NCBI RefSeq assembly: GCF_903970205.1 | Contig: NZ_CAJCHS010000023.1 | Location: 1 to 38,069 of the forward strand | Source of the DNA: Nevskia soli | GTDB lineage: Bacteria > Acidobacteriota > Terriglobia > Bryobacterales > Bryobacteraceae | Direction of reading: 5' to 3' | DNA length: 38,069 bases | Shown here: in pieces, positions 1 through 38,069 of the stretch | How positions within the stretch are numbered: position 1 is the stretch's first letter | How the letters are laid out: the number at the start of each line of letters is the position of its first letter | Translations under genes and position numbers: made by a program | Notes under the pieces: model-generated | Seen by the model: only the letters and a program-made list of their open reading frames with translations | Database searches by the model: none | What the model was told of the DNA's origin: nothing

Positions 1-1
1 G

Positions 2-277
2 GCGTCGTTGATCGGGCTCGGCATGGGCGCCGAAGCCGACATCACGCCGTATCTGCTGACTCGATACTTCGGCCTGCGTTCTTTCTCGACTCTTTACGGA
101 TTTAGTTGGACGGCCTACGCGGTCGCGGGCGCGCTGGGTCCGTGGCTGATGGGGCGGGCCTTCGATCTGACCGGATCGTATTCGCGGCTGCTCGCCACAC
201 TATCCGGCGCGGTGTTACTCGCGGCGATCGCATTCTTATTGCTGCCCGCCTACTCGCGCGATAAGAACGCGAGTTAG
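2..277 (+). CDS. MFS transporter, C-terminal fragment (5' end outside window)
   Basis: The reading frame is open from the window edge and ends at a TAG, so only the last ~92 residues are present. They contain two hydrophobic stretches typical of the last transmembrane helices of a major facilitator superfamily permease. Between them lies a loop of the kind MGRAFDLTGSY, which resembles the G-x-x-x-D/G loops between MFS helices, and the sequence GLGMGAEADITPYLLTRYFG is typical of oxalate/formate-like or monocarboxylate-like MFS members. The substrate cannot be inferred. The TTG at position 8 is an internal codon, not a true start. The protein would sit in the inner membrane. Confidence 0.75.
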   Translation, partial: ASLIGLGMGAEADITPYLLTRYFGLRSFSTLYGFSWTAYAVAGALGPWLMGRAFDLTGSYSRLLATLSGAVLLAAIAFLLLPAYSRDKNAS

Positions 278-354
278 GTTGACCGGCACAACTTAGTGCG
301 CTGTTATACTTCCCGGACGAGCTGGGAAACACTTCCGCTCATGGAGAAACCAAC

Positions 355-840
355 ATGAAGATACGACTGCTTTTTCTTTCTCCATCCGTCTCAGTTTTGT
401 CGGCGTTAAATGGCTTGGCGGTAGAAGGATATTAGTTGCCCGAACACTCTACTTCGTCGTCAATAAAGAGCGGGTTCGTAATCGCTATGGAAGTCTGAGC
501 CGATGCCGTCCAGCCTTTATTGGGAGCACGCTCGGCACGTCCGGCTCTATTTTTCAAACGCTTGGAGTAACCGTCAAGGCCAACACGACATACACCCTGA
601 AGGTCCACGCAGGCGCACGGGCGGATTATCCATTTACCGGTTATAACGCGGCGCTTCTGGGCGGTAACGTTGTGCTTGCGTTAGGCAATAGCGCCACTCC
701 GGTCGGCGGCTCTTTTGTTACGGATACGATTACGCTCAGGAGCCGCACCGGCGCAACTAGGCCAACCTCTTCAGGTCTACATCAAGAGTAAGGGGTTCGG
801 GCAGGTTGATATCGACGCAGTTACCTTGACGGCGGAATAG
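355..840 (+). pseudogene. Decayed secreted protein gene (carbohydrate-binding-like domain)
   Basis: An ATG preceded by GGAGA opens a signal-peptide-like start (MKIRLLFLSPSVSVLSALNG) that stops after 26 codons. A different frame from about 510 to 770 reads as a coherent beta-rich domain, including GSIFQTLGVTVKANTTYTLK and then ADYPFTGYNAALLGGNVVLA. About position 750 the sense again moves to another frame, which reads QVYIKSKGFGQVDIDAVTL and ends at the TAG at 838-840. This pattern of TYTL-K-V, then ALL-GG, then V-D-DAV-LTAE resembles a C-terminal beta-sandwich seen in many exported acidobacterial proteins. At least two frame breaks mean it is unlikely to make a full product. The family assignment comes from pattern memory; the broken frames are read directly. 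Confidence 0.6.
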
Positions 841-1003
841 CAGTAAAGTGTACTCGCCACGATGGGGTAAACGCAGTACGGGCAGATCATCGCGCTAACA
901 AGGCCTTCGACTAAGGGAGTCCAGTCGACCAGGACAACCGAAGCTTATCCGGAACGACCGGCTGACCCCGGATCGGGCACGGGAGCTTCGTCGGGCTCTT
1001 ATC

Positions 1004-1203
1004 TTACGGAGTAATTGTGAGCCTGAAGACCGTCCCGAAACCAAGTGTGCCGTCCTCTACGTCCCCTCCAAGCGCGGTGGTCCCGAAGAGTTCATATGAA
1101 GCCGTGTTATTCGCTTCCGAACCCGACACCTGCCTGCCGATAAGTCCAGACGCCGGCATGAACCCGTCTCCCTTTCCGATGAACGAATACAGGACCCGTC
1201 TCT
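1004..1203 (-). pseudogene. Out-of-frame 3' end of the TIGR03803-type repeat gene
   Basis: After the G5 tract at 1204-1208, the frame that continues the repeat pattern is not the one the upstream gene uses. This frame reads RRVLYSFIGKGDGFMPASGL, then an ELFGTTALGGD segment and LGFGTVFRLTITP before a stop at 1004. It supplies the missing final repeat (VLYSF, then D-G-x-P-x-xGL, then LFGTT-x-GG, then GFGTVF). Removing one G from the tract joins it to the upstream frame as SSTGERRVLYSF. It is therefore the natural C-terminus of the neighbouring gene, now out of frame through mutation, a sequencing error or slippage. Confidence 0.75.
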
Positions 1204-2324
1204 CCCCCGGTCGAAGAATTGACTTTGAACAGCACCCCGCAGCCACCCGGATACTGAGAAGCACAGATGCCGCTGCTGTTGCCGCCTTCGGTGGCGGTGC
1301 CAAAGAGATCGCCTGTAACGGCGTCCAAAAACAGCTTACCTTCGGGAAAACCGCCGTCCGCACCGCCGGTGAAGCTATACAACACGGAGAAAGCTTCTCC
1401 GCGGCTCAGCTTGTAAACCACTCCCTTATCGCTTGTTCCCCCGTATTGCGTTACTCCGTACAAGTTACCCTCGCCATCCGCAACCAGCGCCGAGGATTCC
1501 GGGTAAGCCCCATCGTCGGAACCGCCTTCGAAGGAGTGAAGAATCGTTTCGGCGCCCGTGGGGCTTAACTTGAAAATGGTCCCCTGATTCACTAGGCCCC
1601 GGCTAGTCGTCCCGTACAGATTTCCCGCTTGGTCAAGAATCATATCGGAGTTGGGCAGTATCCCGTCTTTCGGGTCGGACCCAAAGGAGTAAAGCGCTGT
1701 ATAGGCGCCGGTCGGATCGATCTGAAACACGGTCCCGAATCCAAATGCGCCTCCGGAGAGTGTAGTCCCAAACAGGTTCCCTGATGCGTCGCCCACAAGT
1801 CCCGCTTGCGGTTGATATCCGTCAGGGGTAACATCGTCGAATGCGTGAAGGACGGTTTCCACACCGGACGGGCTCATCCGATACACGATTCCGGTGATCA
1901 CGTTGGGCCCGCCGCTGAACGTAGTGCCATAGAAGTCGCCCCTTAGGTCTCGCAAGACACTTGCCTCCGGAGCGGCGCCGTTCGGCGTTCCCGGAAATGC
2001 GTAAAGAACGGATTCGGCGTGCGTAGACGGCACAACGCGATATACGGCCCCGCAATCACACGCCCGGCCACCGCCCGAACCGACCGTCCCAAACAGAGTT
2101 CCGGCGTCGTCTTGAGTTAACGGAGATTCTGTTGGATTTCCGCCGTCGTCTCCGCCCCTGAATGTGTACAGGACGGATAGCGTCCGCGTCTGCGCGTGAG
2201 CAAACACCGCAGTCGCCAACGACATCGTCACCACAATTAGCAGCGAAGACGCTCGCGGTTTGCCTGTGCGCTCTCCTGTAGGGAGTTTCTTTGAGACGTC
2301 GGCTGGTGGGTATATGGTTCTCAT
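1107..2324 (-). CDS. Secreted TIGR03803 (Gloeo/Verruco) repeat protein, frameshifted near its 3' end
   Basis: The 405-residue product has an N-terminal signal region (LLIVVTMSLATAVFAHAQ) with likely cleavage after AHA, so it is exported. The rest is a run of about six repeats of ~45-50 residues with the pattern VLYxF, then GxDGxxPxxxL, then DxxGNLYGTTxxGG, then xGTVFxLxPxG. This matches the Gloeo/Verruco repeat (TIGR03803), which probably folds as a beta-propeller-like array; no enzymatic residues are evident. The ATG at 2322-2324 is chosen because AGGAGG lies 10 bases upstream (2335-2340). The last ~30 residues (VFVHRKGRRVHAGVW) lose the pattern after the G5 tract at 1204-1208, while the correct continuation lies in another frame down to 1004. 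The intact protein would be ~440 residues. Confidence 0.8.
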   Translation of the reverse strand: MRTIYPPADVSKKLPTGERTGKPRASSLLIVVTMSLATAVFAHAQTRTLSVLYTFRGGDDGGNPTESPLTQDDAGTLFGTVGSGGGRACDCGAVYRVVPSTHAESVLYAFPGTPNGAAPEASVLRDLRGDFYGTTFSGGPNVITGIVYRMSPSGVETVLHAFDDVTPDGYQPQAGLVGDASGNLFGTTLSGGAFGFGTVFQIDPTGAYTALYSFGSDPKDGILPNSDMILDQAGNLYGTTSRGLVNQGTIFKLSPTGAETILHSFEGGSDDGAYPESSALVADGEGNLYGVTQYGGTSDKGVVYKLSRGEAFSVLYSFTGGADGGFPEGKLFLDAVTGDLFGTATEGGNSSGICASQYPGGCGVLFKVNSSTGGETGPVFVHRKGRRVHAGVWTYRQAGVGFGSE

Positions 2325-2442
2325 TGTATTCGTTCCTCCTAATTTTTGGAACTGTCCGCAAGGCGATACGACCGCGTTCTATTAGCGGCTCTATCTTATA
2401 GAGCGAAGCCGCCCTGGAAAAGGGGCCAACTCAAATTGGAGT

Positions 2443-4782
2443 TTATGCCCCGGCAATCGCACAAGCGAGTTCGAGTGCGATTGCTTTGCCGTTGTCTCCG
2501 ATCTCGCCAATCGGGCCGACGCACGCCGGGCATCCAGAGTCGCACGGACAGTCCCGGATAAGTTCCGTCGTCCGCCGCAGCAGATCGGACGCCATGCGGT
2601 AGAGCGGCACGCTTTGGCCAATTCCGCCGGGATAAGTGTCGTAAAGAAAGATAGTGGTCCCGGCTTTCTCCGGATCATCGATAACTGCGACTCCCAGATC
2701 GCGCGGGTCGCACATTAGGAGTAGAGACGCTACCGTTCGCATCGCGTTAGCAAGACCTGACATCCCGTTCTGCTTTTCCGTCGGAGTATAAGAGCCGAAG
2801 CCGGCGATGTATTCCGTCGGCCAACTTAGCCAGAAGGAAGTCGTATGCATCTCCTGCTCGGGCATTTGCAACTTCCCCGCCCCGACATTCTCCAGCGTGT
2901 AAAACTTAATCTTCTTGAAGCCCACGATCTGGGTAGTCACGCGGACGTCGCCATGGATCCGCATCGCCGGGCCAAGAGGTTCCGATTCAAAGCGCACCAG
3001 TTCCGTCACCTTCGTGTAATCGATCGCGTCCGTATAGTAATCGCACTCGACCCGCTTAACGTACGCCTTGCGCTCTTCATAGTCGAACCGCTCGACATGA
3101 TACTGCCGCGCTTCGTGAAGGTAGATCGCTTTCTCATGCAGCGTAGTCAGCGCCGTCGGGAAAGAAACTTCGGCGATTACCTTCGATTCGCCGGTAATGT
3201 CGACCACGACGAAGTTATCGCTCGAAACCGCGCGCAGGTTAACCGCATCGGCAGGATAGCTTTCCGATGTCCAATGCCATTGCGCGCCGGAGTGGTGCAG
3301 GAAACCGGCTTCGGCAAGGAAGCCGCAAAGCTCGCCGGTATCGTGCGGCCCGAAGGCTTCGTTATCCGCAACCGGGAGTTCGAACGCAGCGCATTTCAGG
3401 TGACTTAGCAGGATCTCCAGATTGTCCGGATTAATATGGGCGTGCTCCGGCGACGCGCCGAAGAAGTAATCGGGATGCTCGATGACGTATTGATCCAGCG
3501 GCGCGCTCGAAGCCACCAGCACGCTCGCCGATGCGGACTGTCGGCGTCCCGCCCGGCCCGCCCGCTGCCAGGTAGAAGCAATCGTGCCGGGATAACCGGC
3601 CATCACCACCGCGTCGAGCGAACCGATGTCGATGCCGAGTTCAAGAGCATTCGTCGCCACAACCGCCCGGATATCTCCGGCGCGCAGCCGCTGTTCGATC
3701 TCGCGGCGCTCGCGCGGGAGATAGCCGCCGCGATAACCTCTGACCGTTTCGGTGGGAATACGGCCGCGGTCGCAGGCGTCCTTCAGGTAAGTCACGAGTA
3801 CTTCCGTGGCTAGCCGGTTATTGGCGAAGACCAAGGTTTGCTGGCCGTGGTCGATGAACTCCATGGCGAGCCGGCGCGTTTCATTGATATAGCTTCGGCG
3901 GATGCCGAGTTGACGATTCACCACCGGCGGGTTATAGAAGATCATGTAGCGTTCACCGGACGGAGCGCCGCTGCGATCGATCAGAGTAAACTCATGGCCG
4001 GTAAGTGACTGGGCAAGCTCGCGCGGGTTTGCGACTGTCGCGGAACAGCAGATGAACTGAGGTTTCGCTCCGTAGAAGTCGCACAGGCGCTTCAATCGGC
4101 GCAGCACGTTCGCTAAGTGGCTTCCGAACACGCCGCGGTAGTAATGTAACTCGTCGATAACTATATAGCGCAGGTTCTCGAACAGACGCACCCACTTCGT
4201 GTGATGCGGCAGGATGCCGGTATGCAGCATATCCGGGTTAGTAAGTACGACATTCGCGCGCTGCCGGATCGCTTTGCGGGCGTCCTGAGGAGTATCGCCG
4301 TCGAAGGTATGGACGCAGAGATCGGAACCCATCTGTTCGACGATGGTGTGTAGTTCATGGAGCTGATCTTCAGCCAGCGCCTTAGTGGGAAATAGATACA
4401 GCGCGCGGACGCCGGGATCGCTCAGCAGCGTATTCAGAACCGGCAAGTTATAGCACAGGGTTTTGCCGCTCGCGGTCGCGGTAGTAATTACGATGTCGCG
4501 CCCGGCGGCAATTTCGGTGAGAGCTTCCGCCTGATGCGAGTAGAGTTGCGTGATCTGCCGCTGCCCCAGGACGGCGCGCAGACGCGGGTCGATTGCATCG
4601 GCAATCGGCGCGAACACCGCGGGCCGTGCCGGCTCATGCCGGATCGCGCGAACCGGCGATTCCTCCTGATGCGTAAGATTCTCAAAGTGCGCCACGGCGG
4701 CTTCCAGGGTCGGTTCGCGCTCGTCACGCCGGCGCTTGATCAGGTTCAGCGGGCTATCGGGGAAGGCAAGTGTCAGGTTCAT
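2443..4782 (-). CDS. DEAD/DEAH-box helicase with C-terminal DUF1998/MZB zinc domain (MrfA/YprA-like)
   Basis: A 779-residue superfamily 2 helicase. Visible motifs are a Q-motif-like region near YSHQAEAL (81-88), Walker A TATASGKT (101-108), the Walker B variant DELH (210-213), motif III SAT (247-249) and motif VI QRAGRAGRR (406-414). Near the end a four-cysteine cluster (CPCDSGCPAC) marks the MZB/DUF1998 zinc-binding module. This arrangement is that of B. subtilis MrfA (YprA), a 3'-5' DNA helicase that helps repair mitomycin C damage; a DNA-repair role here is inferred. The frame is open upstream to 5073, but residues before MNLTLAF are basic, low-complexity and unlike the family, so the ATG at 4780-4782 is preferred. 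No strong ribosome binding site is visible there. Neighbours are unrelated. Confidence 0.88.
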   Translation of the reverse strand: MNLTLAFPDSPLNLIKRRRDEREPTLEAAVAHFENLTHQEESPVRAIRHEPARPAVFAPIADAIDPRLRAVLGQRQITQLYSHQAEALTEIAAGRDIVITTATASGKTLCYNLPVLNTLLSDPGVRALYLFPTKALAEDQLHELHTIVEQMGSDLCVHTFDGDTPQDARKAIRQRANVVLTNPDMLHTGILPHHTKWVRLFENLRYIVIDELHYYRGVFGSHLANVLRRLKRLCDFYGAKPQFICCSATVANPRELAQSLTGHEFTLIDRSGAPSGERYMIFYNPPVVNRQLGIRRSYINETRRLAMEFIDHGQQTLVFANNRLATEVLVTYLKDACDRGRIPTETVRGYRGGYLPRERREIEQRLRAGDIRAVVATNALELGIDIGSLDAVVMAGYPGTIASTWQRAGRAGRRQSASASVLVASSAPLDQYVIEHPDYFFGASPEHAHINPDNLEILLSHLKCAAFELPVADNEAFGPHDTGELCGFLAEAGFLHHSGAQWHWTSESYPADAVNLRAVSSDNFVVVDITGESKVIAEVSFPTALTTLHEKAIYLHEARQYHVERFDYEERKAYVKRVECDYYTDAIDYTKVTELVRFESEPLGPAMRIHGDVRVTTQIVGFKKIKFYTLENVGAGKLQMPEQEMHTTSFWLSWPTEYIAGFGSYTPTEKQNGMSGLANAMRTVASLLLMCDPRDLGVAVIDDPEKAGTTIFLYDTYPGGIGQSVPLYRMASDLLRRTTELIRDCPCDSGCPACVGPIGEIGDNGKAIALELACAIAGA

Positions 4783-5079
4783 TCGAGTTTCGCTTTTTCT
4801 TTGCCTACGGTAGCGGGTTCTGATGCGGCGCGCAAGTGGGGTCGCAAGGCTAACGGGTTTTGTTCGTGCATGCCATCGCACTTGCCAAAGAAATGCCCGC
4901 GGCTTCCGGCGAAGATATCGAGCGCATTGGGACCGCATCCTTAATGCGGTAGATCCCTTTGAGTGGCTGGCGATGTACTGATCCGTTACGACAGCACTTT
5001 CGCCGACTTGGCCAAGTGATGGAGCCGCGGTGGCTGCATCGCTATTTTCCACCCGCGCGGCAACTGCCTCCAAGTGCCG

Positions 5080-5520
5080 TTATCGCCCGCCCTCCGACTC
5101 GACCCCCGGAATCCACTGCGCCGCAATGGCAAACGCAAGTCGATCCAGGTGAGTCGGCGAAGTATTCGTGAACGCAATCACCGGGACGCGCCCAATGGGA
5201 AAACGAGCGAAGATCGCGTCGATTCCACCGAGGCGCCCGCGATGACGAGGTGGCCGGCCGGCGTCTCGATATGCCAGCCGAGACCGTCCAAAGCTGATCG
5301 CGCATCGCGCGAGTTACCGGGAAATCGGAATAGAGCGCGGCGTCCCAACGGGGCCATCTCAGCCGGCGGGACGGCGAAAGCCGCGTCGAAACCGGGCGGT
5401 TCGCGCTCGCCCCCCGTTTGGCTAAGAACCTGGCGGATGGTGATGGCGGAATCGCCGAGCGAGGGTTTGTGGTCCGCCCGATGAACATGCGGGTGATAGG
5501 CGTGATTCCAGCCTATTCGA
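5080..5520 (-). pseudogene. Remnant of a serine hydrolase (class C beta-lactamase fold), 3' part only
   Basis: No single frame is open through this stretch, but on the minus strand one frame reads SLGDSAITIRQVLSQTGG, which resembles the LxDPITIRxLLxHTSG segment of beta-lactamase-family serine hydrolases. It then reads GLGWHIETPAGHLVIAGAS. About position 5230 the sense moves to a second frame reading GGIDAIFARFPIGRVPVIAF followed by TNTSP, and runs to a TAA at 5080-5082. This matches the GLGW, then H-x-GG, then F-x-PxxxxxVxxxTN pattern of the C-terminal half of the fold. The SxxK nucleophile region would lie upstream, where fliD now ends, so the gene is 5'-truncated as well as frameshifted. 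Family assignment is by pattern only. Confidence 0.5.
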
Positions 5521-5551
5521 CCCGTGACTTCGCGAATCCAGGTATTCGAGA

Positions 5552-6946
5552 CTACGAAGAGCTCGACGAATTCGTCCCGGTATCGGTGCCGTACAACGTG
5601 TAATCGAGACTCTGTATCGATGCCGTTAGGATCGTTTGCTGGCTGTCGAGCGAAGAAATCAGCGTATCCGCCTGGGACAACTGCTGGAACAGCGTTTTCT
5701 GCATCGAGTTGATGCTGGCTTCGGAGTTCGCGATCTGCGTCTGCAAGCCCGCGTCATCCTGCTGCAGCGTGGTCTGTTCGGTGGCGATCGCGCCCGTGGC
5801 CGAGTCGCTCACTTGGTCGAGCGCTTGAGAAATCGCTCCGAGGCCCGTAGTCTCCGAGCCCAGGAACTGAAAGGCGCCGGCCAGTTGTGAGCTCGAAAAT
5901 CCGCCGATGACCGTCGGGTCAAAGCTCATCGTGCCATCCGAATTGAACGTGATTCCCAGATCGGCCAGGCTTTTGATCTCCCCCGAGCCCTGGTAGGTGG
6001 ACAGTTGCTGCATGTCCCCCTCTAGCTGATAAACAATAGAGTCGCCGCTCAACACTCCCGTGGTGGAACCGGCCTGACCGTTGATCTGCGACACCGCCGC
6101 GTTATATGCGCTTACTAGTGTCTGCAGTCCGGACGTCAGCTGTGTAGGGTCCGACGCCAAAGTGAGCGTGGTCGCCGAGGTCGTCGGCGCCTGAAGGGTC
6201 AACGTCGCGCCGGGAATCAGGTCGTTCACGGTGTTACTGGTGCGCGTGACCGGAAGGTTGTTCAACGTGAAGACCGCGTCGCTCCCCTGATTCGTGCTCG
6301 TGAGAATATTCGTATCCGCGCCGGTTGGATCGTTGATTAGCTGCAGCGTGGTTGCGCCCTGGTTCTCAGCGGAAACCGAAAGGTAATTTCCATTCCCTGT
6401 GGTCAGGATTGTGGCTGTAACTCCCGCGCCCGTCGCGTTGATCGCGTTTTCCAATCCCTCCAGGTTATTCGTCGATGACGTAAGGGTGATCGGGATGGTC
6501 TGGCTCCCGATGACCAGACTCATACTTCCCGTCGTCGAGACCGGGGTGGATGCTGAATCCGCATAGCCCGTAAGCGAGGTTTCGGATGCGGCGCTCGCCA
6601 GGCTGGTGATCGAGTTGATTGTATAGGATGCAGGCGAGCTGGCGCCGGTAGCCGTAACCGTTACATTCGCTGGGTTTGAACTTGTCGCGGAGATTGCTTG
6701 GTTGGCGCCCAGATTTCCCAGCGCCTGAACGGCCGTGGTCAGACTTGCCGCCGTCCCTTGCAAGGTCGCCAGTTGCGTTTCCTCGCTCAGGACCGTCTGA
6801 TCCTGATTCTGTAGTTGCTGCAGCGGGATGCTCGCGATACCGACGGCGCGCGTCAGAACGCTTTGAAAGCTGCTCGCATACTGGCTCGTGCCCGTAAATG
6901 TTAGCGGTGTAACGGAACTTAAAGGTGTAACGGCGCTCGTTGCCAC
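5552..6946 (-). CDS. fliD: Flagellar filament capping protein FliD (hook-associated protein 2)
   Basis: This 464-residue protein carries the FliD N-terminal region (SIPLQQLQNQDQTVLSEETQ, about 38-57, followed by TAASLTTAVQALGNL). A Flagellin_IN-type module follows in the middle (NLEGLENAINATGAGVTATI). The C-terminal FliD domain ends in a long helical segment (TEQTTLQQDDAGLQTQIANS) suited to the coiled-coil base of the cap. FliD forms the cap at the filament tip under which flagellin subunits insert. The start is a GTG at 6944-6946 with GAGGT six bases upstream. A near-perfect sigma-28 promoter sits about 20-45 bases upstream, and fliC diverges from the same spacer, so both filament genes are probably late-class. 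The tail is serine-rich (NSSSSS). The 3' end abuts a decayed hydrolase gene. Confidence 0.92.
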   Translation of the reverse strand: MATSAVTPLSSVTPLTFTGTSQYASSFQSVLTRAVGIASIPLQQLQNQDQTVLSEETQLATLQGTAASLTTAVQALGNLGANQAISATSSNPANVTVTATGASSPASYTINSITSLASAASETSLTGYADSASTPVSTTGSMSLVIGSQTIPITLTSSTNNLEGLENAINATGAGVTATILTTGNGNYLSVSAENQGATTLQLINDPTGADTNILTSTNQGSDAVFTLNNLPVTRTSNTVNDLIPGATLTLQAPTTSATTLTLASDPTQLTSGLQTLVSAYNAAVSQINGQAGSTTGVLSGDSIVYQLEGDMQQLSTYQGSGEIKSLADLGITFNSDGTMSFDPTVIGGFSSSQLAGAFQFLGSETTGLGAISQALDQVSDSATGAIATEQTTLQQDDAGLQTQIANSEASINSMQKTLFQQLSQADTLISSLDSQQTILTASIQSLDYTLYGTDTGTNSSSSS

Positions 6947-6966
6947 GGCTTACCTCGTATGTTGTC

Positions 6967-6993
6967 CTATCGGCGCTAGCGGAGAAAAGTTTA
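6967..6993 (-). promoter_or_regulatory. Putative sigma-28 (FliA) promoter for fliD
   Basis: Read on the minus strand, the sequence is TAAA (6990-6993), exactly 15 bases, then GCCGATAG (6967-6974). The sigma-28 consensus is TAAA-N15-GCCGATAA, so 11 of 12 consensus bases match with perfect spacing. It ends about 20 bases before the GTG start of fliD, in the right direction and at a suitable distance. Confidence 0.8.
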
Positions 6994-7219
6994 ATTCACT
7001 ATCTCAGCGGGCCAACCGCGACGATGGCCCTGGAGTTCAGACGCGTGGGGGGAAACAGCGGTAAAGGTTTTATCCCGCGCTGCCGATGCTAGGGACTTGA
7101 TGCCGGTGATCAAGCGCTTTTTCGGAAATGAGTCTAACTTGGCCTCCCCGGCCTCAACGAATTTCATCGAGTCCTCTACGAATTCGTCGAATAAAGTTGA
7201 GAGAAGTTCGCGCGTCCGC

Positions 7220-7246
7220 TAGAACTTGGCGGATTCACACCGATAA
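7220..7246 (+). promoter_or_regulatory. Putative sigma-28 (FliA) promoter for fliC
   Basis: The sequence is TAGA (7220-7223), exactly 15 bases, then ACCGATAA (7239-7246). Against TAAA-N15-GCCGATAA this is 10 of 12 matches with perfect spacing. It would give a leader of roughly 70 bases ahead of the flagellin ATG. Together with the better match facing fliD it forms a divergent late-flagellar promoter pair. Confidence 0.72.
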
Positions 7247-7324
7247 GACTGTCAGCGTCGCACAGAACGCGGCGCGGTCAAGCTCGAGGGTTCCTCGAAG
7301 CAAAGCATCAAGGGAGTTGTAACT

Positions 7325-10066
7325 ATGTTTTCAATTAACACAAACGTCGCTTCGCTGGAAGCCCAGAATTACCTCACTCAGACCAGTGCATTTCAACAGC
7401 AGACGATCGAGGAAGTGACATCGGGCTTGCGCATCGTTAATAGCGGTAACGACGCGGCCGGTTTGGCCGTCGCCAATGGCTTCGCGTCGGACGAAGCCGT
7501 ACTAACTCAGGGTATCGCTAACGCCAATGACGGGATCGGCCAGTTACAGACGGTCGACGGCGGCGAGAACAACATCTCGCAGCTGCTCGATCGCGCCAGC
7601 ACGCTGGCGACTCAGTCGGCTTCCGGCACGTTCACTGGAAACCGCGCCACCCTGAACAACGAATTCCAATCGGTGCTTACGGAAATCAATCGTGAAGCGC
7701 AGGCGATCGGCTTGAACCAGGGCGGCACTCTCGCGCAGAATCTGGCGTTATTTATCGGCGGCGGCCAGGGAACCACCGGCGCTTCCGCGGTTGCCAATGG
7801 CGAAGAGCAGCTCAATCTGTCCACCGCCACCGTCGATGCGAAGAGTCTGGGTCTGGTGGGTGTACAGGTGGTCGGAGGCACTGTCGGGACGACGGACATC
7901 GGCACGGGCTCGGCTACCAGCGTCCAGAACATCTTGAGCAACACCGCCAACACCGCGACCGAAACGCAGGCCGGATATACGACCTTCTATGTCAACGGTC
8001 CTGGTTTCTCCAGCACATCCGGCAACACCCAGGTCAAACTTTCCGTTAACCTCGCCGGCGTCACCGATACCGATACGCTGGTGAATGCCATCAACGCCGC
8101 GATCACCGCGACCGGGCAGGCAGGCAATCAACAGGCCACCGCATTCGCGAACGCGAATATCACGGCCAGTGCCAACACGGACTCGACCGGCAAGACCCAA
8201 TTGGTCTTCAGTTCGAGCGATAGCGCGTTCCAGGTGACCGGTGGCGATCAGGTTGCTAACGCACTACTCGGCAACTTCTCTTCAGGTTCGACTGGGAACA
8301 CGGCGAACCCCACCGTGGTGGGAGCGACTGCGGTGCAAACGACGGCCAGCGCGGCCGCCCCGTCCGTAACGCTCACCTTCCAGGGCGCCGGTTTAAGCAG
8401 TACGCAAACCGCAACTTTGGCCATCACGAGCGGCGAAACCCAGGCCGCGATGCTGGCGGGCGTTCAGAGCGCGATCGCAGCGAACACCACCCTCGCGGCG
8501 ACCGGCATCACCGCCAGCCTAAACGGGAGCGGCAAACTCGTTTTCACCGGTCCAGCAAGCCAAACCTTCACCGTCCAGGCCACCGGCGACACCAACAACA
8601 ATCTGGGTCTCGGCTCTTACGGCGTGGCCGGCACCTCCGTGACCGGCGCGGCCGGCGTAACGTCGAGCGCTTCCCAAGCCCTGCAGATTTCCGTAAACGG
8701 TGGGGCTTCCGTAAACCTAGGCACGCTTGCTAACGGTGGAAGCGCCGCAGCGGCCGCGGCTGCTATCAACACGGCCATTCAAAGCTCCTCTGACGCCGCC
8801 ACGCTACGTGAAGCCGGCATCACCGCGACGACCAGCACAATCGGCAGCGGCACGGCTGCGACCCTCGAGGTCGGGGGAAGCAACGGAGTTACATTCACCG
8901 CGGCTCCCGGAGCCGCCGGAAATAACACGACAGTGACATTTGTCGACCCCGGTGCCACCGCTTCTTTAGGGGTGACTGTCTCCGGCACCAATATCACGGT
9001 CAATCTCGGATACGCCAGTGGCGCAGTGACTTCCACGGCTCAGGACGTTATAAATGCGATCGCGGCAAACTCTCAGGCGTCGGCTTTGGTAACAGCAACC
9101 GCAACCGGAACCGCATCCACTGTTCAGGCGGCGGCTGTTTCCGCGAATCTGACTGGCGGAACCGACCCCACAGCAGTCGTGAAGCTCACTTCCGGAACGG
9201 GAGCCAGCTTCGCGGTCAATGCCGAGGGCGCATCCAATGCCTTCGGGTTCAACGCGTCCACCAGTTCAACAGGCGTTGCGACTGCGCTCGCCTCGCTGCA
9301 GAGCGGCTACGCGGCCGGGGCCGCGAGCGAAGTTCAGACGCAGGGTGAAAATCAGAGCAACACCAGCACCGGTAACAACGCCTTCACCTTCACTGCTCTA
9401 ACCAACGCGAACGATGCACAAACGGTCACCCTCTCCGCCGTCGACTCCGCCGGCAACTCCCACTCGATCAACGTCGGCTTGACCAGCTCGAATGCCGGAA
9501 CCCTCGATCAGGCGTTGGCGACCATCAACAGCGCGTTGCAGACCTCGAACGACACCACCCTGCAGTCCCTGGTAGCGTTCAAGCAACAGACCGGCACGAA
9601 CACCACGGAGGGCATCCAGTTCGCCAGCTCCGCCGCAACCTTCACCGCCAGCCTCGGCTCCACCGCAAACGGTGTCGGACTGAGCGATGACAATAACGGC
9701 AACCAGGTTCAAGGCGCGACGGATCTGCTCGCGTCCTCGATCTTCGGAACCGCGGGTACGGCAAACATCAGCAATGCGACCAGTGCGGCCGCTGCCGTTA
9801 CTGCTCTCACCAACGCGGTCACCATCCTTGGTAACGCGCAGTCGGTAATCGGTCGCGGTGAGAACCAGTTCCAATACGCAGCCAACCTCGCCGGATCGCA
9901 GCTCACCAGCGATCAGGCCGCCGAATCCCAGATCCGAGACGCCAACATCGCCCAGGAATCTGCGAACCTTACCAAGGCGTCCATCCAGTTGCAGGCCGGC
10001 GTCGCCGCCCTGGCGCAAGCCAATTCGGCGCCGCAGCAACTTCTCAGCCTGCTCCAAGGTCACTAA
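7325..10066 (+). CDS. fliC: Flagellin, unusually long (913 residues)
   Basis: The N-terminus (MFSINTNVASLEAQNYL, then SGLRIVNSGNDAAGLAVANG) and the C-terminus (RDANIAQESANLTKASIQLQ, ending SLLQGH) are the conserved D0/D1 helices of flagellin; they let subunits travel through the export channel and polymerise. Between about residues 160 and 810 lies a very long Ala/Thr/Ser/Gly-rich region with roughly five repeats resembling Flagellin_IN modules (for example TLVNAINAAITATG, MLAGVQSAIAANTTLAATGI, AAAAAINTAIQSSSD, ALATINSALQTSNDTTLQ). These probably form surface-exposed outer domains of the filament. Typical flagellins are 270-550 residues, so this is a giant form. The ATG has GGGAG seven bases upstream, a sigma-28-like promoter precedes it and a strong terminator follows. 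It diverges from fliD. Confidence 0.94.
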   Translation: MFSINTNVASLEAQNYLTQTSAFQQQTIEEVTSGLRIVNSGNDAAGLAVANGFASDEAVLTQGIANANDGIGQLQTVDGGENNISQLLDRASTLATQSASGTFTGNRATLNNEFQSVLTEINREAQAIGLNQGGTLAQNLALFIGGGQGTTGASAVANGEEQLNLSTATVDAKSLGLVGVQVVGGTVGTTDIGTGSATSVQNILSNTANTATETQAGYTTFYVNGPGFSSTSGNTQVKLSVNLAGVTDTDTLVNAINAAITATGQAGNQQATAFANANITASANTDSTGKTQLVFSSSDSAFQVTGGDQVANALLGNFSSGSTGNTANPTVVGATAVQTTASAAAPSVTLTFQGAGLSSTQTATLAITSGETQAAMLAGVQSAIAANTTLAATGITASLNGSGKLVFTGPASQTFTVQATGDTNNNLGLGSYGVAGTSVTGAAGVTSSASQALQISVNGGASVNLGTLANGGSAAAAAAAINTAIQSSSDAATLREAGITATTSTIGSGTAATLEVGGSNGVTFTAAPGAAGNNTTVTFVDPGATASLGVTVSGTNITVNLGYASGAVTSTAQDVINAIAANSQASALVTATATGTASTVQAAAVSANLTGGTDPTAVVKLTSGTGASFAVNAEGASNAFGFNASTSSTGVATALASLQSGYAAGAASEVQTQGENQSNTSTGNNAFTFTALTNANDAQTVTLSAVDSAGNSHSINVGLTSSNAGTLDQALATINSALQTSNDTTLQSLVAFKQQTGTNTTEGIQFASSAATFTASLGSTANGVGLSDDNNGNQVQGATDLLASSIFGTAGTANISNATSAAAAVTALTNAVTILGNAQSVIGRGENQFQYAANLAGSQLTSDQAAESQIRDANIAQESANLTKASIQLQAGVAALAQANSAPQQLLSLLQGH

Positions 10067-10104
10067 ACCTTAGCTCGCTCATAATTAATCAATCGAACTA
10101 ACCC

Positions 10105-10134
10105 GGGCGGGACTTTTCGGAGTCCCGCCCTTTT
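10105..10134 (+). terminator. Rho-independent terminator after fliC
   Basis: The 9-bp perfect stem GGGCGGGAC (10105-10113) pairs with GTCCCGCCC (10122-10130) around an 8-base loop and is followed by TTTTCT. It lies about 40 bases after the flagellin stop codon. Confidence 0.9.
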
Positions 10135-10137
10135 CTG

Positions 10138-10571
10138 TTCCAACTTGAACCGTATTCCGCAAATCGACTGCGAATCCCACCCGCCTTTTATGTGATATCC
10201 AGCCCAATTACCCTCTCGGCTTCTACAAAGTACCTTAAAAGATTTGACTTCCGGTCAAAAAAGATTTGACTTCCGATCAAAATTCAGTCACATTGAGTCA
10301 GCACCCACGCCTGTGGGTGATTCCGAATCGCCTGCCTGGGCGTTCTATCTTCCCTCCATCTCTACCTGGACTCAAGGCCGTAATCGGTGCTGGCGGCGAT
10401 TTCTGGTTCCGGGTGCACGATGGGAGCCTCGACTGGAATTTACTCGATGGTGGACTCTTTCTTTCCAAGCGCCGGTAGTCGCCGGTCGCCCCTCCGGGCG
10501 ATCATTCGCACGACGGCGGTGAGATCGTCTTTCGTGAGATTCCCGCTAGAGCCGAAAGTTAGGAGCTGACT
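10138..10571. other. Intergenic stretch without a convincing gene
   Basis: About 430 bases between the fliC terminator and the small membrane-protein gene. It holds a 22-bp tandem repeat with an internal dyad near 10237-10282. Several short overlapping frames between 10244 and 10569 have no plausible start signal or recognisable motif. The stretch may contain regulatory DNA for the downstream pair, or old gene debris. Confidence 0.4.
10237..10282 (+). repeat. Two-copy 22-bp direct repeat with an internal TTGAC/GTCAA dyad
   Basis: The unit AAAAGATTTGACTTCCGGTC (then AA) occurs twice with a period of 22 bases, differing at one G/A position. The first copy contains a perfect inverted repeat, TTGAC-N5-GTCAA; the second has TTGAC-N5-ATCAA. 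Two tandem dyads spaced about two helical turns apart look like a binding site for a dimeric regulator, upstream of the small membrane protein and actin-like pair. The repeat is seen directly; the function is inferred. Confidence 0.6.
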
Positions 10572-10724
10572 GTGATCCTGGCCGCAACCTGCATTCTTTT
10601 CACGATGTTCTTGGTAAAGCCCTGGCGCGCGAAGAAGCAGCACCCCTGGGGCCAGAATGACTTACGGAGAATGCGCCGGTTCTCCGATCGTGTACACGCG
10701 GACGAACGCTTGCCCCACGAGTAA
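10572..10724 (+). CDS. Small single-span membrane protein (50 residues)
   Basis: A GTG at 10572 is preceded by TAGGAG with six bases of spacing, one of the better ribosome binding sites in the window. The product begins with a hydrophobic segment (ILAATCILFTMFLV, residues 2-15) followed by a basic, polar tail (KPWRAKKQHPWGQNDLRRMR) and ends DERLPHE. This is the layout of a small inner-membrane protein with a short periplasmic N-terminus and a positively charged cytoplasmic tail. It ends 15 bases before the ATG of the actin-like gene on the same strand, so the two are probably cotranscribed. No family is recognised. It could be a membrane anchor or regulator for the actin-like protein; that is inference from position. 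Confidence 0.55.
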   Translation: MILAATCILFTMFLVKPWRAKKQHPWGQNDLRRMRRFSDRVHADERLPHE

Positions 10725-10739
10725 CCGCACAAATAATCC

Positions 10740-11744
10740 ATGTCAACCTCCCAACCCGAAAATACGCAGCCCATCGGTCTCGACGTTGGATCCAGTCGCG
10801 TCGTCGTAGCCCGTACCGTAGCCGGCAAGTATCAGTACGAGTCACAGCTGAATGCTTTCCTGGCGGTTCCGTACTCCAAGCTCACTGCGACGCTCCTCGA
10901 TAGCGATAACGTGCTTCACGCCGTCGAAGGTTCCGAAATCCTCGTGATCGGGTCGGCTGCGCAGCGTTTTGCCGAAGTCTTTCATGTCGCGATCCGGCGC
11001 CCGATGCGGCACGGGGTTCTCAACCCCCAGGAGCCGCACGCGATCGTGGTCCTGCGCTGCATTTTCACCAAGCTATTGGGCAAGTCGTCAGCCGAAGGTC
11101 AGAAAGTGTTTTTCAGTGTGCCGGCGCCGGGGATTTCGGGGGACCACGGCATTTCCTACCACCAAGCTGCTATCGGTCAACTTCTCAGCGAACTCGGCTA
11201 CAGCCCGACGCCTTTCGAGGAAGGGCTCGCGGTCGTGTTCGGCGAACTAGACGCATCAAACTTCACCGGCATCGGGATTTCTTGTGGGAGCGGGATGTGC
11301 AACGCATGCCTGGCGGTACTCTCAATGCCGGTGATTAGTTTCAGTATCTCCAAAGCCGGCGACTTTATCGATTCCCAGGCAGCCCTGGTAACCGGCGACC
11401 TAACCGACCACACGCGCCTTCAAAAAGAACAATCGTTCCGCATTAACGGTCTCGCGGGCGGCGACCGTACCAACAACGCGCTCAACGTTTACTACCAGGA
11501 AATGGTCGCTAACTTAGTAGAGTCGCTGCGCGGTCAGATCGCGTCCGGCAAGCGTTTACCTCGTATCGATAAGCCGGTTCCCTTGGTGCTTACCGGAGGT
11601 ACAGCCATGCCCAAGGGATTTCTTGAGTGCTTCGAAACCGCCTTGCGCTCGTCTGAATTTCCCCTCCGGTTGTCCGAGATCCGCGTTGCAGCCGATCCGC
11701 TCAACTCAACCGCGCGCGGAGCCTTGATGGCAGCACTCTGTTAG
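10740..11744 (+). CDS. Actin-fold (actin/HSP70/hexokinase superfamily) ATPase-like protein, divergent
   Basis: This 334-residue protein shows the signature blocks of the actin-like ATPase fold: phosphate-1 loop IGLDVGSSRVV (12-22), phosphate-2 loop GIGISCGSGMCNA (177-189) and adenosine-contacting segment LVLTGGTAMPKGF (282-294). The segment SPTPFEEGLAVVFGEL (155-170) fits the position of the conserved helix before phosphate-2. The length is close to that of MreB, ParM and MamK, but the sequence does not look like ordinary MreB, and the mreC/mreD neighbours are absent. It could be a filament-forming cytoskeletal protein or a non-polymerising relative such as a PilM/FtsA-type adaptor. It follows a small membrane-protein gene by 15 bases. 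The ATG at 10740 has no obvious ribosome binding site, so coupling to the upstream gene is plausible. Fold confidence is good; function is unknown. Confidence 0.75.
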   Translation: MSTSQPENTQPIGLDVGSSRVVVARTVAGKYQYESQLNAFLAVPYSKLTATLLDSDNVLHAVEGSEILVIGSAAQRFAEVFHVAIRRPMRHGVLNPQEPHAIVVLRCIFTKLLGKSSAEGQKVFFSVPAPGISGDHGISYHQAAIGQLLSELGYSPTPFEEGLAVVFGELDASNFTGIGISCGSGMCNACLAVLSMPVISFSISKAGDFIDSQAALVTGDLTDHTRLQKEQSFRINGLAGGDRTNNALNVYYQEMVANLVESLRGQIASGKRLPRIDKPVPLVLTGGTAMPKGFLECFETALRSSEFPLRLSEIRVAADPLNSTARGALMAALC

Positions 11745-11755
11745 GTCCGGCCGGC

Positions 11756-11793
11756 AAAAGAAAAAGGGTCAACTGCCCTCTGGCAATTGACCC
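11756..11793 (-). terminator. Rho-independent terminator for the 11.8-15.2 kb receptor gene
   Basis: GGGTCAA (11766-11772) pairs with TTGACCC (11787-11793), and an inner TGCC/GGCA extends the stem. On the minus strand the hairpin is followed by TTTTTCTTTT. It lies between the convergent actin-like gene and receptor gene. There is no T-run on the plus side, so it acts mainly for the minus-strand gene. Confidence 0.85.
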
Positions 11794-11816
11794 TCGTGCA
11801 AGCCCCCCATGACTAA

Positions 11817-14800
11817 CTAAAATTCGAATCGCCCCGTAACCACCATCACACGGCCCGATACCGCCGAGCCTTGGAACGCACCGTAGGCGCTTGTCGGAGG
11901 AATCGCCGTGCTGGTGATCATCCCCAACCCGGGAACCGCCACATTCGCGTTCGGATTAGCGAAGTTCGGATGATTGAACAGGTTATAAGCGCTGGCGCCG
12001 AACTGAAAGAAGATGTTCTCGCGAATGTTGATCTTCTTGTACAAGGAGAGGTCCACGTCGGTGTAACCAGGCCCGTAGAAGGAGTTGCGCGGGAAATTCC
12101 CGAACGCCGTCTCGTTTCCCGCGGTCACAAAATCCGAAGTACTGAAACACGCCGTATTTACCGCGGATGGCCCGCAAACACGGTTCGGATTTCCAACGAC
12201 CGTAGCTAGAATGTTACCGCTTAGGTAAGGCGATACCAAGCCTCCGAGTTCGCTATCTACAACACTAAATGGCGAGCCGGTGCGAACATAGAATTTCCCG
12301 CTGAGCGTCCACGCCGCCAACCAGTTCACTAAATGGTTATGCGGCTTGAACGGAGTGTCCCAGACAAAATCCGCTAGCAGGCTGTGACGCACGTCGTAAT
12401 CGGCATTGCTGTAGTTGTTAGTTACCGAAGGACTGTTTAGCGAAGTCTGCGAGAAGTTGTAATTATAAGGCAGACCGGAACCGCCGTTCGACAAAGTATC
12501 GAGCGCATGGCTCCACGTGTAATTGATCTGGCCCTGGAATCCATAGCTGAATGAGCGCCGGAACTGTACGGTCAAACCGTCGTAGTTCGAATAGCCCGAG
12601 TTAGTCAGCTGCGTGACCGTTCCGAAACGCGGATCCGGCTGGTCAACCGGGATGCCCGCAAACCCCGTCAGGCTTCCCGTGGATGTACCGGCGTTGGCAA
12701 ACCCGTTGCTCAGAAGCAGATCATATCCGTGGTTGCCCGCGTAGGTCGCCACCAGCACGCTTCTATGACCGAGCGGCTGCTCGATCTCGAAACTCCACTC
12801 AGCATATTTCGGGATGTGCAGCGTGGCCGGTATCGAGAAAAATCCGGGCGCCGAGAATCCGGGAACGCTGGCCGAGAGGCTCGCGAGAGTTGCGCCATTG
12901 GCGAATCCGCTCGCGAACGCGTTGTACGCCGCGGCTGCCTGACCCGGCGCCGTGGACGTAGAGGTTGCGCCTAGCGCTGCCACTGTTCCGCTATCCACGA
13001 AAGAACCGTAAAGGTTCGGCGCGTTGCTGAAGACACTGCTTACGATGAACCCCGGCGGCACATCGTCGAAGATGCCCCCTCCGGCTCGGAACGTTGGACC
13101 GTGCGCGCCCATCGGGCTGTATACGAGGCCGACTCGAGGCTGCGGCGTAACCGGATCGATTCCATAGTAAGCGTGAGTCAGGCCCGTCTCGATCGTCGAG
13201 TTATACGGGGTGTTGACGTTCGCTTGATACCCGGACGACGTAAAAGGTTCACTTAGCAGCGAGAAGCACTTGTCGAGGCAGCTCGGGTTGCCGGTGCGAT
13301 CCAGCCGCAGCCCATATGTAAGCTTTAGATTCGGACGGATCTGCCATTCATCCTGCGCATAAAAGCCCGCGTTATAGAAACGAATATGCGCAGCGGCGAG
13401 CGTCGAGAAGTTCTGGTAGTAATAGCTAAGTCCGGTAGAGTCTGCTCCCGTGACTCCATCCACGAACTGCGTCAGGCTGTTGAACGCGTAGAAACCGTTC
13501 AAGTCTTCCTGTAATCCGTGGTCGGTCACCTGATTCTTACGGTAGTTCAGGCCGAACTTCAGCGTGTGGCTGCCCTTGGTAAGAGAGATGTCGTCGATGA
13601 TTTGCCCCTGGCCTACGTCGCGCCCCTGCGGGAACGCGCCCCAATACACGCCCATCCCGTAGAAGCTACCTCCGTTGGCGCCGCCGTCTCCGAAATTCCA
13701 GTTTGTCGGAAACGCCGAAAGCGCCGCCGAGTCGCTAGCTGGACCGAAGATGGCGCTGTACCAGAGCACCGAACCGATGAAGTTGTTCACCGTAGTAGGC
13801 GAGATGATATAGGTCCAGTTCACCTGGCCTTCACGCTGCGGCTGTATGCTCTGTAAGTTGAATGTCGGATCGATCAGGTTCGTCCCGGTGGGTTGGAACC
13901 CATTGTCGGTCTTAAACCGGAAATTAACCTTGTTTTTCTCGTTGATGTTGTAATCCACGCGCGCGGTCATCAGCCATTCGCGGTTAGTATTCGATCCGTT
14001 AGCGACCCACGCGTCGGCGCAGGACACCGTCTGTCCAAAGATGCCGCCGCCCGGCGCTGTTACCGGCGCGAACCCGTTAGCGACGTTCGAAAACGAATTT
14101 CCGCAACCCAGATTGCCCGACGCGTCCTGCGTATTCAGACCGCCGGTTGTGACCGGCACGGCTGCCGCGTGCCCCGGAGCGTTGTTCCACAAATTGAAGG
14201 CATTCTGATACAGCGCAACCTGCGAAGGCTGAATCTGCGTCAGAATGTACTGCTGCAATTGCGGCGATGGAATGACGACAGTTCCCGTCGATGGCAGCGT
14301 ATATCGCAGTCCCTCGGAATCCATAAAGAAGAACAGTTTGTCCTTCTTAACCGGACCGCCGATCCTCGCGCCCCATTGGTTCGATACCGCCCGCGGCCGC
14401 GGCACGCCATTCGCGTTATTGAAGAAATCGTTGGCGTTCATGATATCGCCGTTGTAGTTATACAGTAAGTCGCCGTGAAAGCCGTTCGTTCCGGAGCGCG
14501 TGATGTAGTTGACCTGCGCGCCGGCCTGTCTCCCGTACTGCACGCTATACGCGTTCTGCACCACGGAAGCTTCCGCGACTTCGTTCGAACCCAGCAGCAG
14601 GTTGCTCGCGCCCGAGTTATTCAGGTTCAAGTAAGGATCGTTATAGTCGTTGCCGTTGATCGTAAATAGATTCGACGTGCCCGGCAGTCCATGCGAGCTG
14701 AAGTTACCGTAGCCGCTGCCCGTGCTGACCACAATCCCCGGCGCGGTAAAAGCTACGGTTGTCATGTCTCCGCCGGGTGCCGGTAGCTCTTCGACTTGCT

Positions 14801-15224
14801 TCGCGGAATAAGTCGAAGCTAGATTAGCTGTCTCCGTATCCACGAGGGCGGCGTCCGCGGTTACTTCAACCGTTTGTTGCGTAGCTTGTACCTTGGCCAC
14901 TAACTTAAGATCAAGTTGCTGGCCAACCTGGACCTCGACGCGGCTCAGATCCGACTTTAGAGAAGGTGAGACCGCGGATATCGTGTAAGGACCCGGTCGG
15001 AGGAAAGAAAAGTGAAACTGGCCGTTGGCGCCGGTCGTCTCATTTCGCATCTCGCCGGTTTCGGCGGATGTTAGGGTTACAGTGGATCCCGCCACGATGG
15101 CGCCCGTCGCGTCCATTACCGTGCCGACCAAGTCGCCGGTAGTTATCGTCTGGGCAACTAAGGTGGGTGACGCTGCCAACAGAAACGTCAGGAAAGACAG
15201 CGCAACAGATTGGCGTATTTTCAT
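11817..15224 (-). CDS. TonB-dependent receptor, Oar-like, with carboxypeptidase-regulatory-like N-terminal domain
   Basis: This 1135-residue outer-membrane protein starts with a signal peptide (MKIRQSVALSFLTFLLAASP, then TLVAQ). A carboxypeptidase-regulatory-like beta-sandwich follows at about 30-110 (GTVMDATGAIVAGSTVTLTS, then NGQFHFSFLRPGPYTISAVS). The plug domain (VEELPAPGGDMTTVAF, then a GYGNFSSHGLPGTSNLFTIN segment) spans about 130-250, and a long beta-barrel ends in phenylalanine (VVTGRFEF), as outer-membrane proteins do. Members of this Oar-like group are numerous in Acidobacteria and are thought to import glycans or peptides using TonB energy; no substrate can be read here. The ATG at 15222-15224 has AGGAG six bases upstream. 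A second receptor of the same class lies upstream on the same strand, separated by a terminator, so the two are probably separate transcripts. Confidence 0.9.
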   Translation of the reverse strand: MKIRQSVALSFLTFLLAASPTLVAQTITTGDLVGTVMDATGAIVAGSTVTLTSAETGEMRNETTGANGQFHFSFLRPGPYTISAVSPSLKSDLSRVEVQVGQQLDLKLVAKVQATQQTVEVTADAALVDTETANLASTYSAKQVEELPAPGGDMTTVAFTAPGIVVSTGSGYGNFSSHGLPGTSNLFTINGNDYNDPYLNLNNSGASNLLLGSNEVAEASVVQNAYSVQYGRQAGAQVNYITRSGTNGFHGDLLYNYNGDIMNANDFFNNANGVPRPRAVSNQWGARIGGPVKKDKLFFFMDSEGLRYTLPSTGTVVIPSPQLQQYILTQIQPSQVALYQNAFNLWNNAPGHAAAVPVTTGGLNTQDASGNLGCGNSFSNVANGFAPVTAPGGGIFGQTVSCADAWVANGSNTNREWLMTARVDYNINEKNKVNFRFKTDNGFQPTGTNLIDPTFNLQSIQPQREGQVNWTYIISPTTVNNFIGSVLWYSAIFGPASDSAALSAFPTNWNFGDGGANGGSFYGMGVYWGAFPQGRDVGQGQIIDDISLTKGSHTLKFGLNYRKNQVTDHGLQEDLNGFYAFNSLTQFVDGVTGADSTGLSYYYQNFSTLAAAHIRFYNAGFYAQDEWQIRPNLKLTYGLRLDRTGNPSCLDKCFSLLSEPFTSSGYQANVNTPYNSTIETGLTHAYYGIDPVTPQPRVGLVYSPMGAHGPTFRAGGGIFDDVPPGFIVSSVFSNAPNLYGSFVDSGTVAALGATSTSTAPGQAAAAYNAFASGFANGATLASLSASVPGFSAPGFFSIPATLHIPKYAEWSFEIEQPLGHRSVLVATYAGNHGYDLLLSNGFANAGTSTGSLTGFAGIPVDQPDPRFGTVTQLTNSGYSNYDGLTVQFRRSFSYGFQGQINYTWSHALDTLSNGGSGLPYNYNFSQTSLNSPSVTNNYSNADYDVRHSLLADFVWDTPFKPHNHLVNWLAAWTLSGKFYVRTGSPFSVVDSELGGLVSPYLSGNILATVVGNPNRVCGPSAVNTACFSTSDFVTAGNETAFGNFPRNSFYGPGYTDVDLSLYKKINIRENIFFQFGASAYNLFNHPNFANPNANVAVPGLGMITSTAIPPTSAYGAFQGSAVSGRVMVVTGRFEF

Positions 15225-15493
15225 TCTTCGCTCCTTTTGAGGCTTTGGAAAGCAACAACCGGCTGAGGGCCTAACAAGGCGGCATCAAAGCGTGCCACGG
15301 ACTGTTTTGGCGGACCGGAACTCAAGCTGCGAACTACGCTGCGTCGACGAGGATGGGCGCAAGTGCTGCATGTAAGTGCCCAATTTGGCAAACTAGTTAA
15401 AATCTGCTGGATAGCTCGGTTTGCCACACTAGATTTTATGGTTCTGCATAACCGAAAGACTGCCGGTTATGAATTTCGGAATTTGCAGCAGCC
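15225..15493. other. Intergenic spacer upstream of the first receptor gene
   Basis: About 270 bases between the receptor start and the terminator of the upstream receptor gene. It must hold the promoter for the 11.8-15.2 kb receptor, but no clear -35/-10 pair or operator was recognised. The short frames here have no coding features. Confidence 0.4.
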
Positions 15494-15541
15494 AAAAAAA
15501 AAGCCCGCCTCCGCCGCCGAAATCGGCGATTGAAGGCGGGC
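15494..15541 (-). terminator. Rho-independent terminator for the 15.6-19.0 kb receptor gene
   Basis: GCCCGCCT (15503-15510) pairs with AGGCGGGC (15534-15541), and an inner CCGCCGA/TCGGCG can extend the structure. On the minus strand the stem is followed by nine T residues (15494-15502). It starts about 14 bases after the receptor stop codon. Confidence 0.9.
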
Positions 15542-15554
15542 CCTTTGAACCCAA

Positions 15555-18500
15555 TCAGAACGAGTACTTCAATCCAAACTGCAAATTCCTCGCGCCTTGT
15601 GACGAGTTCACCACCCCGGTAAGCGAATTCGGATTCGGAACCAAGGTCGATGACCCCGGCGACGACGGCATCAACGAACTCGCCTGCGAGAACACGTCGA
15701 TCTGATAACCCTGCACCGTGAAAATCGGCGAGTTGAAGAAGTTAATCGCCTCCGCCCGGAATTCCAGATTCTGCCGCTCGGTAATGTGGAAGTTCTTCGA
15801 TAACCCCACGTCCACCTGTTTCAAACCGGGGCCGCGTTCCGTGCTCACACCGCAATTGCCCAACTTGCCCGGAGCTGGATCTCGCATCGTATCGGTGTTA
15901 AACCAAACGTAACCACCGCCCCCGTATTCCTGGTAGGGCGTCTCCTCGGACGGAGCAATGCAATCCGGCCGCCCTTGCGCCGATCCGGTCCCGCCATCGC
16001 CGGCCCAATCCAACATCGAGATCGGGAATCCGCCATGGACCGTGAAGATCGTGTTCATCTGCCAGTCGCCTAATACCGCGTTTACGAACTTATTGGAGTT
16101 ACTCCCGAACATTCGCCCTCGTCCGAAGGGTAAGTCATAACTCAGATAGCCGTTGAAGACATTAGTCACATCGTGATCGCAGTAGCCGTAATCCAGATTG
16201 ACGTTATATACATACTCCTGAAACGCCACGTCGGCCGAAGCCTGGCTGGCTGCAGCATCTCCGTAGCGGCCATAGTAGCCCTGATTGTTAGTTAGACACT
16301 TCGACCACGTATAATTCGCCTGAAACGCCAGACCATGACTGAATCGCTGCTGGCCGCTTAACTGGAGCGCGTTGTAGTTCTCAATACCGGTCGAAGTATT
16401 CAATCGGACCTGCCCCAATCCATCGCTCGTCAAGGCTGGATTTCCAGCCAAATATAAGCTGGGCGAAGTAGTTCCATCTGGATTCAGTACTTTCTGTCCG
16501 GCAAAATAGATGGCCGCTAAGTGATCGGTATGCTGACCGACATAGGCCGCCTGCAGTGTCAACGAGTTGCCAATCTGGTGCTGCAGCGAAAAGTTCCATT
16601 GATTCGAAACGGCCGGCCGGTAGTTCGGGTCGGTCATGTGGATAGTGACCCCAGCGAAGCAGGAAGCCGGCGCGGAAGTAACGGTGGCCGGCGTACAGGA
16701 AGCGCCCGTAGCGGAACCCAGTGCGGCGAAGCCCTGATCCAGGAACAGTTGATTCGCGGGAATCGACCCATTTGGCCCGGCTGTATATTGCCCGCTCAGA
16801 TTGATATTCCAGGGCGCATTGGTTGCGAGCCGGTTATACTCTCCCGTTCCTTCCTGGAAACTCGACCGGCTAAATGCCGCGCGAACTACCGTCTTACCAC
16901 CCCAGGGCGTCCAAGCTACGCCCAGCCGCGGAAGGAAGTTAGCGATCCCGTTGTATTGGTTGTAAAGCGCCCGGCTATTTCCATCGACACCGGCTAATTC
17001 AATCGTCCCGGTGTACTCACCGAAGTTCGTCATCCGGTTTCCGACTTCGTAGATCGGCGTGAACACCTGCCACCGCAGCCCCATATTGATCGTCAGATTC
17101 GGAGTCACGCGCCAGTCGTCCTGCACAAACGCGCCGATCGCGTCGTTGCGCTGACCTACCGTCCCGTCAAAACCTTTTCCGTAACCAATCGTCGTCGGAA
17201 GTCCAAGAAGAAAGTCGGCGATCGAGTTACCGGTATAGTTACCGGTGAAACCGATCGTACCCGCCGCACCGTCGTTGCTCGTTGCAGGGATATAGTCGTT
17301 GCGATAGCGAAGGAACTGGAAGCCCGCGCGAATCGTCTGCGATCCGTGCGTCATAATCACGGTGTCATCCGCCTGAATGCTGGTCTGGTGGAAGATCTCA
17401 GGCGCATCCACCGTCCCAAAGGTCGCTACCGACGCTCCTGAGAAGTTAAGCGCGGGAAGATAGGCCGTGGGTTGCCCGGGAATCAATCCCGCCGTGCTCG
17501 GCGATCCGCCGTTTATTACGTTGCCTTCAGCCGGAAAGTAATTGGTTCCCGCTCGTGCATCATTGATGATGGTCGGACTAAATGTGTGGGTGAAGTCCAG
17601 CACGCCGCTATAGAGCGGGAAGATATTCGAGGTGCCGTAGAGCAGTGGTTCCGAGTTCGTCGTCGGATTCACGATGTACTGCTGGCTATACCGCGCGAAC
17701 ACGTGATCGTTCTGCGTCGGAACCCAGTCTACTTTCGCGTCACCCTGGTCGCCGTTCGTATAACTATGGGTCGAGTTACTCAGGTTATTCAAAGTGCCGC
17801 CATTGGTTCCCGTCAGGTTTGCCGACGGAAGCACCTTCATGATGTTGAGAGCCGTCTGACTAATCCCGTTGATACAGGGCGAGGAACCGAAGGTCTGTCC
17901 GGGACCGCAAATCGCCGCGTCGTTCAGATTCGCCGGCATGGGGACGGTAGTTCCCGGATAGGTGAGCGCAACCCCAAGGTCAGTAAGATCGCCCGTCTTT
18001 TCCGCAGCCGTGAAGGTTGTACTTGTTCCGGGAGTCGCCGGTATGTCGAACCGCGAACCTTGATAATCGACGAAGAAGAACAACTTATCTTTCTTAATCG
18101 GGCCTCCAAAGGTGCCGCCGAATTCGTTCCAGCGAAGCAGCGGAGGTGAGCTGTTCACCGCCGATGAGGAGCTGAAATTCCTTGACCACTCATTCGCGTT
18201 GAAAAAGTCATTCCGCACGAACTCAAAAAGACCCCCATGATACTGGTTTGTCCCCGATTTCGTGCTCACGCTGATGACTCCCCCCAGAAATTGCCCGTAC
18301 TGCGCGCTCGGGTTGTTCGTGATCAGATTAAACTCCTGAATAGCGTCGACGCTGGGGGAAAACGCCACATTGTTATCGACGAACTCCGTGTTTTCCATCC
18401 CGTCCAACAGGTAGTAACTCGCCTGCTCGCGATTCCCGTTGATATACGGCCTCCCCGAATTGAAGGTAGTCTGACCTGTGTTGAACGACGCTGGACTGGT

Positions 18501-19001
18501 CGTCACCGATCCCGGAATCAGCAGCGTCAGTTGGTTGTAATTGCGTGTTTCCAGCGGCAGCGCTTCGATCACGTGCGACTCTAGGACCGTGCTCACCTCC
18601 GTCGTCTCGGTCTGCAGAATCGGTGACGCCGACGTCACTTCAACAGTTGAAGCCACGTTGCCGATCTTCAACGCGAAATCGACCTTCGCGACCTGATTCA
18701 ACACCAGGACGACGTTCGATTCCTCGGCCTGAAATCCGGTCTGCTCCGCGCGAACTTTATAGCGGCCAATGGGCACTGTAGGTAGTTCAAACGCTCCGTT
18801 GGAGCTCGACCGCGCGGCGAGCACCGTGCCCCGGTCCAGGTCGGTCGCGGTAATCTTGGCGTCCGCAACCGGGCTCCCCGAAGGATCGGTAACGATCCCG
18901 TTGATCGCCGCTGTAACCTGCTGGCCCCACGCCGCCGGAACCACGCACGCAGCTACTAAGCACAGAAGCAAGACTCGGACAAAGCGTCCTTTGTTTTTCA
19001 T
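15555..19001 (-). CDS. TonB-dependent receptor, Oar-like, with carboxypeptidase-regulatory-like N-terminal domain
   Basis: A 1148-residue outer-membrane receptor. The signal peptide MKNKGRFVRVLLLCLVAACV (then VPAAWGQ) is followed by a carboxypeptidase-regulatory-like domain (NGIVTDPSGSPVADAKITAT, then FELPTVPIGRYKVRAEQTGF). Next comes a plug domain with the acidobacterial pattern VIEALPLETRNYNQLTLLIP and a GRPYINGNREQASYYLLDGM segment, and then a barrel ending in QFGLKYSF with a terminal aromatic. The frame is open further upstream to 19073, but the preceding 24 residues are charged and unlike a signal peptide, so the ATG at 18999-19001 with AAGGGGA just upstream is preferred. It is probably TonB-energised import. 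It lies just downstream of the GH20 and PIG-L genes on the same strand, suggesting an amino-sugar glycan as substrate; this is inference. Confidence 0.9.
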   Translation of the reverse strand: MKNKGRFVRVLLLCLVAACVVPAAWGQQVTAAINGIVTDPSGSPVADAKITATDLDRGTVLAARSSSNGAFELPTVPIGRYKVRAEQTGFQAEESNVVLVLNQVAKVDFALKIGNVASTVEVTSASPILQTETTEVSTVLESHVIEALPLETRNYNQLTLLIPGSVTTSPASFNTGQTTFNSGRPYINGNREQASYYLLDGMENTEFVDNNVAFSPSVDAIQEFNLITNNPSAQYGQFLGGVISVSTKSGTNQYHGGLFEFVRNDFFNANEWSRNFSSSSAVNSSPPLLRWNEFGGTFGGPIKKDKLFFFVDYQGSRFDIPATPGTSTTFTAAEKTGDLTDLGVALTYPGTTVPMPANLNDAAICGPGQTFGSSPCINGISQTALNIMKVLPSANLTGTNGGTLNNLSNSTHSYTNGDQGDAKVDWVPTQNDHVFARYSQQYIVNPTTNSEPLLYGTSNIFPLYSGVLDFTHTFSPTIINDARAGTNYFPAEGNVINGGSPSTAGLIPGQPTAYLPALNFSGASVATFGTVDAPEIFHQTSIQADDTVIMTHGSQTIRAGFQFLRYRNDYIPATSNDGAAGTIGFTGNYTGNSIADFLLGLPTTIGYGKGFDGTVGQRNDAIGAFVQDDWRVTPNLTINMGLRWQVFTPIYEVGNRMTNFGEYTGTIELAGVDGNSRALYNQYNGIANFLPRLGVAWTPWGGKTVVRAAFSRSSFQEGTGEYNRLATNAPWNINLSGQYTAGPNGSIPANQLFLDQGFAALGSATGASCTPATVTSAPASCFAGVTIHMTDPNYRPAVSNQWNFSLQHQIGNSLTLQAAYVGQHTDHLAAIYFAGQKVLNPDGTTSPSLYLAGNPALTSDGLGQVRLNTSTGIENYNALQLSGQQRFSHGLAFQANYTWSKCLTNNQGYYGRYGDAAASQASADVAFQEYVYNVNLDYGYCDHDVTNVFNGYLSYDLPFGRGRMFGSNSNKFVNAVLGDWQMNTIFTVHGGFPISMLDWAGDGGTGSAQGRPDCIAPSEETPYQEYGGGGYVWFNTDTMRDPAPGKLGNCGVSTERGPGLKQVDVGLSKNFHITERQNLEFRAEAINFFNSPIFTVQGYQIDVFSQASSLMPSSPGSSTLVPNPNSLTGVVNSSQGARNLQFGLKYSF

Positions 19002-19127
19002 AGATCCCCTTTCGCCTAACTGTTTATGGTTTTGCTGATTCTCTTCCCGCGGACGCACTTTGTCCAGTTCCAAACGGTTGCTACAGTTACTCCGAACGTT
19101 CGTTACCTCGCTCGAACGTTCTAAATG

Positions 19128-21209
19128 TCAACGAGTTACGGGCTTCACGCTGCCCGGATTCGAAGCCAATGCCTCTACTAAGAGGCGCACCGGCCGCACG
19201 GCCGCTAACCGTATTTCGGCCTTCGGTTTTTCATATTCCGTCAACGCCTGCAGTTGCGACGCGGCCCATCCGTCGGGCGGCGATTGTCGTTTATCGAGAA
19301 AATCCAGCGCTTTTATGCCGATATCGCCGACGTGCCCCAAATTGTCGGCTACCGGGAGTAGTTCCGTCAAAAGGTAATTGCCAGACCCGAGTTCGTGAAG
19401 CGCTACCGGAGTCATCGCCCAGGTAAGGAGTTGTTGCCGGATGAGAGAACCGGTGTCTTGAGTCGGGGCCGCCAGCCAGGCCTCCACCGATAGCGTAAGT
19501 CGTCGCGCCGGTTCGCTCTCCGGACGCGCGGCATCCACCAGCCGGTTCAGCGGAACCAGACTCGAATACTTATGCTCATCGCGCCTCCCCACAATCCCCA
19601 GCGCTTCCACCGCATCCGCCAGATCGATAAGTGCCGATGCTTCATACAAGCTCCCGCGATTCCCCGTCAAACGGTCGAGCATCGGTACGAAGTTCGATCG
19701 ATTCTCTACTCCCGCGAAAGCTAGCAGCCGGGTAACAAATGACAGCCGCGCATACATCGACCCCGTGTCCCGAATATCCTGCGGCGACCAGAAACGTTCC
19801 GCAATTGCAGCCAGCCTCGGCCATAGACGCGAGTCAACGGTCTCCGGACTCGCGTACTCCGTCCACATGCATGCCTCACCGCCCAGAATCCGCGCCGCCT
19901 CGGACGGCGATAGCTTGGCCGCGTCCCCGGCCAGCGGGTCTACTGCATAGTGCTCGGATGCCGGTTTCAGATGATCGAGGTAATAGCCGCCGGATAAGAT
20001 GGCCCGGTAGCCCTTTCGAGCCGCATCGCTCAGCGATTCCGCGCCGCGCCACGATTGAATCACCGTGTCCCTCGCGAGTCCCGGCTCGATTACTTCATCC
20101 CATCCGACCATCGTCTTGCCATACTTCTGTAAGATGGCCTGGACCCGATGGTTGAAGTAAGCCTGCAGCTCGTGACTTGACTTGATCTGATGAGCTTGTT
20201 CGAACTTCTGGATCGACGCCGAAGCTTTCCAGTCTGCATCGTCAACTTCGTCGCCGCCGATATGAAAGTAAGGATCGGGAAATAGCGCGGCCATCTCGCC
20301 GATCAGCGTATCCAGGAATGTGTAAGTCTGCTCCCGCGTTGGATCGAGTACCGGATGGAATATACCCCAAGTCCGTTCAATCGAGTAAGTCCCCGGCATG
20401 CTCGCAAGATCGGGATAAGCGGCCAGCCAGCTGCTGGTATGGCCTGGGATATCGAACTCCGGAATAACTCGAATGCCCCGATCCGCCGCGTACGCGACGA
20501 CTTCCTTCACTGTTTGCTGCGAATAGAAATGACCGTCCGAACCAAGCTGCTGCAGCTTGGGAAAGCTCTTACTCTCGACGCGAAAGCCCTGGTCGTCCGA
20601 TAAGTGCCAATGGAAGACGTTCAGCTTGACCGACGTCATTCCATCCAGCGTGCGAAACACGACCGGCGCAGGCATCCAGTGTCGCGAGACATCCAGCATC
20701 AAACCGCGCCAGGGGAACCGCGGCTGATCTTCGATATGAATTGCGGGGACGCGCATCCCGCGTTCGCCCGGTCCGGCAAGTTGAAGAAACGTTTCCAGGC
20801 CCCGCAGGATCCCGGTCGTAGTCTTCGCCCTAAGTGTCGCGCCGTTCCCCGTAACTTCCAGTTGATAAGCTTCGTCCTCACCTGGCTTCGGATAAGTTGG
20901 AGCCGCGCCCAAGCACTCGATGGTTAAACTCGCAAGCGTGCCTTTTGGAAAGAACGGAATTCCGGTTTGTCGTGAAAGCCGGTCGGTGAACCGCTGCACG
21001 GCGTCATTCAATCGCGCGTCTCTGTAACCTATAAACGCAACCTGAAAATCGTTCCCGATTGCGAGTTCACCCGGTCGCGATTCCCAGTGGGCAGGCAAAG
21101 GCATCATGTTAGGAGCAAGCGCAGCGTTAGGAGTAAGTGGAGCCGCAGGTAGCACGCCCACCGAAACCAATAGCGATCCCAATAGAACCTCAGACCGGAA
21201 ATATCTCAT
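19128..21209 (-). CDS. Beta-N-acetylhexosaminidase, glycoside hydrolase family 20
   Basis: A 693-residue exported enzyme that removes terminal N-acetylhexosamine residues by substrate-assisted catalysis. Signal region MRYFRSEVLLGSLLVSVGVL is followed by the GH20b N-terminal domain (about 30-160) and the GH20 barrel. Diagnostic segments are RGLMLDVSRHW (168-178), NVFHWHLSDDQGFR (197-210), IPEFDIPGH (249-257) and FHIGGDEVDD (315-324), containing the catalytic Asp320-Glu321 pair. The C-terminal ~200 residues form a helical extension beyond the barrel. The start at 21207-21209 is chosen because it opens with a signal peptide and has GGAG four bases upstream; the open frame reaches 21323 but lies inside the deacetylase gene. 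It overlaps that gene's 3' end by 20 bases, implying translational coupling. A receptor gene follows. Confidence 0.93.
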   Translation of the reverse strand: MRYFRSEVLLGSLLVSVGVLPAAPLTPNAALAPNMMPLPAHWESRPGELAIGNDFQVAFIGYRDARLNDAVQRFTDRLSRQTGIPFFPKGTLASLTIECLGAAPTYPKPGEDEAYQLEVTGNGATLRAKTTTGILRGLETFLQLAGPGERGMRVPAIHIEDQPRFPWRGLMLDVSRHWMPAPVVFRTLDGMTSVKLNVFHWHLSDDQGFRVESKSFPKLQQLGSDGHFYSQQTVKEVVAYAADRGIRVIPEFDIPGHTSSWLAAYPDLASMPGTYSIERTWGIFHPVLDPTREQTYTFLDTLIGEMAALFPDPYFHIGGDEVDDADWKASASIQKFEQAHQIKSSHELQAYFNHRVQAILQKYGKTMVGWDEVIEPGLARDTVIQSWRGAESLSDAARKGYRAILSGGYYLDHLKPASEHYAVDPLAGDAAKLSPSEAARILGGEACMWTEYASPETVDSRLWPRLAAIAERFWSPQDIRDTGSMYARLSFVTRLLAFAGVENRSNFVPMLDRLTGNRGSLYEASALIDLADAVEALGIVGRRDEHKYSSLVPLNRLVDAARPESEPARRLTLSVEAWLAAPTQDTGSLIRQQLLTWAMTPVALHELGSGNYLLTELLPVADNLGHVGDIGIKALDFLDKRQSPPDGWAASQLQALTEYEKPKAEIRLAAVRPVRLLVEALASNPGSVKPVTR

Positions 21210-22002
21210 TGAGCTCCGCTCGTGAAGGCTGCCGTCCGTACTCGCATAACTGAAAAGCTTCAGCATGGACCACGCGATCCGCGCCGGCGCCGTAACGCGC
21301 GGCCAGCGCCGCGCGAACCGCACTAGAAATCGACTTAGTCCAATGCGCGCTCAACCACTGGCGCCGCGCCTCACCATCGCCAGGTACTTCTTGCTCCTGC
21401 CCGTCAACCCAGGGCAGCCATTCATAAAACTGCGAAGCATGCGCGTCCATCGCCGCGATCTTTGTACACCAGACATCGTCTATATTCACCGCGACATCCG
21501 GCTGAAACGGATTCGGCAATTGGAAATGATCCTCAAGATAAACGAACACGGGATTGCGCCGCAGCGGCGGTTCATCCGGACAGATCGCGGGTACCTGCAC
21601 CAGATAAGCCGCGTCCTGCACCAACTGCCCGGTGTAGCGATGGTCCGGATGGTAATCGCAAGACCGATGCGTCAGAACAACATCAGCATCCCAATCGCGG
21701 ATCTGCCGGATGATCTCTTCTCTCCACCGCAACTCCGGTTGCAGCGCCCCATCCGGCGCCCCCAGCACTTCCGAAGCAGCGATGCCCAGCCGTTCAGCCG
21801 CCAGCCGCGCTTCCTTACGCCGAACCTCAACCAGCCCCGGACCGAAGTGTGTATGATGCCCGGCCGCGCCATTAGTCACAGACAGGAACTTGACCGAGTG
21901 CCCCGCGCCCGCGAACTTAGCTGCCGTACCGCCGAACTCGATCTCGCAATCGTCCGGATGCGCGCCAATGCAAAGGATTTGCAAGAGCCATGTTGCGCGC
22001 AA
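21190..22002 (-). CDS. PIG-L (LmbE-like) family zinc deacetylase
   Basis: A 270-residue protein with the family signature AHPDD (14-18) and HPDH (118-121), which supply the zinc-binding histidines and aspartate and the catalytic aspartate. PIG-L proteins remove the N-acetyl group from N-acetylglucosamine-containing molecules, for example in GPI anchors, bacillithiol, mycothiol and other glycoconjugates. No signal peptide is seen, so it is probably cytoplasmic. The start is uncertain: a TTG at 22000-22002 gives MRATWLLQIL, while an internal TTG gives LQILCIGAHPDD; neither has a strong ribosome binding site. The 3' end overlaps the start of the GH20 gene by 20 bases. The pairing suggests the enzyme deacetylates amino sugars released by the hexosaminidase; this is inference. 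Confidence 0.88.
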   Translation of the reverse strand: MRATWLLQILCIGAHPDDCEIEFGGTAAKFAGAGHSVKFLSVTNGAAGHHTHFGPGLVEVRRKEARLAAERLGIAASEVLGAPDGALQPELRWREEIIRQIRDWDADVVLTHRSCDYHPDHRYTGQLVQDAAYLVQVPAICPDEPPLRRNPVFVYLEDHFQLPNPFQPDVAVNIDDVWCTKIAAMDAHASQFYEWLPWVDGQEQEVPGDGEARRQWLSAHWTKSISSAVRAALAARYGAGADRVVHAEAFQLCEYGRQPSRAELNEIFPV

Positions 22003-22066
22003 GTCTCAAACGGTGTCCAGTTCTGAACGGTTCGCTACGCCCCGGTAGCCCACCCACTCATACCCA

Positions 22067-22122
22067 CCCGCACAACTCCACACCGCATAACCAACACTCC
22101 ATACCCAACACCCGCACAACTC
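22067..22122 (+). repeat. Two-copy direct repeat CCCGCACAACTC
   Basis: CCCGCACAACTC occurs at 22067-22078 and 22111-22122, 44 bases apart, in a C/A-rich spacer between the deacetylase start and the FG-GAP gene end. No function is apparent; it may mark a small tandem duplication. Confidence 0.5.
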
Positions 22123-22127
22123 ATACC

Positions 22128-22151
22128 GAGCCGCGACGGCGACAGAGCGGT
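22128..22151 (+). repeat. Half site of the dispersed GAGCCGCGACGG repeat family
   Basis: GAGCCGCGACGGCGACAGAG (then CGGT) matches one arm of the palindromic elements at 29.5 and 33.5 kb, with small differences. Only one arm is present. It lies in the spacer between the deacetylase and FG-GAP genes. Confidence 0.6.
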
Positions 22152-22195
22152 CACTAGATCTCGCGTTCGATCCCCAACAAACCCGTTCGCTACGG

Positions 22196-23827
22196 TTACG
22201 GCATAGGTTCTTCGACCGTCAAATATTGATCCGCAACCACCTCACGCAAACGCTGCTTCGCGCCCCTTGGCCATTGAATCTCCACAACCTTCACCTTCCC
22301 CTCACTACCTAAACCGAAGTGAACCCGCTTGTCGCTCGACGACATAAACCCCACGCTAGTCGTAACATGCTCATACAGCGTCCGCCCGGAGTCCGTCGTC
22401 ACCTTGACCTTCGCCCCGATCGCATCTCGATTGCTATACCGCCCCACCAGCCGCAGTCCCAGCCAGTGATTCCCGTTATCCGCTGAATTGATTAGTATCC
22501 GGGGACGTTCGTTCAACGACGTAACTACAATATCCTCGAACCCATTATTCTTTAAGTCGCCGATCGCCGCCCCACGCTGGTATCCCGTCCGCAGAAAGTC
22601 CTTACCCATCTCGTCCGAGACATCCCGAAACTGCTTGCCGCCAACATTCTCGAACATCGTGTCATGCTGCCGCGAGTTAGGCTTGTTGTTATCCACATCG
22701 CCGTTCGCGTTGTAGATATCCTTCCAGCCATCGTTGTCGTAGTCGACAAACGCCGCGCCCCACCCCGAATACGGACCACTCAGCCGCTCAATCCCCGTAG
22801 TTGCGGAAACATAGCGAAATGAATCACCGGCATTCCGGAAAAGCGCGAACGCCTGGCCCATTAAGTCGTTATAAAAGATGTCCACCTTACCGTCGTTGTC
22901 ATAGTCTTTTGCATCGCTCCCCATTGACGAAACCGCATTGGAGCTATCGTTATACGCCACGCCCATCGGCAGCCCCGACTCCTCGAACGTTCCGTCGCCC
23001 TTGTTGATGAACAGCGTGTTGGGCTCGGTATCGTTCGCGATGAATACGTCCATCAACCCGTCGTCGTTGAAATCCGCGACGGAAATTCCCATCCCCTTAC
23101 CCCGAGCCTTGCCGAACCCGGACTTCTCCGTAACATCTTCGAATCGCCCATGACCTAAGTTGTGATACAGCCGCGCCGGCACCGCATCATAGAACAGCCG
23201 CGGATCGCAGTAGTATTCAACCCCGGCCGTCGCACAACGCCGGTCCGTCTGCGGCGTCCAGACCGTATAATCCGCCACCACCAGATCAAGCAACCCGTCG
23301 TTGTCGTAGTCGAACCAGGCGGCGCCCGCGCTGATCGTATTGGCAGGTTTCGTTATTCCGGATTGTCCCGTAACGTCCCGGAAAGTCCCGTCCCCGTTGT
23401 TCCTGAAAAGCGCGTTCTTTCCCGCCGAGCAGATGAAGAGATCTTCGTAGCCGTCATTATCGAAATCTCCCGCCGCCACTCCGAGGTTGTAACTCAGCCC
23501 TGCCCCGGTAAGTCCTGCCTTGGCAGTAACATCCTCAAACGTGCCGTTCCCGCGATTCCTCAGCAAGCAGTTATTGAACTGCGGCCCGGTCTTCGACATC
23601 TCCGGTAACTTCGCGCCGTTAGTGAAGAAGATATCCATACGGCCGTCGTTGTCGAAGTCGAAGATCGCCACGCCGCCGCACATCGGCTGCACGAAGTACT
23701 TGCGCGGCGATAGATCGTTATTCGTGATGTAAGAGAACTTAGAGTTGCCCGCGATATCCGTGAAATGCGGCCGCTTCGGCTCACTAAGCGCAACGCCAAA
23801 CAACAAAAAAAGCAGCAGCCATCTCAC
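22196..23827 (-). CDS. FG-GAP/VCBS repeat protein with UnbV/ASPIC domain (CRTAC1 family)
   Basis: A 543-residue exported protein. A short signal peptide (MRWLLLFLLFGVALS) precedes seven FG-GAP-like calcium-binding blades, recognised by repeated motifs such as FDFDNDGRMDIFF, GDFDNDGYEDLFI, FDYDNDGLLDLVV, ADFNDDGLMDVFI and VDYDNDGWKDIYN. The C-terminal ~85 residues (NHWLGLRLVGRYSNRDAIGA, then VGFMSSSDKRVHFGLG and VVEIQWPRG) form the UnbV/ASPIC domain. The fold is expected to be a seven-bladed propeller that binds ligands or other proteins outside the inner membrane. The start is a GTG at 23825-23827, overlapping the TPR gene's TGA by the sequence GTGA, so translation is coupled. CRTAC1-like and TPR genes are commonly paired in Acidobacteria; the joint role is unknown. 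Confidence 0.88.
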   Translation of the reverse strand: MRWLLLFLLFGVALSEPKRPHFTDIAGNSKFSYITNNDLSPRKYFVQPMCGGVAIFDFDNDGRMDIFFTNGAKLPEMSKTGPQFNNCLLRNRGNGTFEDVTAKAGLTGAGLSYNLGVAAGDFDNDGYEDLFICSAGKNALFRNNGDGTFRDVTGQSGITKPANTISAGAAWFDYDNDGLLDLVVADYTVWTPQTDRRCATAGVEYYCDPRLFYDAVPARLYHNLGHGRFEDVTEKSGFGKARGKGMGISVADFNDDGLMDVFIANDTEPNTLFINKGDGTFEESGLPMGVAYNDSSNAVSSMGSDAKDYDNDGKVDIFYNDLMGQAFALFRNAGDSFRYVSATTGIERLSGPYSGWGAAFVDYDNDGWKDIYNANGDVDNNKPNSRQHDTMFENVGGKQFRDVSDEMGKDFLRTGYQRGAAIGDLKNNGFEDIVVTSLNERPRILINSADNGNHWLGLRLVGRYSNRDAIGAKVKVTTDSGRTLYEHVTTSVGFMSSSDKRVHFGLGSEGKVKVVEIQWPRGAKQRLREVVADQYLTVEEPMP

Positions 23828-24768
23828 GGCTGCTTCGTTTCATCAGGCGCTACCCCGGACACCGTCTTATGCAGGGCTTTCGTATTCTGATTGATACTCT
23901 CCGAGGTGCTCTTCTGCAGCGCGAACTCCCGCGCCGCGTCCGCCTTCCGCCCGCTGCGCTGGTAAGCCGTCGCCAGCGCCAGATGAAACGCCGGATTCTC
24001 CGGACGAAGTGAAACGCACTTCTCTAGCGGCGCAATCGCATCCGCGGTCGAGCCGGAATCCAGCAGCGCCCGTCCCAACTTAGCCAGCGCATCCGCGAAT
24101 GCCGGGTAGATCGCCACCGCACGCTTATAGTCCGCGATCGCCTCCGCGGGGTGATTCTGCTGCGCGGCCAGTTCCCCCAGGTAATACTCCGCACTCGCAT
24201 TCTGCGGATTCAATTTGAGTTCCGCCTCAAACTCCTTTTGCGCCTCGCTCAACGCCCCCGAACCTGACGCCCCTGCGCTGGCCGCGTGCAGCATCAGCAG
24301 CCCCCCAACGCGGTAATGAATCCCCGGCATGTCCGGCGAGCGCTGCAACAGAATCCGATACTCGGCGATCGCCTTCGGAATCTCCCCGTGCTTCTCGAAA
24401 TTCTCCGCGTTAAGCTGCACCACAAACGGGGACTCCGGCGCCGCGTGCATCAGGTGTTGCGCATTGCGGTCGCTCAACTCCGAGAACACATGAACCGCCA
24501 GAAACAGCACCTCCGGATCTTCCGGATAGTGCTGCTGCAGCCACGCCAGAAAGCTCATCGCGTCCGTCTGCTGATTCAGCAGCATCGAACAGCGCACGCC
24601 CGCCGTGCTGGTCTGCCGTTTATCCGCATCCGGAATCGCCGGATCGAGCATCACGTGATCCAGCTTCGGCATGGCCTCCTCGCACCGCCCTTGCATGGCT
24701 AAGTCGACGCCGCTCGTTTCCTGCGCGAAAGCGCCGGCTGCCATTAGTAAGAAACCAAGCCACCGCAT
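23824..24768 (-). CDS. Secreted tetratricopeptide repeat protein
   Basis: A 314-residue protein with signal peptide MRWLGFLLMAAGAFAQ and several TPR-type helical repeats, such as EIPKAIAEYRILLQRSPDMP, PAEAIADYKRAVAIYPAFAD, TADAIAPLEKCVSLRPENPA and a final KADAAREFALQ. TPR arrays mediate protein-protein contacts. The start at 24766-24768 gives a clean signal peptide and has GAG upstream; the longer open frame to 24843 adds residues unlike a leader. The stop overlaps the start of the FG-GAP gene (GTGA), so the two form an operon. It probably acts in the periplasm or at the outer membrane together with that protein. Confidence 0.85.
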   Translation of the reverse strand: MRWLGFLLMAAGAFAQETSGVDLAMQGRCEEAMPKLDHVMLDPAIPDADKRQTSTAGVRCSMLLNQQTDAMSFLAWLQQHYPEDPEVLFLAVHVFSELSDRNAQHLMHAAPESPFVVQLNAENFEKHGEIPKAIAEYRILLQRSPDMPGIHYRVGGLLMLHAASAGASGSGALSEAQKEFEAELKLNPQNASAEYYLGELAAQQNHPAEAIADYKRAVAIYPAFADALAKLGRALLDSGSTADAIAPLEKCVSLRPENPAFHLALATAYQRSGRKADAAREFALQKSTSESINQNTKALHKTVSGVAPDETKQP

Positions 24769-24899
24769 CGGGGACTCACAATTACAGCACAGTTTCGGGC
24801 GGAAAGCAGGGGCTTCGGCCTTGTTCGCTACCGTTATGCGCACGTTCGTAACAGGCCCGGGCGCTCACATGTCTAACGTGTTAAACTCAACCCAATCTA

Positions 24900-26252
24900 A
24901 TGGCGAGGAGTCCCGGGTCAGAAGATTTTCCCGTCGGCAACATTCCCAGCCACCCGGCTGAAGACGAAGTTCCGCCGGAACTGATCCGCGAAGAGCTCGT
25001 CCGGGTGCTCCATTCCGAAGAGTTCCGGGCAAGTAAGCGCAGCCAGGAGTTCCTTACTTATGTCGTCGAACACACCCTCGACGGTTCTTCGGTAGGGCTC
25101 AAAGAACGGACCATCGGAATCGAAGTCTTCCACCGCCCGCCGGGCTATGACACCGGCGATGACGCCACGGTTCGCGTAAAAGCCGGTGAGGTGCGAAAGC
25201 GGCTCGCGCTTTACTATGCGACCGCCGGTACTCAGAATCCCGTCCGCATCGAGTTGCTCCCCGGCACCTATGTGCCCGCGTTTCGCCGTCCGAAAGCCAA
25301 GCCGGAACCGCCGGAACTTGAACCGCAGCCGCCCCCGGCCAACTTCCAAACACAAACCGCGCCGTCAACCGAATCCCACCCGTATCCCGATACTCACCCG
25401 TATCCCGATACTCGCCCGCATCCCGATACCCGCCCGCATCCCGATACTGAGCCGCGACGGTTACGGAGCGGTTTTCCCCCGTCGCCCCGCACTCGCCGGC
25501 TATATCCGGCCCTGGTCATTCTCGCGCTAGCCGTAATCCTCGGCGTTTTCGCCTGGACCAAAAACGCGCAGCCGACGGTTCTCGAACAGTTCTGGGCGCC
25601 CGTTCTGAAAGACAACGTGCCCGTGTCGCTCTGCGTCGCATACGTTCCGGTGTATGGACTTGACCGGGAGCCAACGCCGTCCGCCCCTCCGCGCAGCGAT
25701 GAGTTCGTGTTGCTCAAAGACCAGTTCGTGGGTGCCGGGGATTTAATCGCTTCGGTCCGCCTCTCGACGATGCTCACCCGCCAGCATCGCCCCTATTCAC
25801 TAAAGGTCGGCAACGAAGTCTCCTTTCACGACATTCGCGGCGAGCCTGCCATCCTGGTCGGTTACTCCTACACGCGCTGGAAAGAGATCAGCAGCCAGAT
25901 GCGCTTCTTCATCGATGGGACTCGCCAACCTATCGGCATCACCGATAACGGCAAAGCCACGAACTGGGCACTCCCCAACCTACCCGCGGACCGCAAGACC
26001 GATCGTGACTACGCCATCGTATCCCGCGTATTCAACCCCGATACCAACGCCATGCTAGTCGAGTTAGCCGGTATCACGTCCTACGGCACGGACGCTGCGA
26101 GCGAGATTGTAACGAATCCTGATATGCTAGCCGACGCTCTCCGCGACGCCACGCAAGGATGGCAGCACAAGAACCTGCAACTTGTCCTTTCGGTGAAAGT
26201 AATCGCCGGAGTCCCCGCCCTACCCAAAGTCGTCGGCACTTACTTCTGGTAA
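24900..26252 (+). CDS. Winged-helix-like cytoplasmic domain with one membrane span and a periplasmic domain
   Basis: A 450-residue protein. Residues 25-130 (EELVRVLHSEEFRASKRSQE, then LKERTIGIEVFHR, DATVRVKAGEVRKRLALYY and RIELLPGTYVPAF) match a domain widespread in Acidobacteria that looks like a DNA-binding winged helix related to CadC/OmpR-type output domains. A proline-rich linker with four HPxPDT repeats (160-183) follows, then a single span (PALVILALAVILGVFAW, about 203-219). The C-terminal ~230 residues would be periplasmic and match no family I recognise. The architecture suggests a membrane-integrated one-component sensor-regulator in the CadC/ToxR manner. The ATG at 24900 has only a weak upstream signal. 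A secreted protein gene follows 21 bases downstream. Residues encoded around 25447-25472 derive from a dispersed DNA repeat. Confidence 0.7.
   Translation: MARSPGSEDFPVGNIPSHPAEDEVPPELIREELVRVLHSEEFRASKRSQEFLTYVVEHTLDGSSVGLKERTIGIEVFHRPPGYDTGDDATVRVKAGEVRKRLALYYATAGTQNPVRIELLPGTYVPAFRRPKAKPEPPELEPQPPPANFQTQTAPSTESHPYPDTHPYPDTRPHPDTRPHPDTEPRRLRSGFPPSPRTRRLYPALVILALAVILGVFAWTKNAQPTVLEQFWAPVLKDNVPVSLCVAYVPVYGLDREPTPSAPPRSDEFVLLKDQFVGAGDLIASVRLSTMLTRQHRPYSLKVGNEVSFHDIRGEPAILVGYSYTRWKEISSQMRFFIDGTRQPIGITDNGKATNWALPNLPADRKTDRDYAIVSRVFNPDTNAMLVELAGITSYGTDAASEIVTNPDMLADALRDATQGWQHKNLQLVLSVKVIAGVPALPKVVGTYFW
25377..25448 (+). repeat. Four tandem 18-bp repeats inside a coding region
   Basis: Four units of the form CACCCGTATCCCGATACT occur end to end. 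The last two have CGCCCGCAT in place of CACCCGTAT. They encode HPYPDT, HPYPDT, RPHPDT, RPHPDT in the linker before the membrane span. Because 18 is a multiple of three, copy number can change without breaking the frame, altering linker length. Confidence 0.85.
25447..25472 (+). repeat. Half site of the dispersed CTGAGCCGCGACGG repeat, inside a coding region
   Basis: CTGAGCCGCGACGGTTACGG (then AGCGGT) is almost identical to one arm of the palindromic elements at 29.5 and 33.5 kb. Here it is read in frame as part of the linker (TEPRRLRSG) of the winged-helix membrane protein, immediately after the 18-bp tandem repeats. Confidence 0.75.
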
Positions 26253-26273
26253 CTAAGTCGAAGGAAACAACAA

Positions 26274-26984
26274 GTGAACACACTCAAGATTTTCACAGCT
26301 ACACTACTCTTCGCCGCGATCGCAACGGCCGGGATTCCGGGCCTATGTAACACCGGAGAAACCCCTCGGATACCGGGTTCGGGATGCAGTGGCGTCCTGG
26401 TGACTCCCAACCCTACCGGCGGAGGGCCGAACCGCGATGGCAATTGGGGAATTGCCTACCCGTACCCATCCACGCTTTCGCCGACTCTTGGGCCATGCGA
26501 TCTGACCTTTACCAGGGCGTGGGTGGACACCCCTCTTTTACAAGAGCCTTTCGATTCATGGCTTCCAAACAGCGCCAGCACCGCGTCGGAGTGGATTACG
26601 CCCTTCGATGGAGAAGGCAACCAGCCTCAGGGTTGGTTCATTTACATAACTCCATTTCACGTGCCGGCAGTTCTTCCGAGCGGTATTGCACCCACGGGCC
26701 TCCTCATTAACGGCCGTCTTGCCTCCGACAATCAGACCTACGGATTTGCCTTGGCGAGTCCAGGACATCCTGGCTCATGCGCGGTTGTGAAGAGCTTGCC
26801 CGTCCCTTTTAACCCCTCTGAGCAATACTCGCAGTGGGCGAACTTCAGCTTCAATAGCCCAATCGCCATAACCCCTGACTCCGATGTTTTCCTGTATGTT
26901 CTCGTTTACAACTCTCGCTCCACTGGCGACCCAAACGCTACGGGTCTCCGCGTCGAATTCTTCAGTACGTCGGGCTTTTATTAA
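26274..26984 (+). CDS. Secreted protein of unknown function
   Basis: A 236-residue product starting at a GTG with AAGGA upstream, 21 bases after the winged-helix membrane gene. It has a clear signal peptide (MNTLKIFTATLLFAAIATAG) followed by a beta-rich sequence with two likely disulphide cysteines near the start (LCNTGETPRIPGSGC). Later segments such as ITPDSDVFLYVLVYNSRS and GLRVEFFSTSGFY suggest a beta-sandwich. No cell-wall, PEP-CTERM or lipoprotein signal is seen. The family is not recognised. Its position suggests cotranscription with the upstream regulator-like gene, so it could be a target or partner. Confidence 0.65.
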   Translation: MNTLKIFTATLLFAAIATAGIPGLCNTGETPRIPGSGCSGVLVTPNPTGGGPNRDGNWGIAYPYPSTLSPTLGPCDLTFTRAWVDTPLLQEPFDSWLPNSASTASEWITPFDGEGNQPQGWFIYITPFHVPAVLPSGIAPTGLLINGRLASDNQTYGFALASPGHPGSCAVVKSLPVPFNPSEQYSQWANFSFNSPIAITPDSDVFLYVLVYNSRSTGDPNATGLRVEFFSTSGFY

Positions 26985-27026
26985 AACAGAGTACGAATCG
27001 AGCGCACGGCAGCGTAGGCCCCTCTT

Positions 27027-28322
27027 GTGCTAGCATCGCGCTTAAACGTGCGACAGTCTCCGTTATTCCTTTACTTCGGCACGTTGCTGCTCGCGGGCGC
27101 CCTCTCCAATTCGCTGCCTGCCCAGACCGATGCCGGTGGCCCTTCGCGATACGCCGGATCGGCAAGCTGTAAGACTTGCCACCCTGCAATCTACGCCCGG
27201 TGGATCAAGACGCGGATGGCGAACGTCGTGCGAGATCCGAAGACGCACGCGGACGCGATTCTTCCCGACCTATCCAAGCCGGATCCGCTGGTGAAATTCA
27301 CGAAAGACGACATCGCGTTTGTCTACGGTAGCAAGTGGAAGCAGCGGTATTTCACCAAGAGAGGCGACGATTACTTCCCGCTTGGGGCGCAGTGGGATAT
27401 CAGTAACCAGCTTTGGCGGTCCTATCATGCGGCTACCGGTACCGATTGGTGGACCGCGTTTTACCCGGACGACAATATGCAGCGTCCGACCGGCCCACTT
27501 TGTGACGGGTGCCATTCGGTCAACTACAACATAGAAAACAAGACCGTGACCGAGTGGAACGTAGGTTGTGAAAAATGCCACGGACCGGGAACGGCGCACG
27601 CACAGAAACCCTCTCGCGCGAATATCGTCAATCCCGCAAGACTCGACTTCGTGCAGGCGAACAACGTTTGTGTTCAATGTCACTCTCAAGGACGACCGGT
27701 AAGCAATCCGATCGAAGGGAAATACTACGATTGGCCGGTTGGGTTCGAGGTTGGCAAGAATCTTTCCGACTTTTGGAGGCTGGAAGAACACCAACCCGGC
27801 AAACAGTCATTTACCCACTTCGCCGACGGAACAGCCCACAAAAACCGGATGCAAGGCAATGATTTCGTGACTAGCCAGATGTACACCCACGGGGTGAGTT
27901 GCTTTAGCTGTCACGACGTTCACGGCACTGATAACGACGCGGATCTCTTAAAGCCCGCTGACGTCATGTGTTTGGAATGTCACGGACCAAAGTCCCCGAA
28001 CGGACCGCACGCGCCAACCGTTGAAGCGCATACGCGCCATAGCGCCGGTAGCCCGGGAAGCGAATGCATCGCGTGTCATATGCCGAAAATTGAGCAGACA
28101 ATCGCAGACGTTAGCGTTCGCGCTCATACGTTCAGATTTATCTCTCCAAGTGAGACAGAAAGCCTTAAGGTGCCGAATGCCTGCAATGCTTGCCACAAAG
28201 ACAAGTCCACGCAATGGGCGACCGATTCGCTTAAGTCGTGGCCCGGCATGTCGCCGTGGAGAGTCGCGCGACTGGACGTTAGAGAGCCAAAATCGCCAGA
28301 TACCAATCCGGCAATCCAGTAG
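27027..28322 (+). CDS. Octaheme c-type cytochrome
   Basis: A 431-residue exported protein with eight CXXCH heme-attachment motifs: CKTCH (48), CDGCH (159), CEKCH (181), CVQCH (215), CFSCH (292), CLECH (315), CIACH (347) and CNACH (386). Segments such as YAGSASCKTCHPAIYARW and HGVSCFSCHDVHG fit the cytochrome c554/NrfA/HAO-related multiheme group (doubled CXXCH domains). It is likely a periplasmic or surface electron-transfer protein; no enzymatic active site could be assigned. The leader hydrophobic segment is FLYFGTLLLAGALSNSLPAQ. The start is uncertain between GTG 27027 and GTG 27048; the second gives a more compact signal peptide. No partner quinol oxidase or cytochrome maturation genes are in the window. 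Confidence 0.88.
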   Translation: MLASRLNVRQSPLFLYFGTLLLAGALSNSLPAQTDAGGPSRYAGSASCKTCHPAIYARWIKTRMANVVRDPKTHADAILPDLSKPDPLVKFTKDDIAFVYGSKWKQRYFTKRGDDYFPLGAQWDISNQLWRSYHAATGTDWWTAFYPDDNMQRPTGPLCDGCHSVNYNIENKTVTEWNVGCEKCHGPGTAHAQKPSRANIVNPARLDFVQANNVCVQCHSQGRPVSNPIEGKYYDWPVGFEVGKNLSDFWRLEEHQPGKQSFTHFADGTAHKNRMQGNDFVTSQMYTHGVSCFSCHDVHGTDNDADLLKPADVMCLECHGPKSPNGPHAPTVEAHTRHSAGSPGSECIACHMPKIEQTIADVSVRAHTFRFISPSETESLKVPNACNACHKDKSTQWATDSLKSWPGMSPWRVARLDVREPKSPDTNPAIQ

Positions 28323-28335
28323 ACTGTCATTGTCC

Positions 28336-29517
28336 ATGAACCGCAAACCTCTCTTCCGTTCATCCGCCCTGCTCTACGCCGCACTCTCCGCCGCAGCCCT
28401 AGCTTCCGCCCAGACCGCACCGGCCGCAGCCCGTCCGCAAGCGCCCCAAATCGTCTCCCCGGAAATTCAGCCGGACCGCCGCGTAACCTTCCGCATCCAC
28501 GCCCCGCACGCCGAGGCCGTTCAACTCATGGCCTACGACATCCCCGGCAACAATCAAGGGGCCGCGCTGACTAAGGGCGACAACGGAGTCTGGGAAGTGA
28601 CTCTCGGCCCGATCGATCCCGGCGCATACCGCTATAGCTTCAATGTTGACGGCGTCATGACGGTTGACCCGCACAACCCCGAGACAAGTGAATCCAACAA
28701 CAACACCTGGAGCCTTTTCGATGTACCCGGCGCCGACTTCATGGACACTAAGAACGTCCCGCACGGAGCCGTCGCCGCGGTAACTTACTACTCCACCGCA
28801 CTCGGCCGTTTCCGCCGCATGCAGATCTATACGCCGCCCGGTTACGAAAGCGGCAGCGGCAAGCTCCCCGTCTTCTATCTACTCCACGGCGCCGGCGATT
28901 CCGATGACTCCTGGCCCACCGTCGGCCGCGCGGGTTTCATCATGGATAACCTCATCGCCGCCGGTAAAGCCAAGCCCATGATCGTAGTTATGCCGGCGGG
29001 ACACACCAGCCGTACCGGTTTCAGCATGCCTGCCCGAGCGGACGATTTCAATCGTGATTTCCTCGACGACATCATGCCGTACGTCGAGAAGAACTACCGC
29101 GTGCAGTCCGATCGCGCCCACCGCGCCATCGCCGGTCTCTCGATGGGCGGAGCTCAGACCTTGAACATCGCCGTTGCCCATCTCAACGACTTCGCCTGCA
29201 TCGGCGTTTTCAGCTCGGGACTCTTCACCATGTTCCCCGCCCAACGCCCCGGCGCGCCTCCCGCTCCCGCAGCCACCGGCCCGAACTGGGAACAGCAGAA
29301 CCTCGCCAACCTGGACAACGCCACTTACAAGAAAGGCCTCAAACTCTTCTGGTTCGGCACCGGCCGCGAAGACTTCCTGATCGACACCAGCCGTAAAACC
29401 GTCGCCTTGCTGAAGACCCACGGATTCAACGTCGAGTTCCACGAATCCGCCGGCGCACATACCTGGACTAACTGGCGCGATTACCTCGATATCTTCGCTC
29501 CACAGTTATTTCAGTAA
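28336..29517 (+). CDS. Secreted esterase with N-terminal CBM48/E-set-like domain (feruloyl esterase-like)
   Basis: A 393-residue exported alpha/beta hydrolase. The signal peptide (LLYAALSAAALASAQ) precedes an immunoglobulin-like E-set/CBM48-like domain at about 40-135 (RRVTFRIHAPHAEAVQLMAY, then WEVTLGPIDPGAYRYSF). The catalytic domain has the esterase-D pattern LPVFYLLHGAGDSDDSW (177-193) and the nucleophile elbow GLSMGG with Ser269. A likely acid lies in the GREDFL segment, and the catalytic His (~375) lies in AGAHTWTNWRDYL. This resembles the XynZ/feruloyl-esterase-like acetyl- or feruloyl esterases that remove side groups from plant polysaccharides. The ATG at 28336 gives the signal peptide; the frame is open further upstream but overlaps the cytochrome gene. 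It starts 13 bases after the cytochrome stop. Confidence 0.88.
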   Translation: MNRKPLFRSSALLYAALSAAALASAQTAPAAARPQAPQIVSPEIQPDRRVTFRIHAPHAEAVQLMAYDIPGNNQGAALTKGDNGVWEVTLGPIDPGAYRYSFNVDGVMTVDPHNPETSESNNNTWSLFDVPGADFMDTKNVPHGAVAAVTYYSTALGRFRRMQIYTPPGYESGSGKLPVFYLLHGAGDSDDSWPTVGRAGFIMDNLIAAGKAKPMIVVMPAGHTSRTGFSMPARADDFNRDFLDDIMPYVEKNYRVQSDRAHRAIAGLSMGGAQTLNIAVAHLNDFACIGVFSSGLFTMFPAQRPGAPPAPAATGPNWEQQNLANLDNATYKKGLKLFWFGTGREDFLIDTSRKTVALLKTHGFNVEFHESAGAHTWTNWRDYLDIFAPQLFQ

Positions 29518-29536
29518 CCTGGGTTAAATTCCCACT

Positions 29537-29765
29537 CTGAGCCGCGACAGTCATGGAGCTGGTTCTCCGGAATACAACCTTCGAATGCCTTTTACCGCGC
29601 GAGAGCGGAATGCTTCCCCCATGCGCACCGCTCCGTGGCCGTCGCGGCTCAGAATGCAGTATTTGTATCGACTCAAATACTGGTCTGCCGTCGCCGACAG
29701 CGTTTTCATTCCCGGGGTGGGCGCAGGCCATATGTGGTTCATCGCGGGCCAACCCATACTCTACG
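29537..29765 (+). repeat. Palindromic dispersed element, copy 1
   Basis: A left arm beginning CTGAGCCGCGAC (29537-29563) and a right arm ending GTCGCGGCTCAG (29627-29652) are imperfect inverted repeats of about 26 bases around a ~63-base centre. A conserved tail follows, with ATGCAGTATTTGTATCGACT at about 29654 and GCAGGCCATATGTGGTTCAT near 29725. The same centre and tail recur at 33.5 kb in the same orientation. The copy sits between the convergent esterase and pyruvate kinase genes. No transposase is present, so it is MITE-like or REP-like. Confidence 0.8.
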
Positions 29766-29771
29766 CCTAAC

Positions 29772-31196
29772 TTACGAAGTCTCCCCCAGCCGATGTATCT
29801 TCATCAGGTTCATCGTCCCCGGCCTGCCCACCGGCTGCCCCGCCACAAACACGACTAAGTCGTCTCTCCGTAACTCCCCGCGCTCCAGCAACACCCGATC
29901 CATCTGCGCCAGCATCGCGTCGGTCGAGTCAACATCCTCCGCAACAATCGGATCAACCCCATACACAATCGACAAGCGCCGCGCCACCTCCGCGTCCGGA
30001 GTAATCGCGTACAGACAAACCGGCGGACGATAGCGCGCAATCTGGCGCGCACTCGATCCCGTGGTCGTGAACACCACCAACGCCGCCACTCCCGCGCACC
30101 GCGCCGCATTGTAAGCCGCATCCGCCAGAACCTCCCCGGTGTTTTGCGTTTGCAGGGGCCGTCGGCGCTCTTCGAATCCCTTGATCCGAATTGACTTCTC
30201 AGCTTCGTTCGCAATGCGGGTCATGTAACTAACAGCTTCCACCGGATACTCACCGGTCGACGTCTCCGCCGATAACATCACCGCGTCAGTTCCGTCGTAG
30301 ATCGCGTTCGCAACGTCGCTAACTTCCGCGCGGGTCGGCACCGGACTATGCGTCATCGACTCCAGCATCTGCGTCGCCGTAATCACGAACTTACCGCCGC
30401 GCCGCGCTTTGCGGATGATCGATTTTTGGATAGGTGGAACCCGCTCTAAGTCCATCTCGACGCCCAGATCACCACGCGCCACCATCAACCCGTCAGCCGC
30501 CGCGACTATCTCCGCGATGTTATCAACTCCCTCCGGCTTCTCGATCTTCGCAATGATCGGCACATCCGGCGCGCGGTCCTTCATGTGCTCGCGAAGTAAG
30601 TCGATATCCGCCGCACGCCGCACGAATGACAACGCGACTAAGTCGACTTGCTCATTCATCCCGAACTCCAGATCCGCGATGTCTTTCGGTGTTAGCGACG
30701 GCGCGCTGACCTTCACCCCCGGCAGATTGATTCCCTTGTGGTCGCCGATTAACCCGCCCGTCACAACGTCAAGCTCGATCTCGTCATCGCGCACCGCAAC
30801 CGCCCGCAACTCCACCGCCCCATCGTTGATCAGCACGCGATTCCCGGGCTGCACGTCGCGCGGCAGATCCGCATAGCCCGTCGACGCGCGCTCGCACGTC
30901 CCCATGACCGGCCGCGTCGTGATCACGAAGCGTTTGCCCTTCTCCAGCGTGCAGCCGCCGCCCTCGAACTTGCCCAGCCGGATCTTCGGGCCTTGCAGGT
31001 CCAACAGGATCGCGACGTGCCGCCCCAGCGCCGCGGCTTCCTCCCGAATCACGCGCATGCGCCGCGAATGCTCCTCCTGCGTGCTGTGCGAAGCGTTGAG
31101 TCGGCAGACATCGACACCGGCTTCCAGCAGCGCGCGGATTTTCTCCCGCGATTCAGTCGCGGGTCCCAGCGTTGCCACAATCTTGGTGTTCGGCAT
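29772..31196 (-). CDS. pyk: Pyruvate kinase
   Basis: A 474-residue enzyme converting phosphoenolpyruvate and ADP to pyruvate and ATP in glycolysis, in the cytoplasm. Hallmarks are the N-terminal TKIVATLGPAT (4-14), CRLNASHST (31-39, matching the usual RLNFSHG), LLDLQGPKIRLG (64-75) and the signature IIAKIEKPEGVDNI (214-227) with catalytic Lys217 and metal ligand Glu219. MVARGDLGVEM (238-248) and the ATQMLESM segment follow. The C-terminal regulatory domain (VVFTTTGSSARQIARYRPP) is present, so the length is normal. The ATG at 31194-31196 follows a weak AAGAAG. It is probably transcribed alone, divergently from the M28 peptidase and convergently with the esterase. Confidence 0.96.
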   Translation of the reverse strand: MPNTKIVATLGPATESREKIRALLEAGVDVCRLNASHSTQEEHSRRMRVIREEAAALGRHVAILLDLQGPKIRLGKFEGGGCTLEKGKRFVITTRPVMGTCERASTGYADLPRDVQPGNRVLINDGAVELRAVAVRDDEIELDVVTGGLIGDHKGINLPGVKVSAPSLTPKDIADLEFGMNEQVDLVALSFVRRAADIDLLREHMKDRAPDVPIIAKIEKPEGVDNIAEIVAAADGLMVARGDLGVEMDLERVPPIQKSIIRKARRGGKFVITATQMLESMTHSPVPTRAEVSDVANAIYDGTDAVMLSAETSTGEYPVEAVSYMTRIANEAEKSIRIKGFEERRRPLQTQNTGEVLADAAYNAARCAGVAALVVFTTTGSSARQIARYRPPVCLYAITPDAEVARRLSIVYGVDPIVAEDVDSTDAMLAQMDRVLLERGELRRDDLVVFVAGQPVGRPGTMNLMKIHRLGETS

Positions 31197-31247
31197 CGGG
31201 TCTTCTTGGTTATTCTGGCATCTGCCCGCTCACGCGCCCGGTTACAG

Positions 31248-31285
31248 TGCGGTTAAACTGCGGCCCGCTTGCGGTTAAACTGCGG
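31248..31285 (+). repeat. Two-copy 16-bp direct repeat just before the M28 peptidase
   Basis: TGCGGTTAAACTGCGG occurs at 31248-31263 and 31270-31285, 22 bases apart. The second copy ends five bases before the peptidase ATG and overlaps its ribosome binding region. It could be a recent duplication, or an operator acting on initiation or transcription. Confidence 0.65.
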
Positions 31286-31289
31286 AGTG

Positions 31290-32957
31290 ATGAAACGTCT
31301 TGGATTGATTTTCGCCGCGTCGGCCATCGCCCTTGCGCTCACACCCGATGCCGCCAAACAACTAATCACGCCCGATCGCCTGTTTGCGCACATCAAGGTT
31401 CTCGCGTCCGATGAGTTCGAAGGACGCGCTCCTTCCACGCGCGGTGAAGAACTCAGCGTGCATTACCTGACCGAACAATTCAAACGGTTCGGACTCAAGC
31501 CCGGCAATCCCGACGGCACGTGGGTGCAGGACGTTCCGCTGTTCGGAATCAAGTCGACTCCCACCTCCTCCGTCACCGCAGGCGCCCAAACCATCGCGCT
31601 CGAACCTAAGACGGACTACGTCGCTTGGACCATTCGCCCCGTACCCGAAGTCAAAGTAACCGATTCCGATGTCGTATTCGTCGGCTATGGCGTGGTCGCG
31701 CCGGAGTACGGATGGGATGACTACAAAGGTGTCGACGTGAAAGGTAAAACTATCGTGATGCTGGTGAACGATCCCGCCGTGCCGGATCCCAACGACCCCA
31801 CGAAGCTCGATCCCAACTACTTCAAAGGCGCGGCCATGACTTACTACGGCCGCTGGACTTATAAGTACGAGATCGCCTCGCAGAAAGGCGCGGCCGCCGC
31901 CGTGATTATTCACGAGACCGGTCCCGCAGGTTATCCCTACGAAGTTGTTGTCGGAAGCAACACGCATGAGAACTTCGATATTCAGACTCCCGACCGCAAC
32001 GCCTCGCGCGTTAGTGTCCAGTCCTGGATTCCCTACCCGACAGCCGAACGCATCTTCACCGCCGCGGGACAGAACTTGGCCGAGTTGAAGAAAGCCGCGG
32101 TGCGCAAGGATTTCCACCCGGTTACCTTGAACGCTAAGTGGAGCTTCGATATCCGGAACGAAGTTCGCGAGGTTAAGTCGAAAAACGTTGTAGCTAAGGT
32201 GGTCGGCAGCGATCCCAACCTTCGCCATCAGTACGTCATCTTCACCGCGCATTGGGACCACCTCGGCAAAGATCCCGCGCTGAAAGGCGATCAGATCTAC
32301 AACGGCGCCGTCGACAACGCATCGGGATGCGCCGGCTTACTGGAGCTTGCGCGCGCCTACGCCAAACTAACTCCCGCGCCCAAGCGGACCATGATCTTTC
32401 TATCTGTTACGGCCGAGGAGAAAGGATTACTCGGCTCCAAATACTACGCCGAAAACCCGCTCTATCCGCTCCGGGACACGCTGGCCAATATCAACATGGA
32501 CTCCATGAATATGTGGGGTAAGACGCGGGACTTAGTGTTAGTCGGACTCGGTAACTCCACGCTCGACGACATAGCGAAGAGCGCGGCCGACGCCCAGGGT
32601 GGACGCACCCTGAAACCCGATCCGCATCCCGAACGCGGCGGCTTCTACCGTTCCGATCACTTCGAATTCGCCAAGCAAGGCGTGCCCGCGCTGGATATTC
32701 ACCCTGGCACTGATTTCGTCGGCAAGGATCCGAACTTCGGCATGCAGAAGATGGAAGAGTACACCACGAACGATTACCACAAAGTTAGCGATGAGCCCAA
32801 GCCCGGCTGGAACCTCGAAGGCGAGGCGCAAGATATGCAGTTAGTGTTCGATATCGGACTGCGCGTGGCCAACGGTGACGGCTATCCCGAGTGGCGGCCC
32901 GGCAACGAGTTCAAAGCCAAGCGCGACGCCGATATGGGCGTACCCCCGCCGCATTAG
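31290..32957 (+). CDS. Secreted M28-family zinc metallopeptidase with PA domain
   Basis: A 555-residue exported aminopeptidase-like protein. The signal peptide [20 protein letters not shown] is followed by a short M28 segment, then a protease-associated (PA) insertion at about 125-240 ([20 protein letters not shown], then [19 protein letters not shown]). The catalytic di-zinc domain follows. Metal and catalytic residues are visible in FTAHWDHLG (His321), [15 protein letters not shown] (Asp342), [13 protein letters not shown] (Glu376/Glu377), NINMDSMN and the late [10 protein letters not shown]. The M28 fold cleaves amino acids from peptides; the exact specificity is unknown. The ATG at 31290 has GGAG two bases upstream and gives the cleanest leader. 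The stop codon overlaps that of convergent msrB. Confidence 0.9.
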
Positions 32958-33403
32958 TGCGCCGCGGCCTTCTTCAACGACACCGCATTCATGCAATAGC
33001 GCAACCCGCTCGGCGGCGGACCGTCGGGAAACACATGACCCAGATGCCCGTCGCAGGTGTTGCACACGCACTCAACCCGTTTCAGGAACGCCGGTCCGTC
33101 AAAGTGATAAGCAACCACGTTCGCCTCGACCGGCTGTGTGAACGAAGGCCAACCCGTGCCGGACTCGAACTTCTCCGACGCATCGAACAGCACGGTATCG
33201 CAGCAAATGCAGGCATAGATTCCCGGCTCAAACAGGCTGCACATCGCCGAACTAAACGCGCGCTCGGTTCCGGCTTGTCGCGTCACGCGATATTCCTCCG
33301 GACTCAACTGCGCGCGCCACTCCGCCTCGGTCTTGGTAACCTTGCGATCCGGCGCAGGGTTCCCTTCCTTCGCCAGCTTTAAAACGTCAGGCCATTTCAG
33401 CAT
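32954..33403 (-). CDS. msrB: Peptide-methionine (R)-S-oxide reductase MsrB
   Basis: A 149-residue enzyme that reduces methionine-R-sulfoxide in proteins. It shows the family pattern: zinc ligands in CICC (Cys65/Cys68) and CNTC (Cys114/Cys117), the [13 protein letters not shown] segment (79-91), [20 protein letters not shown] and the catalytic Cys137 in RYCMN. No signal peptide is present, so it is cytoplasmic. The length is normal and all key residues are intact. The ATG at 33401-33403 follows a weak GAGC. Its stop shares the tetranucleotide TTAG with the convergent M28 peptidase stop. The palindromic element at 33460-33573 lies just upstream. Confidence 0.95.
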
Positions 33404-33459
33404 CTAGCTCTATGTTAGCGACTGTCTCGCCGCAACTCAGGGAACCCGCTGCCAGCATT

Positions 33460-33656
33460 CTGAGCCGCGACGGTAACGGAGCTGGTGCTCCGGAAAAGAA
33501 CCTTCTCGAATGCCTTTGCCGCGAGAAAGCGGAATGCCCGGGCAGTAACCGCTCCGTTACCGTCGCGGCTCAGCATGCGGTATTTGCATCGACTCAAACG
33601 CTGGTTTTCATCCCCCCGGGGTGGCCGCAGGCCATCTGTGGTTCATCCGTGGCTAA
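33460..33656 (+). repeat. Palindromic dispersed element, copy 2
   Basis: The left arm starts CTGAGCCGCGACGGTAACGG (33460-33486). The right arm (33548-33573) is its near-perfect reverse complement, starting ACCGCTCCGTTACCGTCGCG. The centre, about 61 bases, shares GAATGCCTTT and GAGAAAGCGGAATGC-like text with copy 1. A tail follows with ATGCGGTATTTGCATCGACT and later GCAGGCCATCTGTGGTTCAT. It lies between msrB and the pseudopilin operon. Transcribed, it would fold into a long hairpin. No coding capacity is evident. Confidence 0.85.
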
Positions 33657-33668
33657 TAGCCTTTGGTC

Positions 33669-34097
33669 CTACCAATCCGCATACGGCGTCCCATCCAAAC
33701 TAGTCTTATCCGACCCGCTCCGCACATCCCAGATCCCCGGCTCCGTATTATTCACGCTCTGCGATGGATCCTCCATAATCACCTTCCAACTCTGATTATT
33801 CCCGGTAATCGGATCCTTAGGAACTTCGCGCAGATACCCATCGCTCACCAGTTCCTCAAGCGTCTGCGGCGCCTTCTGCTTATCGAAGCTATACTCGTCG
33901 ATCATCTGGCGCATGGTGAACAGGTCGCTCTTCAGCACGCTCTCCTTGGCGCGCAGCAAGGTCTTCTGGTAATAGGGAACGGCAATCGCCATCAGCGTCA
34001 CCACGATCGCCATCACGATCATCAGCTCAATCAACGTGAAGCCGGCGCGCACAAAGACGCTGCGGCGCCGTTTACCAGTCGGAATAGTTCGTGCCAT
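33669..34097 (-). CDS. Type II secretion/type IV pilus pseudopilin (GspG-like)
   Basis: A 142-residue protein with a prepilin leader ending in the peptidase site G|FTLIEL, followed by the hydrophobic N-terminal helix MIVMAIVVTLMAIAVPYY. The globular part has the GspG-like pattern SDLFTMRQMIDEYSFDKQKA, then LREVPKDPITG and WDVRSGSDKTSLDGTPYADW. It is probably processed by a prepilin peptidase and assembled into a pseudopilus. The start at 34095-34097 gives a typical charged leader (MARTIPTGKRRRSVFVRAG) with AAGG upstream. It overlaps the preceding pseudopilin gene by 26 bases, forming an operon with it and the secretin. The prepilin peptidase and ATPase genes are not in this window. Confidence 0.88.
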   Translation of the reverse strand: MARTIPTGKRRRSVFVRAGFTLIELMIVMAIVVTLMAIAVPYYQKTLLRAKESVLKSDLFTMRQMIDEYSFDKQKAPQTLEELVSDGYLREVPKDPITGNNQSWKVIMEDPSQSVNNTEPGIWDVRSGSDKTSLDGTPYADW

Positions 34098-34572
34098 CGG
34101 CTGCCTTCTGATCGCTCTTGGTATGTACATCGAAAACATTCTGGCCGCCCCAGCCATCCGAGGTCGGGTCGTCCTGCATACTGCGCAATCCCCAATCGGT
34201 CGAATTCGTCATCGGATCTTTCGGAATCCGGCGCAGAAATTTGATCTTCGTGTCTGCGCCCTGGCCGGAGCCTTTCACCCCATCCACCAGCGCCTGCAAA
34301 CTTTCCGGATACCCAAACCCATCCTGCTTCTGCTGGCCCAGCTTATTCGAGTCCGCCATGTCTTTGTACTTATCGATCGCCTTACGCATCTCGCTCAGCG
34401 CCGCGCGCAGGTCGTGCTCCTTGATCTTGCGTACGCGCGTGCGCGCCAGGGGAACGGCCATCCCGCTCAGCAGCAGCAGGATCGTGAATGCCACGATCAA
34501 TTCGATCAGCGACATCCCGCTTCTAAGTCGGCGTTTCCGTGTCGGTGTTGCTATCGTGTCACCTGCGGTCAT
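34072..34572 (-). CDS. Pseudopilin (GspG-like), second copy
   Basis: A 166-residue prepilin-like protein with leader KRRLRSG, then the processing site G|MSLIEL and hydrophobic helix IVAFTILLLLSGMAVPL. The N-terminal residue after cleavage would be Met rather than Phe, which prepilin peptidases accept. The globular domain includes LRAALSEMRKAIDKYKDMAD, FLRRIPKDPMTNSTDW and FDVHTKSDQKAADGTNYSDW, so it parallels the neighbouring pseudopilin and is probably its paralogue. The start is ATG 34570-34572; a TTG three codons upstream is possible. It begins 10 bases after the secretin stop and overlaps the next gene by 26 bases, so the three genes are probably translated in series. Confidence 0.87.
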   Translation of the reverse strand: MTAGDTIATPTRKRRLRSGMSLIELIVAFTILLLLSGMAVPLARTRVRKIKEHDLRAALSEMRKAIDKYKDMADSNKLGQQKQDGFGYPESLQALVDGVKGSGQGADTKIKFLRRIPKDPMTNSTDWGLRSMQDDPTSDGWGGQNVFDVHTKSDQKAADGTNYSDW

Positions 34573-34582
34573 CGCCAACAAG

Positions 34583-37075
34583 TTACTTCACCATCACGTT
34601 CAACGGCGCGCTTCCGGCGTTGATCACGTTGCCCCCCGAATCGTGCAGCACCGTCTTCGGCATGGTGACCAGAGTCGTGCCTCGGGCAATCGCCTGGAAC
34701 GTGATCGTAAGCAGCGTACCCGTGCCGTTCACGGGACCCTTCGCGGGATCGCGCGACAGCATCGCCGTCGCATCTCCCGAATCGTTCAGGATGTTCTTCC
34801 GTGGCTCCAGCGCGACTCCGTTCTCCTGCAGCAGATCGCCCGCCGTAATCGAGTTAATCCGCAACACCTTCGGATCGAACTTCAATTGCGATTCGATCGA
34901 CTGCAAATTCACCGCGTCTTCAATCCGAATCGAAGTCGTAAACGAAGCGCCCTGCTGCGCCTGAACAATCGCCGGCACGAACGAAACCTTACCTGCCGGT
35001 ACAGCCGGAGGCGGACCGATCGGAGTCGCCGGCGTCGGTCCGGTCGGCGGTGTACTCTGCGGAACCAACACGGGCGCGTTCCCAACCTCACCCGTCGGAA
35101 GCGGCGCCTGATCCGCCGCCAACACCGGCGCCCGCCGCACCGCGTAATTGGTCGCGTTGCCCGCGTAAACCGTCCGCAGATTCTCCGACGTCAGATCCGG
35201 ACCGCGCACAATATGCGGCACCAGTGCAATCAGCAACTCCGTTCGATCGCGCTCCGTCTGCTCGCCGGAAAACAGCCTGCCGATAATCGGAATGCTCGCC
35301 AGCCCGGGCACTCCCGTGGTTGTCTTCGTATCCTGAATCTGGATCAGACCCCCGATAATATTGATCTGCCCGTCGCGCATCCGGACATCAAGTGTCGCTT
35401 TACGCTGACTAATCACGGGCTGCGAGATGCCCCCCAGATCGTTGTAACTGCTCACCTGCGAGATATCGATATCGACGTGCAGCGACACTTCCTCGTTATC
35501 GTGAACGCGCGGCGTCATCTCCAGATTGACTCCCGTATCGATGTACGTGAACTGCGTGTTGACCAGCGCGTTGACGCCTACGCTGCCGACCCCCGGCGAG
35601 TAGCTGCCGCTGGCCGTCGGGATGCGATCGCCGATCTTCAGAACGGCTTTCTCGTTATCCACCGCGCGGATCTGCGGACGCTGTAACACGCGCGTCCCGC
35701 TATCGCTCATCACGGCCTCAAGCATGGCTCCGGGCACATTGCTCAGCGAGAAGTCCTGGGTGTTGATGTGCGGCAGGTTCACCAGCGGGATCGGGAGGGA
35801 CGTTGAGGATGTCGTCGACGTCGTTGTGGTGGTCGATGTCGTTGTCGTCGTGGAAGTAGTTGTCGTCGACGTGGTCGATGTAGTCGCCGTGTTCGAAGTA
35901 AATGTACCGGTCGTGCTCGTGGTGCTTGTCGTAACACCCAGCGAACTGGCCAGTGTTTGAATACTTGAGCGCGGCGTAAATAGAATCGAAGTATTGATTC
36001 CAGTCGGCGCGAACGCCGCCGCAAGCTGCCGCGTCTTGGTGCTATCGACCTCCATCACCATCACATCGATCAACACTTCCGAGCGCGGCTTATCCAGGTC
36101 GCCGATGATCTTCTCGGCCAGCGCCATCTTGTCCGGTTCAGCCTTCACGATAATCGCGTTTTGCGCGGTGTCCTGGAAGAGCTTGTTGACCTCGATCACC
36201 TGACGCAGTGTAGTGATCAACTCCTGTAGCTCTTGCGCCTTCGTGATGTTCGAAAGATAGAAGACCTTGACCTCCTGATCTTCATACTCGTGCCGTTTGG
36301 TCGGGCTTTCCGTAGTCACGAATATCGTATTCGAAGAGAGCGGCTTCCAGAAAGCGTGCGTGACCACGGCCAGATAATCGAGTGCGTCTTTGATTGTCGC
36401 TCCCGTCAAATCGATGGACTGGTTCTTCGAAGCGGCCTGGTCAAAATCCGGATCGAACAGAACATTGATCCCGGCCACATTACCCACCGTCTCGAACAAA
36501 ATCTTCGGCTTCTGGTTGTTCATCCGCAGGGTCAGCGGTTGCGGATTCAGCGGCTTCAATTCCGGCACGGGAAGCAGGCTATCGATGTTTTGCTGCACCT
36601 CGCGCTGCGCCGCCTGAACCGGTGTCAAAGCGGCTTCTTCCGGCGAAGCCTTCGAATTGGGATCCAGCGCTTTCTTCTTTTCGCGCTCGATCATCAGCTT
36701 CGTCCGGCGAACTTCCTGCGAGGCGATGTCCGAAGCGGGGTCGATTTGGTATGCTTTCTGAAACTCGGCGAGCGCTTCGTTTAGCTGCCCCTTCTCCCGA
36801 ATTTGCTGCCCCTTCTGCAGGTGGTAGTTCGCCGCCTCGAAGCGCACGCGGCGTATTTCAAGCTGGTACGAGGGGTCGCCGGGGTCCTGCATCACGGCCT
36901 GTTCGGCCAGCGTCAGTGCCTTATCCCAGTTCTCTTTCGACTCGGCAACCCGCGCCTCTTGCACCAGCCGGTCGCCCTTGCGCGTGTTCGCCGTTACCGG
37001 TATCGAGGGCAGCAGCAGCAAAATAGTATTAAGGACGGCGCACGACGAGCGCAGACGCAACTTGGGCCGATACAT
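34583..37075 (-). CDS. Secretin (GspD/PilQ-like) with N-terminal TPR and C-terminal cohesin-like domain
   Basis: An 830-residue exported outer-membrane channel protein. A signal region (LNTILLLLPSIPVTAN) is followed by TPR-like repeats (about 32-115). An N0-type domain follows (about 180-260: LTLRMNNQKPKILFETVGNV), then an N1-type domain (265-330), and the secretin domain (about 330-625, with VLQRPQIRAVDNEKAVLKIG, and later GLASIPIIGRLFSG and LLIALVPHIV). A Thr/Ser-only stretch of about 45 residues (382-426) interrupts the secretin domain. After a proline-rich linker, the last ~125 residues (SFVPAIVQAQQGASFTTSIR, then LQSIESQLKFDPKVLRINSI) look like a cohesin-type beta-sandwich. The ATG at 37073-37075 has only a weak upstream signal. 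It heads an operon with two pseudopilins and diverges from smpB. Confidence 0.9.
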   Translation of the reverse strand: MYRPKLRLRSSCAVLNTILLLLPSIPVTANTRKGDRLVQEARVAESKENWDKALTLAEQAVMQDPGDPSYQLEIRRVRFEAANYHLQKGQQIREKGQLNEALAEFQKAYQIDPASDIASQEVRRTKLMIEREKKKALDPNSKASPEEAALTPVQAAQREVQQNIDSLLPVPELKPLNPQPLTLRMNNQKPKILFETVGNVAGINVLFDPDFDQAASKNQSIDLTGATIKDALDYLAVVTHAFWKPLSSNTIFVTTESPTKRHEYEDQEVKVFYLSNITKAQELQELITTLRQVIEVNKLFQDTAQNAIIVKAEPDKMALAEKIIGDLDKPRSEVLIDVMVMEVDSTKTRQLAAAFAPTGINTSILFTPRSSIQTLASSLGVTTSTTSTTGTFTSNTATTSTTSTTTTSTTTTTSTTTTTSTTSSTSLPIPLVNLPHINTQDFSLSNVPGAMLEAVMSDSGTRVLQRPQIRAVDNEKAVLKIGDRIPTASGSYSPGVGSVGVNALVNTQFTYIDTGVNLEMTPRVHDNEEVSLHVDIDISQVSSYNDLGGISQPVISQRKATLDVRMRDGQINIIGGLIQIQDTKTTTGVPGLASIPIIGRLFSGEQTERDRTELLIALVPHIVRGPDLTSENLRTVYAGNATNYAVRRAPVLAADQAPLPTGEVGNAPVLVPQSTPPTGPTPATPIGPPPAVPAGKVSFVPAIVQAQQGASFTTSIRIEDAVNLQSIESQLKFDPKVLRINSITAGDLLQENGVALEPRKNILNDSGDATAMLSRDPAKGPVNGTGTLLTITFQAIARGTTLVTMPKTVLHDSGGNVINAGSAPLNVMVK
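35798..35932 (-). repeat. Threonine/serine-coding microsatellite inside the secretin gene
   Basis: Degenerate ACN/TCN-type codons run for about 45 residues and encode almost only Thr with scattered Ser. Read on the plus strand it is a GTC/GTT/GTG-rich simple sequence. Slippage in units of three would keep the frame. Confidence 0.8.
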
Positions 37076-37174
37076 GTATGATCTAAATTTCTGACGCGAG
37101 GGGACCGGGAATCGTTGAGTTAAACTTCTTAAGCGCCGGCCGTCCCGCGGATCGGGCCCAGCACTTAGGTGACG

Positions 37175-37648
37175 ATGAAGAAGTCCGAATTCAAAATTCT
37201 AAGCGAAAACCGCCAGGCAAGCCATAACTATCATCTGTTAGATCGCTATGAGGCGGGCATCGTCCTCAGCGGCACCGAGGTGAAATCCATCCGCGCCGGC
37301 AAGATGCAACTCCGTGAGGCCTATGCGCTTATCGATAAGAACGAAGCCTGGCTCCTGAACGCTCATATCAGCGAGTACTCACACGGGAACCGTGAAAATC
37401 ATACGCCCATGCGCGGCCGCAAGCTGCTGCTGCATCGCCGCGAGATCGACAAGCTTCTCGGCGCTTCCCGCGAGAAGGGCCTCGCTCTCATCCCGACGAA
37501 AGTTTACTTGAAAGAGGGCAAGATCAAGGCCGAAATCGCGATCGCCAAAGGTAAACAGTTGCATGACAAGCGCGAAGCGGAACGCACCCGCACCGCCGAA
37601 ACCGAAGCCCGCTCCGCCATCCGCGAACACAAAGCCCGCTCCTATTGA
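37175..37648 (+). CDS. smpB: SsrA-binding protein SmpB
   Basis: A 157-residue RNA-binding protein that delivers tmRNA to stalled ribosomes for trans-translation. Family hallmarks are [20 protein letters not shown], then [40 protein letters not shown] and [12 protein letters not shown]. The C-terminal basic tail ([20 protein letters not shown]) folds as a helix in the mRNA channel. Length and order are normal. The ATG at 37175 is preferred over the GTG at 37169 because AGGTG is suitably spaced from it and the family starts close to this point. It diverges from the secretin operon. No tmRNA gene was recognised nearby. Confidence 0.96.
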
Positions 37649-37680
37649 TCACCCGGTGACAAACCAATTTACTCCGCAAA

Positions 37681-37708
37681 AATCCCTAATTTAACAATCC
37701 CTAATTTA
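37681..37708 (+). repeat. Two-copy 13-bp direct repeat AATCCCTAATTTA
   Basis: AATCCCTAATTTA occurs at 37681-37693 and 37696-37708 with a period of 15. It directly abuts the start of the larger repeat array. Confidence 0.6.
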
Positions 37709-38069
37709 CTGAGCCGCGAGCGTAAGCGACCGGTGCTTCCTACTTCCACCACAACCCGTGTGCGATCCACCGATCCCGCGTTGACCTTCCGATTGGCCTG
37801 CCCTCGGGGTTAAACCTGCCCTCGCGGCTAAATACGATCGAGTCTGAGCCGCGAGCGTAAGCGACCGGTGCTCTCGACTCCACCACAACCCGTGTCGATC
37901 CACCGATCCCGCGTTGATCTTCCGATTGGCCTCCCCTCGGGGTTAAACCTGCCATCGGTGTTAAATACGATCGAGTCTGAGCCGCGAGCGTAAGCGACCG
38001 GTGCTTCCTACTTCCACCACAACCCGTGTGCGATCCACCGATCCCGCGTTGACCTTCCGATTGGCCTGC
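37709..38069 (+). repeat. Tandem array of 133-135 bp repeats (at least 2.7 copies, runs off window)
   Basis: Units begin CTGAGCCGCGAGCGTAAGCG at 37709, 37844 and 37977, giving periods of 135 and 133. Each continues with a CCACCACAACCCGTG segment, GATCCACCGATCCCGCGTTG and a CCTCGGGGTTAAACCTGCC segment. The third copy is cut by the window edge. Copies differ at few positions. The first 11 bases are shared with the palindromic elements at 29.5 and 33.5 kb, so the families are related. Short minus-strand reading frames across it (containing RSLTLAAQ) are repeat translations, not genes. Confidence 0.9.

Follow-up and report, generated by a model that had tools for sequence, protein, structure and literature searches.

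A two-gene unit in the soil bacterium Nevskia soli encodes a 50-residue single-span membrane protein and, as judged by profile and homologue searches, a full-length member of the Volactin family (PF25216) of actin-fold ATPases. Volactin has been described solely in haloarchaea; here the family is detected in several lineages of the Acidobacteriota, almost always with one membrane-anchored, predicted wall amidase. From these comparisons we consider it reasonably likely that the two genes make up a volactin module of bacteria, in which a bitopic partner would tie volactin filaments to the inner membrane and the filaments would position wall hydrolysis. The window, that is, the whole stretch of DNA that was analyzed, comprises 38,069 nucleotides (assembly GCF_903970205.1, contig NZ_CAJCHS010000023.1, positions 1 to 38,069, forward strand), and the unit under study lies at 10572 to 11744. 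The initial annotation of this DNA had described a 50-residue GTG frame with a TAGGAG site at six-base spacing, a 15-base gap, a 334-residue frame, and an upstream 22-bp tandem repeat containing a dyad, all of which were found at the following positions:

10237 to 10280, no strand: tandem pair of 22-bp repeat units, each with the dyad TTGAC-N5-GTCAA (repeat search)
10560 to 10565, plus strand: TAGGAG ribosome-binding site, six bases 5′ of the GTG of the small gene (sequence reading)
10572 to 10724, plus strand: gene for a single-span membrane protein, 50 residues, GTG start (frame call with homologue, 16-locus family, and codon-position test)
10725 to 10739, plus strand: intergenic gap, 15 bases, with no evident Shine-Dalgarno sequence (sequence reading)
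10740 to 11744, plus strand: gene for a Volactin-family (PF25216) actin-fold ATPase, 334 residues, ATG start (profile, homologues, and AlphaFold2 fold)

The ATPase matched the Volactin profile over positions 3 to 321 of 321 (E = 2.7e-77; 260.8 bits, cut-off 35), and all 29 aligned relatives also match the family. Haloarchaeal plasmid genes of Haloarcula and Natrinema, whose products themselves score 447 to 466 bits with this profile, encode proteins 35 to 37.5% identical to the ATPase across 96 to 97% of its length; the best of these was a Haloarcula volactin (37.5% identity, query coverage 97%, E = 3e-69). Scores fell below the family cut-offs for MreB/Mbl (PF06723, 17.5 bits, cut-off 27), MamK (NF040964, 23.5 bits, cut-off 400), Salactin (PF25229, 17.3 bits, cut-off 27.1; NF053533, 21.2 bits, cut-off 400), and BadF/BcrAD (12.8 bits, cut-off 31.5), and the PilM, FtsA, ParM, and ROK models gave zero matches at E values up to 10 in the same Pfam/NCBIfam profile search. 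The earlier reading of the ATPase as distinct from MreB, ParM, FtsA, and PilM therefore held. The accompanying suggestion that the pair is undescribed held in part: the ATPase belongs to a known family with a role in archaeal disk shape, but its role in bacteria is undescribed, and a literature search found no paper on bacterial volactins. Membership of a known family with a settled role had been named as a finding that would count against the proposal; the family is known, whereas its bacterial role is unsettled.

The predicted structure of the ATPase alone, which the initial annotation had recommended obtaining, has an actin fold resembling MreB and MamK. The AlphaFold2 model had a mean pLDDT of 91.4, and its best Foldseek matches in the PDB were Mbl, MamK, MreB, and BeeR (E about 1e-13 to 1e-14, TM about 0.6 to 0.7). 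A single-sequence search of PDB chains with the ATPase returned nothing meaningful; a profile search of the same chains reached MamK and MreB, weakly. The ATPase thus shares a predicted fold with MreB/Mbl and MamK but lies under the cut-offs of their families. As first reported, the phosphate-1 (GLDVGSS) and adenosine (LTGGTAMPKG) motifs are present, together with connect-1 (FEEGLAVV); the reported phosphate-2 motif, however, is atypical, with Ser181 (GISCGSG) aligned to the Asp of MamK (VDIGAG). Of 29 acidobacterial members, at least 90% retain this residue, and serine likewise occupies phosphate-2 of a haloarchaeal volactin (GISFGAG, locus L157). Its presence in both groups points to a family trait rather than decay, and the change from Asp to Ser suggests that the ATPase cycle may be unusual. 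Because a canonical MreB (494 bits) is encoded separately elsewhere in the same genome, the volactin is an additional actin.

We examined the distribution of volactin in 61 genomes of relatives and in a phylum-wide sample of 297 Acidobacteriota genomes. Matches above the cut-off were present in 29 of the 61 relatives, almost all of them from the taxonomic family of the window, and in 15 of the 297, spread over several further families. The survey had this phylum as its scope: the best 80 of 238 matches in a scan of genome contigs were from Acidobacteriota only. The occurrence of the family in bacteria and haloarchaea raises the question of gene transfer between the domains.

In most relatives, volactin is accompanied by a bitopic protein of about 390 residues, composed of a short N-terminal segment, one span, and an Amidase_2 domain. 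Ahead of the span, the N-terminal segment carries a conserved cytosolic motif, I.DPV.RLR.LR (also found as I.DPV.RLRFLR). Four of these proteins were scanned against PF01510 and scored 52.8 to 68.2 bits (cut-off 26; E = 6.5e-14 to 1.1e-18), the top fold matches were AmpD and AmiD, and His155, His273, and Asp290 are invariant. By sequence and predicted structure, the partner is a membrane-anchored AmpD-like amidase with predicted activity on peptidoglycan. For 76 named loci, 1.3 kb or more of upstream sequence was available; in these, the amidase gene lies directly upstream of volactin on the same strand in 38, is divergent in 26, lies downstream in 1, and is not in the locus in 11; the median gap over all 40 codirectional, immediately upstream loci is −3 bases. 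The two genes were also strongly associated across genomes, by a test that, like the search E values, ignores shared ancestry: among the 61 relatives, both were present in 29, volactin only in 1, amidase only in 2, and neither in 29 (Fisher p = 6e-14, uncorrected for phylogeny), and the corresponding counts among the 297 Acidobacteriota were 13, 2, 1, and 281 (Fisher p = 8e-20, likewise uncorrected). Outside the family of the window, the amidase adjoins volactin in 10 of 13 phylum-wide loci. In one genome (G034; L059:8536-9403, minus strand), the volactin beside an intact amidase is broken into two reading frames, through either an assembly frameshift or gene decay.

The assembly that contains the window (4.16 Mb, 71% complete) has a single amidase of the volactin-linked type, on contig C402, apart from volactin. 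This gene (L065:4617-5774, minus strand) has no volactin neighbor and adjoins an unrelated 720-residue gene. A search of 10067 to 10740 of the window for remnants of this amidase, or of the coiled-coil gene described below, found no decayed copy of either.

The small protein of the window has a hydrophobic core at residues 1 to 15 followed by a basic, probably cytosolic tail ending in NDLRRMRRFSDRVHADERLPHE, and it gave zero matches to Pfam, NCBIfam, or PADLOC. Conservation of its frame in relatives, on which the initial annotation had made its proposal depend, was nevertheless evident. A genome of the same genus (G001) has a second volactin copy on contig C150 (L066) with a 50-residue frame just upstream, whose product is 58% identical to that of the window over 50/50 residues without indels, the 22-residue tail being nearly unchanged. 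In all, single-span proteins of 45 to 69 residues are encoded just 5′ of volactin at 16 loci, 14 of which came from a scan upstream of 80 named volactin loci. All share one span-plus-tail architecture, with the span at or near the N terminus; Lys and Arg are absent before the span except in three proteins with N-terminal extensions, and two to six such residues occur within 15 positions after it in all 16. Given this charge distribution, the conserved tail, of rough consensus D-x-[DE]-[VIL]-x-R-[LI]-R-R-F-[SA]-[DE] ... E-x-x-P-F-[ED], is predicted to be cytosolic. The ratio pN/pS was 0.34 for the window pair and 0.27 to 0.79 for other close pairs, and changes were in excess at third codon positions, both in the window pair (p = 0.008) and pooled over five independent pairs (103 of 207 changes, p = 8e-7). 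Judged by these purifying-type substitutions, the small frame is a genuine conserved gene, and its product is probably a membrane anchor of volactin. A reading of the frame as the antisense of a lost divergent amidase was rejected on the basis of the plus-strand codon-position constraint and the same-genus homologue.

Whether the two genes stay adjacent in relatives, a check that had been proposed at the outset, received a divided answer: 16 loci carry both, but the small gene is patchy within its clade, and at 9 related loci the amidase is divergent and a small frame could not be recognized. Of the 14 named loci with a small protein, 7 still have a divergent amidase as a neighbor. The lack of a Shine-Dalgarno sequence in the 15-base gap, likewise seen in the gap at L066, suggests possible translational coupling of the two genes. 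Many relatives have, 5′ of the small gene and volactin, a gene of an uncharacterized family of 190 to 270 residues with a conserved N-terminal domain and a probable coiled coil (L066:976-2295, minus strand; L047:10156-10893, minus strand; L057:4556-5359, plus strand; L049:3440-4006; L052:2637-3341). The one member scanned had no Pfam match, G001 has two consecutive copies, and the gene was not found in the 71%-complete assembly of the window.

Near the window in the family tree, two types of stand-alone anchor occur, the window type and a tail-anchored type. The latter, found directly before volactin at five loci (L089, L096, L098, L099, and L101), comprises proteins of about 72 residues that end 12 bases ahead of the volactin match and are homologous to the N terminus of the amidase (profile comparison E = 1.3e-12; BLASTP E = 1e-8 to 1e-5). 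They consist of the cytosolic motif and span of the amidase without its amidase domain, which indicates that motif and span are kept with volactin even where the enzyme is missing. In the tree, a quick build with several weak branches, these loci fall within a 37-row clade (SH-aLRT 100) that also holds the window and most window-type loci, and the volactin copies with small proteins of the window kind lie in one clade. Several genomes hold an amidase-linked volactin plus a second volactin copy. Homology of the window-type protein itself to the amidase N terminus and its cytosolic motif was considered and rejected, the profile comparison being nonsignificant (E = 0.14) and the likeness a resemblance only.

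Comparison with known systems informed our interpretation. FtsA-FtsN and MreB-RodZ are systems in which an actin is bound by a short cytosolic part of a bitopic partner. The proposed module would resemble them in having a cytosolic peptide, a single span, and a periplasmic part, with binding of this kind putative in its case; no sequence relation to them was found. MreB, an inner-membrane cytoskeleton tied to wall enzymes, serves as our working analogy, with the difference that its partner is the synthesis machinery whereas the proposed partner of volactin is a hydrolase. Salactin of Halobacterium (PF25229) is also a haloarchaeal actin and has weak C-terminal similarity to the window ATPase, but the latter scores below its cut-offs, and the published role of Salactin is in DNA partitioning rather than shape. 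Haloarchaea have no peptidoglycan. The host of the window, in contrast, is a bacterium with peptidoglycan, and the putative partners of the acidobacterial volactins are the AmpD-like amidase or the 50-residue protein rather than DUF7139. At the two haloarchaeal volactin genes examined, a gene for a DUF7139 membrane protein with three to four predicted spans and a long tail lies directly upstream (L157:3932-4840 and L158:3971-4894), as the small gene does in the window; although two archaeal loci are few, the family may thus be given to pairing with membrane proteins. Volactin of Haloferax volcanii (VolA, HVO_2015) forms dynamic filaments in vivo, with tips touching the membrane, and is required for timely disk formation (PMC10869688). 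The main text of that paper makes no mention of DUF7139 or of an operon (PMC10869688).

In the mechanism that we propose, the volactin-type actin would polymerize with ATP in the cytosol. The ATPase has no evident membrane-binding helix, its first residues being predicted without structure, which suggests that a co-encoded partner holds it at the membrane; the cytosolic peptide of this bitopic partner would bind volactin and so recruit the actin to the inner membrane. In most volactin-bearing Acidobacteriota, the partner would be the AmpD-like amidase, so that hydrolysis of the wall in the periplasm would be placed or gated by the filament. Within the clade of the window, the volactin gene may have been duplicated or repartnered, with the 50-residue protein, translated just ahead, serving as a single-span tether with a periplasmic N terminus and a cytosolic C terminus. 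The membrane tether put forward in the initial annotation is thus the best reading by comparison, and recruitment of the ATPase by the small basic tail is its conjectural part. Several observations weigh against the tether model. With E = 0.14 between the small protein and the amidase N terminus, a shared binding motif may be mere resemblance; the small gene is patchy, the amidase of this genome lies away from volactin, and the coiled-coil gene was not found in the 71%-complete assembly; and serine replaces the phosphate-2 Asp.

PilM and FtsA are mainly adaptors, and a volactin fold might similarly have been kept in a nonfilamentous switch, a monomeric ATP-dependent regulator of the amidase or of the small protein. 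The phosphate-2 serine would fit such a role, as would the one-to-one linkage with a single enzyme, which is expected of an enzyme regulator. We nonetheless regard a switch as improbable: volactin of the same family makes dynamic filaments in Haloferax (PMC10869688), the haloarchaeal relative at L157 carries serine at the same site, the best fold matches are the polymerizing MreB, MamK, and BeeR, and the tail-anchored loci indicate that the amidase domain is dispensable for the linkage.

Less readily set aside, although still unlikely in our judgment, is that the window copy has drifted off the amidase system, a duplicate with a small anchor and another job such as DNA partition or envelope polarity. 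The absence of an adjoining amidase in the window, the genomes with a second volactin, and the position within one clade of the copies with window-kind small proteins are consistent with such drift, as is the functioning of the archaeal relative without peptidoglycan. Against it, half of the named small-protein loci retain the divergent amidase, and the genome of the window keeps its amidase even though no second volactin was seen there. That the small frame is a mere translated leader, coupling or regulating volactin translation without a function as a protein, is very improbable; its position, ending 15 bases before a volactin start that has no evident Shine-Dalgarno sequence, would suit a leader, but amino-acid-level conservation (pN/pS about 0.3), the near-identical tail in the same-genus copy, and the constancy of architecture over the 16 loci argue for a functional protein.

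Returning to the tethered module, we offer a tentative generalization, which may or may not hold: Acidobacteriota could possess a second, MreB-independent, volactin-related actin cytoskeleton that is tethered by interchangeable small bitopic anchors and acts as a scaffold for the hydrolysis of peptidoglycan, not for its synthesis, the anchor in the clade of the window being a dedicated 50-residue protein. The association of volactin with the amidase connects a shape actin of archaea with the remodeling of bacterial walls, and the module is a candidate determinant of envelope remodeling in abundant, little-studied soil bacteria. An actin with a 50-residue putative anchor is also a simple pair in which to study the recruitment of actins to membranes.

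The 22-bp dyad repeat upstream of the pair is a possible operator of the unit. No further copies were found in the 4.16-Mb assembly with up to three mismatches allowed, and a genome-wide regulatory site was rejected since the repeat occurs solely at 10237 to 10280. An anti-phage defense role was likewise rejected, with no PADLOC match for the actin, the small protein, the amidase, or the coiled-coil gene. The initial annotation had noted the adjacent flagellar filament genes. Flagellin and FliD occurred in 0 of about 110 related loci, and we therefore regard this neighborhood as coincidental. The flagellin itself (7325 to 10066) is 913 residues long; its Flagellin_N and Flagellin_C ends are conserved, and a very long insert in the center separates them. 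On the other side of the pair, at 11817 to 19073, lie two large outer-membrane genes in tandem, encoding 1135 and 1172 residues, of which the first combines a carboxypeptidase-regulatory-like N terminus with a beta barrel (PF13620 and PF25183).
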